Source: Candidatus Praeruminimicrobium purgamenti (GTDB lineage: Bacteria; Elusimicrobiota; Endomicrobiia; Endomicrobiales; Endomicrobiaceae). From it: DNA of 64,000 nucleotides. Shown piece after piece: positions 1 through 64,000 of this stretch (positions are counted from its first letter, which is position 1; the number at the start of each line of letters is the position of its first letter). Position numbers and translations under genes: made by a program. The notes beneath the pieces are model-generated. The model was given only the letters and a program-made list of their open reading frames with translations, was not told where the DNA came from and did no database searches. The stretch covers positions 1 to 64,000 of the forward strand of contig JAHDQW010000007.1 of assembly GCA_018433585.1 (NCBI GenBank). Reading direction: 5' to 3'.

Positions 1-40
1 CAACAGTTACACTTTAATTTAAAAAAACGGAGAATATAAA

Positions 41-226
41 ATGAAAAAAGTATTATTTTTAATGTTGTGTTGTGCAATATTTGCAGTAGGATGCAGCAAA
101 GCAGTAGAAGAACAGCCTGTAGCAGCAGAAAATATGGATCAGACGGCAGCAGTATCAAATGATGTAACAACATCAACAGATACAGTAGCAGTAAGCACAG
201 AAGCAGTTCAGGGCGAAGTAAAGTAA
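41..226 (+). CDS. Small lipoprotein, 61 aa
   Basis: A short exported lipoprotein of unknown function. Residues 1-18 form a lipoprotein signal peptide with lipobox AVGC, so Cys18 should be the lipidated residue. The mature part is about 43 residues, rich in Ala, Val, Thr and Glu, with no recognisable domain, and is probably disordered. A CGGAG ribosome site lies just upstream of the ATG. The signal peptide is nearly the same as those of the next two genes, so the three are paralogous at least in that segment. It could be the trimmed product of a longer TPR lipoprotein like its neighbours. Confidence 0.75.
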   Translation: MKKVLFLMLCCAIFAVGCSKAVEEQPVAAENMDQTAAVSNDVTTSTDTVAVSTEAVQGEVK

Positions 227-239
227 TTAAAAATATAAA

Positions 240-365
240 ATTCGTTACACAGGATGCAGTACGGGTGTAAAGCCTGCTACTGCTCCTGAGACGAAAAAGC
301 CGCAAACTTCAATAATATATCTGCTTATCGGCAGCTCAAATATAACGAAAAAGTGCAAATTTAAT
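240..365 (+). pseudogene. Possible lipoprotein remnant
   Basis: Between the first and second lipoprotein genes one frame stays open without a start codon. It reads TGCSTG followed by a Pro/Ala/Thr/Lys-rich stretch, which looks like a lipobox and the start of a mature lipoprotein with the signal peptide lost. A stop codon lies directly upstream, at 237-239. This could be a decayed member of the tandem lipoprotein array, or chance. Confidence 0.25.
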
Positions 366-387
366 TTAATATCTCGAGGGGTATGCA

Positions 388-1032
388 ATGAAAAAAACTT
401 TATTCTTGTTATTATGTTGTACAGTTTTTGTTATCGGTTGCGGTAAAAAACAAAGTGAAAATGCCCAAGATGAGAATTTTTCTACGACAGCTAAACAAGA
501 AGCATCAGCTGATAAGCCTGCAGATGCAGTAGTTGACCATTCTGTTGCTATAGCTAATATAGACAACATGACCGAAGAAACAGTTCAAAAAGACATTGAT
601 GTTGATTTAAAAACCTTTCCTCCAAAAGAAAGGGAAGTCTTTGTTATGGGCTATAAAGCCGATAAGAAAGCCGATCAACAATTATATAAAGAAGCAATAG
701 ACGATTACACAAAGATATTGGCTATTCAGGAAAATGCCTGGACATACGGAAGAAGAGGCACTGCAAAAAAAGCATCCGGAGATTTTGAAGGCGCGATGGC
801 AGATTTTAACAAAGCAGTCTCGTTTGGCAATCCTGTATCTTGGATTTATACCGAAAGGGCTGATTTAAAAGCAAGATTAGGAGATAAACAAGGCGCAATT
901 GCTGATTATGAATCATCGCTGAAAGATGAAGAAGCTTGGAAATATGAAAAAATAGCAGAACTCAAAAGAGAGCTCGGAGATAATGCCGGAGCAGATGCTG
1001 CTATAAAAAAAGCAAACGATCTTAGTAAATAA
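388..1032 (+). CDS. TPR-containing lipoprotein, 214 aa
   Basis: An envelope lipoprotein carrying helical repeats. The signal peptide covers residues 1-17 and lipobox VIGC places the lipidated Cys at 18. An acidic low-complexity linker runs to about residue 85. The rest is a set of TPR-like helix pairs containing phrases such as EAIDDYTKIL, GAMADFNKAV and GAIADYESSL at about 34-residue spacing. The second gene of the array. Its repeat DNA is close to that of the next gene, so the two are recent duplicates. TPR proteins bind partners, but the partner cannot be told from here. Confidence 0.85.
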   Translation: MKKTLFLLLCCTVFVIGCGKKQSENAQDENFSTTAKQEASADKPADAVVDHSVAIANIDNMTEETVQKDIDVDLKTFPPKEREVFVMGYKADKKADQQLYKEAIDDYTKILAIQENAWTYGRRGTAKKASGDFEGAMADFNKAVSFGNPVSWIYTERADLKARLGDKQGAIADYESSLKDEEAWKYEKIAELKRELGDNAGADAAIKKANDLSK

Positions 1033-1076
1033 GATTTATTTGTGATGTAATTTATGTTACATAGGAGGAGAGAAAG

Positions 1077-1541
1077 ATGAAAAAACTTTTGTTTATGTTG
1101 TTATGTTGCACGGTTTTTGTTATAGGATGTAATAACAATAGTCAAGTAGATGAAAATGATCAAATGGAATCATCAGATTCAATATCAGATTCAAACTCAG
1201 AAGAACCAGCAGAATATATTGTTGCCAGCAAAAGTGCCGATGAAGGCAAAGAAGCATTAGAGACAACAAAAGATTATGCAAAAGCAGTTGAAGCATTTAC
1301 AAAATCTTTGGAAGCTAATGAGGCAGCGTGGGTATATGCAGACAGAGGAAGAGCTAAAGTATTGTTAGGCGATAAAGAAGGCGCAATGGCAGATTTCAAT
1401 AAAGCTATAGAATTAGAAAAAAGAGATGTTTATTATCAGTGGAGAGGCGAACTCTATACCGAAATGGGAAATGCCGCAGCTGCACAGGCAGACCAGGCAG
1501 AATTTGAAAGATTGCAAAAAGAAGCAGGAACAACAAAGTAA
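1077..1541 (+). CDS. TPR-containing lipoprotein, 154 aa
   Basis: A shorter paralogue of the preceding lipoprotein. It has the same signal peptide pattern with lipobox VIGC (Cys18), a Ser/Asp/Glu-rich linker to about residue 60, then roughly two TPR units (EAFTKSL, GAMADFNKAI) and a C-terminal helix. A strong AGGAGG ribosome site precedes the ATG. A good rho-independent terminator follows, so it ends the lipoprotein unit. Function unknown beyond an envelope-anchored TPR scaffold. Confidence 0.85.
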   Translation: MKKLLFMLLCCTVFVIGCNNNSQVDENDQMESSDSISDSNSEEPAEYIVASKSADEGKEALETTKDYAKAVEAFTKSLEANEAAWVYADRGRAKVLLGDKEGAMADFNKAIELEKRDVYYQWRGELYTEMGNAAAAQADQAEFERLQKEAGTTK

Positions 1542-1572
1542 TACAGACAGAATACTAATTAATAATTTATCG

Positions 1573-1608
1573 AAAGCTCCGCAATCAAATATTGCGGAGC
1601 TTTTTTAT
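1573..1608 (+). terminator. Rho-independent terminator after the lipoprotein genes
   Basis: A perfect 13-bp stem (1573-1585 with 1591-1603) closes a 5-nt loop CAAAT and runs into a T-rich tract. It separates the lipoprotein array from glmM. Confidence 0.92.
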
Positions 1609-1679
1609 TTTCTCAAAAAAGTTTTAAATTATGTATAATATCAAGACGGCAAATTATTATATAAGGATACTAAAATCAT

Positions 1680-3023
1680 ATGGAATTTTTCGGGACGGAC
1701 GGCATCAGGGGCAAATCAAACGAATTCCCGTTTGACAACAGGACGGTCTCTTTAATCGGCTATGTTTTGGCAAAGAATACCTCGGGAAACGGCAACGGAA
1801 TTTTAATAGGAAGAGATACCAGAGAATCGGGCGTAAGAATTTTTAAAGCATTACGAAAAGGCATTAATGCGGCAGGCGTTAAAGTTGTCGATTTAGGCGT
1901 TATTCCTACGGCGGCAGTGGCATATTTATTAAAACACAACTCGTATCATGCAGGAATAGTTATTTCGGCATCGCATAATCCTTATACTGACAACGGCATC
2001 AAATTCTTTAATACAAAAGGAATGAAACTGGCTGATAACGTTGAGGCAAAACTTGAAAAAGAATTAACGCGGTATATAAACGAAAAGAAAGAATTAGCCG
2101 CAGCAAAAAAAATAAAAAATATTTCCGGGAAATCTCTGATAAAACAATACAGTAATTTTTTGCTTTCTCTTCTGCCCGCAAATTCTTTAAAAAATAAAAA
2201 AATAGTTGTTGACTGCGCAAACGGAGCTTCTTATAAAGTTGCGCCGGAAGTCCTCAAAAAATTAAAAGCCGAAGTTATTGTTATAAACGACAAACCGACC
2301 GGTAAAAATATAAATTTAAACTGCGGCGCGCTTCATCCGGAAATTGTCGCCGAAGCCGTTAAAAAAGAAAATGCTTTCTGCGGATTTGCTTTTGACGGCG
2401 ACGCGGACAGGGTTATTTCAGTTGACCACAAAGGCATTGTCAGGGACGGCGATTATTTTCTTGCAGTAACTGCCAGACATTTGAAACAAACAAACAAATT
2501 GAAAAACAATACTTTAGTCGTAACGGTAATGGCAAATCTCGGTTTGATAAAAGCAATGAAAGAGGCGGAAATAAATACGGTTGTAAGCAAAGTCGGCGAC
2601 AGATATGTTTATGAAAATTTGAAAAAGCATAAGGCAGTGCTCGGCGGAGAGCAGTCGGGACATATAATATTTAAGAATCTTCTGGATACGGGCGACGGGA
2701 TGATCAGCGCGGTGCAGCTTTTAAAAATTTTAGTTTCTTCCGGCAGCAGTTTGTCGGAGTTATGTTCCTCGGTAAAAAAATATCCCCAGATTTTGATTAA
2801 CGAAAAAGTTTCAAAAAAAATTCCTGTGGAACAATTGCCTGAAACATTGAAGCTCATAAAAACCGCCGAATCTGATTTGGGAGACAACGGCAGAGTTTTG
2901 GTAAGATATTCCGGCACGGAAAATCTTTTAAGAGTTATGATTGAAGGACAGAATAAAGCGGAAATAAAAAAAATGGCGCAAGATATCGCCGAATCGGCAA
3001 AACAGGAAATAAGCAGGCTTTAA
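1680..3023 (+). CDS. glmM: Phosphoglucosamine mutase
   Basis: Converts glucosamine-6-phosphate to glucosamine-1-phosphate, the step before GlmU on the way to UDP-GlcNAc for peptidoglycan and lipopolysaccharide. All four family motifs are visible. The active serine is Ser98 in ASHNP. The Mg-binding loop DGDADR is near residue 239. The sugar-binding loop GEQSGH follows, and the phosphate-binding RYSGTENLLRVM motif lies near the C terminus. At 447 residues it is the usual length. A TATAAT box at 1634-1639 may drive it. The pdxJ gene follows 43 bases later and is probably co-transcribed. Confidence 0.97.
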   Translation: MEFFGTDGIRGKSNEFPFDNRTVSLIGYVLAKNTSGNGNGILIGRDTRESGVRIFKALRKGINAAGVKVVDLGVIPTAAVAYLLKHNSYHAGIVISASHNPYTDNGIKFFNTKGMKLADNVEAKLEKELTRYINEKKELAAAKKIKNISGKSLIKQYSNFLLSLLPANSLKNKKIVVDCANGASYKVAPEVLKKLKAEVIVINDKPTGKNINLNCGALHPEIVAEAVKKENAFCGFAFDGDADRVISVDHKGIVRDGDYFLAVTARHLKQTNKLKNNTLVVTVMANLGLIKAMKEAEINTVVSKVGDRYVYENLKKHKAVLGGEQSGHIIFKNLLDTGDGMISAVQLLKILVSSGSSLSELCSSVKKYPQILINEKVSKKIPVEQLPETLKLIKTAESDLGDNGRVLVRYSGTENLLRVMIEGQNKAEIKKMAQDIAESAKQEISRL

Positions 3024-3066
3024 GAGTTTGCTTTAACGGAAACAAATTAAAACGCAAGGGAAAAGA

Positions 3067-3792
3067 ATGATAAAACTCGGAGTAAATATCGATCACGTCG
3101 CAACGTTAAGACAGGCAAGAAGGGAAGATTTCCCAAGTCCGCTCAAAGCGGCTTCAGTCTGCGAAAAAGCCGGAGCAGATTCAATTACCGCGCATTTAAG
3201 AGAAGACAGAAGACATATTCAGGATAAAGATATTTTTGACTTAAAGGAGTCTTTAAGAACAAGACTTAATTTTGAAATGGCGGCTTGCGATGAAATTGTG
3301 CAGATAGCCGTAAAAGTTCAGCCTCATTCGGTTTGTGTAGTTCCTGAAAAAAGACAGGAGGTTACAACCGAAGGCGGATTAGACGTAGCCTCTCAAAAAA
3401 AATCTTTGTCGGAAACGGTTAAAAAATTAAAAGATGCCGGGATAGTCGTCAGTATGTTTGTTGATCCCGAAATAAAACAAATAGAAGCCTGCGCTGATAT
3501 TAAAGCCGATGCGATAGAAATACACACCGGAAAATATGCCCGTTTGTTCAAAACAAATTTTCAAGAATTAAATGAAGAACTTGAAAAAATTAAGCAGGCG
3601 GCTGTTTTTGCTTCGCAGCATAATCTTATTTTCAATGCGGGTCACGGTCTTGATTACCAAAACGTTTCGCAAATCTGCGAAATAAAAAATCTTAACGAAT
3701 TGAATATCGGGTTTTCAATTATGGCTAAAGCATTGTTTGACGGAATGGAAAATGCCGTCAAAGAAATGAAAGATATTTTATCAAAATACTGA
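3067..3792 (+). CDS. pdxJ: Pyridoxine 5'-phosphate synthase
   Basis: Condenses 3-amino-2-oxopropyl phosphate with 1-deoxyxylulose 5-phosphate to give pyridoxine 5'-phosphate in the DXP-dependent vitamin B6 pathway. It is a TIM-barrel enzyme. The start NIDHVATLRQARR and the C-terminal phosphate-binding GHGLDYQNV are family signatures. Length 241 residues is normal. The ribosome site AAGGGAAAAG precedes the ATG. It follows glmM on the same strand and stops with TGA. Confidence 0.96.
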   Translation: MIKLGVNIDHVATLRQARREDFPSPLKAASVCEKAGADSITAHLREDRRHIQDKDIFDLKESLRTRLNFEMAACDEIVQIAVKVQPHSVCVVPEKRQEVTTEGGLDVASQKKSLSETVKKLKDAGIVVSMFVDPEIKQIEACADIKADAIEIHTGKYARLFKTNFQELNEELEKIKQAAVFASQHNLIFNAGHGLDYQNVSQICEIKNLNELNIGFSIMAKALFDGMENAVKEMKDILSKY

Positions 3793-3911
3793 TTTTGTAT
3801 AATTCCTAAAACATACTAAAAAGATATGGCGGCTCAGCGTATATTCTGTTTATATGAAGTTTTTTAAAATTCTAAAAAGATTAAAATTTTTTTCTTTTAA
3901 AATTTTAACAG

Positions 3912-5618
3912 TTATCTGTATGATTTCAGTTTTTTTATAATGATGTCTCTTGATAAAATGCCGGCTATCTGTCCAGTTCTGTTTGTTACGGTAATGGTTT
4001 TTATTCCGTTCATGTGCAGAAGAAATAAAGCTTTGTATAAATCGTCTTCCTGCATTATAAAAAGAGGTTCCGGATTCATTACGGCTTCTATATCAGCATT
4101 AGTGCTGTTTCCCCGCAAAACATAATCTTCAAGCTCGTCTTTTGTAATTATCCCGGTAAGTTTATTTTTGTTGTCTGCAATTGGCAGAATATCATAAGCG
4201 CTGTTATTGAACATTTCAAGAGCTTCGTTTATTGTGTTTTTTAAATGAATTTTTTTTATGTTTTTATCCATAGCGTCAACGGCCTGTATTTTTGTTAAAA
4301 TGTTTTTTTCTTTTGAAGGAGTATCCTGTTTTAAAATCAATGAAGAGTATATCGGCGCATGATGAAGTTTTTCAGCGACCAAATCAGCTATTGCAACGCT
4401 GAACATTACCGGAAGAATATTATGGTAATCTCCTGTCATTTCAAAGACCATAACCACTGCGGTTATCGGTGTTCTTGCAACAGCGGCAAGAAATGCCCCC
4501 ATTCCTACTATTGAAATTGTAACCATATCTATATGCAGTCCGGAATAATTTGATATTATGCCAAGTCCGTATCCGAGAAAAGAACCGAGCATAAGCATCG
4601 GAAGGAAAATCCCTCCGGCAGCTCCCGATGAAAAGCAAAACGGAGTTATGAAAAATTTACCGGCAAAAATTAAAATAATCATCCAAATGCTGAATTTGTT
4701 CAGCAGCAGCTGGTCTATGGCAGTATTGCCGCCGCCTAAAATATAAGGAAGAAATAATCCCGTTATTCCTACGGCAAATCCCGCAACGGCCGGCTTAAAC
4801 CAGTTTGGGATTTTATGCATTTTATCGTAAAGCTTCAGATTGAAAAATATTGTTTTTGCAAACAAAACGCCAAGGACGCCCGCAATAATTCCGAGAGAAA
4901 TGAAAATAATAAAACTTTCGGGAGATACGTAAGTAACGGTACCTGATGATGGAATTAAAAATGACGGATTTTCTCCGAGAAAATGCCTTGAAACGCTTAC
5001 GGCGCTTACTGTTGCGACTAAAACGGAAAACAGAGTCGCCGCAGAAAATTTCTGCGTTAATTCTTCCAAAGCGAATATTGTGGCTGAAATAGGAGCGTTA
5101 AAAGTTGCTCCCAAAGCCGAAGCGGCTCCGCTGGCTATAAGATTATGCTGGCTTGTTCCCTTCATTTTAAACAGTTTTGCGACTAATGCTCCGACGCCGG
5201 CGCCCATCTGTACGCTCGGACCTTCTCTTCCCATTGACAGCCCGGCTCCTATGCCCGTGATGCCGGCCGTAAATTTAACTATAATGCTTCTCACTCTTAT
5301 TTTTTTGCCAAGTCTTGCAAGAGCAAGTTTTACGTATGGAATCCCGCTCCCTTTTGTTTCGGGGGCGATTTTAAATACAAGCAGTCCGGATATAAGACCT
5401 GCGCAGGTTGTTATGGCAGGAAAAAGAATAATTCTTTCCCAAATCGGAAATTGTGAGATAAACCCCTGCGTAAACGTAAAAATTTTGGTTATTGCCAAAT
5501 TGAACAAAACGACTATAACGGCTGCAATTATACCCACAAGTATTGCCTGAAGGATTATTTCGCTTCTTGATATATCCTGAAAAAATATTTTTGTTTTGTT
5601 TATAATGCCGGTTTTCAT
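3912..5618 (-). CDS. ClC-family chloride channel/antiporter with CBS domains
   Basis: A polytopic inner-membrane anion channel or Cl-/H+ exchanger. It has the ClC selectivity motifs GSGIP, GREGP (with the gating glutamate) and GGIFLP, within about ten membrane helices over residues 1-420. Two cytoplasmic CBS domains follow over the last 140 residues, which usually sense nucleotides. I chose the ATG at 5618 (568 aa). A TTG at 5684 in the same frame would add 22 residues with no ribosome site and no membrane-protein character. Convergent with pdxJ and divergent from the AsmA-like gene. The gating Glu leaves both channel and exchanger possible. Confidence 0.92.
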   Translation of the reverse strand: MKTGIINKTKIFFQDISRSEIILQAILVGIIAAVIVVLFNLAITKIFTFTQGFISQFPIWERIILFPAITTCAGLISGLLVFKIAPETKGSGIPYVKLALARLGKKIRVRSIIVKFTAGITGIGAGLSMGREGPSVQMGAGVGALVAKLFKMKGTSQHNLIASGAASALGATFNAPISATIFALEELTQKFSAATLFSVLVATVSAVSVSRHFLGENPSFLIPSSGTVTYVSPESFIIFISLGIIAGVLGVLFAKTIFFNLKLYDKMHKIPNWFKPAVAGFAVGITGLFLPYILGGGNTAIDQLLLNKFSIWMIILIFAGKFFITPFCFSSGAAGGIFLPMLMLGSFLGYGLGIISNYSGLHIDMVTISIVGMGAFLAAVARTPITAVVMVFEMTGDYHNILPVMFSVAIADLVAEKLHHAPIYSSLILKQDTPSKEKNILTKIQAVDAMDKNIKKIHLKNTINEALEMFNNSAYDILPIADNKNKLTGIITKDELEDYVLRGNSTNADIEAVMNPEPLFIMQEDDLYKALFLLHMNGIKTITVTNRTGQIAGILSRDIIIKKLKSYR

Positions 5619-5727
5619 GTATATATTATATAATTTTTTCTTTGAGTGCGCATTTATATGCTCCGCCGTACCATAAAAGAACAAATAATGTATAATTAAT
5701 ATAACAAATTTAATTATTGTTTATATT

Positions 5728-8265
5728 ATGAAAAAAATTAAAAAAATATTAATCTGGACGGCGTTGGTTTTTATTGTCTTTTCAGCTTCGGTGTTTGTTG
5801 CCTTAAAAATATTTTTTACGCCTGATAAAATCAAAGCATATATTATAGATTACGCTCATAATGAGCTGCACCGAGAGGTAAGTTTTGACAAACTTTCTTT
5901 TAATATGCTGGGTTTTGACCTTGAAAATTTTGCAATGTCAGAGAAATCGACTTTTGCGAACGGCACTTTTATCAAGTCAAAACGCCTTACCGTCAAAGTA
6001 AACATAATTCCTTTGCTGCGGAAAGAAATAACCGTTGATACTTTGGGGATTGACGGTATGTATATTAATATCAATAGAGACGAGAACGGAATTTTTAATT
6101 TTGACGATATTACACAGTCTCATAAACAGAGCGAAGAAACAGATAAGAAGCAGGATTCCGGAAGTCTTCTTCTGAACATAGATAATTTATATGTTAAAAA
6201 TTCAGCCGTAAAGTTCAATGACAAAACAACGAAATTAAATACAGAGGTAAGCGATTTTAACATAAAACTTAAAGGGTTTTCTTTCAACGGTTTGTTTTTG
6301 TGCGACAGTTCGTTTAAAATTAAGTATAAACAGGGCGGTACGGATATAAGACTGCCTGTAAAAATAAAATTTGAAACAAATTTGAATGATTTTGACCAAA
6401 ATAAATTATTCTTAAACATATTGTCTCTCAAAACAAAATATAACGGTTCCGATATTTTCATAAACGGAACAGCAGAAAATCTGAATGCTCCCGAAATAGC
6501 TTTTAACATATCCGTTAAAAATGTCAGAGAGACTACATTCGGAGATTTTTTAAAAACAAACATTAAATATAGTATAAAATCGCTGGATTTAAAAACTAAT
6601 GCGGTTATAAACATTTCAAGCAAAACGGCTGTAATAAACGACCTCAGTCTTGTCGCCCCGCAGTCTTCGGCTTCTCTTTCAGGCACGGTAAACTGGGGCG
6701 GGCGGGATTTGGCTTACGCTATACGGTCAAAAATAGATTTTTTGCTGGACAGTTTGTCTGAAGTAGTACCGCAGTATAATTTAAAAGGCAGGTTTAAGAC
6801 CGAATTTGCGGCTTCGCAGAATTCATTTGACGGGAATATCGTTTTAGAAAATGTTTTTTCATCAAATCCTTCTTTCGGCAGCATAGAAAATCTCAGCGCA
6901 AAAACTCATATAAAAGCCGAGAGTAAAAAAATGCTGTTGAAATCTTTTAAACCGTTTGATATTGATAAATTAAATATAAAAATTAATTCTCTAAATGCAA
7001 AATATAATGCTGCGGATATAGCGCTGAACGGCAGCTGGGTACAGGATAAAAAATCTAAAATAAATCTTAATTTACAGGCAAAAAATCTTTAGGACAAAAC
7101 GATAAACGCTTTTTACAACTGCAAAACTGATTTTTTGCTGCCTTCGTTTAGCTTAGCCGCCGAAACAATATTTGATTTTAAGAATAAATCTGCCGATATT
7201 TCTCAATTAAATATCAAATTTCCGGAATCGTCGGCGCTTTTATCAGGCAGCATAGACTGGGGTAAAAATAAATTTTTATATAAACTTAATTATGACATAG
7301 ACCTTCTGCTTGATCAAATGTCCGCACATATAGGAAATTATAATTTAAAAGGAAGAATTAAATCGTCTGCAAAAATATCATCAGAAGGTAATCTTGCCGG
7401 CGTTTTAGAGTGCTTGAACGTATCTTTTAGTTATCCGCCGTTGATAGATGTTTCCGGTTTAAATTTAAAAGCTTCTGCCAAATCTAAAAACGACATTTCG
7501 GTTGAGCAGATGAGAGGGATGTTTAATACGGGTCATTTTACCGCCTCGGCTTCATATAAAGGCAATAATCTGAATGTAAAATTAAGAATGGATAAACTTT
7601 TTATAAAAGACAGTCCGCGGAATAATTCAAAAAATAAATCCGCCGGCAGACAAAAGGAGAAAAATAAGAACGCCGGTTCCGGGACCAATATCAACGCCGA
7701 CATAATAATTAATGAAATAAACGTGCCGTATCTTATAAGCGAGCAGGCTGTTTTGAATGCCGCCGTAAATTCTGTATCCGAAAAAATGGATAAAGCCGAC
7801 GGGACTTTAAATTTGTCTGTTACAAACGGTAAAATTACAAATGTTGACAGGCTCTCGGCCAATAAATTCGCTAAAGTTTTTCTTATGATATTTAACGTAC
7901 TCAATAACAATATAACCGTCAGCGATAAAGTTAATAGCAAAGAAAAAGGAATAATTTACGATAACATGAAATGCATTTTGATATTTACTGACGGTCTTAT
8001 GAAAGCAAAACAGGTTTCAATAAAAATGCCTCTTACGACAATAAGTACGTCCGGAACCGTAAATTTTAAATCAGGTGAAGTGAATATGCGGGTCAATACA
8101 GGACTTTATGCCGCCATGAAGGTTTCCGGCACTTTGGAAAATACTAAAACTTCATTTGATTTGGTAGGCACTGCGGCGGATATAATAGCCGGTTCAAAGG
8201 GGACAATTGAAAATGTCGGGAAAAAGCTTGGCAAATCTTTGCAAAACATATTTAAACAGCAGTAA
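5728..8265 (+). pseudogene. AsmA-like envelope protein gene interrupted by an in-frame TAG
   Basis: Residues 1-30 form one N-terminal membrane anchor, followed by a long AsmA/DUF748-like repeat of beta strands typical of bridge-like lipid-transport or outer-membrane-assembly proteins. The frame is open from 5728 to 8265 (845 codons) except for one TAG at 7090-7092. Codons after the stop continue in the same frame with the same style, so this was one gene. The C-terminal part shows the family's usual ending, with phrases such as TISTSGTVNF and GTLENTKTSF. Two similar blocks flank the stop, at about 6662-6810 and 7230-7380. The 454-residue upstream part could still be made. The downstream part has only a poor TTG at 7135 without a ribosome site. 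Nonsense mutation or sequence error; TAG is a true stop in this genome (fba). Confidence 0.75.
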
Positions 8266-8306
8266 TTATACAAATGTGTAACATTTTTACAGGGAGCATT
8301 GTCTAA

Positions 8307-9581
8307 TTGAAAATTATGAAAAGAAAAAATTTTGTTTTTATAGCTATGATGTTTGCCTCAAATTTGCTTTTTGCACAGGATGCAAAAGTTTTGACATGGC
8401 AGCAGTGTATGGATACAGCCAATAAATATAACCAAGATCTTGTGATTGCAAAGAAAGATTTGGCGATAGCCGAATATGATTATTATATTTCATGGAATAA
8501 TTATTACCCTGCGGTTAATTTAAAATACGCTTTTAACAGAAATGAAAACGATACGAGGGAAGACCAATGGAATTTAAGCGTAAACGCTTCCCAGACTTTA
8601 TATAATTTTAAAAATATAAGCGAGCTTAAAAGCAAAAAAGCCTCTGTAGATAAAACCATAGCGAAACTTACCCAGTCGTATGCATCGGTTTATTATTCTA
8701 TAAAAGAAGCGTTTTTAAAAATGTGTTATGCCCAGGAAAACATAACTCTTTTGGAGAATATTTATTCTCTCAGAACGCAGAGCGCGGATATTGTCAGGCT
8801 TCAGTATGAAGGCGGCAAAGAAAGCAAAGGAAATATGATGAGGGCGCAGGCGCAGAAACATTCTGCATATACCGATGTTTTAAATGCAAAAAGAGATTTA
8901 AATACAGCCAGACGGACTTTGGCGCAAACGCTCGGCGTGGATTTAAGCGGCGATTTTACGGTCAGCGGCGAATTAACGCTGAAAGAAGATAAAACGGAAT
9001 TTGACGTTGATGCAAAAGCGTCGCAGATTCCTGACGTAATTATTTCTTCGGCGGATGTAAAGATAGCCGAATATAAAGCAGCTTATTCAAAAGGCGATTT
9101 ATATCCTAATCTTTCGGCTACCGCCTCGGCAGGCTTGACGGATGCCATGGGACCGCTTCCTCCTTCTGACAGCAAATCGTGGAGCGTCGGAGTTGCTTTG
9201 AATTATCCATTATTCTCGAGCGGCTTAACGGGAGTTAAAAACGCTGTAGCTTCCGCAAATGCGGCTCTTGAACAAAGCCGTCAGGAATATATGAAAACGC
9301 TGCTTGCCGCCAAAACAAGTCTGCAGGATGCGCAGATGTCGGCGGAAAGAACTAAAGATAATGTTACTACATATCAAATGTTTTTAGAGGCGTCTGTTCA
9401 GAGACAAAAAGAAGCAAATATAAAATATCTTGCGGGGGCTATGGAATTTCAGACATGGCAGGACATAGAACAGGAACTTGTCAACAATCAGATATCTCAT
9501 TTGTCCGCTTTGTACAATTATAACATCGCTTTAGCTAAAAGAGATAAAATTCTTGGCAACACAAACGGAGAAATAAGATGA
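8307..9581 (+). CDS. TolC-family outer membrane efflux protein (first)
   Basis: An outer-membrane channel for the adjacent MacA/MacB-like pump. It has a signal peptide (cleavage after the LLFAQ region, about residue 24) and two long coiled-coil-rich OEP repeats. The motif TARRTLAQTLGVD and the C-terminal LSALYNYNIALAKRDKILG are typical. Length 424 residues fits the family. The TTG at 8307 lies at good distance from AGGGAG at 8291-8296. An ATG at 8316 is the alternative. The next gene overlaps its end by ATGA, so the two are translationally coupled. Confidence 0.92.
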   Translation: MKIMKRKNFVFIAMMFASNLLFAQDAKVLTWQQCMDTANKYNQDLVIAKKDLAIAEYDYYISWNNYYPAVNLKYAFNRNENDTREDQWNLSVNASQTLYNFKNISELKSKKASVDKTIAKLTQSYASVYYSIKEAFLKMCYAQENITLLENIYSLRTQSADIVRLQYEGGKESKGNMMRAQAQKHSAYTDVLNAKRDLNTARRTLAQTLGVDLSGDFTVSGELTLKEDKTEFDVDAKASQIPDVIISSADVKIAEYKAAYSKGDLYPNLSATASAGLTDAMGPLPPSDSKSWSVGVALNYPLFSSGLTGVKNAVASANAALEQSRQEYMKTLLAAKTSLQDAQMSAERTKDNVTTYQMFLEASVQRQKEANIKYLAGAMEFQTWQDIEQELVNNQISHLSALYNYNIALAKRDKILGNTNGEIR

Positions 9582-10597
9582 GAAATAAAATAATAGCGGC
9601 TGCGGTAATAATCATAATATGTATTGTCGGATATAAGCTTTTTGTCAAAAAAGAAAAAACGGTGCAGAGCTCATATATTCCTGTGGTTGCCTCAGTATCA
9701 AACGTTCAGGAAATAATCGATACTACAGGAGAAGTTTCGGCATTGAACAGAGTTGAAATTAAACCGAGCGTAGCCGGAAGAGTGGACAAACTGCTTGTTA
9801 ACGAAGGGGATAAAGTTTCAAAAGGACAGATACTTGCTTATTTAAGTTCTTCCGACAGAGTAGCTATTTTAGATGCGGTAAGAGCAAATGAAAGAAACAA
9901 TATTGCCGAATGGGAAGATACTTACAAACCTACGCCGGTAATATCTCCTATGAACGGAAAAATCATTTTAAGAAATGTCGTTGAAGGACAGACAATATCC
10001 ACAAGCGACGTATTATTTGCTTTGGCTGACGAACTGATAGTAAAGGCAAGCGTTGACGAAGCCGATATAGGCAAAGCAAAAATCGGGCAGAAAGCGGTAA
10101 TAACGCTTGATGCGTATAAAGATATTTCAGTTACAGGAAAAGTTTTTCAGATTTTGGAAGAAGGGCAGAATGTCAGCAATGTTATAACTTATTATGTGAA
10201 AATAAGACCGGATACAACTCCGTCTTTTTTTAAATCGCTCATGACAGCAAATATTTCTATAACCGTAAAAGAAAAAAAGAATGTTGTCGTAATACCGTGG
10301 AACAGCGTTAATGAAACGCAAACAGGAAAATCTTTTGTTCTCACCGGAGATAATGCGGCGCAACATAAAAAAGAAATAGTCACGGGAATAGTTGACGGAG
10401 ATAATGTGGAAGTCGTTTCCGGTTTAAAAGCGGGCGATACGGTATTGGTTAAAGCGGAAAAATATAAACCGGGAAACAGCGGCGACAGCGATACAAAAGG
10501 TTTTTTACAAATGACTCCGCAGAAGAGAAAAAGCAACAGTGAAATTCTTGCTGATTCCGAAACTGCAAAAAATAAAACAAAGAATATCGGTAAATAA
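9578..10597 (+). CDS. MacA/HlyD-like periplasmic adaptor
   Basis: A membrane-anchored adaptor that should link the ABC transporter downstream to the TolC protein upstream. It has an N-terminal anchor (residues 4-21) and a lipoyl-like half motif VDKLLVNEGDKVSKGQILAYL. A second lipoyl half (VISPMNGKIILRNVVEGQ), a beta-barrel and a membrane-proximal domain follow. The helical hairpin between the lipoyl halves is very short, about 25 residues from LDAVRANERNN to the next strand. Usual MacA hairpins are several times longer. It starts inside the tolC stop and ends directly against the macB-like ATG. Confidence 0.92.
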   Translation: MRNKIIAAAVIIIICIVGYKLFVKKEKTVQSSYIPVVASVSNVQEIIDTTGEVSALNRVEIKPSVAGRVDKLLVNEGDKVSKGQILAYLSSSDRVAILDAVRANERNNIAEWEDTYKPTPVISPMNGKIILRNVVEGQTISTSDVLFALADELIVKASVDEADIGKAKIGQKAVITLDAYKDISVTGKVFQILEEGQNVSNVITYYVKIRPDTTPSFFKSLMTANISITVKEKKNVVVIPWNSVNETQTGKSFVLTGDNAAQHKKEIVTGIVDGDNVEVVSGLKAGDTVLVKAEKYKPGNSGDSDTKGFLQMTPQKRKSNSEILADSETAKNKTKNIGK

Positions 10598-12556
10598 ATG
10601 TCAAAAGAACACAAACCGTTAATATCAATTAAGAATATAACAAAAGTTTATGAAGTCAGCGATAATAAGCTGGAAATTTTAAAAGGAATAAATCTTACGA
10701 TAGAAGAAGGCGAGTTTGTCGCAATCATGGGGCCTTCAGGTTCCGGCAAAAGTACTCTGATGCACATACTCGGACTTTTGGATAAACCTACCGACGGCAT
10801 ATATGAAATATACGGGCAGAACGTTTTAAAATTTGACGACAGCCAGACGGCTTTTTTAAGGTCAAAAATAATAGGGTTTGTTTTTCAACAGTATAATCTG
10901 CTTAATAAAATGACGGCCTGCGACAACGTAGCGCTGCCTATGATTTATTCCGGCGGAACAAACCGCGCGGAAAAAGCGAAAAAGCTTTTATCCGATGTAG
11001 GTCTTGAAAACAGAACCGACCACAAACCTAACCAGCTTTCAGGCGGACAGCAGCAGAGAGTGGCTATCGCAAGATCTCTTATAAACGATCCTAAAATTAT
11101 TTTTGCCGATGAGCCTACAGGCAATCTTGCTTCGGCGCAGTCAAATGAAATAATGCAGATACTGACCGATTTAAACAATAAGGGTATCAGCGTTATTTTA
11201 GTAACGCATGAACCCGATATAGCCCAGTGGGCTAAAAGAGTAATAACCATAAAAGACGGACAGATTATATCCGATACAAAAAAAGAAGAACCACAAAAAA
11301 TTTCAACGCAGCCTTTAAAAATAAAAAAAGATTCTTCGCGTTTAAGCATGGCTGAATTTGCCGAAAACTTTTTTTCGGCGGTCAGGGCGATTCTTGCAAA
11401 CAAAACGCGTTCGATTTTGACGATGCTCGGAATTATAATAGGAGTAGCTTCGATTATATCAATGCTTGCTTTGGGCAACGGCGCTCAAAAATCGCTTGAA
11501 AAACAGATTACTTCGATGGGGACAAATCTTCTTTATCTTATGCCAGGCAGAATTTCTTTGGGCGGCGTTGCCGGTAATTCTGTAAGAAGGATAACTTTAG
11601 ACGACGTCAAAGCTCTTGCGTCAAATAAAGAACTTATAAAAAATATAGATCCGAACGTAAGCGGTTCATCCCAGGTTGTTTACGGCAATAAAAACACAAA
11701 TACTACCGTTATGGGAGTTACCCCTGTATATCAATATATGCAAACTTCGGTTCCTGAGTACGGGAGATTTTTTACAAAAAGCGAAAATGATTCTGCGGCA
11801 AAAGTCTGCGTAATAGGCGCAACCGTAATAAAAAATCTTTTCGGTAACGAAGACCCCGTAGGCAAATATATAAAAATCGACAGAAAGCAGTTCAGAGTTG
11901 TCGGAATTCTTCCGGTAAAAGGTGCGCAGGGCCCGAGAGACGGAGACGATAAAATAGTTGTTCCTTTAAATACAGCTATGAAAAGGCTTTTAGGCACCCA
12001 GTATGTTTCGTCCGTATCCGTTGAAGTTTATGACGGGAAAATAGACGAAACCGAAGCGTATTTACTGTCTACGATGCTTGCAAGAAACAGGCTCGGTCCG
12101 GATCAGGCGGATTCTTTCAGAATAAGAAATATGTCAGATATGATACAAATGCTTTCTTCAACCACAAAAACAATGACGATGCTTCTGGGCGCGGTTGCCG
12201 GGATTTCACTTATTGTAGGCGGAATCGGCATTATGAATATAATGCTTGTAAGCGTTACTGAAAGAACGAGGGAAATAGGGCTGAGAAAAGCCATAGGAGC
12301 TACAAAAACAGCTGTTCTGCTGCAGTTTTTAATAGAGTCTTCGGTATTATCTTTGGCAGGAGGAATACTAGGCGTAAGTCTCGGTGTTCTTATTTCTCTG
12401 GCTGTTTCAAAATTTGCCGGCTGGGCTGCTTATGTATCAAGTTTTTCCATAATCTTATCGGTTACGTTTTCTGCCGGCGTCGGAATATTATTCGGGTTGT
12501 GGCCTGCAAAAAAAGCTTCCGAACTTTCGCCTATAGAAGCTCTGCGTTCGGAATAA
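10598..12556 (+). CDS. MacB-like ABC transporter, fused ATPase and permease
   Basis: A type VII ABC transporter that powers tripartite export with the two preceding genes. The N-terminal ATPase shows Walker [10 protein letters not shown], signature LSGGQQQR and Walker [10 protein letters not shown]. Next comes a membrane helix near residue 275 ([19 protein letters not shown]), a large periplasmic domain, and three C-terminal helices with the FtsX-type motif [16 protein letters not shown]. Length 652 residues is normal for MacB. The cargo could be a macrolide, lipoprotein or peptide and cannot be told from sequence. It ends 12 bases from a convergent gene. Confidence 0.95.
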
Positions 12557-12568
12557 ACATAATAACCT

Positions 12569-14110
12569 TTATTGTACGTATTTGAACATTTGAAGCTGCA
12601 TCGGTATAGTGTTGAGAATTTTTATTTTATTTCTTTCAATTTCAAGAAAATCAGTAATTTCCCCGTTTTTTGCGGTTACTACCTGGTAGGACCAGTTATA
12701 AGCGTTTCCTTTTAAGATGTTTGACGGTATTACGATATTTGTCGAACGGTTATTCCCTATAGTTTTAATAAGAGTGACTGTGTCGGCGGCAAACCTGTAA
12801 ATTTTTATTTCCGAAGGCGAAATTCTTACGGCGTATTCCCAGCAGTTTTCAGGCACGAAAAAGCCTTCAATTCCCTTCAGCATATTTTGGCTGCCGGTAT
12901 AAGCGATTCCGTTCATGTCTATATAAATATCAATAAAATCGGACAATGAAAAATCTGTATCTACCGAAAAGAAAATATTATTTTCATCTTTATTTATAGT
13001 GAAAGCTTTTATAATCCCTTCATTGTGTATCGTATATTTATCGCCGTCTCTTATGAAAGAACATATTTCAAATCCGCCGGGCTGTTGGTCCGCCGGTTCA
13101 AGCTTCATTAATTCTTCTGCGGACGGGACTTCTTTGCCTGAAAGTTTAAAAATATTTGAAAAAGAAATATCGAATATTTTCCCCGCATACGGGTCATTGT
13201 TTAAAAGTTTTGTTATAATGTCAAAACTGTACATTGTAGTCAATTCGTCGTGCAGAGTTGAATATAAATCCTGCCTTGCGCGATTGGCGTTAACTTCGTT
13301 TGAAGCGCTTACAAGTTTTAAAAAAGCAATTTGCGGCAACTCTCCGAAACTTTTAAATTTAATGTTGTCGCCGTTATTATATCTTGTGTAATCCTTTTCA
13401 ATTGTACGAGAAACTTCTTCAGGCAGTTCCGAACCGAAAGTTTTGTTTTTGTTTAAAAAATTTATTGTATAGAGCATAAGGTCGCTGTTTTTCAGATGTT
13501 CTTTTGTCAGAATTACCGGAATAATTTTTTCTTTTTTATCTGAAAACCATTTTTGTATTTCGCCGGCGTTTTTAGGAAAATCGGTATAAGGCATAAAAAC
13601 AGTCACTTTGTTTTTTGTAAAAACTCCTTTATGTTCCGCATCTCCGGATTCCGCCGTGGTCCATAAAATATCGTTTTTATGAAAAACATTTAAAGTGTTT
13701 TCGTTTATAACGGCATTTTTTAAGAATAGCCCTCTTGCCGGTTTTTCAAATAAAAAAGAAAACTTCTTTTTATATGTTTTTAAAATATTTTCCAAATCTT
13801 CGGTTCTGTTAAAGGAAACGGAAGACACGGTTATTTCGGATGAAATAAGAGGAATGTAAGGGTCCTGATTTATTTTAAGAACGGGTTCCATTTTGTTTGC
13901 GGCGATTAAATCGCGTAAATTGTTTGAAACGGCGTCTCCTGTTATTAATGCGCAGAAACGAAAGTTATCGGATGAATGTATTTTCTGCATTACTTTCGGA
14001 GAAACGCTTTCTATTGATTCACAGAAAAACACGACGGCTTTTTCTTTTGCAAAAACGTTTGAAGACAATAAAAACAGGGTTGACAAAACAAAGCAAGTTT
14101 TAAAATTCAT
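12569..14110 (-). CDS. Secreted protein resembling the C-terminal half of GH57 enzymes
   Basis: It has a signal peptide (residues 1-21, ending VFAKE). Residues about 60-180 contain DPYIPLI, then KPARGLFLKNAVINENTL followed by DILWTTAE. These parallel GH57 sequences where a proline-rich step is followed by a Gly-Leu-Trp-Pro-type stretch and a Trp-Ala-Thr element. The HDELTTMYSFDII region resembles the later part of such proteins. The last 170 residues look like a DOMON/glucodextranase-C-like beta-sandwich. The N-terminal catalytic His motif is absent and key tryptophans are replaced, so an active glycosidase is unlikely. The family call is by eye. A ligand- or sugar-binding role is inference. 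Confidence 0.5.
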   Translation of the reverse strand: MNFKTCFVLSTLFLLSSNVFAKEKAVVFFCESIESVSPKVMQKIHSSDNFRFCALITGDAVSNNLRDLIAANKMEPVLKINQDPYIPLISSEITVSSVSFNRTEDLENILKTYKKKFSFLFEKPARGLFLKNAVINENTLNVFHKNDILWTTAESGDAEHKGVFTKNKVTVFMPYTDFPKNAGEIQKWFSDKKEKIIPVILTKEHLKNSDLMLYTINFLNKNKTFGSELPEEVSRTIEKDYTRYNNGDNIKFKSFGELPQIAFLKLVSASNEVNANRARQDLYSTLHDELTTMYSFDIITKLLNNDPYAGKIFDISFSNIFKLSGKEVPSAEELMKLEPADQQPGGFEICSFIRDGDKYTIHNEGIIKAFTINKDENNIFFSVDTDFSLSDFIDIYIDMNGIAYTGSQNMLKGIEGFFVPENCWEYAVRISPSEIKIYRFAADTVTLIKTIGNNRSTNIVIPSNILKGNAYNWSYQVVTAKNGEITDFLEIERNKIKILNTIPMQLQMFKYVQ

Positions 14111-14129
14111 TTTATTTCTCTAAAAACTT

Positions 14130-14894
14130 TTACCAGTCAAAAACATAACCCACGGAAAAAGTGTATTTTAAATATTCTATCTCTATATCTGCGTTTGTTG
14201 ACTGTATTCTGGCTTTGCCGTTGTTTGTAGAGGACAATAATTCAAAAACGACATTGTTGTATACTACGCCTACTCCCAGCGCGTAATAAACTCCTCCGCA
14301 GACGTTGTCTGTATATTTATCGTACTGCGAATCAGGCATGAAAAAATTGTATCCAACCTGACCTGTCATATATCCGTATTTGTAAGGATCTGTAGGATTA
14401 GATCTTATCTTAATCCCTAAATATACGGGAAGAAAATAAAAGCTTCCCGGAGTATTGCCTATATCTCTTGAATTCTGGACGGTTGTTCCTGCGCCTATGC
14501 CGAATATGTTTTGGATATAACGGTAATATTCCGCGCTGAAGTTTATACCTTTAGGGGAATCTTCCGAACTTGTACTTCCTTTATGTCTGTATTGTCCGTA
14601 GAAATCAAAACCGGCTTTTAAAATGAATTCCCTTTTGTTTTTTATGACAGGCCCGCCGGTATCAATATCTAATAAGTTTGAATTGCTCCGGAGGTCTTCG
14701 TCTTTTTTTATTTCCTGTATATCGGAAACCGGTACTTTAATAAGATTTTCATTTTGGATTACGTAAACAACCTGTTCGTCCTGATGAGGGATATTGCCTT
14801 TATAAACGGTTCCGTCTTTTAAAATAACTGTTTCCGCAAAAGCGGCAAGCGAACATGACCATAACGCGATAAAACAAAATAAAAGTTTTTTCAT
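14130..14894 (-). CDS. Predicted outer-membrane beta-barrel protein
   Basis: It has a signal peptide ending near AAFAE (about residue 20). A short all-beta module follows (VILKDGTVYKGNI to KVPVSDIQEI), of the kind found at the start of many small envelope proteins. From about residue 80 the sequence alternates aromatic and polar residues and ends on an aromatic (FSVGYVFDW), as transmembrane beta-barrels do. I chose the ATG at 14894 because CGGAG sits just before it. A GTG at 14900 would bury that site. Only 11 bases separate it from the gdt1-like gene. Function unknown. Confidence 0.7.
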   Translation of the reverse strand: MKKLLFCFIALWSCSLAAFAETVILKDGTVYKGNIPHQDEQVVYVIQNENLIKVPVSDIQEIKKDEDLRSNSNLLDIDTGGPVIKNKREFILKAGFDFYGQYRHKGSTSSEDSPKGINFSAEYYRYIQNIFGIGAGTTVQNSRDIGNTPGSFYFLPVYLGIKIRSNPTDPYKYGYMTGQVGYNFFMPDSQYDKYTDNVCGGVYYALGVGVVYNNVVFELLSSTNNGKARIQSTNADIEIEYLKYTFSVGYVFDW

Positions 14895-14905
14895 AAACAC
14901 TCCGG

Positions 14906-15181
14906 TTATTTATAATAACTGTAAATTGTCCATGCGCCTATCAAAACAAAAACAAAACCGCTTATAAGTTTCAGCGGAATCTGGCTTAAGTAAGTTTTTG
15001 CAAAAGTGCCTGCCAAAACGGCTATGGCTGAAGAGAGCAGCAAAGCTCCTCCGGCAGCAAGAAAAACCATAAAAGGCGATAACTTTGAATCTGTGGCGAA
15101 CATCAGTGTGGCTATCTGTGTTTTGTCCCCGAGTTCCGCCAAGAAAACTGATAAAAATATGGCAAAAAATGCTCCGATCAT
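14906..15181 (-). CDS. Gdt1/TMEM165 (UPF0016) family membrane protein, single domain
   Basis: A small inner-membrane protein with three helices and one copy of the family motif ELGDKTQIA (residues 17-25). Members export Mn2+ or exchange Ca2+/H+; two-domain forms carry the motif twice. At 91 residues this is a one-motif form and should work as a homo- or hetero-dimer. I saw no second copy nearby. Start ATG at 15181, with GGAG six bases upstream. The substrate is assigned by family only. Confidence 0.85.
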   Translation of the reverse strand: MIGAFFAIFLSVFLAELGDKTQIATLMFATDSKLSPFMVFLAAGGALLLSSAIAVLAGTFAKTYLSQIPLKLISGFVFVLIGAWTIYSYYK

Positions 15182-15236
15182 AAACAACTCCGAAATGTAA
15201 TAAAATATTTTTTAAGAAAAAATCAGAAGACGTTAA

Positions 15237-16517
15237 TTAATCTTCAATTCTGATTTTAACCGTTTTTGCTTTTGTTATGGAAAGCTTGTCAATTTCTTTT
15301 AAAGCGGTTTCAATATGTTCGCTGAGCGCTCTGTGAGTGGTTATTATTATAGAAACTTTTTTATCCTGGTTTCTGTCATTCTGGTATAAGCTTGCGATTG
15401 ATACGCCGTAGCTTCCCAAAATGCCTGATATTTTTGAAAGCACGCCCGGTTTGTCGACAACCGTAAATCTTAAATAATAATCGCTCTTGCTTTCGCCGTG
15501 CGATAAAAATTTAATGTTTTTATTTTTTGAATATATAACGTTCTGCACAAGCCCGGCCGTTCCGTTAGAAACATATTTCGATAAATCTATAATATCTGAA
15601 ACTACCGCGGCCGCGGCAGGAAGCTGTCCGGCTCCTTTTCCGTAGAAAACTACGTCGTCGCATGCATCTCCGGTAATCATAATCGCATTATACTCATTGT
15701 GTACGTTTGCAAAAAAATGATGATGGTCTACCAGACAAGGCTCAACCCACAGATCAAGACCTTTATCCGTTTTAATTGCCGATCCTATAAGTTTAAATAC
15801 GTATCCGAAATCGCTTGTTATTTTAACGTCTTCAACGTCAAGCTGGTCGATGCCTTTTACTCTTATATCGTTTACTTTTATCCAGCTTCCCCATGCGATG
15901 GAAGACAGGATTGCAAGTTTGTTTGCGGTGTCAAAACCTTTAACGTCTGACGTCGGGTTTGCTTCTGCAAATCCCGCTTTTTGGGCGTTTGCCAGCGCAT
16001 CGGCATACGACATGCTTTCATTTGTCATTTTACTCAAAATAAAATTTGTCGTACCGTTAAGAATTCCTTTAATTTTTTTTATTTCATTGCCGGCAAGACC
16101 TTCGTTTAATCCCTGTATTACAGGAATTACGCCGCCTACTGAAGCTTCAAAATAAACCATTCTTTTTTTTGCCTGGGCAAGCGAAAAAATTTCGTCCCAG
16201 TATTTTGCAAGAACCGCTTTATTTGCCGTAACGACGTTTTTGCCGTTTTTTAAAGCTTCGGTTATAACAGTTCTGGCAGGTTCGTATCCGCCTATTAATT
16301 CGACAATAATGTCAATCGACGGGTCTTTTATTACATCCATGTAATTTTTTACGTATAATTCGGCTCTGTCTATAGGGTTTAAATCGCATATGGATTTGAC
16401 TTTAATTGATACGCCTGATTTTCTAAATGCTATTGATTTGTTTTTTTCAAGAATTTTTACTACGCCTTTTCCGACAGTCCCGTAACCTATTAGTCCGACA
16501 TTTAAATCACTATTCAT
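15237..16517 (-). CDS. hom: Homoserine dehydrogenase
   Basis: Reduces aspartate semialdehyde to homoserine for threonine and methionine synthesis. The NAD(P)-binding GYGTVGKG motif is at residues 11-18. The catalytic-domain phrases ILNGTTNFILSKM and GFAEANPTSDVKGFD (Asp/Lys catalytic region) follow. An ACT domain fills the last 80 residues (VVDKPGVLSKISGILGSYGVSIASL), so threonine feedback is likely. Length 426 is normal for the single-function enzyme. It lies 7 bases after an aminotransferase gene on the same strand. Confidence 0.96.
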   Translation of the reverse strand: MNSDLNVGLIGYGTVGKGVVKILEKNKSIAFRKSGVSIKVKSICDLNPIDRAELYVKNYMDVIKDPSIDIIVELIGGYEPARTVITEALKNGKNVVTANKAVLAKYWDEIFSLAQAKKRMVYFEASVGGVIPVIQGLNEGLAGNEIKKIKGILNGTTNFILSKMTNESMSYADALANAQKAGFAEANPTSDVKGFDTANKLAILSSIAWGSWIKVNDIRVKGIDQLDVEDVKITSDFGYVFKLIGSAIKTDKGLDLWVEPCLVDHHHFFANVHNEYNAIMITGDACDDVVFYGKGAGQLPAAAAVVSDIIDLSKYVSNGTAGLVQNVIYSKNKNIKFLSHGESKSDYYLRFTVVDKPGVLSKISGILGSYGVSIASLYQNDRNQDKKVSIIITTHRALSEHIETALKEIDKLSITKAKTVKIRIED

Positions 16518-16524
16518 AAAAAGT

Positions 16525-17715
16525 TTATCCGTTTTTTGTAAAATTTTTTAATCTCAGCAGCGCGTCATGAAATCTTTTATCATGAGTTACAAGAGATATT
16601 CTTACATATCCTTCTCCGTTTTGTCCGAATCCGACGCCCGGAGAAACAACAACCCCCGTTTCTTTAAGCAGTCTTTCGGCAACCGATAAAGATCCTTCTT
16701 TTTTTAATTTTTCCGGAAGACTCGCCCAAACATACATTGTGCCTAAAGTATAATTTGTTTTCCAGCCGATTTTGTTTAATCCGTCTACCATTTTTCTCAT
16801 TCTCTTTTCATAAACGGCGGCCTGTTCTTTTACGCACTGCTGCGAACCGTTTAAAGCGGCGACCGCGGCAAGTTGTATAAAAGTAGGAACTCCGTAATCG
16901 AGAAACGATTTAAATTTTTCCAATGGATAGAGAAGCTGTTTTGCTCCGCAGACCCATCCGACTCTCCAGCCGGCCATATTAAATGTTTTTGAGAAAGAAT
17001 GAAATTCCAAAGCAACGTCTTTTGCTCCGGGGAATTCAAAAATGGAATGACATACCGTATCCCCGAAAGTTATTTCCGAATAGGCATTGTCTGAAATCAG
17101 CAGAATATTATATTTTTTGCAGAATCTGATGGCTTCTTTCCAAAAATTCGGGTCTAAAGCGAAAGCTGCCGTAGGATTATTAGGATAATTCAACAGCATT
17201 ATTTTTGCTTTTTTTGCCGTCTTTTCCGGTATCTTTGTAAAATCAGGTAAAAAATTATTTTCTTCAAGCAGCGGCATAGAATGAACTTTCCCGCCTGCAA
17301 GAATAACTCCGTTGAAATGTACAGGATATGCAGGATCGCATACCAAAACATAATCTCCGGGGTTAAGATATGACATGCACAAATGTGCAATGCCTTCTTT
17401 TGAGCCTATAAGAGTGAGAATTTCTGAATTGTAGTCAAGATCAACTCCGAATCTTCTTCCCATCCATTCGGCTACGGCTTTTCTGAATTTCGGCATGCCT
17501 TTTGCCTGAGGATATCTGTGCGTTTTTGTATGGTGTTTCACGGTTTCGCACAAACAGTCTACTATATGGGAAGGCGTAGGGAGATCAGGATTCCCCATGC
17601 TTAAATCAATAACGTCGAGTTTTTTTGCGTAAGCTTCAAGTTTTAACTGATTGATCCTTGTAAATAAATACGGCGGTAAAGAATCCAACTTGACTGACGG
17701 TTTTAATTTTATCAT
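16525..17715 (-). CDS. Class I/II aminotransferase, AlaC/DapL-like
   Basis: A PLP-dependent fold-type I aminotransferase of 396 residues. The PLP lysine lies in SFSKTFNMAGWRVG (near residue 240). Other family marks are GNPDLPTP near the N terminus, NYPNNPTA, and an Arg near the C terminus (EGYVRISLV) for the substrate carboxylate. The subgroup contains alanine-forming AlaC and LL-diaminopimelate aminotransferases. Co-transcription with homoserine dehydrogenase suggests aspartate-family metabolism, but sequence alone does not separate the two activities. It lies only two bases after the HU gene on the same strand, so HU, aminotransferase and hom probably form one unit. Confidence 0.9.
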   Translation of the reverse strand: MIKLKPSVKLDSLPPYLFTRINQLKLEAYAKKLDVIDLSMGNPDLPTPSHIVDCLCETVKHHTKTHRYPQAKGMPKFRKAVAEWMGRRFGVDLDYNSEILTLIGSKEGIAHLCMSYLNPGDYVLVCDPAYPVHFNGVILAGGKVHSMPLLEENNFLPDFTKIPEKTAKKAKIMLLNYPNNPTAAFALDPNFWKEAIRFCKKYNILLISDNAYSEITFGDTVCHSIFEFPGAKDVALEFHSFSKTFNMAGWRVGWVCGAKQLLYPLEKFKSFLDYGVPTFIQLAAVAALNGSQQCVKEQAAVYEKRMRKMVDGLNKIGWKTNYTLGTMYVWASLPEKLKKEGSLSVAERLLKETGVVVSPGVGFGQNGEGYVRISLVTHDKRFHDALLRLKNFTKNG

Positions 17716-17717
17716 TT

Positions 17718-17990
17718 TTATTGTATCAGCTTTCTTAAGGTAGTCGTTGGCTTAAAAGAAACTTTTTTGCCTGCAGGAACAGGAACAATCGTCCCTGTCT
17801 TGGGATTTCTTCCTTGTCTTGCTTTTCTGTTTTTCGTTCTAAAAGAACCAAGCCCCGAAAGAGAAACTATTTCACCCTTTTTAAGATTATCTTGTATAAC
17901 TTTTACAAGAGCTTTTATCGCTACATTTGCATTTGTCTGTGTAAGTCCCGAACAATCGGCAACCTGTTTAACTACATCAGGTTTTTTCAT
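17718..17990 (-). CDS. HU/IHF-family DNA-binding protein
   Basis: A small dimeric DNA-bending protein of the nucleoid. It has the usual 90-residue length, with LSGLGSF, the DNA-arm sequence KARQGRNPKTG and the conserved VPAGKKVSFKP end. I chose the ATG at 17990, as GGGGG lies six bases before it; an upstream start would add six residues that overlap the ribosome site. A TTGACT-N17-TATATT promoter precedes it. It opens the minus-strand run HU-aminotransferase-hom. Confidence 0.95.
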   Translation of the reverse strand: MKKPDVVKQVADCSGLTQTNANVAIKALVKVIQDNLKKGEIVSLSGLGSFRTKNRKARQGRNPKTGTIVPVPAGKKVSFKPTTTLRKLIQ

Positions 17991-18037
17991 GCGATCCCCC
18001 AAAATCAAAACTGCTTATAGGACAATCAATTATCAAA

Positions 18038-18066
18038 AATATATTAAAAATCAATAAAAAAGTCAA
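18038..18066 (-). promoter_or_regulatory. Sigma-70-type promoter for the HU gene
   Basis: Read on the minus strand: TTGACT (18061-18066), 17-base spacer, TATATT (18038-18043). It lies about 45 bases before the HU start codon, in the short gap after typA. Confidence 0.7.
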
Positions 18067-18093
18067 TCAAAACAACCCCGTTGAAATACGGCG

Positions 18094-19932
18094 CTATTCT
18101 TCAACGGCTTCATTTGCTTCATTTCTTGAAAATCTTTTTCTTTCAAGATAATTCAAAATTTTCTTTCTGAGTCTTATTGAAACAGGAGTAATTTCAACAA
18201 GCTCGTCGGGAGCAATGTATTCTACCGCCTGTTCAAGACTCATTGTTTTATAAGGGGTAAGAGTCAGCGCTTCGTCGGAACTCTTGCTTCTCATGTTGCT
18301 GAGTTTTTTAGGTTTGCACGGATTAACGACCAAATCTTTTTCCCTTGAATTTTGTCCGACTATCATTCCTTCGTAAACTTCGGTTCCTGCTCCGACAAAC
18401 ATTTGTCCGCTTATCTGCAGGTTATGCAAAGCGTAAGCCGTCGTTTTTCCGAAAGCCATTGCAATAAATACGCCGTTCTGTCTTAATGCGGAAATATCGA
18501 CTTTAGGAAAATACCCGTAAAAACTGTGATGCATAATTCCTTTGCCTCTGGTTGAGGTTAAAAATTCGTTTTTAAAACCTATCAGAGCTCTTGACGGGAC
18601 AACATATTCGAGCCTTAGATTGTCTTCGCCTTCGCTTACCATGTTTTCGAGCCTTGCGCTTCTTTTTCCGATTAATTCGAAAATTTCGCCCTGGCATTCG
18701 GAACTTATGTCCAGTATAAGATATTCCATAGGTTCGAGAATCTGGCCGTTTTCTTCTTTAAAAATAACTTCAGGAGACGATACCGCCAATTCGAATCCTT
18801 CTCTTCTCATTGTCTCAATAAGAATCGTAAGATGGAGTTCTCCTCTTCCGGAAACTTTAAATTTTCCTTCGCCTTCAAGCTGTTCGACTTTCAAACCGAC
18901 GTTTGTCTGGGCTTCTTTCTCAAGTCTTGCTTTTAAATGTCTGCTTGTTAAAAATTTGCCCTCTTTACCGGCAAAAGGAGAATCATTCACAAAAAAATCC
19001 ATGGATATTGTAGGTTCGTCTATCGCAAGAGGAGGCAGAGGCAATGGGTTGTCAGTCTGGCATATCGTGTCGCCGACTTTCAAACCTTCCAAGCCTGCTA
19101 TTGATATGATGTCTCCGGCAGTAGCTTCTTCAACTTCAACTTTTGACAAGCCTAAAAATTTTTCTATTTTGACTGCTTTTGAATTTCTGGTTTCGTGCTG
19201 GTTTACGAGCAGAACGGGCTGCCCTTTTTTTATTGTCCCGTTAAGTATTCTGCCGATTCCTACATGTCCTAAAAAATTGTTGTAATCTATCATTGTAATC
19301 TGCATTTGCAGAGGTTTTGCGGAATCTGCGGCAGGCGCCGGAACATACTTTATAATTCCGTCTAATAAAGGAGAAATATCTCCTCCTCTTTTGTCTATCT
19401 TGGTGCTGGCCCAGCCTTCTCTTCCTGAAGCGTACATTATCGGGAAATCAAGCTGTTCGTCGCTTGCGCCGAGTTTCATAAACAGTTCGAAAACATTGTC
19501 TATGACGGTATTCGGGTCGGCGTGCGCTCTGTCCATTTTATTTATTACGACTATCGGTTTTAACCCGAGAGAAAGCGCTTTTCGTAAAACGAATCTTGTC
19601 TGAGGCATAGGGCCGTCAACGGCGTCAACCATCAAAATTGCTCCGTCAACCATTTTTAGAACTCTTTCCACTTCGCTTCCGAAGTCCGCATGGCCGGGAG
19701 TATCTACAATGTTTATCGTACAGCCTTTGTATAATATTGAAGTGCATTTTGCCAGAATGGTTATTCCTCTTTCACGTTCGAGCGGATTTGAATCAAGCAC
19801 CATGTCCTGCACTTCGTTTTGTTTAACCGTAAATTGTCCGCCGAGCTTTAACATGGAATCTATGATTGTCGTTTTTCCGTGGTCTACGTGGGCGATAATA
19901 GCTACATTCCTGACATCGTTTCTTTTTGTCAT
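18094..19932 (-). CDS. typA: Ribosome-associated GTPase TypA/BipA
   Basis: A translational GTPase that binds the ribosome at the EF-G site and supports 50S assembly and growth at low temperature or under stress. Visible motifs are G1 AHVDHGKTT, the switch II DTPGHADF and NKMD. EF-G-like domains II, III and V and the BipA-specific C-terminal domain follow, with phrases such as RGKGIMHHSFYGY. Length 612 is normal. It has its own divergent promoter about 90 bases upstream and a hairpin-rich leader. Confidence 0.97.
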   Translation of the reverse strand: MTKRNDVRNVAIIAHVDHGKTTIIDSMLKLGGQFTVKQNEVQDMVLDSNPLERERGITILAKCTSILYKGCTINIVDTPGHADFGSEVERVLKMVDGAILMVDAVDGPMPQTRFVLRKALSLGLKPIVVINKMDRAHADPNTVIDNVFELFMKLGASDEQLDFPIMYASGREGWASTKIDKRGGDISPLLDGIIKYVPAPAADSAKPLQMQITMIDYNNFLGHVGIGRILNGTIKKGQPVLLVNQHETRNSKAVKIEKFLGLSKVEVEEATAGDIISIAGLEGLKVGDTICQTDNPLPLPPLAIDEPTISMDFFVNDSPFAGKEGKFLTSRHLKARLEKEAQTNVGLKVEQLEGEGKFKVSGRGELHLTILIETMRREGFELAVSSPEVIFKEENGQILEPMEYLILDISSECQGEIFELIGKRSARLENMVSEGEDNLRLEYVVPSRALIGFKNEFLTSTRGKGIMHHSFYGYFPKVDISALRQNGVFIAMAFGKTTAYALHNLQISGQMFVGAGTEVYEGMIVGQNSREKDLVVNPCKPKKLSNMRSKSSDEALTLTPYKTMSLEQAVEYIAPDELVEITPVSIRLRKKILNYLERKRFSRNEANEAVEE

Positions 19933-19936
19933 ATTA

Positions 19937-20024
19937 TGAAAATCCTTTGTAAAATAAAAATCCCTGACCGGTAAATACCAATCCGGGACAAACTAAATAT
20001 ATCTTGTGCGGTAAATTAGTTTAT
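19937..20024 (-). promoter_or_regulatory. typA leader with a terminator-like hairpin
   Basis: On the minus strand the 90-base leader can pair AAACTAA with TTAGTTT. It can also form TCCC...GGT-loop-ACC...GGGA followed by TTTTTATTTT, just before the ribosome site AAAGGA. The second element has the shape of an attenuator, but its stem has a 5-nt internal loop on each side, so it is weak. Structure by eye only. Confidence 0.35.
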
Positions 20025-20031
20025 TTTGATT

Positions 20032-20060
20032 ATTATATAATAATAAGTCTTCCTGTGCAA
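20032..20060 (-). promoter_or_regulatory. Promoter for typA
   Basis: On the minus strand TTGCAC (20055-20060), a 17-base spacer and a perfect TATAAT (20032-20037). It lies back to back with the trpB2 promoter; the -35 boxes are 18 bases apart. Confidence 0.75.
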
Positions 20061-20078
20061 ACGTTTTAACGGGTTTGT

Positions 20079-20107
20079 TTGACAAAAAATAATGTTTTAT
20101 ATATAAT
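20079..20107 (+). promoter_or_regulatory. Consensus promoter for the trpB2 operon
   Basis: TTGACA (20079-20084), 17-base spacer, TATAAT (20102-20107): a full sigma-70 consensus match. Transcription should begin near 20114, giving a leader of about 145 bases before the trpB2 start. Confidence 0.88.
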
Positions 20108-20121
20108 AAATGGGATTTTTT

Positions 20122-20238
20122 ATGAGATACATATACGGTTGTGATCATTTCCAATACGGTTTACAAAAATCCTTAGAGTTTCGATGGTGCGCTTTAGTGC
20201 CTTCGGCATTTTATCGCAGCATTTTTGAAAAAGAATAA
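20122..20238 (+). CDS. Possible 38-codon leader ORF upstream of trpB2
   Basis: An open frame starts with ATG about eight bases after the predicted transcription start and ends at TAA 20236-20238. Its peptide begins MRYIYGCDHF and has one Trp (RWCAL). It has only a weak ribosome site (GGGA). It spans the 5' arm and hairpin of the structured leader and its stop touches the 3' arm. Ribosomes on it would open the structure that masks the trpB2 ribosome site. Whether it is translated is unknown. Confidence 0.35.
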   Translation: MRYIYGCDHFQYGLQKSLEFRWCALVPSAFYRSIFEKE

Positions 20239-20257
20239 ACTCTTAAGGAGAGTCATT
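20170..20257 (+). promoter_or_regulatory. RNA structure masking the trpB2 ribosome-binding site
   Basis: TCCTTAGAGTTT (20170-20181) pairs with AAACTC-T-TAAGGA (20237-20249): 12 base pairs with one bulged T, taking up the AAGGA of the trpB2 ribosome site. Inside lies a second hairpin: ATG.TGCG (20184-20191) pairs with CGCA.CAT (20215-20222), with TGCC/GGCA at its tip (20198-20208). This is the shape of a translational off-switch. It matches no riboswitch class I recognise. Confidence 0.6.
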
Positions 20258-21628
20258 ATGTCTAAGTATAGCAAGAAAATCATTTTAAGCGAACAGGATA
20301 TACCAAAGCAGTGGTATAACATCCAAGCGGATTTGCCGGAGCCGCTGGAGCCTGCTTTTAATACAAGAACCGGAAAGATTGCGACAAAAGAAGATTTGTG
20401 CGTTATTTTCCCGGAAGAAATAGTTGAACAGGAAGTAAGCCGTGAAAGATGGATTGATATTCCGGAAGAAGTAAGGGATATTTATAAGATTTGGAGGCCT
20501 TCTCCTCTAATCAGGGCAAGAAATCTTGAAAAGTTTCTTGATACTCCTGCTAAAATATATTTTAAAAATGAAGGCGTCAGCCCTTCAGGAAGTCATAAAT
20601 CAAATTCTGCTATTGCGCAGGCGTATTATAACAAGAAAGCCGGTACTACAAGAATTGCAACCGAAACAGGCGCAGGACAATGGGGTTCTGCTTTGGCTAT
20701 GGCTTGCCAAATGTTCGGTATAGAATGCGTTATATATATGGTAAAGGTTTCTTTTGAACAGAAACCGTACAGAAAATCCCTGATGCATGTTTACGGGGCG
20801 AACGTTTTTGCAAGTCCTTCCACTCAAACGGAAGTCGGAAGAAAAGTGCTTGCAAGCGACCCTGACTGTAAAGGCTCTCTGGGAATAGCTATTTCTGAGG
20901 CTATAGAAGACGTATTAAGCCATAACAATGCAAAATATTCGCTGGGAAGCGTTTTAAACCATGTTGCGCTGCATCAGACAATTATAGGTCTTGAAGCAAA
21001 GAAACAGATGGAAATGGTTGACGAATATCCTGACATAGTTATTGCATGTTTGGGCGGAGGTTCAAATTTCTCCGGGATGTCGTTCCCTTTTATTATGGAT
21101 AAAATACAGGGCAGTCGTCCTAATCTCAGAGCGATAGCGGTTGAACCTTCTGCATGCCCTAAGCTGTCTAAAGGCGTTTTCGCATATGATTACGGTGATA
21201 ATTCGGGATTTACACCGGCATTTAAAATGTATACTTTAGGACATACGTTTATGCCTAGCGGAATACATGCGGGCGGATTAAGATACCACGGAGCGTCGCC
21301 TTTGGTTTCGTCGATTGTAAAACATAAGCTCGCGGAATCCGTAGTTGTTGGTCAGAAAGAAGTTTTTGAAGCGGCCGTAACATTTACAAAATGTGAAGGT
21401 ATTTTGCCTGCTCCTGAATCTGCTCATGCGATCAGAACGGCGATAAACGAAGCTCTTAAAGCGAAAGAAGAGGGAATTTCAAAAACGATATTATTTAATT
21501 TATCCGGTCACGGTCATTTTGATTTATCTGCTTACGAACAATATCTCTCCGGACAAATACAGGATTGTAATTATTCGCAGAAAGAAGTAGAAAAAGCTTT
21601 AGAAGATTTACCTAAAGTAAATATTTAA
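20258..21628 (+). CDS. Tryptophan synthase beta-chain, TrpB2 type
   Basis: A PLP enzyme that joins indole and serine, or acts on a related substrate. It is the longer TrpB2-type form (456 residues from this start), with the N-terminal extension and motif set of that group. PLP Lys is Lys114 in SGSHKSNS. The glycine loop CLGGGSNFSG and the C-terminal LSGHGHFDL are also present. The true start is the ATG at 20258 behind AAGGAG (20245-20250). No trpA or other trp gene is near. TrpB2 proteins often act alone, so indole salvage is a reasonable inference. Pyruvate kinase follows 14 bases later. Confidence 0.93.
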   Translation: MSKYSKKIILSEQDIPKQWYNIQADLPEPLEPAFNTRTGKIATKEDLCVIFPEEIVEQEVSRERWIDIPEEVRDIYKIWRPSPLIRARNLEKFLDTPAKIYFKNEGVSPSGSHKSNSAIAQAYYNKKAGTTRIATETGAGQWGSALAMACQMFGIECVIYMVKVSFEQKPYRKSLMHVYGANVFASPSTQTEVGRKVLASDPDCKGSLGIAISEAIEDVLSHNNAKYSLGSVLNHVALHQTIIGLEAKKQMEMVDEYPDIVIACLGGGSNFSGMSFPFIMDKIQGSRPNLRAIAVEPSACPKLSKGVFAYDYGDNSGFTPAFKMYTLGHTFMPSGIHAGGLRYHGASPLVSSIVKHKLAESVVVGQKEVFEAAVTFTKCEGILPAPESAHAIRTAINEALKAKEEGISKTILFNLSGHGHFDLSAYEQYLSGQIQDCNYSQKEVEKALEDLPKVNI

Positions 21629-21642
21629 TTAGGAGTTGTGTT

Positions 21643-22674
21643 TTGGCTAAAACAGGAATTATTTGTACGATGGGACCTTCAACAAGGTCGGAAAAGATTA
21701 TAAAAAGTCTTTCGGATAGCGGAATGACTGTAGCAAGACTTAATTTTTCTCACGGAACATTTGAACAATATGAAAAAGATATTGCTTTAATAAGAAACGT
21801 AAATAAAAAATATAAAAGAAATATTAAGATACTTGGCGATTTGGAAGGACACAGAATCAGAATAGGCAAATTAAAAGACGGAAAGCCTATAGAATTAAAA
21901 AAGGACCAGAAACTGGTTCTTACAAACAAAAAAATTATAGGCGACAATAAAACTGTTTCAATAGATTATTCCGGGCCTATATCGGATTTGAAAAAAGGTC
22001 TTTCGATTTTTATTGATGACGGGAACCTGAAGCTTGTTGTCGTATCAGTCGCTAAAGATTCGGTTGTTACAACCGTAGGCATGGACTATCTTTTGAAGGA
22101 ACATAAGGGTGTTAATATCCCTGATGCAAAACTGCATTTCCCTGAGATAGAAGATCATGATAAGGCTCATATTGAATTTGCCATAAAAAACAAGCTGGAA
22201 TATATAGCGAATTCTTTTGTCAGGAATAAATCCGATATGAAGTTTTTGAAAAAAGCTGTTTCTTTGGAACATCCTTCATGCAAACTTGTTGCAAAAATCG
22301 AAGACAGAGAAGGCATAGATAATATTGCCTCAATCCTTGATGTTTGCGACGGCATAATGGTTGCCAGAGGAGATATGGGCATTTCAATTCCTCTCTGGAC
22401 AGTTCCTGTCGTTCAGAAATATATCATAAAAAAATGCCGCGTAAGAAATAAATTCGTTATAACGGCTACGCAGATGCTTGAAAGCATGGTTGAATCTCCG
22501 ATTCCTACCAGAGCCGAAGTAAGCGACGTTGCAAACGCTATAATAGACGGAAGCGATTTTGTTATGCTTTCCGCAGAAACTGCGGTCGGCAAGTTCCCTG
22601 AAAAGGCGGTTGCTATGATGGGAAACATTATTAAATTTACGGAAAAGAATATTTATCGTTTGCCGTTGGTATAA
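21643..22674 (+). CDS. pyk: Pyruvate kinase lacking the C-terminal domain
   Basis: Makes ATP and pyruvate from phosphoenolpyruvate. The A/B-domain core is intact: substrate Arg in VARLNFSHG, catalytic Lys/Glu in VAKIED, metal Asp in VARGDMG, and TATQMLESM. The usual GVEIP after ARGD reads GISIP here. The protein stops at 343 residues after the last barrel elements. Typical enzymes have 470-590 residues with an allosteric C-terminal domain, which is absent here, and no lost frame is visible downstream. It starts with TTG behind AGGAG and is followed by a terminator. Confidence 0.93.
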   Translation: MAKTGIICTMGPSTRSEKIIKSLSDSGMTVARLNFSHGTFEQYEKDIALIRNVNKKYKRNIKILGDLEGHRIRIGKLKDGKPIELKKDQKLVLTNKKIIGDNKTVSIDYSGPISDLKKGLSIFIDDGNLKLVVVSVAKDSVVTTVGMDYLLKEHKGVNIPDAKLHFPEIEDHDKAHIEFAIKNKLEYIANSFVRNKSDMKFLKKAVSLEHPSCKLVAKIEDREGIDNIASILDVCDGIMVARGDMGISIPLWTVPVVQKYIIKKCRVRNKFVITATQMLESMVESPIPTRAEVSDVANAIIDGSDFVMLSAETAVGKFPEKAVAMMGNIIKFTEKNIYRLPLV

Positions 22675-22683
22675 TTTTAAAAC

Positions 22684-22745
22684 AAAAACTGTTCATTATA
22701 TAATTATGTAATTTCTAAATATATAACGGGCAGTTTTTTTATTTT
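22684..22745 (+). terminator. Terminator after pyruvate kinase
   Basis: AAAAACTGTTC (22684-22694) pairs with GGGCAGTTTTT (22728-22738) over 11 positions, two of them G-U, enclosing an AT-rich loop that can fold further. A T tract follows. The long loop makes it less certain than the other terminators. Confidence 0.6.
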
Positions 22746-22767
22746 TGCAGTTGCGGGAAGGGAAAAT

Positions 22768-23484
22768 ATGCAGGAAATTTTATATTCTTTGCTGGCGATG
22801 CTTTCGGCTTTAATCGGGACTTTTTTAGTCTTAAAATTTACCGATTGGTCAAGAAAAAATTCAATACTTCTGATAGGTTTTGCCGCCGGCGTAATGTTGT
22901 CGATAGCTTTTTTTCATTTAATACCGGAAGCCGTTGAAAGCAATTCGGATTCGCTGTTTTATATATTTTACGGTTTTCTTTTTATGTATGCCGTTCAGCA
23001 GTTTCTGTTTTTTCACCCGTGTCATGACGAACACTGCCATACGCATACTCATTTGGGTGCATTATCGACTTTCGGTTTGTCGATGCATTCTTTTTTTGAC
23101 GGAATCATAATCAGCATAGGTTTCGGCGTCAGCGGAACCATAGGCGTTCTTACAACTTTTGCGATAATACTGCATAAAATTCCGGACGGAATTACCATTA
23201 CGGGTATTTTGCTGCATGAAAAAACGGAAATAAAAAAGATAATCTCATTTTCCGCGCTTGTTGCGCTGTTTACTCCTGTCGGAACAATTCTCGGATTAAC
23301 GTTTTTTAATTATATTTCCAGAGAAATAATGGGAATATTTTTAGCTTTTACGGCGGGAACGTTCATATATTTGTCGGCTTCCGATCTTATTCCTGAAACT
23401 CATAAAGCGTCAAGCAAAAAAGCCGGCTGCTGTCTTTTTATCGGAGTTGTTTTAGTGGCGTTTGTCGGACATTTGCTGCATTGA
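22768..23484 (+). CDS. ZIP-family divalent metal transporter
   Basis: A polytopic inner-membrane protein importing zinc or iron/manganese. It has eight predicted helices in 238 residues. A His-rich loop (HPCHDEHCHTHTH, about residues 76-88) lies between helices 3 and 4. The metal-site motifs HSFFDGIII and HKIPDG are in helices 4 and 5. The strong ribosome site GGGAAGGG precedes the ATG. Metal choice cannot be told from sequence. Confidence 0.93.
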   Translation: MQEILYSLLAMLSALIGTFLVLKFTDWSRKNSILLIGFAAGVMLSIAFFHLIPEAVESNSDSLFYIFYGFLFMYAVQQFLFFHPCHDEHCHTHTHLGALSTFGLSMHSFFDGIIISIGFGVSGTIGVLTTFAIILHKIPDGITITGILLHEKTEIKKIISFSALVALFTPVGTILGLTFFNYISREIMGIFLAFTAGTFIYLSASDLIPETHKASSKKAGCCLFIGVVLVAFVGHLLH

Positions 23485-23531
23485 TTTAGAAAAATATTGA
23501 AAAAAATATACCAAAGTGATAATATTTTTAT

Positions 23532-24188
23532 ATGTCTGTATTGACAAGTTGTGAAATTACATGCGATTGCGGCGAAACATTCGAAGCTGAGCTTTGGAAA
23601 GCGGTTAATGTTTCCGATAATCCTGAAGTAAAAGACCTTATTACGCTCGGGGGATTCAATTTGGTTTCCTGCCCAAGCTGTAAACAGGTTTTTTATTGGG
23701 AACATTTCTTTGTCTACCAAGACATAAAAAACGAACTTATAGCATACGTTTATCCGAAAAATTTTGAAGGACAGGCCGCCGAATACAGAAGCCGTATGAT
23801 AAAAGAATTCGGCGATGTTATAAAATCGATGGAAAAAACCATAAAAATAGATTTCGAGCCGGTTTTATATTTCGGCATAGAAGATCTTGTCGCTACGTTA
23901 AAAAATGAAGAATATATAAAAGATGAAATTCAAATCCTTGATTTTATTTCAAAAAGAATGGAATTGGATTTAATATTGCTTAAACCTTCCGCCGCAAGGA
24001 ATCTGTGCGTTGTTAATACTATACCTAAAATTAAAAAATCCAGCGGCGACATTAGAAAAGATATCGTTTCGGGCCTTGAGATGCTTTTGAAATATAATCC
24101 AAATTTATCCGAATATGAAAAGCTCCTTGCAAGAATTAAAAAAAATCTCAAATGCTTGGATGAAATACTTGCTCACAGAAAAATATAA
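23532..24188 (+). CDS. CpXC-domain protein
   Basis: A cytoplasmic protein with an N-terminal zinc-ribbon-like CpXC domain: CDCG near residue 14 and SCPSC near residue 52. The rest, to residue 218, is helical and Lys/Glu-rich, ending in a likely coiled region. Function unknown across the family; the cysteines suggest metal binding. The stop overlaps the ATG of the next gene (TAATG), so the two are coupled. A weak -10 (TAATAT near 23520) may give it its own promoter. Confidence 0.75.
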   Translation: MSVLTSCEITCDCGETFEAELWKAVNVSDNPEVKDLITLGGFNLVSCPSCKQVFYWEHFFVYQDIKNELIAYVYPKNFEGQAAEYRSRMIKEFGDVIKSMEKTIKIDFEPVLYFGIEDLVATLKNEEYIKDEIQILDFISKRMELDLILLKPSAARNLCVVNTIPKIKKSSGDIRKDIVSGLEMLLKYNPNLSEYEKLLARIKKNLKCLDEILAHRKI

Positions 24189-24505
24189 TGACGTTTGAAA
24201 TTATTGCAGGCATAGTTCTTCTTATTATAAACATTCCGTTCGGATGGTTCGGGATGCTCTGGCTTGGTTATTACGGCAAAAAAACCGGTAAAAAAATATA
24301 TTATTTTTTATCGGCTGCGGTATATGTTCTTTCATGGGTTATGATGGCTGCCGGCTTTTATTTATGCGGGAAAGAATATGCCGGCGTAATTATGCAGTAT
24401 ATTAAACATTATATTTATCCCGCGGTAATATTGATTACGGCAGTTTTTGCAATAATACTTATTATGCGGAAAAGAAATAAAAACAATAAAGAAGAAATAA
24501 AATAA
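24188..24505 (+). CDS. Small membrane protein, 105 aa
   Basis: An unknown protein with three predicted membrane helices (residues about 4-25, 38-60 and 70-92) and a positively charged tail (RKRNKNNKEE). It is translationally coupled to the CpXC gene, so the two products may act together at the membrane. I do not recognise a family. Confidence 0.75.
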   Translation: MTFEIIAGIVLLIINIPFGWFGMLWLGYYGKKTGKKIYYFLSAAVYVLSWVMMAAGFYLCGKEYAGVIMQYIKHYIYPAVILITAVFAIILIMRKRNKNNKEEIK

Positions 24506-24546
24506 TCAAGAAGACGTTTTGTTTTATTAAAAATGATTGATTTTTA

Positions 24547-24575
24547 TTGACAAAATGCAAAATTTCTTATATACT
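24547..24575 (+). promoter_or_regulatory. Promoter of the tolC-adaptor-RND-RND operon
   Basis: TTGACA (24547-24552), 17-base spacer, TATACT (24570-24575). It lies 38 bases before the GTG start of the second TolC gene. No obvious operator repeat is seen beside it. Confidence 0.78.
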
Positions 24576-24612
24576 TCTTTATTATAATTCAGAAGCTTGA
24601 CAAGGATTCTTT

Positions 24613-26028
24613 GTGAAGATAAATCAAATATCTTGTTTTATGCTGTTTTGTATGTTTTTTTTATCGGTTCCTGCTTCTGCGGCTATGGACAATTTTCTTG
24701 ACGAATGTTTAAAGCTTGCGCAGGCAAGAGACATGAAAATAACCGTTGCGGCGGAACAAATTGAACTTGCCCAGATAAGAGTAACAAATGCAATCCGTTC
24801 GTTTTTTCCTCAAATAACTCTGCAAAGAGAATCTTCTAAAGGGAAAACGGCCTTAATAAAGGATGTTGGCTATGATAAAGAAGAGTATAATTCCGAACAG
24901 ATAGGCGTAAGAGCCGTTCAGGGGCTTTATGAAGGCGGCGGAATAAGAGCCACGCTGATGTATAACGAGCTTATGATGGACGCCGCAAAACTCAATTACA
25001 CAAAAGCAAAAGAAGATTTATACGCAAAAGTAAAACTTGCGTATTTTGAATATCTCACTTTAAAAGTAGAATATCTTGCTTTAAGCAAAGCTTTTGATAA
25101 AATCGAAACATTGTTTGAAAAAACAAGAGTGGAATATAAAGCAAAAGCAATATCCGAGCTTGATTTGGCCGAATCGCAGAATTTCAGGGACAAAGTAGAA
25201 AATCTTTTAAATTCTTCCAGAATTAATCTTGAATTCTCGACAAAAAAATTGATAGAAGCTGTCGGAGTAAATACTCTTGAAGAAATTCCGGCAACTGTTT
25301 CCGATGAGCTGCCTACGGATGTTCCGGAAATGTCGTTTACTCTTCAGGACTGCATAGGTTTTATACAGACAAACAATTTGGACGTGCAGATAGCAAAACT
25401 GCAGATGAATATGTCTGATGCGAAAATAAAGATAAACAGAGCAAAAATTCATCCGAAACTTTATCTTGACGGTTTTTACGGCAAAAGCGGAGAAGCTTTT
25501 GTTACCGAGCCTTTGGAATTAACGACATCCTGGAGCATTGCCGCGAAACTTTCATGGAGCTTGTGGGGCAATTCTCTTTCTGCGTCTTACACTTCTGACA
25601 GGACTGACCCTACGGAAATTGTCGATGCCAGCAAGAGAGTTGAGACGACAACAATGGATATCCAGCTTTCAATTTTAGACGATTTACAGTATTTTATCGA
25701 TGCAAAAGAAAGCAAAGTCGCGTTAAAGCAGGTTAATGCCGAATTGATAGACCTTTTAAGAGATACCAGATTATCAGTTGAAAAAGCATATAACGAATAT
25801 ATGGTTTCTTTAAACGAAGCTAAAACTCTCAGAAAAGAAATAGACCTGAAAGAAAGAAAATTAGCTTTCATGAAAAGAAGAAACGATTTATATGAAATAC
25901 AAACGGTTGAATTGATGGAAGAATCGTGGAAATATGCCGAAACAATAGCCTCATATACAAGAGCCGCTTATACAAACCACGCTTCAGTGGTTGAGTTGGA
26001 AAAACTTACATTAATGAGTTTAAGATAA
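24613..26028 (+). CDS. TolC-family outer membrane efflux protein (second)
   Basis: The outer-membrane channel of the RND operon. It has a signal peptide (residues 1-23, ending PASAAM) and then two OEP repeats rich in long helices. Repeat 1 includes VRAVQGLYEGGGIRATL and repeat 2 includes IAAKLSWSLWGNSLSAS. Start is GTG at 24613 behind AAGGA. The length, 471 residues, is normal. It heads a unit with an adaptor and two RND proteins, so it should serve them rather than the MacB-like pump. Confidence 0.93.
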   Translation: MKINQISCFMLFCMFFLSVPASAAMDNFLDECLKLAQARDMKITVAAEQIELAQIRVTNAIRSFFPQITLQRESSKGKTALIKDVGYDKEEYNSEQIGVRAVQGLYEGGGIRATLMYNELMMDAAKLNYTKAKEDLYAKVKLAYFEYLTLKVEYLALSKAFDKIETLFEKTRVEYKAKAISELDLAESQNFRDKVENLLNSSRINLEFSTKKLIEAVGVNTLEEIPATVSDELPTDVPEMSFTLQDCIGFIQTNNLDVQIAKLQMNMSDAKIKINRAKIHPKLYLDGFYGKSGEAFVTEPLELTTSWSIAAKLSWSLWGNSLSASYTSDRTDPTEIVDASKRVETTTMDIQLSILDDLQYFIDAKESKVALKQVNAELIDLLRDTRLSVEKAYNEYMVSLNEAKTLRKEIDLKERKLAFMKRRNDLYEIQTVELMEESWKYAETIASYTRAAYTNHASVVELEKLTLMSLR

Positions 26029-26053
26029 ATACTTTTTAAAATTGGGGGACACA

Positions 26054-27292
26054 TTGAATTTCAAACATTTATATTATAAATTCCTAGAAGCTGCAATGTA
26101 CAAGTACAACCAGATGTCTTTAAGATATCCGAGTTTGAAAAAATATCTTGTAATCGCGGCTCTTTCAATATGTGTATTAATTATAGGGGTTATCGTTTAT
26201 TTTGTTCATTTTGCAAAAGAAAAAGTCGTTGAAGAAAAGCAGGAAATGATAACCGTTAAAGTTAAAAAGGCCGTCAAACAGGATTATACCGATACTTACA
26301 CCGTAATGGGTACGATAAAAGGCGCGGTTGAAAATGAAATGCGTTTTGAACTTGACGGACAGCTTGCTTCTTATAATTTTAAAGAAGGCTCAAAGGTAAA
26401 ACAGGGAAATATTATTTGTTCTCTTGACCCTAAAGACGCTTTGACTAAAGCCGATTATGCAAAAAGCAAATATAAAAGCGAATTATCAGCTTATAACTCC
26501 GCAAGAGAAAGATATAAGGTTTATGAAGAGTTGTATAATATGAAAGCTCTTTCGGAAAGCAAACTGTATGAAGCAAAATATGAAATTGAATCTGCGCAGT
26601 CAAAAGTTAAAGCCGCTTTGTCGGAAGTCGAATTATCACAGTCTAATCTGGCAAAAACGAACCTTGCTGCTCCTAGCGACGGTATTCTTGCCGAAATAAT
26701 AATAAAGCCCGGAGACTATATTACTCCTCAGGATGTTGTTGCAAAATTTATCAGCGACCAGGGTACAAATTTTGAAGTTGATATACCTGAAAAAGACGTT
26801 CATAAGCTTGTTATCGGACAGCCTGTTACAATTAACTGCGATTCTTATCAAGGCAGAACTTTTGCCGGCAAGCTTACAGAAATAGCTCCTACGGTTAAAG
26901 AAAGAACCAGAACGTCAACAATAAAAGTCAGTGTTGAAAACAATGAAGGTCTTTTAAGATCCGGAATGTTCGGCAGAGGCGTGATTTTATTGAAGGAACT
27001 TAAAGATGTTTTGCTTGTTCCTTCGGACAGTATAGTTTCTCTTAACGATAATGCATTTTTGGTTCCTGTCGTAACTCCGGATTATAAAACGCCTGGAGAA
27101 GGCGTCATTATGATGAGACCTTGCCAGTTGGGCGAAAAGCTTACTGATAAGACTGTTATAGACAACGGACTTCAGATAGGAGAGCTTATTGTTACTGAAA
27201 CACAGGGACAGCTTTCTGACGGAATGAAAGTCAAATTTTTGGAAGCTATAGAAGATAAAGTAGCCGATACTTCTGCAGGCGTCCAGAAATAA
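26054..27292 (+). CDS. RND periplasmic adaptor (membrane fusion protein)
   Basis: Connects the RND pumps downstream to the TolC protein. A cytoplasmic stretch of about 30 residues is followed by a membrane anchor (near 33-55), a lipoyl half domain, and a full coiled-coil hairpin (TKADYAKSKYKSELS to ALSEVELSQSNLAK). Next come the second lipoyl half (LAAPSDGILAEIIIKPGDYI), a beta-barrel and a membrane-proximal domain. I chose the TTG at 26054, because GGGGGAC sits just before it; the TTG at 26042 is upstream of that ribosome site. About 412 residues. Confidence 0.92.
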   Translation: MNFKHLYYKFLEAAMYKYNQMSLRYPSLKKYLVIAALSICVLIIGVIVYFVHFAKEKVVEEKQEMITVKVKKAVKQDYTDTYTVMGTIKGAVENEMRFELDGQLASYNFKEGSKVKQGNIICSLDPKDALTKADYAKSKYKSELSAYNSARERYKVYEELYNMKALSESKLYEAKYEIESAQSKVKAALSEVELSQSNLAKTNLAAPSDGILAEIIIKPGDYITPQDVVAKFISDQGTNFEVDIPEKDVHKLVIGQPVTINCDSYQGRTFAGKLTEIAPTVKERTRTSTIKVSVENNEGLLRSGMFGRGVILLKELKDVLLVPSDSIVSLNDNAFLVPVVTPDYKTPGEGVIMMRPCQLGEKLTDKTVIDNGLQIGELIVTETQGQLSDGMKVKFLEAIEDKVADTSAGVQK

Positions 27293-27309
27293 GAAATATA
27301 AACATCCCG

Positions 27310-27330
27310 CTTATATTGTCATAATATAAG
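27310..27330 (+). promoter_or_regulatory. Hairpin overlapping the ribosome site of the first RND gene
   Basis: CTTATATT (27310-27317) pairs perfectly with AATATAAG (27323-27330) over a 5-nt loop. The last bases of the 3' arm begin the AAGGA that serves the ATG at 27343. It may tune expression of the pump relative to the adaptor. Confidence 0.4.
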
Positions 27331-27342
27331 GAATATTTTTAT

Positions 27343-30300
27343 ATGATAGAATTCGGAATAAAAAAACCAATAACAACGCTGATGATTGTTATTGCAATAT
27401 TGATGTTTTCCGTTATAACTACTTTGAGAATTCCGGTCGAATTAAATCCGAGTTCAGAATCAGGGCTGGTAAGCGTTATTACAAGGCTCAGAGGCGGCGT
27501 TGCCGCAAGCGAAGTGGAAAAATATGTTACAAGACCTCTGGAAGAAGTTTTCTCGGAATTAAACGGCTTAAAAGAAATCATTTCATCTTCAAAAGAATCA
27601 GAATCAAACATTATGATGACGTTCCATCATAATGTGGATGTTGATTTTATTGTTATTGACATAAGAGAAAAACTTGCAATGGTAAAACATCTGCTTCCTA
27701 AAGAAACGGAAAAGCCTATTATTGCAAAATTTGAACAGTCAGACAGTCCTATTATTATCTTGTCGTTAAGCTCGACAGAAAAAACTCCTGAACAGTTAAG
27801 AGAAATCGCCGAAGACCAAATTAAAGAAAAAATACTGAGAGTATCAGGCGTGGCTAATTTGGAATTCGGAGGCGGCCGTGAAAGAAAGTTCCTTATTGAG
27901 ATGGATAACGCAAAACTTCTGGGATACAAACTTTCCATTCTTGAAGTCGTCCAGAAAATAAATTTGGCTAACTTGTCAATTTCGGCGGGAGAAGTCAACC
28001 AGTATAACCAGAATTTTGTAATAAGAGCCACCGGCGAATATAACAGCATTGCCGAAATAGAAAATACGGCGATAGCCATAACTCCGTCAGGTTCTATAGT
28101 AAGAATAGGAGACATCGCCACAATAAGAGATTCTTTCTATGAAGCAACGTCTTTTGCGAGATTAAATGTGCAGCCGGTAGTTTCCGTATATATTCAGAAA
28201 GAGTCGAGCGCAAACACTATTAAAGTCGCAAATGAGGCTTTAAAAATAATTGATAAGCTCAAAACTACCGTTGATCCGGACATAGTTATCACCGTTGTTA
28301 AAAACGACGCTGAATTTATATCAAAGGCAATCGGTTCTTTAATAGAAGCTTTGGTTGTCGGAGGAATTCTTCTGGCAAGCATTCTGTTCCTTTTTATGAA
28401 AAACATAAGAAGCGTATTTATAGTGGCAACTACGATGCCGCTGAGCCTTTTCATATCAATTTTACTTATGTATTTTACAAACCAGACTTTTAACATCATG
28501 ACCTTAAGCGGTCTTGCTATGGGTATGGCGAACGTTATGGATAACTCTATCGTTGTTATTGAAAATATTTCTTTTCACCACCACAGAAAAACTTATAAAG
28601 ACAAGCTTCAGCTTGTCGTGGAGGGAACAAAAGAGTTATGGCAGCCTATTTTTGCCTCGACGGTAACTACGGTTATTGTTTTTCTTCCTCTTGTTTTTCT
28701 TGAACCTGAAGTAAGACAGATGTATGTTCCTTTTGCGCTGACGATTACGTTTGCTCTCGTTGCGTCTTTGGTCTCCACAATGATTTTTATTCCGCCGCAG
28801 ATTTATAAATGGCAGAATAAATTTGAGCTTGATTTCCAAAGATGGTATATAAAGATAAGACATTATTACGGAAGAATGCTGAAGTTTTGTTTTAGAAGAC
28901 AAACATGGGTATGGATAGCTACTCTTCTGATTTTTCTTTTGGCAATCAGGGTTCTTTCGACGAGAGATTCAGAATTTATGGATGCCGGCAGCGTAAATAC
29001 GTTTCGTATAGGAATACAGTTCCCCCCTGCGACAAGAATAGAAGTTTCTGACGAAGTGGTTAAAAAAATGGAAACTGCTTTGATGGGATACAGAGATAAA
29101 GTCGAAAGAGTTTCTTCGAAAGTCGAAAAACTGCATACTTTCATAGAAGTTACCGTTTTCGAAAAACCTGAAGAATTTAAGGAAGAATTCAGAAAACGTT
29201 TCGGAGAATTTTCGCCGGCATTTGTTTATTTTCAGGATTCGCAAAGCGCGGCGTCGAAAGAAATATACGTTGATTTTTACGGGCAAAACTACGATACGTT
29301 AAAGCAGCTCGCTTTTTCCGCCTCCGGGAAATTACAGCAGATAAAAGGGCTGACTGACGTTAAAATCAGAATGAGAGAGGATGAACCGGAAGTAATTCTT
29401 ACGGTTGATTACAACAGGCTGGCAATTTTCGGGTTAACTACGTATTATTTCAGCAATACGCTGCATTGCCAGATAAGAGGTCTTATAGCAACGCAGTATA
29501 GAACGGAAGGAAAACAAATAGAAACAATTTGCAGACTTTATCCTGACAGTATTAAAAATGTTGAAGAACTGCCTTTCCTCGGTATTGTTAATCCAAGGCA
29601 TGATATCGTCTATGTCGGTCAGGTTACTGATATGAGCAGGGTAAAAGCAAATCAGGAAATTTGGCATAAAAACAAGAAAAGATTTATACAAATAAGCGCA
29701 AACAGATCAAAGCTCGGACTTACGACTGCCGCGGAAAAAATAAAAACGGCGTTAAAGGGTGTTCCGTTCCCTCAGGATTATTCGTTTAATATTTCCGGAG
29801 ATTATGAGAAAACGCTTAAAAACAAAAGTCAGTTTATGCTGGCGATAGCTCTTACCGTTATTCTTATATTTTTTGTTTTGGCGTCTATATTTGAATCTTA
29901 TATGCAGCCGGCTCTTATAATGTTTGCGCTGCCTTTGAGCATAATAGGAGTTTCTTTTTCTTTATGGGCTTTTAAAAAACCGATAAGCCTCGGCGTGTGG
30001 ATAGGTATGATGATTCTTTTCGGCTCCATTGTTTACAGTTCGATTATTATCGTTGACAAGATAAATATAAGAAGAGTCGGCAGAAAAAATATGCTGAGAG
30101 TAGTTTTTGAATCATGTAAAGAGAGGCTGAGACCTGAGCTTATAACGCTTTTGATGAAAACGCTCGGACTTTTACCTATGGTCCTCAGCAGAGACGAGTC
30201 GGCTTCAATGTGGAGATCTCTCGGGCTGACCGTTTTGTTCGGGACAATTTCGGGAACTATGCTCACGATGTTAATTATACCCACAGCGTATTATGTGCTC

Positions 30301-30438
30301 GAAAAACCTAAACAGAGTATTCATGCATTTTTTAAAAATCTGAAAATAGCGTTTCTTTTTAAGTTTGCAAATAAACTTTACGGCAAGATTTATGCCAGGT
30401 TTAAAACGAAAAATTTTGATAATATAAATAATATATGA
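27343..30438 (+). CDS. RND efflux transporter, first of a pair
   Basis: A 1031-residue inner-membrane pump of the HAE/AcrB-like group with twelve helices and two large periplasmic loops. Helix 4 reads MANVMDNSIVVIENI, keeping one proton-relay Asp followed by Asn. Helix 10 reads GSIVYSSIIIVDKI, with Tyr where AcrB has Lys940 and where many relatives have Asn. This suggests a changed or weakened proton relay in this subunit. It is followed 10 bases later by a second RND gene, so a hetero-oligomer like MdtBC is possible. Substrate unknown. Confidence 0.92.
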   Translation: MIEFGIKKPITTLMIVIAILMFSVITTLRIPVELNPSSESGLVSVITRLRGGVAASEVEKYVTRPLEEVFSELNGLKEIISSSKESESNIMMTFHHNVDVDFIVIDIREKLAMVKHLLPKETEKPIIAKFEQSDSPIIILSLSSTEKTPEQLREIAEDQIKEKILRVSGVANLEFGGGRERKFLIEMDNAKLLGYKLSILEVVQKINLANLSISAGEVNQYNQNFVIRATGEYNSIAEIENTAIAITPSGSIVRIGDIATIRDSFYEATSFARLNVQPVVSVYIQKESSANTIKVANEALKIIDKLKTTVDPDIVITVVKNDAEFISKAIGSLIEALVVGGILLASILFLFMKNIRSVFIVATTMPLSLFISILLMYFTNQTFNIMTLSGLAMGMANVMDNSIVVIENISFHHHRKTYKDKLQLVVEGTKELWQPIFASTVTTVIVFLPLVFLEPEVRQMYVPFALTITFALVASLVSTMIFIPPQIYKWQNKFELDFQRWYIKIRHYYGRMLKFCFRRQTWVWIATLLIFLLAIRVLSTRDSEFMDAGSVNTFRIGIQFPPATRIEVSDEVVKKMETALMGYRDKVERVSSKVEKLHTFIEVTVFEKPEEFKEEFRKRFGEFSPAFVYFQDSQSAASKEIYVDFYGQNYDTLKQLAFSASGKLQQIKGLTDVKIRMREDEPEVILTVDYNRLAIFGLTTYYFSNTLHCQIRGLIATQYRTEGKQIETICRLYPDSIKNVEELPFLGIVNPRHDIVYVGQVTDMSRVKANQEIWHKNKKRFIQISANRSKLGLTTAAEKIKTALKGVPFPQDYSFNISGDYEKTLKNKSQFMLAIALTVILIFFVLASIFESYMQPALIMFALPLSIIGVSFSLWAFKKPISLGVWIGMMILFGSIVYSSIIIVDKINIRRVGRKNMLRVVFESCKERLRPELITLLMKTLGLLPMVLSRDESASMWRSLGLTVLFGTISGTMLTMLIIPTAYYVLEKPKQSIHAFFKNLKIAFLFKFANKLYGKIYARFKTKNFDNINNI

Positions 30439-30448
30439 GAGAAAAATT

Positions 30449-33400
30449 ATGAGTTTATTAAGACTTCCCGTAGACAGACCGGTCACGACTATAATGATAT
30501 TTCTTGCGGTAATACTGATGGGTATTATTTCATGGACAAGAATCCCGCAGGAACTGTTTCCGTCAATGGAATATCCTCAGATTACCATTGTCACTAAATA
30601 CGAAGGCGCAGGTCCGGAAGAAGCGGAAAAATTAATAAGCAAAATCATAGAAGAAACGGCAGGCACGGTAAAAAGGATAAAAAGAGTTTCTTCTGTTTCA
30701 AAAGAAGGCGTTTCAATAGTTTCCTGCGAGTTTGTCTGGGGAACAAACATGGATTTTGCTTCCATGGATATCAGAGAAAAAATAGATTTGATAAAAGAAT
30801 CGCTGCCTAAAGATTCCCTTGACCCTATAGTTTTGAAATATAATCCTATGCAGGTAGAAGCGATGATTTTGTCCGCAAATTATAAAGACACGGATGATTC
30901 GTCTCCGGAAAAGATGGCCGCTTTGAGAACGTTTGTAAAGAAAAATATTAAAGACGAGCTTGAAAGACTCGAAGGCGTTGCAAAAGTCGCAATCAGAGGC
31001 GGAGAACAAAAAGAAATACTTGTCGAGATAGATAAAGGAAGACTTCTCGCCAATCAGGTTTCAATAACGGACGTCATAACTTCTCTTCAGACGGCAAACA
31101 TAACTTATCCTGCCGGAACGATAAAAGAAGAAAAGCACGAATATATAGTAAAAACGGTCGGAGAATTCCAAAATTTAAACGATATATCGTCTTTGTCTTT
31201 CGGCAAACAAACGCAGGATCAGCAGCAGCAGAGATACAGAAAAGACAGAACGTATCAGGGAGAAACAGGCGATAAAATAGTTTATATGAGAGACGTTGCA
31301 GACGTTCAGGAATCGTTGAAAGACAGAAAGGGTTTCTCAAGATATAATTCCAGAGAGAACGTTTCCATAAGCATATATCCGCAGTCTGGCGCAAATCTTA
31401 TCAATATGTCTAAGCTTGTGAAAGCAAAATTGAAAGAGCTGGACGAAAAAATACCTAAAGACGTTGAAATAGAAATAACTTATGACCAGTCGATTTTTAT
31501 TAAGCAGTCTCTTGATAATATTTATCAGTCCGGCATTCAGGGAGCTTTGCTGTCTCTTATACTGCTGTATTTCTTTATGAAAAGCTTTGTAGGTTCGACA
31601 ATTATCAATACGGCAATTCCGATAAGCTTATGCGTAACGCTGAGCATTATGTATTTTCAGGGCATAACCATTAACTCAATGTCTCTCGGGGGTCTTACAA
31701 TAGGTATCGGCATGGTCGTCGATAACGGGAATATGGTCCTTGAAAATATTTTAATGGCCATGCATAAGCATAAACATCTGCCGAGGAAAGAAGCCATTTA
31801 TCAGGCGACGTCCAGCCTTCTTCCTCCTATAGTGAGCTCCACGCTTACTACGGTCGCTATTTTTATACCGTTTGTTTTTGTTGCGGGCATGATAGGACAG
31901 CTTTTTAAACAGCTTGCGCTGACTATAACATATTCTATGCTTGCTTCTATTTTCGCCGCAATGTTTCTTGTTCCAAGACTTTGTCTGCATGCAAATCTTT
32001 CAAAAATTTCTGTTACGGCCGGTTTAAAAACAATAGACACTTATTTTACTCCTCTTTTAAAATCTGTCTTGAATTTTAAAGTCAGCAAAATATTTTTCTT
32101 TACGGCTATTTATGCTCTTGTGGGCGTTGCCACAGTATTTTTAATGCCTAAAGAATTCATGCCTAAAACGGATGAAAGAAAATTTGTTTTAAGCGTTTCT
32201 CTCCATCCCGATACTCCTCTTGAAATAACCAACGGAGTTATAAAAAGAATAGAAAAAGCCATATCCAAATATGATGAAGTTAAAGATATATCGACAAGCG
32301 TCGGTTCAACCGGAGAAGAAATAGGGTCAGGCTCAATAGAGACGCTGGGCGTTTACCAGGCAAGAATCATTACCAATCTTACGCCTAAAGGCAGATCTAC
32401 AAACGAAATAGTTACGGAATTAAGCGATGAAATAAAAAAATGGAATATAAAAGATTTGGAAATAGAATTTGCCACGCAGCAGGGACTTTTCGGTTCAGGC
32501 GTCGGTTCGTCTTCAGGAGTAACTGTTGAGCTGAAAGGGAAAGACCTTCAGAAATTGAGAGAATATGCCGACAGACTCAAGTCTAATATGGAATCAATGC
32601 CTGAATTTTACGGTATTAAAGTAGATCCGTCTGACGAAGTTCCTGAATTGAGGTTAACGATAGACAGAGAGAGAGCTTCCTTATTCGGGCTTTCAACTCA
32701 GGATATTGCCGCCATGACTCTTGCCGGCATTAAAGGTTTTGTAGCGACAAAATTAAAACTTCCGGACGACGAAATGGATATAAGAGTCAGAATGAAGCCT
32801 GAGGACAGGGATTCTTTAGATAAAGTTATGGAAATGACGGCATATTCGTCCTGGGGCATGACAATACAGTTAAAACAGATAGCGCAGGCAAGTTTTGTAA
32901 AAAGCCTCCCGGCAATTAAAAGAGTAGAGGGAGAAAGAACTTATCTTGTTACGGCAAACGTAAAAGGAAACTTTACAAAAGCCGTCGGCGAGCTTCAAAC
33001 TCTGCTTGACGATGTTTATAATAACGCGGACATAAGCGCTGTTGTTACCGGCGAAATGCTTGCCATGAAAGAAGCCTTATCGCAAGTTTCTTTTGCGATG
33101 ATTCTCGGTATTATAATAATTTTCATGATTCTTGCTTCTGAGTTTGAATCTTTATTCCAGCCTATCATCGTTATGACTGCGGTTCCGCTTGGAATAGTAG
33201 GCGCATTATTTACATTGTTTATAACAGGACAGTCAATCAATTCTATATCGATGCTCGGTATAATAATGTTAGTCGGAAACGTTGTCAATATTTCCATTAT
33301 GTTGGTGGACAGATACAATCTGTATTATTTTCAGGATCCTGACAAATACAGAGACATAGTCGCTTTTAAGCAGATGATAGTTCTTACGACTGTTGATCAT

Positions 33401-33616
33401 ATAAGACCTATAGCAATGACAACGTTAACAACTATTGTCGGACTTATACCTCTTGCTATGGGACTTGGCGAGGGCGCAACGACAAACCAGCCTATGGCTA
33501 TAGCTGTGTGCGGCGGTTTGACTTTTGCATTGGCTCTTGCTTTGTTGTTTGTTCCTTTTGTATATCTCTATTCCAAAGGGATGAGAAATAAGAGCGAAGA
33601 TGAAATGATTCGGTAA
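30449..33616 (+). CDS. RND efflux transporter, second of a pair
   Basis: A 1055-residue partner pump, about as divergent from the first as different RND subfamilies. Helix 4 reads GMVVDNGNMVLENI and helix 10 GNVVNISIMLVDRYN, both the common single-Asp/Asn arrangement of HAE-type pumps. A Gln/Arg-rich insertion (TQDQQQQRYRKDRTY) lies in the first periplasmic domain, near residue 255. The gene ends the operon; a strong terminator follows 20 bases later. It probably supplies proton-driven activity to the pair, which is inference. Confidence 0.93.
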   Translation: MSLLRLPVDRPVTTIMIFLAVILMGIISWTRIPQELFPSMEYPQITIVTKYEGAGPEEAEKLISKIIEETAGTVKRIKRVSSVSKEGVSIVSCEFVWGTNMDFASMDIREKIDLIKESLPKDSLDPIVLKYNPMQVEAMILSANYKDTDDSSPEKMAALRTFVKKNIKDELERLEGVAKVAIRGGEQKEILVEIDKGRLLANQVSITDVITSLQTANITYPAGTIKEEKHEYIVKTVGEFQNLNDISSLSFGKQTQDQQQQRYRKDRTYQGETGDKIVYMRDVADVQESLKDRKGFSRYNSRENVSISIYPQSGANLINMSKLVKAKLKELDEKIPKDVEIEITYDQSIFIKQSLDNIYQSGIQGALLSLILLYFFMKSFVGSTIINTAIPISLCVTLSIMYFQGITINSMSLGGLTIGIGMVVDNGNMVLENILMAMHKHKHLPRKEAIYQATSSLLPPIVSSTLTTVAIFIPFVFVAGMIGQLFKQLALTITYSMLASIFAAMFLVPRLCLHANLSKISVTAGLKTIDTYFTPLLKSVLNFKVSKIFFFTAIYALVGVATVFLMPKEFMPKTDERKFVLSVSLHPDTPLEITNGVIKRIEKAISKYDEVKDISTSVGSTGEEIGSGSIETLGVYQARIITNLTPKGRSTNEIVTELSDEIKKWNIKDLEIEFATQQGLFGSGVGSSSGVTVELKGKDLQKLREYADRLKSNMESMPEFYGIKVDPSDEVPELRLTIDRERASLFGLSTQDIAAMTLAGIKGFVATKLKLPDDEMDIRVRMKPEDRDSLDKVMEMTAYSSWGMTIQLKQIAQASFVKSLPAIKRVEGERTYLVTANVKGNFTKAVGELQTLLDDVYNNADISAVVTGEMLAMKEALSQVSFAMILGIIIIFMILASEFESLFQPIIVMTAVPLGIVGALFTLFITGQSINSISMLGIIMLVGNVVNISIMLVDRYNLYYFQDPDKYRDIVAFKQMIVLTTVDHIRPIAMTTLTTIVGLIPLAMGLGEGATTNQPMAIAVCGGLTFALALALLFVPFVYLYSKGMRNKSEDEMIR

Positions 33617-33635
33617 GATAAATAACGGAATATAA

Positions 33636-33671
33636 TAAAAAAGCCTCTCTTAAATAAGAGAGGCTTTTTTT
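33636..33671. terminator. Bidirectional terminator between the RND operon and the 34-aa gene
   Basis: A near-perfect stem (AAAAGCCTCTCTT with AAGAGAGGCTTTT) around loop AAAT, with T tracts on both strands. It ends the RND operon and can also end the convergent small gene at 33685. Confidence 0.93.
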
Positions 33672-33684
33672 ATAATCATGATGT

Positions 33685-33789
33685 TTATTTTTTCTTTGCA
33701 GTTTTTTTAGCAGCAACTTTTTTGACAACTTTCTTTGCAGCTTTTTTTACAACTTTTTTCGCTGGCTTTGCTTTGCATCCACAAGGCAT
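33685..33789 (-). CDS. 34-residue Lys/Ala/Val-rich basic protein
   Basis: A very short gene with a clear ribosome site: AAGGAG seven bases before the ATG at 33789. The product begins MPCGCKAKP, then repeats KKVV/KKAA/KKVA blocks to a lysine tail and TAA. More than 40% of residues are lysine, as in histone H1-like tails of bacteria and in Hc1-type proteins, so nucleic-acid binding is a fair inference. The CGC near the N terminus could bind metal or form disulfides. It is flanked by its own leader and a terminator. Too short for common gene finders. Confidence 0.7.
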   Translation of the reverse strand: MPCGCKAKPAKKVVKKAAKKVVKKVAAKKTAKKK

Positions 33790-33792
33790 GTG

Positions 33793-33880
33793 TACGCTCC
33801 TTTTGTCTCAGTAAAGAGACATTTTTTTAAAGCAACTCCGGTTTGTCGGAGAAAAAGTTTTTCAAATATCACGCTAATAT
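33793..33880 (-). promoter_or_regulatory. Double-hairpin leader and promoter of the 34-aa gene
   Basis: On the minus strand the leader can form CTCCG-ACAAAC-CGGAG and then TGTCTC-TTTACT-GAGACA. The second hairpin ends directly before the AAGGAG ribosome site. A TATATT-like -10 lies further upstream, near 33876. The paired hairpins suggest transcript stabilisation or translational control. Confidence 0.5.
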
Positions 33881-33926
33881 AATAAATCAATTTTAAAAAA
33901 AATGCAAGTAATTTTTTAAATTACCG

Positions 33927-34352
33927 TCACAACTTTTTTGCCGCTGCCGCTTTCTTCTTCTTCTTTTTCTTTAAATAATTTACATAATCTGTGAAAGTCA
34001 TTATGGTTCTTTGTTTACCGCTGACCCATACAAACGCGCTGTAATTTTTTGACAGTTCTATTTTTTCAGGTTTTCCGGTCGCTTTATTGTCGGCCCACGC
34101 CGAGGCGATAATATTGTTTTTCGCTCCCTGTTTTTTTGACATAATAAGCAGTTCTTTTCTTAAAGTTTTTTTCACTTCGTCTAAAACCGGGATATCGCCT
34201 TTGTAAATTATGTATGCCGCCACGGGATATTGGCTGTCATATTGTTTTATCTGCACGGTGTAATTTTTTCTTTCTATTATTTCGTTTGCAAAAATATTTA
34301 ATGTAAAACAGAAAACAAATAAAAAACCTGCTAATAATTTTAAAGATTTCAT
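33927..34352 (-). CDS. Secreted protein with Lys-rich tail, 141 aa
   Basis: It has a signal peptide (residues 1-22, ending IFANE). The mature part is a small alpha/beta domain of about 100 residues with several Lys/Tyr-rich strands (NYTVQIKQYDSQYPVAAYII) and no motif I recognise. It ends in KKKKKKKAAAAKKL, an unusually basic tail. It lies four bases after aroK on the same strand, but an envelope role seems likelier than one in the shikimate pathway. Function unknown. Confidence 0.7.
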   Translation of the reverse strand: MKSLKLLAGFLFVFCFTLNIFANEIIERKNYTVQIKQYDSQYPVAAYIIYKGDIPVLDEVKKTLRKELLIMSKKQGAKNNIIASAWADNKATGKPEKIELSKNYSAFVWVSGKQRTIMTFTDYVNYLKKKKKKKAAAAKKL

Positions 34353-34355
34353 TTT

Positions 34356-34880
34356 TTATATTCCAAGCACTTCTTTTATATTGGTATCCGACAGTATTTT
34401 ATCCCGTACCTGCTCAGGAGTCAGCCCTTCCGTATCAACTGCCAAATCGCAGTTGTCGTATGCGGCTTTTCTTTGCATAAGCAGCTTTTTTATTTCGTCA
34501 AACGGATGCAGCATTTTTTTTATAATCGGTCTGTTGTCGTCTTCGCCTATTCTGTTTAAAATATGCTGCGCCGAAGCGTAAAGATTTATTATAATCCCGT
34601 TCTGTCTCAAACGGTCAATATTGTGTTTATTCAAAACGACTCCGCCGCCGCACGAAATTACGGCATTGTCGGCGTTTGACAATACGGAAACGACATTCGT
34701 TTCATATTCCCTGAAAGTTTTTTCTCCGACTTTTTTAAATATTTCGGAAATTGTAGTTTTCATCTGCTGCTCAATCATTTCGTCAGTATCAAAAAAATGA
34801 CGGTTTAAAGTTTTTGCAAGCAGTTTGCCTACGGTCGTTTTCCCGGTTCCCATAAAACCGGTTAATACGATATTTTTCAT
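34356..34880 (-). CDS. aroK: Shikimate kinase
   Basis: Phosphorylates shikimate in aromatic amino acid synthesis. The P-loop GFMGTGKTTVG is at residues 8-18. The shikimate-binding Asp region is FFDTDEMIE and the GGGVV loop is ISCGGGVVL. The LID Arg lies in GEDDNRPI. Length 174 is usual. Its ATG overlaps the aroC stop by one base, so the two are coupled. Confidence 0.95.
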   Translation of the reverse strand: MKNIVLTGFMGTGKTTVGKLLAKTLNRHFFDTDEMIEQQMKTTISEIFKKVGEKTFREYETNVVSVLSNADNAVISCGGGVVLNKHNIDRLRQNGIIINLYASAQHILNRIGEDDNRPIIKKMLHPFDEIKKLLMQRKAAYDNCDLAVDTEGLTPEQVRDKILSDTNIKEVLGI

Positions 34881-36037
34881 TAAAGCACCTGGATTCTTGA
34901 AATATATGATTTGTAACTGCTTTTCATATCGTCCATGCAGTCTCCGCCGAATTTTTCTTTCATTGCCTTTGCAATTTCAAAAGCTACGGCGGCTTCGGCT
35001 ACGATTCCGGCAGCAGGAACTGCGCAGACATCGCTTCTTATAGCCTCGGCTTTTTCAATTTTTTTCGTATGAACGTTAACGGATTTCAGGGGTTTTGAAA
35101 GAGAAGGTATAGGTTTCATCGTACAGCTGACCTCAATGTTTTCTCCGTTGCTTATGCCGCCTTCCGTTCCGCCCGCTCTGTTTGTATTTCTGTAAAAACC
35201 TCTTTTTGCCGAATAATAAATTTCGTCATGGGCATCTGAACCTGAAACTTGTGCAAATTTTGTTCCGAGACCGAATTCAACCGCTTTGATAGCCTGTATC
35301 GATATAAGACTTTGCGCTATTCTTCCGTCTAATTTTGTATCCCACTGCGTATGGCTTCCAAGCCCTACCGGGAGATTTTCTACGATTACCCTGAATTTTC
35401 CTCCCAAGGTATCTCCCTGTGAAGAGGCTTTTTTAATAGTCTGTATCATTCTTTTTGTCGCAACAGGATCGGGACATCTTACAAAAGACATTTCGGCTTT
35501 ATGTTGCAATTCGTTGTTTGGAATTGACGGAATTTTTGCCGATACTTCCCCTATTTCTTCAACGTAAGAATAAATGTTTATCCCGAATTCTTTGAGCAGT
35601 TCCCTGCATACTGCTCCGACGGCGACTCTTGCCGCGGTTTCTCTTGCCGACGCTCTTTCCAAAATGTCTCTGAAATCATGTACTCCGTATTTCATAAGTC
35701 CCGCCAGATCTGCATGTCCAGGTCTTGGTTTATGAAGATGTTTGCCGTCAAAATCTACGCCTGTCGGCGACATTAAAGCTTTCCAGTTTTGCCAGTCTCT
35801 GTTATTTATATAAAGAGTTATAGGAGAGCCGAGCGTTCTTGCGAATCTTACTCCTGATAAAATAGTTACCTGATCGGTTTCTATTTTCATTCTTTGCCCT
35901 CTGCCGTAACCTTTTTGTCTTCTTGCCAAATCAACGTCGATATCTTCCGAATTTATATTCAGCCCCGCAGGAATTCCTTCGAGAATCGCAATAATTCCCT
36001 GACCGTGCGATTCACCGGCTGTTGAAAATCTAATCAT
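34880..36037 (-). CDS. aroC: Chorismate synthase
   Basis: The last shikimate-pathway enzyme, forming chorismate from EPSP with reduced FMN. It opens with the signature RFSTAGESHGQG. Further conserved stretches are RPGHADLAG (residues about 108-116), RASARETAARVAVGA and EGGISNGENI. Length 385 is in range. It forms a coupled pair with aroK. The other aro genes are not in this window. Confidence 0.97.
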   Translation of the reverse strand: MIRFSTAGESHGQGIIAILEGIPAGLNINSEDIDVDLARRQKGYGRGQRMKIETDQVTILSGVRFARTLGSPITLYINNRDWQNWKALMSPTGVDFDGKHLHKPRPGHADLAGLMKYGVHDFRDILERASARETAARVAVGAVCRELLKEFGINIYSYVEEIGEVSAKIPSIPNNELQHKAEMSFVRCPDPVATKRMIQTIKKASSQGDTLGGKFRVIVENLPVGLGSHTQWDTKLDGRIAQSLISIQAIKAVEFGLGTKFAQVSGSDAHDEIYYSAKRGFYRNTNRAGGTEGGISNGENIEVSCTMKPIPSLSKPLKSVNVHTKKIEKAEAIRSDVCAVPAAGIVAEAAVAFEIAKAMKEKFGGDCMDDMKSSYKSYISRIQVL

Positions 36038-36047
36038 GTCTTTCTCC

Positions 36048-37376
36048 TTAACGTAATTTAATATTTGAATTTTTATTTAATTTATTAATGATATTTTCGT
36101 ATCTGTCTATTCTGTAATTTTCCAAAGAAGCCGCATCAGCTAAAATTACGCTGTCAACCGTACCGCTCTTATTGTACAAAATTTGTACGATAATTGATTG
36201 CTCAAAAAGCGAATTTTCGTCAATTTTTGTTAAAAATTTATACTTTTCAGGCAAATAAGCCGTAAAGTCCTGAACTTTTACTGTCCCTGAAACAGTTTTT
36301 AAATAATCCGCCATGATTTTAAAATATGTATTAATTTTTGCGCTGAATAAAAAACTGTTGGCAGTGAAAACGATTAATAACAAAAAAATAACAGCTTTAA
36401 ATTTTTTAAAATTGATTTTTATTGTTGAAGATTTCAAATATACGAGAAATAAAGCAGAAAAAAGAGGAACAAGCAAATTTAATATTCTCATATTATTTGC
36501 ATAAATTACAATCAAATTACTCTTGACGACAAAAGAAAACATAACGTACGCAAACAAACAGAAAACTGTAATTTCGGCATAGATTTCTTTTTTCATCATA
36601 GTCAATATAAACAGCCAAAAGAAAAGCGTGAAATGCATTGATGATAAAGCATTAAAACTGTTTGTGTATTCGCTCAGTTTGTATTGTGTAGGATTGGCCG
36701 TATAGTAAAAACCGAATATAAAAGATGCCGCCAGCAGCGCAAAGCTTAACAACAATAAAAAACTTGTATTTGAAGAAAGGTCTTTTTTTGCTTTGAAAAA
36801 TTTTATTGTTCCTGTCGTAAGCAGAAGCGGAACAAAAAACAGCGTTGACTGGTAAGTTCTTATAAAAATAAAACATGCCGTTAAGAGAATTGTCAAATCC
36901 GTATTTGACAGTTTTGTAAAATCCGCAAAAAAGTAGATTGAAAAAATAATCCAGAAAAGGCCGGCTGCCAAATGAGAATCGTTGAAAATATAGTAAGAAG
37001 AAAAAATCATGCATATCAGATAGGATAATAAAGGGAAAACAAACCATTCTTTTTTTTCTGAAGGCAAAACTTTGTATGCCGCAGCAAGGCATATAACATT
37101 ACTAAGGTAAGCCCAGAAACCGTGTAAAAAAACCAGCATATTTAAATTTGTTACAGACAGCGATTTAAGGAGAAAATCCGGCATATGCAGAATGATATGA
37201 GTGAAAAGTCTTCCGTGGTCAAGATGTATGTTTTTATCAAAAAACTCGCATAACCAGTAAACTCCGTCAGACCATATGCCTGCGAGAGATGCGGCGTTAA
37301 ACAATGAAATGCATGACAATGCCGCAAAACATATAAAGTAAAATTTTTTATCAAAAATGCTTATAAATTTCTTCAT
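36048..37376 (-). CDS. Polytopic membrane protein, 442 aa
   Basis: An unrecognised integral membrane protein with about ten hydrophobic helices and a C-terminal soluble part of about 70 residues. The arrangement (first helix, a loop with DGVYWLCEFFDKNIHLDHGR, then repeated helix pairs) resembles uncharacterised GT-C-like or DUF6056-like membrane proteins, but I saw no catalytic motif. It lies in the minus-strand run between radA and aroC with short gaps. Function unknown. Confidence 0.75.
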   Translation of the reverse strand: MKKFISIFDKKFYFICFAALSCISLFNAASLAGIWSDGVYWLCEFFDKNIHLDHGRLFTHIILHMPDFLLKSLSVTNLNMLVFLHGFWAYLSNVICLAAAYKVLPSEKKEWFVFPLLSYLICMIFSSYYIFNDSHLAAGLFWIIFSIYFFADFTKLSNTDLTILLTACFIFIRTYQSTLFFVPLLLTTGTIKFFKAKKDLSSNTSFLLLLSFALLAASFIFGFYYTANPTQYKLSEYTNSFNALSSMHFTLFFWLFILTMMKKEIYAEITVFCLFAYVMFSFVVKSNLIVIYANNMRILNLLVPLFSALFLVYLKSSTIKINFKKFKAVIFLLLIVFTANSFLFSAKINTYFKIMADYLKTVSGTVKVQDFTAYLPEKYKFLTKIDENSLFEQSIIVQILYNKSGTVDSVILADAASLENYRIDRYENIINKLNKNSNIKLR

Positions 37377-37390
37377 TTATTTGAATTTTT

Positions 37391-38767
37391 TTATTGTCTT
37401 ATTGAACTTATTGCAGAACTGACGTTGTCGACTCCGGCGACTTCAAGTTTGCCTTTGTAATCCAGACTTCTCATATTCGCTTTAGGAATAATTGCTTTGC
37501 GGAATCCGAGTTTTTCAGATTCTGCAAGCCTTTCTTTTATTTGTCCTACGGCTCTGACTTCTCCGGTAAGTCCGACTTCGCCGAAAACTATTGTTTTAGG
37601 CGGGCAGATAAAATTGCCGTTTGCCGATGCTACGGCGCAGGCTATCGCCAAATCTGCGGCGGTTTCCTTTATCTTGATTCCTCCTGCGACGTTTACAAAA
37701 ACGTCCTGGTTTTCAAGAGGGATGCCTATTCTTTTTTCAAGAACGGCGATTATTATGGTAATTCTGTTTAAGTCGTAACCTGAAACCATTCTTCTCGGAA
37801 AACCGAAATTTGTTCTTGATACAAGAGACTGGATTTCCAAAAGAAGAGGTCTTGTTCCTTCCATTGACGAAGTAATGATATTGCCGGCAACGTTGTTTGA
37901 GCGTTCTCCTATAAATATAAGAGACGGATTTTCCACTTCGCTTAAACCGTCGCCTTTCATTTCAAATATTCCTATTTCGCTTGTAGGACCGAACCTGTTT
38001 TTATATGCTCTTAATATTCTGTAAACCTGCTGTTTTTCATTTTCAAAATACAGAACCGTATCTACTATATGTTCAAGAATTCTCGGGCCTGCAAGATCGC
38101 CGTCTTTTGTAACATGTCCAAGTAAAAAAACCGTTATATGTTTTGATTTCGCTATTCTTAACAGTTCAGCGGAGCATTCTCTTATTTGTCCGACCGATCC
38201 GGGCGCGCTTGTAAATTCAGGGTGGTATGTCGTCTGAATGGAATCAATGACCAAAAATGCCGGCTCGGTTTTATTTATGGCGTCTATAATATTTTCAAGG
38301 TTTGTTTCCGATGCAAGAAAAATATTTCCTTTGGATACTTTTAATCTTTCGGCTCTGGATTTTACCTGCGACAGAGATTCTTCGCCGGATATGTATAAAA
38401 CCGTACCGTTTTGCGAAAGCGCGCTTGAAACCTGAAGCATGAGAGTGGATTTTCCTATTCCCGGAGCTCCGCCCAAAAGAATAAGCGAACCGGGAACAAT
38501 CCCGCCTCCGATCATGTTGTCAAATTCTGAAATTCCTGTTTTTACTCTTTCAAAACTTTTTACGGAAACATCGTTTAAGGCAAAAGTTCCCGAAGAAAAG
38601 CCTGTCAGCTGTCTGAAATTCTGGGAATCGGACAAATTGCTTTCGATTTGTTTTTCTTCTACAAAAGTATTCCAGTTTGAACAGCCCGGACATCTGCCGA
38701 GCCATTTTGCCGATTCGTATCCGCAGCTTTGGCAGACAAAAACAGTTTTTATTTTTTTAGCTTTCAT
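37391..38767 (-). CDS. radA: DNA repair protein RadA
   Basis: A RecA-like ATPase that helps branch migration in recombination repair. It has the N-terminal zinc finger CQSCGYESAKWLGRCPGC, Walker A GAPGIGKST, the RadA-specific KNRFG motif, and a C-terminal Lon-like domain (TGEVRAVGQIKERL). Start is ATG 38767; an upstream extension would overlap mlaD. It follows the mlaD-like stop by one base (TAATATG). Length 458 is normal. Confidence 0.96.
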   Translation of the reverse strand: MKAKKIKTVFVCQSCGYESAKWLGRCPGCSNWNTFVEEKQIESNLSDSQNFRQLTGFSSGTFALNDVSVKSFERVKTGISEFDNMIGGGIVPGSLILLGGAPGIGKSTLMLQVSSALSQNGTVLYISGEESLSQVKSRAERLKVSKGNIFLASETNLENIIDAINKTEPAFLVIDSIQTTYHPEFTSAPGSVGQIRECSAELLRIAKSKHITVFLLGHVTKDGDLAGPRILEHIVDTVLYFENEKQQVYRILRAYKNRFGPTSEIGIFEMKGDGLSEVENPSLIFIGERSNNVAGNIITSSMEGTRPLLLEIQSLVSRTNFGFPRRMVSGYDLNRITIIIAVLEKRIGIPLENQDVFVNVAGGIKIKETAADLAIACAVASANGNFICPPKTIVFGEVGLTGEVRAVGQIKERLAESEKLGFRKAIIPKANMRSLDYKGKLEVAGVDNVSSAISSIRQ

Positions 38768-38768
38768 A

Positions 38769-40118
38769 TTATTTTGAACCTGTTGCAGCAATAGTCGCGA
38801 CTCCGAACATCGAAGCAAGATCCTGATCTGTGATTTTGATTTTTATATAAGGCATAAAACTTGCTTTTGTCAGAGTGTCTTCAACCTGTACTCCGGCGTA
38901 GCACCAATGGAAGATGCCGAGTCTAGCCCCTACTATAATATTAGGGGTATCGGCATTTTTGTCGTCGCGCGTCGGAGTTTCAGTACGGAAGAGGGCATCT
39001 ACGTTAAAATACAGTTTTCTGTAGCTTGAATAAATTTTCTCAAAAGGAGAATAACCTATTCCGACTCCGCCTTTGCTTCTCATAATACCGCCGTAAGCTT
39101 CGAGGTTTTCGGATCTGAAACCTATAAGAGCGTCAAGTTTATTGAGGTTATCTCTTTCAAACTGGTCTTTTTCATTGTTTGAATTACCTATATTTGAAAC
39201 GCCGAGATAATAGAATTTATGATTATTAGGTCTGAATCTGATTCCGAAATCGTTGCGGAATCTGTCTGCTCTCGTATCGAATCTGCCCATATATTCCCAG
39301 TCAATTTCCAGTTTGCTTGCTTTGCCTGTAACGGACTGTATCTGCTGGACAGTGGTTTTGATTTCCGTGACGGTTTGTTTTAATTCTTTTGCCATTTCTT
39401 CATCGTTTATAAGAGTTCCGAGAGTTCCTTTGCCGTCATTTATCTTTGTTACTATTTCGTCGACTTTGAATGATATTTTCTTTAATTCAAGAACTAACGT
39501 TCTGATATCTTCCTTATTTTGTCTTGTCATTTCGGATAAATCTGAAGAGAAATTTTCAAAGTTATCAATTACTGCCGATATTGATTTTTCTTTATCTGCT
39601 ATTGTTTTGCTTACTTTTTTAAGGTTTGCGACTGTTTCTGCAAGATTTTTAAAGAAATCTTCGTTTATTCCCGTTGAAATATTGTTGAAAACTGTTCCTA
39701 CCTGTTTTGCTACGGACGAAAGCATTTCTTCAAGCGAGTCAGTTTCGATTCCGGAGATGTTGTCGCCGTCAAGCAGCAGCCTGTTAGAAGGAGTGCCCGG
39801 TTTAATGTCTATATATTTTGTTCCGATTATTCCCATAGATACTATTTTGATCTGAGCATCTGAATAAATTTTGATTTTATTGTCTATAAGCAAAATTATT
39901 TTTGCTTTGTCATTTTCCAAAACGATGTTTTTTATGCTTCCGACATCAACGCCTGAAATTTTGACTTTTGCTTTTTTAGGAAGCCCTGAAGCGTCCGCAA
40001 AGTAAACGTTTATTTTATATTTTGATTTAAAGCTGAAGTTGCCGAGCAGCGTTATCGTTGTAAGAACAGCTAAAATTCCCAAAGCCACAAAAAAACCTAA
40101 TTTTAATTCATTAGACAC
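38769..40118 (-). CDS. MCE/MlaD-type protein with C-terminal barrel-like domain
   Basis: A membrane-anchored lipid-transport protein. It has one N-terminal helix (residues 8-28), then an MCE domain (YFADASGLPKKAKVKISGVDVG, residues about 38-115) and helical coiled regions to about 270. The last 170 residues are rich in aromatic-polar alternating strands (RFRPNNHKFYYLGVSNIG and LNKLDALIGFRSENLEAYGG) and look like a small beta-barrel, which ordinary MlaD lacks. MlaF precedes it by 15 bases; no permease gene (MlaE) is adjacent. The barrel call is by eye. Confidence 0.85.
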   Translation of the reverse strand: MSNELKLGFFVALGILAVLTTITLLGNFSFKSKYKINVYFADASGLPKKAKVKISGVDVGSIKNIVLENDKAKIILLIDNKIKIYSDAQIKIVSMGIIGTKYIDIKPGTPSNRLLLDGDNISGIETDSLEEMLSSVAKQVGTVFNNISTGINEDFFKNLAETVANLKKVSKTIADKEKSISAVIDNFENFSSDLSEMTRQNKEDIRTLVLELKKISFKVDEIVTKINDGKGTLGTLINDEEMAKELKQTVTEIKTTVQQIQSVTGKASKLEIDWEYMGRFDTRADRFRNDFGIRFRPNNHKFYYLGVSNIGNSNNEKDQFERDNLNKLDALIGFRSENLEAYGGIMRSKGGVGIGYSPFEKIYSSYRKLYFNVDALFRTETPTRDDKNADTPNIIVGARLGIFHWCYAGVQVEDTLTKASFMPYIKIKITDQDLASMFGVATIAATGSK

Positions 40119-40133
40119 AAAATTTCTCCGTAA

Positions 40134-40895
40134 TTACATAGTAAAAGTAGTTTCGACAGGTATAGGTCCTTCTCTTAAGCCTTCGACAAATTGCTTTACG
40201 TATGCGTTGTTTGTCTTCTTTATTTCATCCGCTGTTCCGTTGAAGATTACTTCCCCCTGATACAGCATAATAATTCTGTCGGCTATTTTATAAGCGGACT
40301 GCATGTCATGCGTAACGACTATAGATGTTATGGACAATTCTTTTTTCAAATACATAATCAGCGAACCTATAACATCTGACATTATAGGATCAAGGCCCGT
40401 CGTAGGTTCGTCGTAAAATACGTATTTCGGCCTGTAGGCTATAGCTCTTGCAAGTCCGACTCTTTTTTTCATTCCTCCGCTTAAAGCGGAAGGCTTCAAA
40501 TGTTCTATATCGCTTAAACCGACCATATTCAAACATTGGGAAACTCTCGTTTTTGTTTCCTCTTTGGTCAAATTTGTAAGATTTTTTATTCCGAAAGCTA
40601 TATTTTCTTCAATTGTCAAAGAATCGAAAAGGGCCGCTTCCTGAAACAAAAAACCTATTTTTTTCTGTACTTCGTAAATATGTTCTTTATCAACTTTTGT
40701 TATATCGATGCCGTCTATAAAAACGCTGCCTTTGTCAGGTTTTATAAGTCCGACTATATTTTTTAGCAAAATACTTTTCCCTGTGCCTGACCCGCCTATG
40801 ATGACAAGCGTTTCACCGTCTTTGACTTCTAAATTTACGCCGCAGAGCACTTTTTTTTGCCCGAATGATTTACAAAGATTTTCCACTTTTATCAT
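40134..40895 (-). CDS. MlaF-type ABC transporter ATPase
   Basis: An ATPase for MCE-dependent phospholipid transport between membranes. Walker A is GGSGTGKS, the signature is LSGGMKKRVGLARA (the SGGM form is typical of MlaF), and Walker B is YVFYDEPTTGLDPI. Length 253 is usual. The MCE gene follows. The expected permease is missing here and must lie elsewhere. Upstream the gene diverges from the SpoIID-like gene. Confidence 0.93.
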   Translation of the reverse strand: MIKVENLCKSFGQKKVLCGVNLEVKDGETLVIIGGSGTGKSILLKNIVGLIKPDKGSVFIDGIDITKVDKEHIYEVQKKIGFLFQEAALFDSLTIEENIAFGIKNLTNLTKEETKTRVSQCLNMVGLSDIEHLKPSALSGGMKKRVGLARAIAYRPKYVFYDEPTTGLDPIMSDVIGSLIMYLKKELSITSIVVTHDMQSAYKIADRIIMLYQGEVIFNGTADEIKKTNNAYVKQFVEGLREGPIPVETTFTM

Positions 40896-40911
40896 TTTAA
40901 TATTCTATAAT

Positions 40912-40940
40912 ATTTTATAATGTTTTTACTAGCATATCAA
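40912..40940 (-). promoter_or_regulatory. Possible mlaF promoter
   Basis: On the minus strand TTGATA (40935-40940), 17-base spacer and TAAAAT (40912-40917), just before the mlaF ATG at 40895. The same gap holds a plus-strand TATAAT (40947-40952) that may serve the SpoIID-like gene. Confidence 0.4.
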
Positions 40941-41000
40941 TTTTTGTATAATAAAAACACGAAGTTTGAATTCAAAAATATTTTGTGCTATTATCTTACA

Positions 41001-42149
41001 ATGAAAATTCTTAAAAATTTGTTTTGCGTTATCGGTCTGCTGTGTTTTTCTTTTTCGTGTATTTTTGCAGGTATTACCGCCAAAAATCTTATGAAAGTCG
41101 GAATTTTGCTTGACGTAAATGAAGTCGTCATTGCGTCCGATAAGCAATATACTCTTGAAAGCCCTGATAAAAAGTACTATTTGTCGGCCGGTAAAATAAA
41201 TATAAGCGTTTCCGGCAAACAGGCCGTTATCCGCAAAAAGAGTTACAGTCTGCCGTTAAAAATTTCAGGCAAATCGCCAGTAATAGCCGTAAACAAAAAA
41301 TTTTACCGCAGCGAAATAATAATAAGTTTATCTTCAAAAAATAAGCTTAACGTAATCAACGAACTGTCGGTTGAAGATTATTTAAAAGGAGTTCTTCCTA
41401 AAGAGGCTGACGGCGGGTCTAATCTTGAAACGCTGAAAGTTCAGGCTGTTATAAGCAGAAGCTATGTTCTTAAAAATCTCGGACGTCATTATAAAGACGG
41501 CTTTGATGTATGTTCAACCGTTCATTGTCAGGTTTACGGCGGCGCAAGCTGCGAAAATGCCGTATGCAACCGGGCTGTTATCGAAACGGAAGGGGAAGTT
41601 GTAACATATGAAAATGATATAGCCCAGACTTTATTTCATGCAAACTGCGGCGGTTTTACAGAGGACCCTAAATATGTATGGTCATGGAAATCGGAAACTC
41701 CGGAATATCTTAAAGGGAAAAAAGATAAATATTGTAAAACCGGGCCTCATTCCGTGTGGACTACAACTATTTCAGAAAAAACAATAAGAGAGAAATTAAT
41801 AAAAGCCGGTTACGATATAGGGGAAATAAATCATATTAAAGTTTCAGGGACAACCGAGAGCAAAGGCGCAAAAGAAATTATAATTAAACATAAAAACGGC
41901 AAATTCTCCATGAATCCTTATAAATTCAGAACAACCGTCGACCCTTGGCTGATAAAAAGCACAATGATTGACGATATAAGTAAAAAAGACGGTAATTTTG
42001 TTTTTGAAGGGAAGGGTTGGGGTCACAGAGTCGGTTTGTGCCAGTGGGGAGCAAAAGTAATGGCCGAACAGGAAGGTTTTTCTTATAAGGAAATACTTGA
42101 GTTTTATTATCCGGGAACAAAGGTAGAAAAGATAGAATATGATAAATAA
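41001..42149 (+). CDS. SpoIID/LytB-domain protein
   Basis: A secreted peptidoglycan-active or glycan-binding protein. The signal peptide starts at ATG 41001 (KNLFCVIGLLCFSFSCIFAG). The SpoIID signature is present: SVEDYLKGVLPKEA, then AVISRSYVLKNLGRH and FHANCGGFTEDP. The C-terminal GKGWGHRVGLCQWGAKVMAEQ includes the conserved GWGHxxGxxQ. In sporulating bacteria SpoIID is a lytic transglycosylase; here it is non-sporulating envelope processing. Upstream frame extension to 40920 has no signal sequence and is not used. It overlaps queA by 11 bases. Confidence 0.93.
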   Translation: MKILKNLFCVIGLLCFSFSCIFAGITAKNLMKVGILLDVNEVVIASDKQYTLESPDKKYYLSAGKINISVSGKQAVIRKKSYSLPLKISGKSPVIAVNKKFYRSEIIISLSSKNKLNVINELSVEDYLKGVLPKEADGGSNLETLKVQAVISRSYVLKNLGRHYKDGFDVCSTVHCQVYGGASCENAVCNRAVIETEGEVVTYENDIAQTLFHANCGGFTEDPKYVWSWKSETPEYLKGKKDKYCKTGPHSVWTTTISEKTIREKLIKAGYDIGEINHIKVSGTTESKGAKEIIIKHKNGKFSMNPYKFRTTVDPWLIKSTMIDDISKKDGNFVFEGKGWGHRVGLCQWGAKVMAEQEGFSYKEILEFYYPGTKVEKIEYDK

Positions 42150-43218
42150 CGATGATTTATTATACAATTATGCTTACGATATACCTCCGGAGTTAATAGC
42201 CCAGGTTCCTGCAGTACAGAGAAGCGGATCAAGGCTTATAGTCTTAGACAGAAAAGACCAAACTGTACAACATAAGAATTTTACCGATGTTACCGATATG
42301 TTGGGTGAAAATGACTGTCTGGTTATAAATACTACAAAAGTAGTGCCTGCAAGGCTTTACGGGCGCAAAGCTACCGGCGGCAAAGCGGAGCTGCTGTTTC
42401 TGGAGCCTACAAAACAAAGCAGGAAACATGCCGTTTTAATAAAACCTTATATTAAATCAGGACAAACAGTGTATTTTGACGAAGGGTACGAATGTGTTGT
42501 CTGTGATCCGGATGAAAGAGGAAACAGAATAGTTGAATTCAATAAAGACAATATAGAAAATCTGCTCGAAAAACACGGTTTTATGCCTTTGCCTCCGTAT
42601 ATAAAAAGAAAGGACGAGTCTGCCGAGGCGATGTCTCCGCTTGACAGGCAGAGATACCAAACCGTTTACGCGGCGGCAAAAGGGGCGATCGCCGCTCCTA
42701 CGGCCGGTCTTCATTTTACAAATGAAATAATAGAAAAGCTTATAAATAAAAAAGTACAGATTGTAAAACTTGTTTTGCATGTAGGATGGGGGACGTTTAA
42801 ACCTATCGTAAGCGATAATATAAAAGAACATAAGATGCTTCCGGAAGCTTATATCCTTGATGAGGAAAACGCGGCAAAAATAAACAATGCTCTTGCCGGT
42901 AAAAAAAGAATAATAGCCGTAGGAACTACAACGGTCCGCAGCCTTGAGACAATTGCCGGAATTAATGGTCATTATGATGCAAACGGCAGATTAATCTCCG
43001 TTGAAAGCTGCCGCGGACTGACTGATATTTTTATTTATCCCGGATATAATTTTAAGATAGTGCAGTCTATGTTTACAAATCTACATCTGCCGCATTCGAC
43101 TCCGCTTATGATGGTCAGCGCTTTTGCCGGAAGAGAATTTGTTTTAAGAGCGTACAAAGAAGCCGTATCTCAAAAATACAGATTTTTTTCATACGGCGAT
43201 TCAATGTTTATAAAGTAA
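42139..43218 (+). CDS. queA: S-adenosylmethionine:tRNA ribosyltransferase-isomerase
   Basis: The step in queuosine synthesis that moves the ribosyl group of SAM onto preQ1 in tRNA. The start AYDIPPELIAQVPA is typical, with the conserved LPPYIKR and AAPTAGLHFT following. Further signatures are VTL-type LHVGWGTFKPI and VGTTTVRSLE. Length 359 is slightly above average. Its ATG lies inside the end of the SpoIID-like gene, so the two are coupled. Confidence 0.96.
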   Translation: MINNDDLLYNYAYDIPPELIAQVPAVQRSGSRLIVLDRKDQTVQHKNFTDVTDMLGENDCLVINTTKVVPARLYGRKATGGKAELLFLEPTKQSRKHAVLIKPYIKSGQTVYFDEGYECVVCDPDERGNRIVEFNKDNIENLLEKHGFMPLPPYIKRKDESAEAMSPLDRQRYQTVYAAAKGAIAAPTAGLHFTNEIIEKLINKKVQIVKLVLHVGWGTFKPIVSDNIKEHKMLPEAYILDEENAAKINNALAGKKRIIAVGTTTVRSLETIAGINGHYDANGRLISVESCRGLTDIFIYPGYNFKIVQSMFTNLHLPHSTPLMMVSAFAGREFVLRAYKEAVSQKYRFFSYGDSMFIK

Positions 43219-43220
43219 AA

Positions 43221-43850
43221 TTATTCTGATTTCTTCTTCTTTTTCTTCTGTTTCTTTTCCAAATCCTGCTGGTATTGCAGGTATTGTTCCTGTGTTAACA
43301 GATATCTTGTTTTTCTTTTCTTTTCGAATTTTACCTGTTCAAGATCGTTGTTGAGATATTTTATATCGTTAAGCAGATTGTTTATGTTGTATTCGCTGAC
43401 GTCTTGTTTTGAAAATTCTTCGTCAAGAAGTCTTTGACGTACTGCGAGTTCGTTTTCAATGGCGCTGATTTTGCTTTCTTCTTCCATTTCCAAATATTCT
43501 ATTTTTGCTTTCTGTGTTGATGTAAGGTAGCCTGTTTTAGCGGCGCCGATATTCTTGCCGGTTATAACGTATGTTCTGCCTGAAGGTTTTAGATCGCTTT
43601 CCAAAATTCCGTTGATTTTATAGGTTTGCGATTCAATATCCGCCGTGTTTTTGCGTTTTGTAAAGAATTTTCCGGTTACAAGAAAAGTTTTACCTCCGCT
43701 GTTTGAATCTGCCGGAAACACTCCGTTTATATTATAAACATTATCCTGTTCCGCACCGGTTTTTCTGCTGTTTTGTTTAGGAAAGACATTAACCGTTAAA
43801 GTTAATAAAAATGCTGCAAATATAAGGCTTATAAATATTTTTTTATTCAT
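43221..43850 (-). CDS. Secreted repeat and coiled-coil protein, 209 aa
   Basis: It has a signal peptide (residues 1-24, ending NVFPKQ). Two related segments follow: YNINGVFPADSNSGGKTFLV-TGK and YKINGILESDLKPSGRTYVI-TGK, each of a Y-x-I-N-G start and a G-[KR]-T-[FY]-x-[VI]-TGK end. From about residue 100 a long coiled coil (KIEYLEMEEESKISAIENEL onward) runs to a lysine tail (KKQKKKKKS). Start chosen as ATG at 43850. Function unknown. The gene is convergent with queA and has a TTGATT-N17-TATAAT promoter. Confidence 0.75.
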   Translation of the reverse strand: MNKKIFISLIFAAFLLTLTVNVFPKQNSRKTGAEQDNVYNINGVFPADSNSGGKTFLVTGKFFTKRKNTADIESQTYKINGILESDLKPSGRTYVITGKNIGAAKTGYLTSTQKAKIEYLEMEEESKISAIENELAVRQRLLDEEFSKQDVSEYNINNLLNDIKYLNNDLEQVKFEKKRKTRYLLTQEQYLQYQQDLEKKQKKKKKKSE

Positions 43851-43888
43851 TATGTTATTTAAAAACAATATAAAATAGTCTAGCCAAA

Positions 43889-43917
43889 ATTATAAATAAA
43901 ATAATGTATTAAATCAA
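43889..43917 (-). promoter_or_regulatory. Promoter for the repeat/coiled-coil gene
   Basis: On the minus strand TTGATT (43912-43917), 17-base spacer, TATAAT (43889-43894). It lies about 40 bases before the ATG at 43850. Confidence 0.7.
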
Positions 43918-43969
43918 TAAGAATATTTTTTAATGCCGTTTTAGTTAAACTTATAAGACTAAATATTGT

Positions 43970-43997
43970 TTGACATTGGATTTTAAAAAGTGATAAT
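43970..43997 (+). promoter_or_regulatory. Promoter for the barrel-accA-fba run
   Basis: TTGACA (43970-43975), 16-base spacer, GATAAT (43992-43997). It precedes the TTG start at 44030 with GAGGAAGG in between. Confidence 0.65.
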
Positions 43998-44029
43998 ATA
44001 GTGAAAATAACGTTGAGGAAGGTATTATT

Positions 44030-44740
44030 TTGATTAAAAAAATAGTTTTTGGTTTTCTTGCGGTTTTATCGGTCAGTACGTATTCTTTTGCAAATCAGTC
44101 AAATATTACATATTTAATAGACACTCCTACATATTCCGTATTGGATTACGGCAGTTATGATTTGCAGTTCAGGGTTTTTTCAAACGGAGGAGTTCTTTCA
44201 AAGTTGAATTTCGGAATTTTTAAAACGCTTAACCTTGGCGTTGCATGGGAACTTTCCAATATTATAGGCACGGGCAACGTTGTTGTAGCCGTTCCTACTC
44301 TGCAGTTGAAGTTCAATATATACGAAGGCAGCGAAAAGATTCCGGGTTTTGCAATAGGTTATGACGGTCAGGGTTTCTTTTACGATGAACAGGAAGCGGA
44401 ATTCCGCCAAAAAGGGAAAGGCGTTTATTTTGTATTCGGCAAAGAAATATTGCTGCCTACTCTTAATTTAAACATCGGTGTCAACGTAAACGATTTTAAA
44501 GATGCCAGACTTATAGGTTTTGTCGGTTCATCCATTACGATAATAGAACATTCCCTTACCGGAATGATTGAATGCGACAATATCGGCAAAGGCGCATATA
44601 CAAGACTTAATGCAGGTTTGAGGCTGTGGATAACCGAAAACTTCGACATTGATTTTATGGTAAGAAATTTAACGTCTGACGATGAAGAAAGATACGGCTG
44701 TGAAAGAATATTAAAATTAAGCTACCAGAGCAGATTTTAA
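44030..44740 (+). CDS. Predicted outer-membrane beta-barrel protein, 236 aa
   Basis: It has a signal peptide (residues 1-22, ending YSFANQ). The mature protein is an alternating-strand sequence with many aromatics (YGSYDLQFRVF, LNLGVAWELSNIIG, FAIGYDGQGFFYD) and ends in LKLSYQSRF, with a terminal Phe as in BAM-inserted barrels. Start is TTG at 44030 behind GAGGAAGG. Family not recognised; small outer-membrane proteins of this kind often assist lipid or polysaccharide export. accA follows 9 bases later. Confidence 0.75.
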   Translation: MIKKIVFGFLAVLSVSTYSFANQSNITYLIDTPTYSVLDYGSYDLQFRVFSNGGVLSKLNFGIFKTLNLGVAWELSNIIGTGNVVVAVPTLQLKFNIYEGSEKIPGFAIGYDGQGFFYDEQEAEFRQKGKGVYFVFGKEILLPTLNLNIGVNVNDFKDARLIGFVGSSITIIEHSLTGMIECDNIGKGAYTRLNAGLRLWITENFDIDFMVRNLTSDDEERYGCERILKLSYQSRF

Positions 44741-44749
44741 GAGGTAACA

Positions 44750-45766
44750 ATGGCAGATTTTATATTAGATTTTGAAAAACCTGTTGTGGAACTTGAAAAG
44801 AAAATTTTAAGTTTAAAAGTTTCCGGCGAACACAGTAAAATTGATTTTTCCAGTGAAATTGCCGATTTGGAAGTAAAGAAAGAGAAGTTAAAGAAAGAAA
44901 TTTACGATAATTTGACGCCTTGGCAAAAAGTTTTGCTTGCAAGACATCCCAACAGACCGTATACGTTGGATTATGTTAAAATAATCTGCGAAAATTTTGT
45001 CGAACTTCACGGCGACAGAGCTTACGGAGACGATTCCGCTTTAGTTTGCGGACTGGCGACGATTGACGGAAAACCTGTCGTTGTCATAGGACACCAAAAA
45101 GGCAGATCTATACAGGAAAACATGGACAGAAATTTTGCCATGGCTCATCCTGAAGGATACAGAAAAGCTCTCAGAATAATGAGAATGGCCGAGAAATTTG
45201 ACAGGCCTATTATTACATTTATAGATACATCAGGGGCTTATCCCGGTATTGCTGCCGAAGAAAGAGGACAGGCCGAAGCAATTGCGAGAAATTTAAGAGA
45301 TATGTCTGTTTTGGAAGTTCCTGTAATAAGCATAGTTATCGGCGAAGGCGGTTCCGGAGGAGCGTTGGGAATCGGAATCGGCAATAAAGTTGCAATGCTT
45401 GAAAATTCATATTATTCGGTAATTTCTCCGGAAGGTTGCGCGGCAATTCTTTTCAGAGACGCTTCAAAAGCGCAGGAAGCTACCGAAGCTTTAAAAATTA
45501 CGGCTAAAGATTTGTTCAAAAGCAAAGTAATTGACGAAATAATAAATGAACCTTTGGGCGGCGCCCACATGGACCCGGTTGAAACGGCTATGAATATTAA
45601 GCAAACCATAAGCAAATACTTGGTTTTGTATTCAAAAATGACAAAGCAGCAGATAGTTGAAGACAGATATAAAAAAATAAGAGCCATGGGTATATTTGAA
45701 GAAACGGTTGTAAAGCAGGCTCAAAAAAATAAAGCGACAAAAGAAGCAAAAAATAAAAAGAAGTAA
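44750..45766 (+). CDS. accA: Acetyl-CoA carboxylase carboxyltransferase, alpha subunit
   Basis: Transfers the carboxyl group from biotin to acetyl-CoA, starting fatty acid synthesis, in a complex with AccD. It has the N-terminal coiled region ending in [16 protein letters not shown], and the crotonase-type core with [15 protein letters not shown] and [11 protein letters not shown]. The tail beyond residue 315 is a lysine-rich extension ([13 protein letters not shown]). Ribosome site AGAGGT precedes the ATG. accD and accBC are not in the window. Confidence 0.96.
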
Positions 45767-45786
45767 GAAATTTAGGAGGAAGGAAA

Positions 45787-46776
45787 ATGGCATTAGTTCC
45801 AATGAAGCAGATTTTGGAAGAAGCAAGAAAGAAAGGGTATGGCGTAGGCGCATACAATGTAAATAATATGGAGCAGGTTCAGGCAATTATGGCAGCCGCT
45901 AAAGAGACGCAGTCTCCTGTTATTATCCAGGCAAGCAGAGGCGCTTTGAAATATTCAAATTTCACGTATCTTAAACACATAATGTTTGCTGCTGTTGAAG
46001 AAAATCCTGAAATTCCTGTAGCAGTTCATTTGGACCACGGAAATTCTTTGAAGACCGCACAGGAAGCAATATCTCTCGGTTTTTCATCCGTTATGATAGA
46101 CGGTTCGTTAATGGAAGACGGCAAAACTCCTTCAGACTATGCATATAACGTAGCAGTAACGAAATCAGTTGTAGAATATGCCCACAAATACGGAGTTACG
46201 GTTGAAGCCGAAATCGGAAGACTCGGCGGAATCGAAGACGGAGTAGGTTCAGGATCAATACATTTGACCGATCCTAAAGAAGCAAAAAAATTCGTTGATG
46301 AAACCGGTGTTGACGCTTTGGCAATAGCAATAGGAACTTCACACGGCGCATATAAATTCAAAGGTTCAAAAGAACTTGCTTTTGACGTTTTGAAAGAAGT
46401 AAGAGCTCTTATTGACATTCCTATAGTTCTTCACGGAGCATCATCTGTTCCTCAGGAACTTATTGACGCAGTCAATAAATACGGCGGAAAAATGCCTGGC
46501 GCAACCGGAGTTCCTATGGAAAGTCTTAAAAAAGCAATTCAGCTCGGCGTATCAAAAATCAATGTTGATACTGACGGAAGACTTGCAATAACCGCAGCAA
46601 TAAGAAAAGTTTTTGCTGAAACTCCTGAAAAATTTGACCCTAGAGATTATTTAGGCCCTGCAAGAGAAGCATTGAAAGGCGTTATTGCCGGAAAAATGAG
46701 AGATTTCGGAACAAACGGACACGTAGGTGATTATGCTCCGATTTCTTTGGAAGAAATGAAAAAGTTTTATAAATAG
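45787..46776 (+). CDS. fba: Class II fructose-bisphosphate aldolase
   Basis: Cleaves fructose-1,6-bisphosphate (or related ketose bisphosphates) using Zn2+. Visible motifs are GVGAYNVNN, the Zn-His motif HLDHGNS, EAEIGRLGG, TSHGAYKF and the phosphate/Zn loop HGASSVP. Length 329 fits the class IIB group. Very strong ribosome site AGGAGGAAGG. It is one of the few genes here that end in TAG. A strong promoter for the next gene begins four bases after its stop. Confidence 0.96.
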   Translation: MALVPMKQILEEARKKGYGVGAYNVNNMEQVQAIMAAAKETQSPVIIQASRGALKYSNFTYLKHIMFAAVEENPEIPVAVHLDHGNSLKTAQEAISLGFSSVMIDGSLMEDGKTPSDYAYNVAVTKSVVEYAHKYGVTVEAEIGRLGGIEDGVGSGSIHLTDPKEAKKFVDETGVDALAIAIGTSHGAYKFKGSKELAFDVLKEVRALIDIPIVLHGASSVPQELIDAVNKYGGKMPGATGVPMESLKKAIQLGVSKINVDTDGRLAITAAIRKVFAETPEKFDPRDYLGPAREALKGVIAGKMRDFGTNGHVGDYAPISLEEMKKFYK

Positions 46777-46779
46777 CTG

Positions 46780-46808
46780 TTGACAATAAAACTAATGTCT
46801 GTTATAAT
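46780..46808 (+). promoter_or_regulatory. Consensus promoter of the 96-aa membrane protein gene
   Basis: TTGACA (46780-46785), 17-base spacer, TATAAT (46803-46808): a full consensus. The short leader that follows contains TTTACTT/AAGTAAA (46836-46857), a 7-bp hairpin, ahead of GGGGG (46866-46870). Confidence 0.88.
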
Positions 46809-46880
46809 TTGTACAATATTTAGATAAGATAGAAGTTTACTTAATTTTTGAAGTAAAATAACAAAGGGGGATTTAGTATT

Positions 46881-47171
46881 ATGGCAAATTATGAATTAAA
46901 GGGCGTATGCGTAGTTTCTTTGTTTAAGAACTTCCCAATAGTATTTGCATTGTTGGGAGCAATTATCGGAATATTTACATTTTTCATTTTCCCAACCGAA
47001 TTGGCAGGAAATCTTGGCTTCGGCGCAAGAATTCTCTCTTGGTTGATTTTTATCGTTCTATACACTGCGATTATGTCAGTAGGTATAGTAGCTGTTGCAT
47101 GGATTTACAATTTTGTAGTTGCAAAAATCGGCAAAGGCGCAGTTGTAAAATTAGAACAGACTGTAGAATAA
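46881..47171 (+). CDS. Small two-helix membrane protein (DUF3566-like), 96 aa
   Basis: It has a short N-terminal stretch (MANYELKGVCVVSLFKNF). Two hydrophobic segments follow (about residues 19-40 and 52-80), with a C-terminal amphipathic part that contains NFVVAKIGKGAVVKLEQ. The VAKIGG-like end and layout resemble DUF3566 membrane proteins, but this is by eye. It has its own consensus promoter and terminator, so it is monocistronic and likely abundant. Function unknown. Confidence 0.8.
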   Translation: MANYELKGVCVVSLFKNFPIVFALLGAIIGIFTFFIFPTELAGNLGFGARILSWLIFIVLYTAIMSVGIVAVAWIYNFVVAKIGKGAVVKLEQTVE

Positions 47172-47179
47172 TTTTAAAC

Positions 47180-47226
47180 ACCGGTTTATTGGGGTTTTTA
47201 ACATCTCAATAAACCGGTATTTCTTT
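47180..47226 (+). terminator. Terminator after the 96-aa gene
   Basis: A perfect 12-bp stem, ACCGGTTTATTG (47180-47191) with CAATAAACCGGT (47207-47218), and a T-rich tail. It isolates the small membrane gene from the kinase operon. Confidence 0.85.
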
Positions 47227-47242
47227 TCTCGAAGGGTATTTA

Positions 47243-48670
47243 ATGAATCTGAGATTTAAGCTTACCCTATATATTTCATTTCTTTTATTACTTGTTATTA
47301 TTGGCGTTTCATATAACATTTTTATAGCCCAAAAAAAATTTTTAACGCAGCAGCTTTCGGAAAACAGAGAAAAAACTTTTAAAAGTTTTGTTTTTATGTG
47401 CAATGAAGCTGCAAAAGTTAAAGATGAACTTCAGGTTTACAATGCCGTATCTTTGGTTGTAAGCATACACAAACCTTCTGTGGCTTATGCGGGTTATGTT
47501 AATTCCAATAACATATCGTCGTATGTTTCAAGAGACAATAACAAAAATATCGATTCGGAATTTAAAAGAAGAATAAAACAATCTTCCATAGATTTTTCCG
47601 AAAAATACACTTCTTTAAGCGGAGAAAAAATTTGTGAGACGGTTGCCCCGTTGTTTGTTAACGGCGTCAATGAAGGTACTTTTATAGTCGGATTTTCGCA
47701 GGATGAAATGCAAAATCAGATTAATAAGGGTATTTCCACAATGACCCACCAGATAAAAGTCGTTGCCACAGTGGCAATGCTGCTCGGAATTCTTCTTGCA
47801 AATTTTCTCGGCTATACTTTTGCAAAACCTCTGAAATTACTGACGGATGCATCTGAACAGATAGCAAACGGGAATTTGGATATAGAAGTTAAACTTGTAA
47901 AAAGAAAAGATGAAATAGGCAAGCTTTCAATGACTTTCAGCAATATGGCAAAACAGATTAAGGAACTTGATTCGATGAAGGACAGCTTTGTTTCCAGCGT
48001 GTCTCACGAATTAAGATCTCCCCTTTCGGCGATTGACGGATACTGCGATCTTCTTATAGACGGAGTCCAGAAAAATTTTTCAAAAGAGCAGCAGTTGAAA
48101 GGACTTCAGATAATTAAGCAGGCAACGATAAGACTGACAAATTTCATTAACAACATTCTTGATTTGGCTAAAATAAAAGCAAATAAGCTTGAAATTAAAA
48201 AAACAAAAACGGATATGCAGTCTCTGGTTATCGAAATAGTTTCTCTGTTTCAACCTCTGGCAATACAACAGCATAAAACGATAGATTATGTGCTGACGGA
48301 TAAAATTCCTTTGATAGAAGTTGATGCCGAGAAAATAAAACAAGTCATAACAAATCTCGTAAGCAATGCCATGAAATTCACAAAAGAAAACGGAAGGATA
48401 ACGGTTAAAATTATGCCGACTTCTCCCGGGTACGGAGACGGATATATCGAAGTTTTTGTACAGGATGACGGCATAGGCATACCTAAACATCAGGTTGACT
48501 TGGTTTTTGAAAAATTTTATCAGGTGCAGGACGGTGAATTTAAAAGACCTAAAGGAACGGGTCTGGGATTGACGATAGTTTTTGAAATGATAAAACTTCA
48601 TAAAGGTTATGTCTGGGCGGAAAGCGATTTGGGTAAAGGAACGACGTTTAAATTTGTTTTACCGAAATAA
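47243..48670 (+). CDS. Membrane sensor histidine kinase
   Basis: A two-component kinase. TM1 is residues 8-28, then a periplasmic sensor of about 140 residues, TM2 about 173-191, and a HAMP domain. A HisKA domain with the phospho-accepting His255 in VSHELRSPLSAI follows. The HATPase domain has the N box NLVSNAMKFT near 371, G1 DDGIGIP near 409 and G2 GTGLGLTI near 438. Two response-regulator genes follow with 12- and 22-base gaps and are its likely partners. The signal is unknown. Confidence 0.95.
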   Translation: MNLRFKLTLYISFLLLLVIIGVSYNIFIAQKKFLTQQLSENREKTFKSFVFMCNEAAKVKDELQVYNAVSLVVSIHKPSVAYAGYVNSNNISSYVSRDNNKNIDSEFKRRIKQSSIDFSEKYTSLSGEKICETVAPLFVNGVNEGTFIVGFSQDEMQNQINKGISTMTHQIKVVATVAMLLGILLANFLGYTFAKPLKLLTDASEQIANGNLDIEVKLVKRKDEIGKLSMTFSNMAKQIKELDSMKDSFVSSVSHELRSPLSAIDGYCDLLIDGVQKNFSKEQQLKGLQIIKQATIRLTNFINNILDLAKIKANKLEIKKTKTDMQSLVIEIVSLFQPLAIQQHKTIDYVLTDKIPLIEVDAEKIKQVITNLVSNAMKFTKENGRITVKIMPTSPGYGDGYIEVFVQDDGIGIPKHQVDLVFEKFYQVQDGEFKRPKGTGLGLTIVFEMIKLHKGYVWAESDLGKGTTFKFVLPK

Positions 48671-48682
48671 GGAACTAAACGA

Positions 48683-49618
48683 ATGGTTTTTAAAATACTT
48701 GTGATTGACGACGAACCTCTCCTGAGAGAAATGCTGCGCGATATCTTTACAATTGCCGGGTATAACGTTGTAACGGCTGAAAACGGAAAAGAAGGCTTGG
48801 AAAAAGTGTATTCCGAACTTCCGGATTTCGTTATATTGGACGGTTCAATGCCTGTTATGGACGGGTTTGAGGTGTTAACGATATTAAGGAAAGATCCTAA
48901 GTTTTTAAACCTGCCTGTAATGATGTTTTCCGCTTTGTCCGGCGAAACGGAACAAATAAAAGGTCTGAGTCTCGGAGCCGACGATTATATAACAAAGCCT
49001 TTTAAAACCTCTGTTCTTTTAACGAAGGTAAGAAATATTCTTGAAAGAAAAAAACAAAGCCTCGACGTAAATCCGCTGACGGCTTTGCCTGGTAATTTGT
49101 CGATACAGCATGATGTTGAAAAAAGAATCGCCGACAAATTATTTTTTTCCCTGATGTATATAGATTTGTCTAATTTTAAAAGTTTTAACGATAAATACGG
49201 TTTTTACAGAGGAGACGAAGTAATAAAATTTACCGCCGATCTGCTTCAGGAATCAATAAAAAAATTCGGCGTAACTTCGGATTTTCTCGGTCATATAGGC
49301 GGCGATGATTTCGTAATAATATCGGATATGGACAACAGCATAAGCATAGCCGAAAACGTCATAAAAATGTTTGATGAGGGAATAAGAAAATTTTATGACA
49401 AAGAAGATTTTGAAAAAGGATATATAGTTTCGATTGACAGAGACGACAATGTAAAACAATTCCCGATAATAACCGTTTCGATAAGCATTATTACGACTAA
49501 CATCGCTCATATATCCCATTTTGCGGAAATATCAAAAAGAGCTTCCGAATTAAAAAAACTTGCTAAAAAGAATCCCCGCAGTTCTTATGTTTTTGAGAGA
49601 AGAAAATACAGCAGATAA
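48683..49618 (+). CDS. Response regulator with GGDEF-like domain (GGDDF)
   Basis: The receiver domain (residues 1-122) has the acidic pair DD at 9-10, phospho-acceptor Asp53 in ILDGSMP and Lys in ITKPF. The C-terminal domain resembles GGDEF: MYIDLSNFKSFNDKYGF, then GGDDF at residues 206-210. The I-site RxxD four to five residues before is not conserved (VTSD). GGDDF still allows cyclase activity in principle, but this form may only bind nucleotide or signal by contact. It is between a kinase and an OmpR-type regulator. Confidence 0.92.
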   Translation: MVFKILVIDDEPLLREMLRDIFTIAGYNVVTAENGKEGLEKVYSELPDFVILDGSMPVMDGFEVLTILRKDPKFLNLPVMMFSALSGETEQIKGLSLGADDYITKPFKTSVLLTKVRNILERKKQSLDVNPLTALPGNLSIQHDVEKRIADKLFFSLMYIDLSNFKSFNDKYGFYRGDEVIKFTADLLQESIKKFGVTSDFLGHIGGDDFVIISDMDNSISIAENVIKMFDEGIRKFYDKEDFEKGYIVSIDRDDNVKQFPIITVSISIITTNIAHISHFAEISKRASELKKLAKKNPRSSYVFERRKYSR

Positions 49619-49640
49619 ATCTGCTTATTAAGAGGAGATA

Positions 49641-50342
49641 ATGATTGAGAATAAAATAATAATCGTTGATGACGAGGAAAATATAAGAGAATTGGTGGCT
49701 GATTTGCTTGAAGCCGAAAAATTCAGAGTCATCAAATGTTCAAATACCGACGAAGGGTATAAAAGAATTTTAAAATCAAAACCTGATTTGGCTATTTTGG
49801 ATGTCAAAATGCCGCAAATAGGAGGAATAGAACTGTGCAGATTATTAAGGGAAAATCCTGAAACAAAAAACATTCCCGTAATAATGCTGACGGTAGAATC
49901 TACGGAAACGGATAAAGTGATTGGTCTTGGAGTCGGTGCGGATGACTATATGACAAAGCCTTTCAGCAATAAAGAACTTGTTGCAAGAGTAAGAGCTTTG
50001 CTCAGAAGAGTAAGCAGAACGGAAACGAACAACAACGTTATTGAAGCTGACGGTCTTGAAATGAATCTTGAAGCAAGAACGGTTTCTATAAATTCGGAAG
50101 AAATAAAGCTGAGACCCAAAGAATTTGACCTGCTTCATATGTTTTTGCTTAAGCAGAATGTCGTTCTTACAAGAGATTTTATACTTGAAAACGTTTTTGA
50201 ATATAATGTTGCCGTTACTACAAGGACGATAGATACCCATATTAAAAATTTGAGAAAAGCTCTCGGCTCATGGGGAGACAAAATAGTAACGATTTTTGGA
50301 AGAGGGTTTAAATTTGTGCCTGACATAAAGAAAAAAAAGTAA
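49641..50342 (+). CDS. OmpR/PhoB-family response regulator
   Basis: A transcription factor of the two-component operon. The receiver domain holds DD at 10-11, Asp54 in ILDVKMP and Lys in MTKPF. The winged helix at residues about 135-230 has LRPKEFDLLHMF and TRTIDTHIKNLRKAL. Length 233 is usual. Its target may include the PorV-TPR genes that follow, 43 bases downstream. Confidence 0.95.
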   Translation: MIENKIIIVDDEENIRELVADLLEAEKFRVIKCSNTDEGYKRILKSKPDLAILDVKMPQIGGIELCRLLRENPETKNIPVIMLTVESTETDKVIGLGVGADDYMTKPFSNKELVARVRALLRRVSRTETNNNVIEADGLEMNLEARTVSINSEEIKLRPKEFDLLHMFLLKQNVVLTRDFILENVFEYNVAVTTRTIDTHIKNLRKALGSWGDKIVTIFGRGFKFVPDIKKKK

Positions 50343-50385
50343 AAGTTTTGTATAATCTTGTTGAATATAAAAAAAGGATATCAAA

Positions 50386-52518
50386 ATGCCGTTGAGAAAA
50401 ATATTAATAGCCGTTCTGCTTTTGAACGTTGTTTGTTATTCAAAGACATATGCAACCGGTAAAATCTATTCTTTAAATCCTGATCCTGTTTCTTCGGCCA
50501 TGGCTGATTCCGGAGTTGCATTGCCTTCAAATTTTATAACTGGAGCAATTGTCAATCCGGCTTCTACGGTAGGCATATACAGAACAGTTGCGTCTTTAAG
50601 CACATCAAACATAACAGGCGACATTCAATATAATTACGGCGGTATCGGCTTTTTAACTTCAATAGGTGTTTTCGGCGCTTCCGTGATGTATGTCGATTAC
50701 AATATAGATCAATACTATGATAACGAAGGGAATATAGAAAATTTAGGGCAGACTTACGACGTTGCGGCAGTTTTAACTTATGCCCTGCCTATAAAAAAGT
50801 ATCTTCCGGTTTTTATGGATTACGGAGGATTCGGAGCAAACTTAAAAATAATGAGAAGTTCTCTTGCGGATTATATAGCCGAGTCTATTGCGGTTGATTT
50901 CGGAGGAGTTCTTTCCATTCCTAAAGTTAAAAACGTCAGTTTCGGTTTTGCTTTCAAAAACATAGGCTCTTCCGAGAAATTTGTTAAAAGAAGTTCCGAG
51001 CTTCCGCAGACGGTAGCCGTGGGTCTTGGATATTCAAACGATAATTTTTATAAGTTAAAAATTGCTGTTGATTTTAACGATCAAAAGAATTATGAAGATT
51101 ATACTTCCGTAGGTATATCAATAAGTCCGGTATATTTTTTGGCTTTGAGAGCAGGTCTTAAAATGGGCGGAGAATCACTGCTTAACAATGCAAGAATGGG
51201 CGTAGGTTTGGAGTTTCAGGGCGTAAATTTTGATTACTCCTTTATTCCTACTTCGGATTTAAACGCTACCCATAATTTTAATTTGAGTTTTGCTTTCGGA
51301 CAGTTTTCTGACCAAAAGAAAGCTTATGAGTATTATTTGGAAAACCATTTCAGAGAAGCGGAAGCAAATTTTTACGCAAAAGATTTTATAAAGGCAAGAG
51401 AACAGTTTGACGATATTTTGTCAGTTTATCCCGATCATAAACCTTCCCAGGAATATCTTAAGAAAACAGTCGAAGAACTTGAAAAAATTGATGAGTATCA
51501 TTTGGATATTGTAAATAAATATATGGCAAAAGCAGCGAAATCTTTGGAAAAAAATGATGTCGTTTCTGCCGACAGATATTACAGAAAAGTTTTGGAACTT
51601 GATCCTACAAACAGAGTTGCCAAGCTCGGCATAGAGCAGTCTGAAGCTGTTACAAACAGCGTGAAAGTTCAGCAGAGCAGGGCGGAAAACAGCAAAAGGA
51701 TAGAATATTTGTGGAAAAGATATGAAAAGTTCTATAAGAAAGGAGATCTCGTAAGAGCCAGAGATTCCCTGAAATATTTGCTTGATATTGATTCCGAGAA
51801 CCAGCTCGCAAACGAAAAAATCATAAATGTTGATAATCAGCTGGCAAAGATTGCTTCCGATAAAGCCAATGAAATATACGAACAGGCGATGAAGTATTAT
51901 AATTCCGGCAAATATGAAGAAGCCATAAAATATTTTGAAGCGGTTATAGTTGCGGCTCCGCACAGACTTGATGTGCAGAATTTAATAGAAAAATCTGAAA
52001 AAAATATACAGCGTATTGCTGAAGACCAAAGATTGTCTGCTCTTGAAGCGGAACAAAATAAAGTCAGAAATCAGCTTATAGATACATTTAACGACGGTTT
52101 GAAAAATTATGAAAAAGGAAAACTTGAATCGGCTGTCGTTTATTTCCAGAAAGCAAAAGAAATAGCTGAAAAATATGAATTTACGGAATATTATAAAAAT
52201 GCCCAGAACTACATATCTAAAATCAGTTATAATTTGTCTGAAAATTATTACAAGAAAGGTTTTGAGGCTTACAGAAACAACGATTTTGAACTCGCCGCAC
52301 AATCATATAAAAAATCTTTGGAATATAATCCCGGGAATACTTCCGCTTCTTTTGAACTTGAAAGGGTTGTCGATAAAGTTTCACAGAGTTTTTATGAAAG
52401 AGGAATGGCCGCTTACAGTAAAAATGAAATGGATAAGGCGAGAGAATATCTGAGGATGTCGTTGTACTACAAACCCGGCAAGATTGAAGCGCAGCGCGCA
52501 TTGGAAAGGATAAGATGA
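50386..52518 (+). CDS. PorV/UPF0164-type outer-membrane protein fused to TPR repeats
   Basis: It has a signal peptide (residues 1-24, ending TYATG). Residues about 30-310 form a PorV/PorQ-like beta-barrel, recognisable by SAMADSGVALPSN near the N terminus and strand pairs such as FGFAFKNIGSS. From about residue 315 to the end (710) there is a run of TPR helices with phrases like YYNSGKYEEAIKYFEAVI and YRNNDFELAAQSYKKSLEYNP. PorV proteins guide secreted cargo at the outer membrane. The TPR arm should reach into the periplasm. A TATAAT box is at 50351-50356. Confidence 0.88.
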   Translation: MPLRKILIAVLLLNVVCYSKTYATGKIYSLNPDPVSSAMADSGVALPSNFITGAIVNPASTVGIYRTVASLSTSNITGDIQYNYGGIGFLTSIGVFGASVMYVDYNIDQYYDNEGNIENLGQTYDVAAVLTYALPIKKYLPVFMDYGGFGANLKIMRSSLADYIAESIAVDFGGVLSIPKVKNVSFGFAFKNIGSSEKFVKRSSELPQTVAVGLGYSNDNFYKLKIAVDFNDQKNYEDYTSVGISISPVYFLALRAGLKMGGESLLNNARMGVGLEFQGVNFDYSFIPTSDLNATHNFNLSFAFGQFSDQKKAYEYYLENHFREAEANFYAKDFIKAREQFDDILSVYPDHKPSQEYLKKTVEELEKIDEYHLDIVNKYMAKAAKSLEKNDVVSADRYYRKVLELDPTNRVAKLGIEQSEAVTNSVKVQQSRAENSKRIEYLWKRYEKFYKKGDLVRARDSLKYLLDIDSENQLANEKIINVDNQLAKIASDKANEIYEQAMKYYNSGKYEEAIKYFEAVIVAAPHRLDVQNLIEKSEKNIQRIAEDQRLSALEAEQNKVRNQLIDTFNDGLKNYEKGKLESAVVYFQKAKEIAEKYEFTEYYKNAQNYISKISYNLSENYYKKGFEAYRNNDFELAAQSYKKSLEYNPGNTSASFELERVVDKVSQSFYERGMAAYSKNEMDKAREYLRMSLYYKPGKIEAQRALERIR

Positions 52519-52934
52519 TAAAAAAAATATTTTGTATTTATATCTTTTTTATTTGCTGTGCCGCCGTTGTAAAAGCAGATATTAAAGTTTATCCTAATCC
52601 GTGGATTCCTGAGTCGGGAGTGTCGCAGAGTTCCACAGGCGATACTAAAAAACACGGCAGTCTCTATGCAGACGGATGGATAAAATTTAAAGGCGTTCAG
52701 ACTGAAACAGGAACGTTGAAAATTTATGATGTTTCGGGAAATTTAATCAAAAGCATCAGCTGGAAAGTTCCTGAAAATATTCCTTTGCCTAGTACGACTA
52801 CCGAAACAGGAGATATAGTTCACTGGGACGGAAGGGATAATAATTATAATTATGTTCCGAGCGGCGTATACATATGGATTATAAGAGAAGATAACGGTAA
52901 AAAATATAACGGCAAGGTAGTAGTTATAAGATAA
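52515..52934 (+). CDS. FlgD/T9SS-like beta-sandwich secreted protein, 139 aa
   Basis: It has a signal peptide (residues 1-21, ending VVKAD). The mature part is one Ig-like domain: KVYPNPWIPESG, then GTLKIYDVSGNLIKSI and VHWDGRDNNYNYVPSGVYIWII. This is the pattern of FlgD Ig-like domains and T9SS-type sorting domains, which normally sit at the C terminus of long proteins. Here the domain stands alone. Its ATG overlaps the stop of the PorV-TPR gene (ATGA), so the two products are coupled and may pair at the surface. Confidence 0.88.
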   Translation: MIKKIFCIYIFFICCAAVVKADIKVYPNPWIPESGVSQSSTGDTKKHGSLYADGWIKFKGVQTETGTLKIYDVSGNLIKSISWKVPENIPLPSTTTETGDIVHWDGRDNNYNYVPSGVYIWIIREDNGKKYNGKVVVIR

Positions 52935-52950
52935 AACAAGAGTCTTGAAT

Positions 52951-52980
52951 TTGACTATATTGTGTGTTTTAAGCTATAAT
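52951..52980 (+). promoter_or_regulatory. Promoter of the rpmH-rnpA-yidC operon
   Basis: TTGACT (52951-52956), 18-base spacer, TATAAT (52975-52980). It lies 37 bases before the rpmH ATG; GAGGA lies between. Confidence 0.75.
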
Positions 52981-53017
52981 TAACAGATTATTTTGCATTA
53001 GTAAAGAGGAAATTAAA

Positions 53018-53155
53018 ATGGTAAAAAGAACGTTTCAGCCAAACAAAGAAAGAAGAAAAAAGAAAATCGGCTTTATGGCAAGAATGGCAACAGCCGGCGG
53101 AAGAAAAGTGCTTAGCGCGAGAAGAAAGAAAGGAAGAGCTACTCTTTCGGCATAA
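53018..53155 (+). CDS. rpmH: Ribosomal protein bL34
   Basis: A 45-residue, very basic large-subunit protein. [28 protein letters not shown] and [17 protein letters not shown] cover almost the whole family consensus. GAGGA precedes the ATG. It heads the conserved block with rnpA, yidD, yidC, khpB and mnmE. The rnpA ATG starts one base after its stop. Confidence 0.97.
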
Positions 53156-53156
53156 A

Positions 53157-53531
53157 ATGCTTAACAGTAGCAGTGGTTTTTCATTTTGTTATCAGGAAAA
53201 GTTGCATCTTGAACGCGATTATAAGAAAGTTTTAAAAAACGGCAAAAAGATAGTGACTGATTTTGTAAATATTTTTGTGTTAAACAGAAAAGACAATAAC
53301 GAAATAAGAAGACTTGGTTTGATAACGTCAAAGAAAGTTGGAAACGCCACGGAAAGAAATAGAGCTAAAAGAAGATTAAGAGAAATTTTTAGAACAAATA
53401 AACATAAGCTGACACCGGGTTTAGATATAATTTTTATATTAAAACCAGAGATTAAATTGACAGGGTACGGCAAGATTAAAGAAACTGTTCTGGATTGTCT
53501 GAAGAGTGCAAAATTTTATAATGATATATAA
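53157..53531 (+). CDS. rnpA: Ribonuclease P protein component
   Basis: The protein subunit of RNase P, which matures tRNA 5' ends with the RNA subunit. The RNR motif is in KKVGNATERNRAKRRLREIFR (residues about 57-77). The fold starts near LHLERDYKKVLKNGKK and ends with IIFILKPEI. Length 124 is normal. It is directly between rpmH and yidD. Confidence 0.94.
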   Translation: MLNSSSGFSFCYQEKLHLERDYKKVLKNGKKIVTDFVNIFVLNRKDNNEIRRLGLITSKKVGNATERNRAKRRLREIFRTNKHKLTPGLDIIFILKPEIKLTGYGKIKETVLDCLKSAKFYNDI

Positions 53532-53537
53532 TTTAGT

Positions 53538-53762
53538 ATGAAGCAGTTTGCCCTTTTTCTTATTAGAATTTACAGAAGTTTTTCATCTGTTACCCCTCCA
53601 AGATGCAGATTTTATCCTACGTGTTCGGCTTATGCTTATGAGGCAATCGAAAGATTCGGCTTTTTTAAAGGTTCGTTTTTATCTTTAAAGAGATTGCTAA
53701 AATGTCATCCTTTTCATAAAGGCGGCATAGATTTGGTCCCCGAAAAAATAAAAAGTGAGTAA
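53538..53762 (+). CDS. yidD: Membrane protein insertion efficiency factor YidD
   Basis: A small membrane-associated protein that helps YidC-dependent insertion. Family sequence is clear: [27 protein letters not shown] with two conserved Cys, [11 protein letters not shown] and [19 protein letters not shown]. Length 74 is usual. It sits six bases after rnpA and three before yidC. Confidence 0.95.
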
Positions 53763-53765
53763 TTT

Positions 53766-55331
53766 ATGCAAAAAAATACAGTGATGTTTGTTGTCTTTTC
53801 AACCTTATTTTTAATGCTTTGGTATGTCTTTTTTCAACCTAAGCCGTCGCAGCAGCAGTTAATGCAGCAAATAAACAAACAGGAAAACCAAAGCGTTACG
53901 GCAGTGAAGCCGGACGGGAAAAAAGAAGAAACAACAGCAGTCTCTTCTACTGTTTCTGCGCAGATAAAAGAAATTAAAGAGCAGGAAATAACCGTAGAAA
54001 AAGAGAATTATAAGATTGTTTTTTCAAATAAAGGCGCAAGTATAAAAAATTGGTTTATAAGGGAAAAAAACGGAAGCTTTGTGGATTTGGTACTTCCTGA
54101 AGCTGCGCCTGTTTTAGGCAATTTCCCTGGTTCTGTTTATGAAATTACGGAACAGACAAAAGATAAAGTAACTTTTTCTTATACTTCGAGAGAAAATTGG
54201 AAAATAACAAAAACATACAATTTGTCTGATAATTACTTGCATAAACTTGACGTGCAGCTTGAAAAATTAAAAGACGATGCAAAGCTTCCTGACGTTGAAT
54301 TTAACTGGGGCCCAGGTCTTGGAACGGATAATAAAGAGTTGAAAGAAAATGTTTCCGTTACAAGAGTATTGGGATATACGTCTTCGATGCCTGCAAAACT
54401 TGAAAAGATTAAAACGGAGAATAATCCGGCGCAGCTTTATAAATGGGCCGCAATAGACAACAGATATTTTCTTGCGGCTTTTATTCCTTCCAATGCTTTG
54501 AATTTTTCTAATGTAGGAATGGCCAGACAAAGCAAGAAGACTCCTCCGATGATGCTGTTGTCGGCAAATGTTAAACAGGATAAAAGTTTACAAAATTTTT
54601 CATTGCAGTTTTATATAGGGCCGAAATCATATTCTCATTTAAAAACTTTTAATATGGGACTTGAAAAAACTGTTGATTTCGGATTTTTCGGATGGCTCGG
54701 CAAAATAGCGATGACAGTCTTATTCTTCCTTTTCGGCATTACGGGAAATTACGGATGGTCTATTATTATTATGACCGTAATAATTCAAATACTTGTTCTG
54801 CCTTTGACTTTAAAGAGCTTCAGGGCTACCGCAGCAATGAAAAAAATTCAGCCTATAATAAAAGATTTGCAGACAAAATATAAAAATGACCCGAAAAGAC
54901 TTCAGGTTGAAATGATAAACTTGTACAGAACGCAGAAAGTAAATCCTTTGGGCGGCTGTCTTCCTCTTTTATTGCAGCTCCCTATTTTTTGGGCTTTGTT
55001 TACTACATTGAGAAACGCTTACGAATTAAGGCATGCCGGATGGCTTTTATGGGTTAATGATTTGTCGGCAAGCGACAGCTTGATGCATATAGGAGGAATA
55101 TCTCTGAATCTGCTTCCTTTGATTATGGGTATCGGAATGTTCTTCCAGCAGAAAATGACCGCGGCAACATCTGATCCTATGCAAAAGAGAATGATGTATA
55201 TAATGCCTGTAGTTTTTACTTTTATGTTTTGGGGATTCCCTTCGGGATTAGTTCTTTACTGGCTTACAAACAGCGTTGTTTCCATGATAGTTCAATATTT
55301 TGTTTTAAAACAAGACGAGAAAAAGATTTAG
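53766..55331 (+). CDS. yidC: Membrane insertase YidC
   Basis: Inserts and folds inner-membrane proteins, alone or with Sec. It has an N-terminal helix (residues 5-23), a long periplasmic beta domain to about 300, as in Gram-negative YidC, and then five helices. The conserved core includes NYGWSIIIMTVIIQILVLPLTLKSFRA and NPLGGCLPLLLQLPIFWALFTTL. Length 521 is typical. It is in the rpmH-mnmE block with khpB next. Confidence 0.96.
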   Translation: MQKNTVMFVVFSTLFLMLWYVFFQPKPSQQQLMQQINKQENQSVTAVKPDGKKEETTAVSSTVSAQIKEIKEQEITVEKENYKIVFSNKGASIKNWFIREKNGSFVDLVLPEAAPVLGNFPGSVYEITEQTKDKVTFSYTSRENWKITKTYNLSDNYLHKLDVQLEKLKDDAKLPDVEFNWGPGLGTDNKELKENVSVTRVLGYTSSMPAKLEKIKTENNPAQLYKWAAIDNRYFLAAFIPSNALNFSNVGMARQSKKTPPMMLLSANVKQDKSLQNFSLQFYIGPKSYSHLKTFNMGLEKTVDFGFFGWLGKIAMTVLFFLFGITGNYGWSIIIMTVIIQILVLPLTLKSFRATAAMKKIQPIIKDLQTKYKNDPKRLQVEMINLYRTQKVNPLGGCLPLLLQLPIFWALFTTLRNAYELRHAGWLLWVNDLSASDSLMHIGGISLNLLPLIMGIGMFFQQKMTAATSDPMQKRMMYIMPVVFTFMFWGFPSGLVLYWLTNSVVSMIVQYFVLKQDEKKI

Positions 55332-55344
55332 GGGGATAATAAAA

Positions 55345-56034
55345 ATGCAAGAAATTGAAATTTCGGGCAAAAATATAGAAGATGCAATTGCCAACGGCAT
55401 AAAAAAACTTAACTGTGCAAAAGAAGATGTGGAAATAAAAATTCTTGACGAGGGAACTTCCGGATTATTCGGACTTATGGGCGCAAAACCCGCAAAAGTT
55501 TTGCTTACTTTAAAAAATAACATAACCCCAAGCAGGAAAAACGCCGTAAGAGAAACGGCTGATGTAGATTCTGATCTTGCCTGTAAAAATGTAGAAAAAT
55601 ACATTAAAGATATCATATCCATGATGAATATAGAATTAAAAGATTTAAAAGTTTATTATAAAGACGGAATAGTTGAAGCGGAAGTCAGCACTGATAACGG
55701 CAGTCTCCTGATAGGCAAGGGAGGACAAACTCTTGACTCTTTGGAATATATCGTGCAGCTTATGCTTAACACGAATTCCGACACCAGAGTAAAAGTTAAT
55801 TTGGATACGGAAAATTACAGATTAAAACAGCAGGAAAGATTAAAAGTGCTTGCGGAAAAAGCAATTGAATATGTAAAAAGAACAAAGAAAATATACAGAT
55901 TTGACCCGATGTCTGCAAAAGAAAGAAAATTTATTCACATGTATTTGGAGAATGCAGGCGGATTTGATACTTTCTCTGAAGGTGAAGGAGCGATGAGAAA
56001 GGTCGGAGTAAAACTTTTAGCAGATAAAAAATGA
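55345..56034 (+). CDS. khpB: RNA-binding protein KhpB/Jag
   Basis: It has a Jag N-terminal domain (residues 1-50, EISGKNIEDAIANGIKKL), a KH domain (LIGKGGQTLDSLEYIVQLMLN) and a C-terminal R3H domain (MSAKERKFIHMYLEN). These proteins bind small RNAs and affect cell elongation and division. Length 229 is normal. It overlaps the ATG of mnmE by four bases and stops with TGA. Confidence 0.95.
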   Translation: MQEIEISGKNIEDAIANGIKKLNCAKEDVEIKILDEGTSGLFGLMGAKPAKVLLTLKNNITPSRKNAVRETADVDSDLACKNVEKYIKDIISMMNIELKDLKVYYKDGIVEAEVSTDNGSLLIGKGGQTLDSLEYIVQLMLNTNSDTRVKVNLDTENYRLKQQERLKVLAEKAIEYVKRTKKIYRFDPMSAKERKFIHMYLENAGGFDTFSEGEGAMRKVGVKLLADKK

Positions 56035-57425
56035 ATTTATTTAAACAGGAAGACACTATAGTCGCTCTTGCAACAGGGCAAGGCAAATCAGCTTTAGCTA
56101 CGATAAGAATCAGCGGAAAGTCTGCCATGAATATAGTGTCTTCTGTTTTTTTTGACGGTAAACACAACCCTGTAGATATCAAAAACAAGACAGTTCATCA
56201 CGGATTTATTTATTCAGACAGTAAAAAATTAGACGAAGTAATTCTCGTTTATATGAAAGCTCCCCATACCTATACCGGCGAAGATACAATCGAAATTTCC
56301 ACTCACGGCAATATGTTGATAGTTCAGTCGGTCATAGAATTACTTCTTGCAAAACAAGACGTCCGTCTTGCCGATAAAGGCGAATTTACGTACAGAGCTT
56401 TTATAAATAATAAAATGGATTTGTCAGAAGCCGAAGCTGTGTGCGATTTGATAAACAGCGGAAGCAGTAAGGCCGTTGAGCTTGCTTTAAATTCTTTGCA
56501 GGGCTCGTTTTCTTCAAAAATTAAAGAAGTTAAAGAAGATTTAACGCTGCTGTTTGCATATCTTGAAGTATCTCTCGATTATCCTGAGGAAGATATTGAT
56601 TTCTTGTCAAGAGAGCAAAAAAAAGAGAGAATGCAAAAAATTATAGATAAAGTAGAGGGAATAATATCTTCATACTCTCTCAGTAAAACAGCCGCAGACG
56701 GAGTAAAGATAGCAGTAGCCGGTAAGCCTAACGCGGGAAAATCGTCGATTTTAAATTGTATTTTAGGGTACCAGAGGTCCATAGTAACGGATATCGCCGG
56801 TACTACAACCGATACTATAGAAGAAAAAATTGAATATAAAAATATACCTTTTACTATAATAGACACTGCGGGTATCAGGCGCCACAGTTCAAATACTATA
56901 GAAAAAATCGGACAGGAAAGAACAAAAGAATCGATAAATGCCGCGGATATCGTTTTATGGGTTATAGATTCCAATACAATATTGGACAGCGATGATTTGA
57001 GAATTTGCGAATTGCTTAAAAATAAACAGGATAAAATAATTCTCGTTTTAAATAAATCAGACTTAGAGCAGAAAACTTCATTAGACGACATATTAAAAAT
57101 ATATCCTGTAAAAGAGTTTGCATCTTTTTCAAGCGTAAAAGAAATTAATATAGAGAATATTTTGGAAAAAATATTCTCTGTTTTAGACCTTGAACAGGCT
57201 GCGGAAAAATCAGAGTTTTTGCTAAATGCAAGACAATATGATTTGATATGTAAAGTTAAAACGGCGTTAAAAACCGTATCTGATTTGATTGACAAAGGCG
57301 ACAGCGACGAAATAGTGTCTTTTGAAGCGCAAAATGCTTTGCTCTTATTGAATGAAATTTTAGGATATGACGTTAATCAGGATATTCTGCGCACTGTATT
57401 TTCAAAATTTTGCGTAGGAAAATAA
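56031..57425 (+). CDS. mnmE: tRNA modification GTPase MnmE
   Basis: With MnmG it forms the cmnm5 group on wobble uridines of tRNA. The N-terminal folate-binding domain starts at DTIVALATGQGKSALATIRISG. The GTPase has G1 GKPNAGKSS, G2 TDTIEE, G3 DTAGIR and NKSD. The C-terminal end FCVGK carries the essential Cys. Length 464 is normal. mnmG is not in the window. Confidence 0.96.
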   Translation: MNLFKQEDTIVALATGQGKSALATIRISGKSAMNIVSSVFFDGKHNPVDIKNKTVHHGFIYSDSKKLDEVILVYMKAPHTYTGEDTIEISTHGNMLIVQSVIELLLAKQDVRLADKGEFTYRAFINNKMDLSEAEAVCDLINSGSSKAVELALNSLQGSFSSKIKEVKEDLTLLFAYLEVSLDYPEEDIDFLSREQKKERMQKIIDKVEGIISSYSLSKTAADGVKIAVAGKPNAGKSSILNCILGYQRSIVTDIAGTTTDTIEEKIEYKNIPFTIIDTAGIRRHSSNTIEKIGQERTKESINAADIVLWVIDSNTILDSDDLRICELLKNKQDKIILVLNKSDLEQKTSLDDILKIYPVKEFASFSSVKEINIENILEKIFSVLDLEQAAEKSEFLLNARQYDLICKVKTALKTVSDLIDKGDSDEIVSFEAQNALLLLNEILGYDVNQDILRTVFSKFCVGK

Positions 57426-57432
57426 CAAATAG

Positions 57433-58773
57433 ATGACAATAATCAAAAAAATATTGCTGGTTTTTTTAGGAATTATAATAGCTTTATGTATTTTAGAAAT
57501 ATCACTGCAGACAATAGCTCTGTCAATAAAAATAATAAAAAATTATGAAATCAATAAAGAATTAAAGAAAAAAGCAGAAATCACAATATTGTGTTTGGGG
57601 GAATCTACAACTGACGGTCAGTGGCCAAAATTTCTTGAGGAAGAATTAAAGAAAAAAGGGTTAAAAAAAGAAGTAAAAATAATAGATGAAGGGCATGAAG
57701 CCTCCAGAACCAATTATTTAGTGACAGAAATCGTTTATAAAAAAATAGATTTGTACAAACCTGATATAATAGTAAGTATGATGGGTATTAATGACCATGA
57801 TTTTTTAATAACAGATATTAATAAACCAAAATTCAAAATATTAAAATTATTTTACCTTGTAAAAAAACATATAATGTCCGGCGAAAATTTATTATATGCA
57901 GAAGAAAAGGAATTAATTAAAAACAAGTATATCCCGGGTTTTGATATTCTTTTCGCAAAGGCAATAGAATATTTTCATAAAAAGCAATATGATGAAGCGA
58001 TAGAAATATACCGCGATTTGAATAAATATTATCCTGATAGAAAAAAGGATTTTATCATTGATGAAATTTTAGCATACAAATTCGCAAAAAATCAGGGAGA
58101 AAATGCAGATAAAATAATTTCAGAGTATATGAAAACAGACAAATATTTTGCAGTTCATGAAATTTTGGAAATGCTTTGCAGGACAAAAAATGTCGATAAA
58201 ATAAATGAATTGTTTTTAAATGGAGATATAATTAAAAAATACATTACTGTTTTTATTAGATTTAAAAAAGATTTATTTAATGTCGGGGCATTAGATGTTG
58301 TAAAAAAAATAGATGAACAAATATTAATTATATTAAAAGAACCTCATAAATTTAATAATATGAATATTATTAATATTTGTGGTTTTGAGGCTGTAGAGAA
58401 ATTATTGCAACGAGATTATAAAGAAGCTGATAAATATTTTGAATTGCAGACAGAATATTCTATGATGTACGAAACGCCTACAACACAAAAAAACTATAAG
58501 ATATTAGCTGCTATTTGCAAAGATAAAAAAATAAAATTAATAGCTATGCAATATCCGATTAGAAGCATACAGCCATTGAAAAAAATGTTGGAAAATTTTA
58601 ATGAAGTTGTTTTTGTCAGTAATGAAATAAGATTTAAAGAAGCTTTAAAAGAAAAAGGGTATGAAAAAATATTTAGAGATAGATTTGCCGGTGATTTTGG
58701 ACATTGTACAGATTATGGCAATAGGTTGATAGCTGAAAATGTAGCAGAAACAATAGTAAAAATAATACAATAA
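57433..58773 (+). CDS. SGNH-type hydrolase with helical repeat insertion
   Basis: It has an N-terminal membrane anchor (residues 7-30). The SGNH core has block I CLGESTTDGQ with the nucleophile Ser near residue 55, block III MMGINDHD near 119, and the C-terminal block V DFGHCTDYGN with Asp and His. Between them (about residues 165-340) sits a TPR-like insertion (IEYFHKKQYDEAIEIYRDLNKYYP). A cell-surface esterase or O-acyl hydrolase is inferred. Third codon positions look even more A/T-rich than in mnmE or argS, so recent acquisition is possible. It starts 7 bases after mnmE. Confidence 0.82.
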   Translation: MTIIKKILLVFLGIIIALCILEISLQTIALSIKIIKNYEINKELKKKAEITILCLGESTTDGQWPKFLEEELKKKGLKKEVKIIDEGHEASRTNYLVTEIVYKKIDLYKPDIIVSMMGINDHDFLITDINKPKFKILKLFYLVKKHIMSGENLLYAEEKELIKNKYIPGFDILFAKAIEYFHKKQYDEAIEIYRDLNKYYPDRKKDFIIDEILAYKFAKNQGENADKIISEYMKTDKYFAVHEILEMLCRTKNVDKINELFLNGDIIKKYITVFIRFKKDLFNVGALDVVKKIDEQILIILKEPHKFNNMNIINICGFEAVEKLLQRDYKEADKYFELQTEYSMMYETPTTQKNYKILAAICKDKKIKLIAMQYPIRSIQPLKKMLENFNEVVFVSNEIRFKEALKEKGYEKIFRDRFAGDFGHCTDYGNRLIAENVAETIVKIIQ

Positions 58774-58802
58774 CAAAGTGTCTATTGTAATAAGGAGTTA
58801 AA

Positions 58803-59303
58803 ATGGATATTTTATTCGACAGAAAAAGCTGCAGAAATTATAAATCAGACGATATTCCGCAGGACGATTTGGATTATATTTTGCATGCAGGCATGAGCAG
58901 CCCGTCGGCATACAATACGAGACATTGGTCTTTTATAGTCATAAAAAATAAAGAAATTCATAAAAAAATTATGCAGATACATTCTGCGTCGCAGATGCTT
59001 GCAAATGCGCCTTTGGCGATTGTCGTTTGCGCCGATTTGGAAAAACAATATAAAAATTATTGGCAGCAGGATTGTGCCGCTTCAACCGAAAATATTTTAC
59101 TTGCCGCGACTGCCAAAGGATACGGTTCAGTATGGTGCGGAGTTGCGCCTATAGAAGACAGAGTAAAAGGTTTCAGGGAACTGTTAAATATTCCGGAAAA
59201 TATAATGCCGTTTTCTTTAATCGTGATAGGCAGATCTGCCGAAGATAAACCGGCAAAACAAAGATGGGAGCCGTCTAAGATTAAGTATGAAATTTGGCGC
59301 TAA
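58803..59303 (+). CDS. Nitroreductase-family flavoprotein
   Basis: A 166-residue FMN-dependent reductase. Conserved pieces are DRKSCRNYKSDDIP, SSPSAYNTRHWSFIVI, CAASTENILLAATAKGYGSVWCG, and an end with the FMN-phosphate Arg region PAKQRWEPSKI. These enzymes use NAD(P)H to reduce quinones, nitro compounds or flavins. The physiological substrate is not clear. It has AAGGAG before the ATG and lies between an SGNH hydrolase and argS. Confidence 0.92.
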   Translation: MDILFDRKSCRNYKSDDIPQDDLDYILHAGMSSPSAYNTRHWSFIVIKNKEIHKKIMQIHSASQMLANAPLAIVVCADLEKQYKNYWQQDCAASTENILLAATAKGYGSVWCGVAPIEDRVKGFRELLNIPENIMPFSLIVIGRSAEDKPAKQRWEPSKIKYEIWR

Positions 59304-59346
59304 ATTAAAAACGAAACAAATATAAAAAACATACAAGGAAGTATAA

Positions 59347-60987
59347 ATGTTAAAATTCAATCTTGAACAGCAGTTAAAAGCGATAATCGGCGAGTTTGCC
59401 TTTTCAAAAGGATTAAAAGAAGAAATTGTTTTCAGCGTTGAAATTCCGCCTAAAAATATTAATGCGGACCTTGCGTTGAATGCGGCTATGGTGATAGCGA
59501 AAAAAATAAAAACAAATCCGAGAATTATCGCGCAGGAACTATCGGATATAATAATTTCTAAATTACAGTCATCTGTTAAATCTGCGGAAATAGCGGGAGC
59601 GGGTTTTATCAATTTATACTTTACCGATTCTTTTTTACAGGAAGAGCTGAAAAAAATACTTGAGAAAAAAGAAAATTACGCAAGGCAGGAAAGTTTAGGG
59701 AAAGAAAAAGTAATGGTTGAATTTGTTTCTGCAAATCCTACCGGGCCTCTGCATATAGGGCACGGAAGAGGGGCTGCCATAGGAGACAGTCTGGCAAGAA
59801 TTTTAAAACATCTCGGATATAATGCGGTAAAAGAATATTATTTAAATGATGTCGGAAACCAAATGAATGTTTTGGGAGAATCTACAAAAATAAGATACAG
59901 ACAGTTAAAAGGAGAAGATATACCTTTTCTTGAAGACGGATATAAAGGCGATTATATAAAAGATATTGCGCAGGATTTAATAAATGAAGGCAAAAAACAA
60001 GATGAAATTGATTTCAGAGAAGAATCTCATAAAAGAATTTTGGAAACAATAAAGCAGGATTTGGAAATTTTCAGAGTCGGGTTTGATAATTGGTTTTCTG
60101 AATCTAAAATTGCATTTGAAAAAGACGGTTCAGGAAAAACTGAAGTAGACAAAGTCTGCGATTATTTGAAAAGTAAAAATTATGCTTATGAAAAAGATGA
60201 CGCTTTATGGCTGGCTTCAACAAATTACGGAGATGACAAAGACAGAGTTTTAAGAAGGTCCGACGGGAGATATACTTATTTGGCTTCTGATGTAGCTTAT
60301 CATAAGAATAAATACGAAAGAGGTTTTTTAAAGGTTATTAATCTGTGGGGTGCGGACCACCACGGTTATGTCGCCAGAATTAATGCCGCAATACAGATGC
60401 TCGGTCAAAACAAAGAAGCTTTGAAAGTTATTTTATACCAGCTTGTTTCTTTGGTAAGAAACGGCGAGCCTGTCGCGATGTCTACAAGAAGCGGAGAATT
60501 TATAACTCTTAAAGACGTTTTAAATGAAGTCGGAACAGACGCATGCAGATTTTTCTTTTTGCTGAGGGCTCCCGACTCTCAGCTTGAATTTGATCTTGAA
60601 CTCGCAAAAAAACAGACAAGCGAAAATCCTGTTTTTTACGTACAGTATGTAAATGCAAGATGTCATTCTATTTTCAAAGAATATAAAGACAGCGGCGCTG
60701 TGTCTGATTTTAGTTTATTATCCTCCAAAGAAGAAAGAGATTTGATAAAAAAATTGATTTCTTTTGAAGACGTTCTTCTTATCTGTGATAAAACAAAAAG
60801 TCCTCATCATTTGACCACGTTTTTGATAGAGACGGCAGACATATACCACAGATTTTATGAAAAGTGCAGAGTCTTGGGAAATGAAGAACAGCTTACGAAA
60901 ACAAGAATAGAACTGTTGAAAGCCGTTTCAGTCATAATTACAAAAGGATTGGATCTGCTGGGCGTTTCCGCTCCGGAAAAAATGTAA
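59347..60987 (+). CDS. argS: Arginyl-tRNA synthetase
   Basis: Charges tRNA-Arg. It has an N-terminal tRNA-contact domain, then the HIGH motif in GPLHIGHGRGAAIGD, DVGNQM, and the MSTRSGEF loop that stands in for KMSKS in many ArgRS. The anticodon domain ends LLGVSAPEKM. Length 546 is normal. It ends 31 bases from the convergent comEC. Confidence 0.96.
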   Translation: MLKFNLEQQLKAIIGEFAFSKGLKEEIVFSVEIPPKNINADLALNAAMVIAKKIKTNPRIIAQELSDIIISKLQSSVKSAEIAGAGFINLYFTDSFLQEELKKILEKKENYARQESLGKEKVMVEFVSANPTGPLHIGHGRGAAIGDSLARILKHLGYNAVKEYYLNDVGNQMNVLGESTKIRYRQLKGEDIPFLEDGYKGDYIKDIAQDLINEGKKQDEIDFREESHKRILETIKQDLEIFRVGFDNWFSESKIAFEKDGSGKTEVDKVCDYLKSKNYAYEKDDALWLASTNYGDDKDRVLRRSDGRYTYLASDVAYHKNKYERGFLKVINLWGADHHGYVARINAAIQMLGQNKEALKVILYQLVSLVRNGEPVAMSTRSGEFITLKDVLNEVGTDACRFFFLLRAPDSQLEFDLELAKKQTSENPVFYVQYVNARCHSIFKEYKDSGAVSDFSLLSSKEERDLIKKLISFEDVLLICDKTKSPHHLTTFLIETADIYHRFYEKCRVLGNEEQLTKTRIELLKAVSVIITKGLDLLGVSAPEKM

Positions 60988-61018
60988 TTTCCGTCAGGTA
61001 AATATATGATTGCCGGTT

Positions 61019-62656
61019 TTAATTTTTGAAATCTGTTATATCATATATCGCCGATACGGTTATTTTAGGCAGTTTGTTTCGTATCTCTTTTTGGTTCGAA
61101 TAAAATTTATCTATTTTTTTTATGCCTGAAGAAAGAAGATATCTGTTTAATCCCTGAAAATAGTAGTTGTCTTTTTTGATTTCGTTAAAAACTATAATAT
61201 TTCCTTCTCTTTTATTTTTTATATGAATTGTTGTGTTTTTTTCGGTTTTAAAAGTTCTATAGAATGATTGTTTTTCAAAAGGAATAAAAATCATTAAAAC
61301 AAATGCGACAGCCAAACCGTATAATATTTTCTTATTTTTTCTGAATTCTATCATCGTTATAAGAGCAAAGTAATAAAAAAACATTTCAATTATTGACGGT
61401 ACTTTAACGTCAACCATTGAAAAATTTAAATTTGCAAAAAAACGGATTATTCCGAGAACTGCTGAAAGTATTAATGAAAGGACTGCCGATATGCCTAAAG
61501 CAAGATGTGAAGATATAAAAGTCGCAATATAAAACACAAAAGATAAGCCTACTATAAATCCGATGACAGGTACTATAAGTATGTTTGCGAGAAAGGAAAT
61601 AGCAGAAAGCTGCCCGAAATAAAAAATTAAAAGCGGAAGCAAAGCTGTTTGAGCCGCCAAAGTAACGCTTGCGATTTCCCAAAAAAATCTGAATATTTTG
61701 TTTTTTATCCCGCTAAAGATGTTGTTTATCTTCGGATACAAATAAACTATTCCCAATGTTGCCATAAACGAAAGCTGAAAACTTGCCGTAAAAAGCGTCT
61801 GCGGATTAAATATAAAAATAATAAGGGCTGATAAAGCGATTGCATTATATATTAAAGGTTCTCTGTTTGAAATTAAAGATAAAAGGATGCATGAAGCCAT
61901 TATTGCTGCTCTGACTGCCGGCGGATTTGCCCCGGTCATAACCGTGTAGAAGAATACAACAGGTATTGTTAACGCATAAATGTATTTTAACGGCAGAGAA
62001 AGTAATTTTAATATGAATATAATAATTACTACGCAAAAACCTATATGCCATCCGCTTACCACAAGAATATGAATAAGTCCTGTATTTATAAAATCTGTTT
62101 TTGTTTCTTTGTCCGAAAAATAGCTGCTGCCGATAAACATTGACTTTAAAACCGAAGAAGAAGGTTCTTTAAAGTAAGAAGAAATTTTTTCTTCAATATT
62201 TTTATTTGCTTTTAATGCCAAAGCTTTTATCTTGTCGGGTTTTTTGCCTGTCAGTTCAAAAGTATAAAGATAAAATTTTGTATAAATATTTTGTCTCTGC
62301 AGATACAGATTATAATTGAAAGTATAAGGAAAAACCGGCTTTTCGATTTTTGAAAGTTTTCCAGATATGCATACTAAATCACCGTATTCTATTTTGTAGG
62401 CCTGCGGGGCATAAATAAGAACTTTTTCTTTTATTCTGATGCCGTTAATACCGTCTGCCGCAAGAATAAATTCCTGCCCGTTTGTTTTTATCGACGGTGT
62501 ATCAATAACTTTCCCGGTGATGACGACTCTCTTTTGCCCGGTATTGTAAATTAAAAAGCTGTGTTTATCCGGAGAGAAAAATCCTGCGTAATCAAAAATA
62601 ATAATAGCGGAAACATAGATAAATAAAACAGTTATTACGGGACGTTTAAACAGCAT
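61019..62656 (-). CDS. ComEC/Rec2-type membrane protein without nuclease domain
   Basis: The competence channel for single-stranded DNA entry. It has a short N-terminal OB-like DUF4131 region with two helices. The competence core follows over residues about 165-420, with LKSMFIGSSYFSDKETKTDF, HILVVSGWHIGFCV and GANPPAVRAAIMASCI. The C-terminal 110 residues do not show the metallo-beta-lactamase (HxHxDH) domain that long ComEC proteins carry. 545 residues against 700-800 for full forms. It overlaps the upstream gene by 11 bases. Confidence 0.9.
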   Translation of the reverse strand: MLFKRPVITVLFIYVSAIIIFDYAGFFSPDKHSFLIYNTGQKRVVITGKVIDTPSIKTNGQEFILAADGINGIRIKEKVLIYAPQAYKIEYGDLVCISGKLSKIEKPVFPYTFNYNLYLQRQNIYTKFYLYTFELTGKKPDKIKALALKANKNIEEKISSYFKEPSSSVLKSMFIGSSYFSDKETKTDFINTGLIHILVVSGWHIGFCVVIIIFILKLLSLPLKYIYALTIPVVFFYTVMTGANPPAVRAAIMASCILLSLISNREPLIYNAIALSALIIFIFNPQTLFTASFQLSFMATLGIVYLYPKINNIFSGIKNKIFRFFWEIASVTLAAQTALLPLLIFYFGQLSAISFLANILIVPVIGFIVGLSFVFYIATFISSHLALGISAVLSLILSAVLGIIRFFANLNFSMVDVKVPSIIEMFFYYFALITMIEFRKNKKILYGLAVAFVLMIFIPFEKQSFYRTFKTEKNTTIHIKNKREGNIIVFNEIKKDNYYFQGLNRYLLSSGIKKIDKFYSNQKEIRNKLPKITVSAIYDITDFKN

Positions 62657-64000
62657 TGTGTCTGTTTTTTAACATTGTTTTTATTTGTTCGAGTTTTTCC
62701 GATACGTCAGAATCGTAAGGGTTTATTTTGAAAGCTTCTTTTGTATAGAAGTAAGCTTTTTTTATATTGTTTTTTTTAAGGTAAATTTCTCCGAGAGTAC
62801 TCATGCTTCCGAATTTGAGAAACGGTTTATTTCTCGAGTCTGATAAAATATTTAAACATATTTTTTCGGCTTCGTCGGTATTGCCTTCATGTATAAGTAT
62901 CGACGTTATATCAAAGATATATCTGTCGCCGTAGCTTAATCTGTAAGCTTCGTAAATAAAATTTTTATACTGTTCGTAATCGCCTGCGGATAAATAAACT
63001 TTTGCAAGCCCGTTGAGGACCAGGTGATAATCGGGTGCATCAATATAAGCCGTCGACCAGTATACGTCTGCTTTTTTGTATTTGTCCGTTTGAATATAAG
63101 ACAGGTATAAAAACATTGAAAAAAACATTAAGTACAAAGCAATCAAATATTTTTTTGATACCGGATAACGCGTTATAACATAATGAACAAGAGACGTTAT
63201 AATAACTGCAACGCCCAAAGACGAAAGTATTAATCTGTGCGGCAGGAAAATATATTCTTTTTGTAAAAAAGTCGGCAAAAGCAAAAGGATAAACCACGCG
63301 GCCGCAAACAGAATATTTTTTTTGCCGGTAATTTTCTTTACATACATAAAGACAAGAAGAAATAAAACTGCGGCATTCATTATAACGATGCTTATACCGA
63401 TTTTAATATTATGAAGCATCAGCGGAATGTAGTCGGGCATTATAAATTTGTCTATATATGTCATAGTCCCTGATATAGTGTTGAAAGCGTATTTTTTATA
63501 GTTTAAAAAATATTCTTTTGAATCTATGGGAGCTACGGCTGAATTTCTGAAAATGAAATAAATTATTATAACAGGAATTAAAATCATAAGGTTTTTGAGT
63601 ATCTGCTGTTTTGATATTTTATAATTGAAACAGCAGATAAGAAAAATATATATCGGCACAAGCATAAACATTGTTTCTTTTGTGAATAAAGCCAGCGTGA
63701 AGAACAAACAATGCAAAAGCAGATATTTGGTTTTATTTTGCTCGATAAAACTTAGAAAATTTATAAATGCTAAACAGATAAATGCCGTAAGAAGAGTATC
63801 GTTTCTTCCGGGAATCCACGCAATGCATGAAACGAATATCGGATGCGCGGCCATAAGCAAAAATATAAATTTTAAAATGTTTTTATCAAATTTTAATTTT
63901 ACAAGCAGCAGATAGCTTGAATACAGCGCAAGAATAAAAAATATTATATTTGTAAAATGATAAATTTTAGGACTTGAACCGAAAAAAATCGTTTCTGCCG
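62646..64000 (-). CDS. GT-C type membrane protein with TPR end (partial)
   Basis: The start of this minus-strand gene lies beyond the window; the frame is open to base 63998. It has several membrane helices (about ten in view) followed by TPR-like helices over the last 130 residues (SMSTLGEIYLKKNNIKKAYFY). The motif HPIFVSCIAWIPGRNDTLL matches the TMTC/DUF1736-type group, where His-Pro and Trp-Ile-x-Gly-Arg are conserved. These are O-mannosyltransferase-like or other GT-C enzymes acting on polyprenyl-linked sugars. Product unknown. Confidence 0.75.
   Translation of the reverse strand, partial: AETIFFGSSPKIYHFTNIIFFILALYSSYLLLVKLKFDKNILKFIFLLMAAHPIFVSCIAWIPGRNDTLLTAFICLAFINFLSFIEQNKTKYLLLHCLFFTLALFTKETMFMLVPIYIFLICCFNYKISKQQILKNLMILIPVIIIYFIFRNSAVAPIDSKEYFLNYKKYAFNTISGTMTYIDKFIMPDYIPLMLHNIKIGISIVIMNAAVLFLLVFMYVKKITGKKNILFAAAWFILLLLPTFLQKEYIFLPHRLILSSLGVAVIITSLVHYVITRYPVSKKYLIALYLMFFSMFLYLSYIQTDKYKKADVYWSTAYIDAPDYHLVLNGLAKVYLSAGDYEQYKNFIYEAYRLSYGDRYIFDITSILIHEGNTDEAEKICLNILSDSRNKPFLKFGSMSTLGEIYLKKNNIKKAYFYTKEAFKINPYDSDVSEKLEQIKTMLKNRHNAV

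Follow-up and report, generated by a model that had tools for sequence, protein, structure and literature searches.

Proteins with a Lys/Ala/Pro-rich, low-complexity basic tail, namely AlgP and PhaF (whose C-terminus carries KPAA repeats) and HctA and HctB of Chlamydia, are the described systems closest to the peptide reported here. DNA binding in vitro has been reported for KPAA peptides of the AlgP type, and the same report describes the AlgP tail as attached to a 124-aa N-terminal helical domain (PMC9239181); Hc2 is reported to vary in length (PMC2848022). Like Hc2, the peptide varies in length by repeat number (34 vs 56 aa in one genus); unlike AlgP, PhaF, HctA, and HctB, it is free, has no N-terminal domain, measures 22–67 aa, starts with CGC or CC, and follows a structured, conserved leader. 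The likeness is one of composition only, and homology is not claimed.

For the leader, the ompA mRNA offers an example of stabilization by a 5′ hairpin. Both have a hairpin close to the 5′ end, and in both the ribosome site is surrounded by short single-stranded segments; in the peptide gene, unlike ompA, it is the position of the hairpin relative to the ribosome site that is kept across genera of one family, whereas the stem sequence is not.

A lysine-rich peptide gene in the window

The window, the whole 64,000-nucleotide stretch analysed (G000:C13:1-64000), belongs to a genome of 1.86 Mb and carries on its minus strand an ORF (33789..33685, stop TAA), complete at 34 codons, for the peptide MPCGCKAKPAKKVVKKAAKKVVKKVAAKKTAKKK. 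The initial annotation had read a tiny gene with a strong ribosome site, a clean stop, and its own bidirectional terminator, and each of these is in place: AAAGGAG lies 7 nt before ATG, the frame closes with TAA, and positions 33637-33670 form a stem of 15 pairs that can serve both strands because it is flanked by A6 and T6. The features of the locus are as follows.

33637..33670, no strand assigned: intrinsic terminator, stem of 15 bp with A-tract and T-tract flanks, located between convergent genes (sequence, terminator scan)
33685..33789, minus strand: gene for the 34-aa Lys/Ala/Val-rich peptide, N-terminal MPCGCK (ORF list, homologs, pS/pN)
33780..33792, minus strand: weak start-codon hairpin H3, CACA-UGCCU-UGUG (family vs control leader scores)
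33797..33803, minus strand: ribosome binding site AAAGGAG, 7 nt 5′ of ATG (read from sequence)
33804..33821, minus strand: hairpin H2, 6 bp, UGUCUC-UUUACU-GAGACA, directly before the ribosome site (fold, covariation)
33822..33828, minus strand: A-tract of 7 A between the hairpins (A-rich in 40/43 leaders)
33836..33851, minus strand: hairpin H1, 5 bp, CUCCG-ACAAAC-CGGAG (minimum-energy fold; helix 1 in covariation alignments)
33879..33907, minus strand: putative promoter TTGCAT-17-TATTAT, transcription start at ~33870 (comparison with relatives)

The promoter was placed by comparison with those of relatives (TTGCAA-17-TATAAT and others, with L063 and L185 left out); consensus promoter scans of the window did not pick the site. 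Downstream, a convergent gene ending at 33616 is read as an RND efflux permease (best E 2.9e-164 against RND subfamily models, whose curated cutoffs it does not reach). Upstream, on the same (minus) strand, a 141-aa protein of no assigned family is encoded at 33927-34352, with a shikimate kinase farther upstream; the 141-aa protein is exported-looking and has a C-terminal Lys/Ala run of its own, KKKKKKKAAAAKKL. A role as a transcription attenuator peptide was rejected because the next gene behind the terminator is the convergent permease and not a co-directional gene. A 43-base stretch common to the window locus and G000:C8 is A/T-rich and has no equivalent gene.

Lysine makes up 15 of the 34 residues, and acidic, aromatic, and Arg residues are all absent by composition count. 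This composition fits the earlier reading of the product as a free tail of the histone H1 type, although an N-terminal domain of the AlgP type is absent. A single-sequence AlphaFold2 model extends residues 1-9 and predicts a helix for residues 10-33 (mean pLDDT 83, pTM 0.40); such a predicted helix says little for a Lys/Ala-rich peptide.

The description of the peptide as undescribed stands, since it has no Pfam or NCBIfam match at cutoff and a literature search (supplements outside its reach) found no description of it. One homolog weakly resembles two families of unknown function, DUF7196 (PF23826) over its first 32 residues (E 0.094, 13.4 bits, gathering cutoff 27) and phrog_2069 (E 0.019); the former comparison sets a 68-position profile against a 43-residue peptide and is below cutoff. 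The window peptide itself matches neither, and no DUF7196 match was found in its genome. A polyphosphate-granule role, as for AlgP, is unlikely because Ppk1 (PF02503, the only enzyme searched for) is missing from four of four genomes, the control being positive in seven of 14.

The only other genome of the window's genus in the comparison set (G001) keeps the frame, ribosome site, leader, and terminator, so that the proposed check on close relatives did not refute the gene; the two copies differ by a 22-residue insertion of KKVV-like repeats (34 vs 56 aa). Fourteen codon-aligned pairs, not mutually independent, gave a pooled pS of 0.308 against a pN of 0.051, synonymous change being approximately six-fold above replacement. 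The pair L001/L005 has eight synonymous and two replacement changes; the direction is opposite in two of the 14 pairs (L036/L046 and L051/L071), and one pair has no change. The synonymous excess supports a translated product and, with conservation among relatives, rules out a chance ORF. At the level of sequence, these comparisons show a conserved, translated-type gene under purifying selection.

Distribution and setting in the Endomicrobiaceae

The Endomicrobiaceae (Elusimicrobiota) are a family of termite-gut and environmental bacteria. Homologs were gathered by DNA search of 60 relatives, profile search, patterns, a covariance model of the leader built on leaders of genus g8 (R2), and synteny, yielding 43 non-redundant genes, all from this family: 42 of its 76 genomes and one named record. 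Ten of 14 genera have the gene (g1, g2, g6, g7, g8, g9, g11, g12, g13, and g14), and the same searches found no copy in g3, g4, g5, and g10. Two copies in the genome tally are degenerate, L060 (G082) and L064 (G075): they lose the frame after a CGCK start and drop out of the family peptide scan filter, yet their genomes count as having the locus. Profile search alone found candidates in 21 of the 76 genomes and none in the window's own (G000); the figure is a large undercount, since it misses the window copy, which we ascribe to low-complexity filtering. Strict patterns miss the CC, Cys-less, and MACGCT forms.

The strict pattern AAGGAG plus CxCK matched in 27 of 340 genomes of the phylum and its reverse in none; the four matches elsewhere in the phylum, outside the family (L081-L084), are different proteins. 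Three of these (L081-L083, ~1514), from genomes of one other family, share a 106-aa MACKCK membrane-type protein with a strong leader hairpin shortly before AAAGGAG. Among 24 named-genome records with a pattern match, 22 are Endomicrobium, Endomicrobiaceae, or Endomicrobiia; one from Desulfocapsa is an unrelated 77-aa protein, and one from Omnitrophica UBA6249 (L063) has a similar 30-aa peptide without H2. The L063 peptide, MACGCKKTKKKVAKK (position 4540), has a ribosome site and a hairpin 3′ of its stop. Virus contigs (L056 2383-2415; L189-L193) contain small ORFs starting M[AP]CGCK, one of them only 10 aa long (MPCGCKKKKK) with a ribosome site.

The family consensus is M[AP]-C-(G)-C-K followed by a Lys/Ala/Val/Pro/Thr tail, with 22-67 residues in all. 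In a set of 43 peptides that includes L063 and L185 from outside the family, acidic residues are absent in 36, aromatic residues in 41, and Arg in 41. The CGC motif singled out in the initial annotation is usual but not essential: CC is found in G007, G009, G029, and G030, CCC in one G017 copy, and CGCGC in part of g8, while Cys-less starts (MAAKKK, MPTKKK, and MPAAKKK) occur in G006, G012, and G014 and in one tandem copy of G017. Two or three Cys within residues 1-7 in 39 of 43 peptides, and none later in 42 of 43 (both counts including L063 and L185), would suit a metal or redox peptide in which the CxC/CC end does the work (metal storage or sensing) and the tail parks the peptide on nucleic acid or membrane. 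We regard this as improbable, since the Cys-less copies of g6, g12, and g14 and of G017 keep both tail and position.

G017 has two consecutive copies, each with leader hairpin, ribosome site, and terminator; elsewhere a single copy is the rule. A small, cationic product with a structured leader and, in G017, a tandem copy might also be a cationic antimicrobial or type I toxin-like peptide, but we consider this highly improbable: the peptide is hydrophilic and Lys-rich and not of the hydrophobic membrane type, is usually single-copy, has no export signal and no visible partner, and is kept together with its neighbors across several genera.

In g8, g11, g12, g13, and g14 these neighbors are an approximately 264-aa membrane protein in front of the gene and/or a convergent serS behind it (serS was identified by model for the L012 neighbor and by likeness for the others), and g2 and g6 copies follow the same membrane protein, which is conserved and without a family (G000:C13:75834-76610, L197, and homologs). 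The gene has a different location in g1 (the window's genus) and g7, with the same leader and terminator; in g1 and g10 a gene read as dnaX closely follows the membrane-protein gene in place of the peptide gene, which is what follows it in g2, g6, g8, g11, g13, and g14. Behind the terminator, most relatives are read as having a convergent gene (serS where identified) and g7 copies a co-directional one.

Within the endosymbiont-rich genus g8, the locus is found in 18 of 20 genomes of at least 1.0 Mb vs six of 21 smaller ones (a false G070 match removed), a split for which sizes were rounded and which genome incompleteness confounds. Neither the patterns nor R2 gave a match in G023, presumably the endosymbiont Rs-D17, and the neighboring membrane-protein gene is broken there. 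Genome G011, which we take to be Endomicrobium proavitum, is a single contig of 1,588,979 bases; its copy starts MACGCTKKKATKK and has a leader with H1 UUCCGC/GCGGAA and H2 GCC-GAAA-GGC (R2 45.3 bits, E 2.5e-8). The gene is thus very likely present in E. proavitum, described in one source as the only isolate of the family (PMC11257099), and its presence there makes it accessible to experiment.

A structured leader specific to the gene

Both leader hairpins proposed initially, one directly 5′ of the ribosome site, are present in the minimum-energy fold and conserved in relatives. From 5′ to 3′ the leader reads H1 (in many relatives UUCCGC..GCGGAA), an A-rich linker, H2, usually two to four A, AGGAG, 5-7 nt, and AUG. 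The window leader alone is only moderately unusual (z -2.2, with four of 200 shuffles folding as well; H2 alone, shuffle p 0.023), so comparison across relatives had to decide. Taken singly, eight of 34 H2 stems reach p 0.05 (300 shuffles per leader), as expected for such short stems. An H2 score of at least 7 was reached by 31 of 34 family leaders vs four of 25 control leaders (both 34-leader tests left out L028, L031, L056, L058, and L063), and in a wider set by 30 of 37 family leaders vs five of 48 from other genes. This second comparison left out L056, L058, L063, L028, and L081-L084, and its 48 controls hold one gene twice (two AGGAG registers) and some orthologs of one another. Across 43 leaders (L063 and L185 left out), 41 have an H2 stem score of at least 6, 40 an A-rich tract 5′ of H2, and 35 a pure-A linker between H2 and AGGAG.

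The stem sequences drift: UGUCUC/GAGACA in g1, GUCUC/GAGAC in g7, UGCC/GGCA in g11 and g13, GGGA/UCCC and AGGAA/UUCCU in g8, AGCC/GGCU in g6, and AGCU/AGCU in g14. An alignment of 12 g8 leaders (A5; MAFFT, structure specified by hand) has 92.6% of cells paired and four of 16 pairs changed on both sides, against 28-53% of cells in slid controls. In the broader alignment A6 (33 matches from 39 sources), 92.3% of cells are paired and both sides have changed in 13 of 16 pairs, against 32-60% of cells and 4-7 pairs in slid controls; these figures are biased because the alignment was fitted to the leader model. Comparative evidence makes H2 firm as a predicted structure. Since the stem letters change freely, shape and position appear to be selected, and not a sequence-specific regulator site.

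The plus strand of H2 reads TGTCTC-AGTAAA-GAGACA-TTTTTTT and scored as terminator-like. Combined with the A-rich tract before H2 in 40 of 43 leaders, this could mean that H2 and the A-tract form an opposite-strand terminator that blocks read-in from the convergent gene, the leader as such having no role. This reading has little probability in our view: a 15-bp terminator already stands between the convergent genes, the H2 stems are mostly of 4 bp (22 of 43) and weak for termination, and the reading leaves both H1 and the A-linker ahead of the ribosome site unexplained.

R2 at E ≤0.01 gave 37 matches in 35 of the 76 genomes, 32 of which precede a peptide gene, indicating a leader that is tied to this gene and does not occur generally in these genomes. 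The other five (G015:C240, G032:C7, G019:C26, G095:C43, and G070:C3) are among the weakest; four are read as not preceding a peptide gene, and the fifth is without a family peptide in the scan. At E ≤0.05 the model misses six of 39 loci (L001, which is the window's, L006, L007, L031, L109, and L141); the window leader scores 14.6 bits (E 0.17) and is the top match of the window. Judged by these comparisons, no other architecture of the locus is as well conserved as the leader hairpins, and they are specific to the peptide gene. A search of Rfam 15 over the leader gave no match at gathering score and 47 sub-threshold matches, mostly over the terminator; the leader may be a new RNA element.

A third hairpin, H3, encloses the start codon. 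In most relatives it takes the form AGCC(A/G)..UGGCU, in which the spacer (AGCC, AGCU, or AGUC) pairs with UGGCU or GGCU of AUGGCU and the A of AUG lies in the loop; an H3 score of at least 5 was found in 32 of 37 family leaders vs four of 48 from other genes. It is the weakest of the three hairpins because coding dictates its 3′ arm, so that it is partly forced, and there is little variation in the pairing (in A6, three of five pairs lack change on both sides).

Several ribosomal proteins shut off their own translation autogenously, and the peptide could act likewise, any excess binding the hairpins of its own leader, or the one at the start codon, and closing translation. The leader is gene-specific and the product is very basic; three hairpins follow one another, two of them flank the ribosome site, and the third contains the start codon. 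On the other side, no loop or stem sequence is conserved for a specific contact (UGUCUC, UGCC, GGGA, AGCC, and AGGAA occur as stems, and loops differ), and the Cys-less first copy at L006 and L109 keep H2 with no H3 found. We hold autogenous control to be a real but minor possibility.

Proposed role of the peptide

The explanation we prefer, and to which we give even weight for and against, is that this is an autonomous gene of the Endomicrobiaceae encoding a free, H1-tail-like, nucleic-acid-binding peptide, with a leader that gives a stable, well translated mRNA. After removal of Met, the chain would begin Pro/Ala-Cys-Gly-Cys; DNA or RNA would be neutralized by a Lys-rich part that is disordered or helical when bound, and the CxC/CC end could link chains via a metal ion or disulfide, or hold metal. 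The peptide probably binds nucleic acid, as suggested by analogy: its composition resembles that of H1-type tails, DNA binding is reported for KPAA peptides, and a longer protein with the same kind of tail is found in the same genomes.

That longer protein (105-128 aa, MAEKV..GYLYFIDKDGD..) has the same kind of KKAVKKVAKK tail; it differs from the peptide in carrying a duplicated GYLYFIDKDGD unit ahead of that tail and in lacking both the CGC end and leader hairpins of this kind. With its two GYLYFIDKDGD-like units it occurs in many Endomicrobiaceae (L002 from 1237, minus strand, G000:C13, ~142 kb; L008-L011, L013, L014, L016, L021, L026, L027, and L030) and has no Pfam or NCBIfam family; phrog_9154 matches weakly (E 4.6e-4).

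On the RNA side, the order of H1, A-tract, H2, A-linker, and ribosome site would leave the ribosome site unpaired, with a compact hairpin on either side, and the hairpins would protect the 5′ end of a short, stable, well translated, and presumably abundant mRNA. Protection and a clear landing site are favored over recognition of a specific ligand because the hairpin letters drift while the place before the ribosome site stays. The start-codon hairpin argues against simply maximal translation.

A bolder version, which we consider doubtful, is that of a new class of gene, encoding a protamine-like, Cys-linkable micropeptide that condenses nucleic acid and senses its own free level through a structured leader of a new kind (H1, A-tract, H2, ribosome site, and start-codon hairpin); it would act as a self-contained buffer for compacting the nucleoid or RNA, one that decays in Endomicrobiaceae on their way to becoming endosymbionts.

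In 42 of 76 genomes of a single bacterial family, the finding brings to light a gene of no known family, easily missed because it is small and of low complexity, and its leader is so structured and gene-specific that the role of that leader is directly testable. If the peptide condenses nucleic acid, it would be a natural H1 tail in minimal form, free of any domain, and the erosion of its gene in endosymbionts would tie genome reduction to the packing of the nucleoid.
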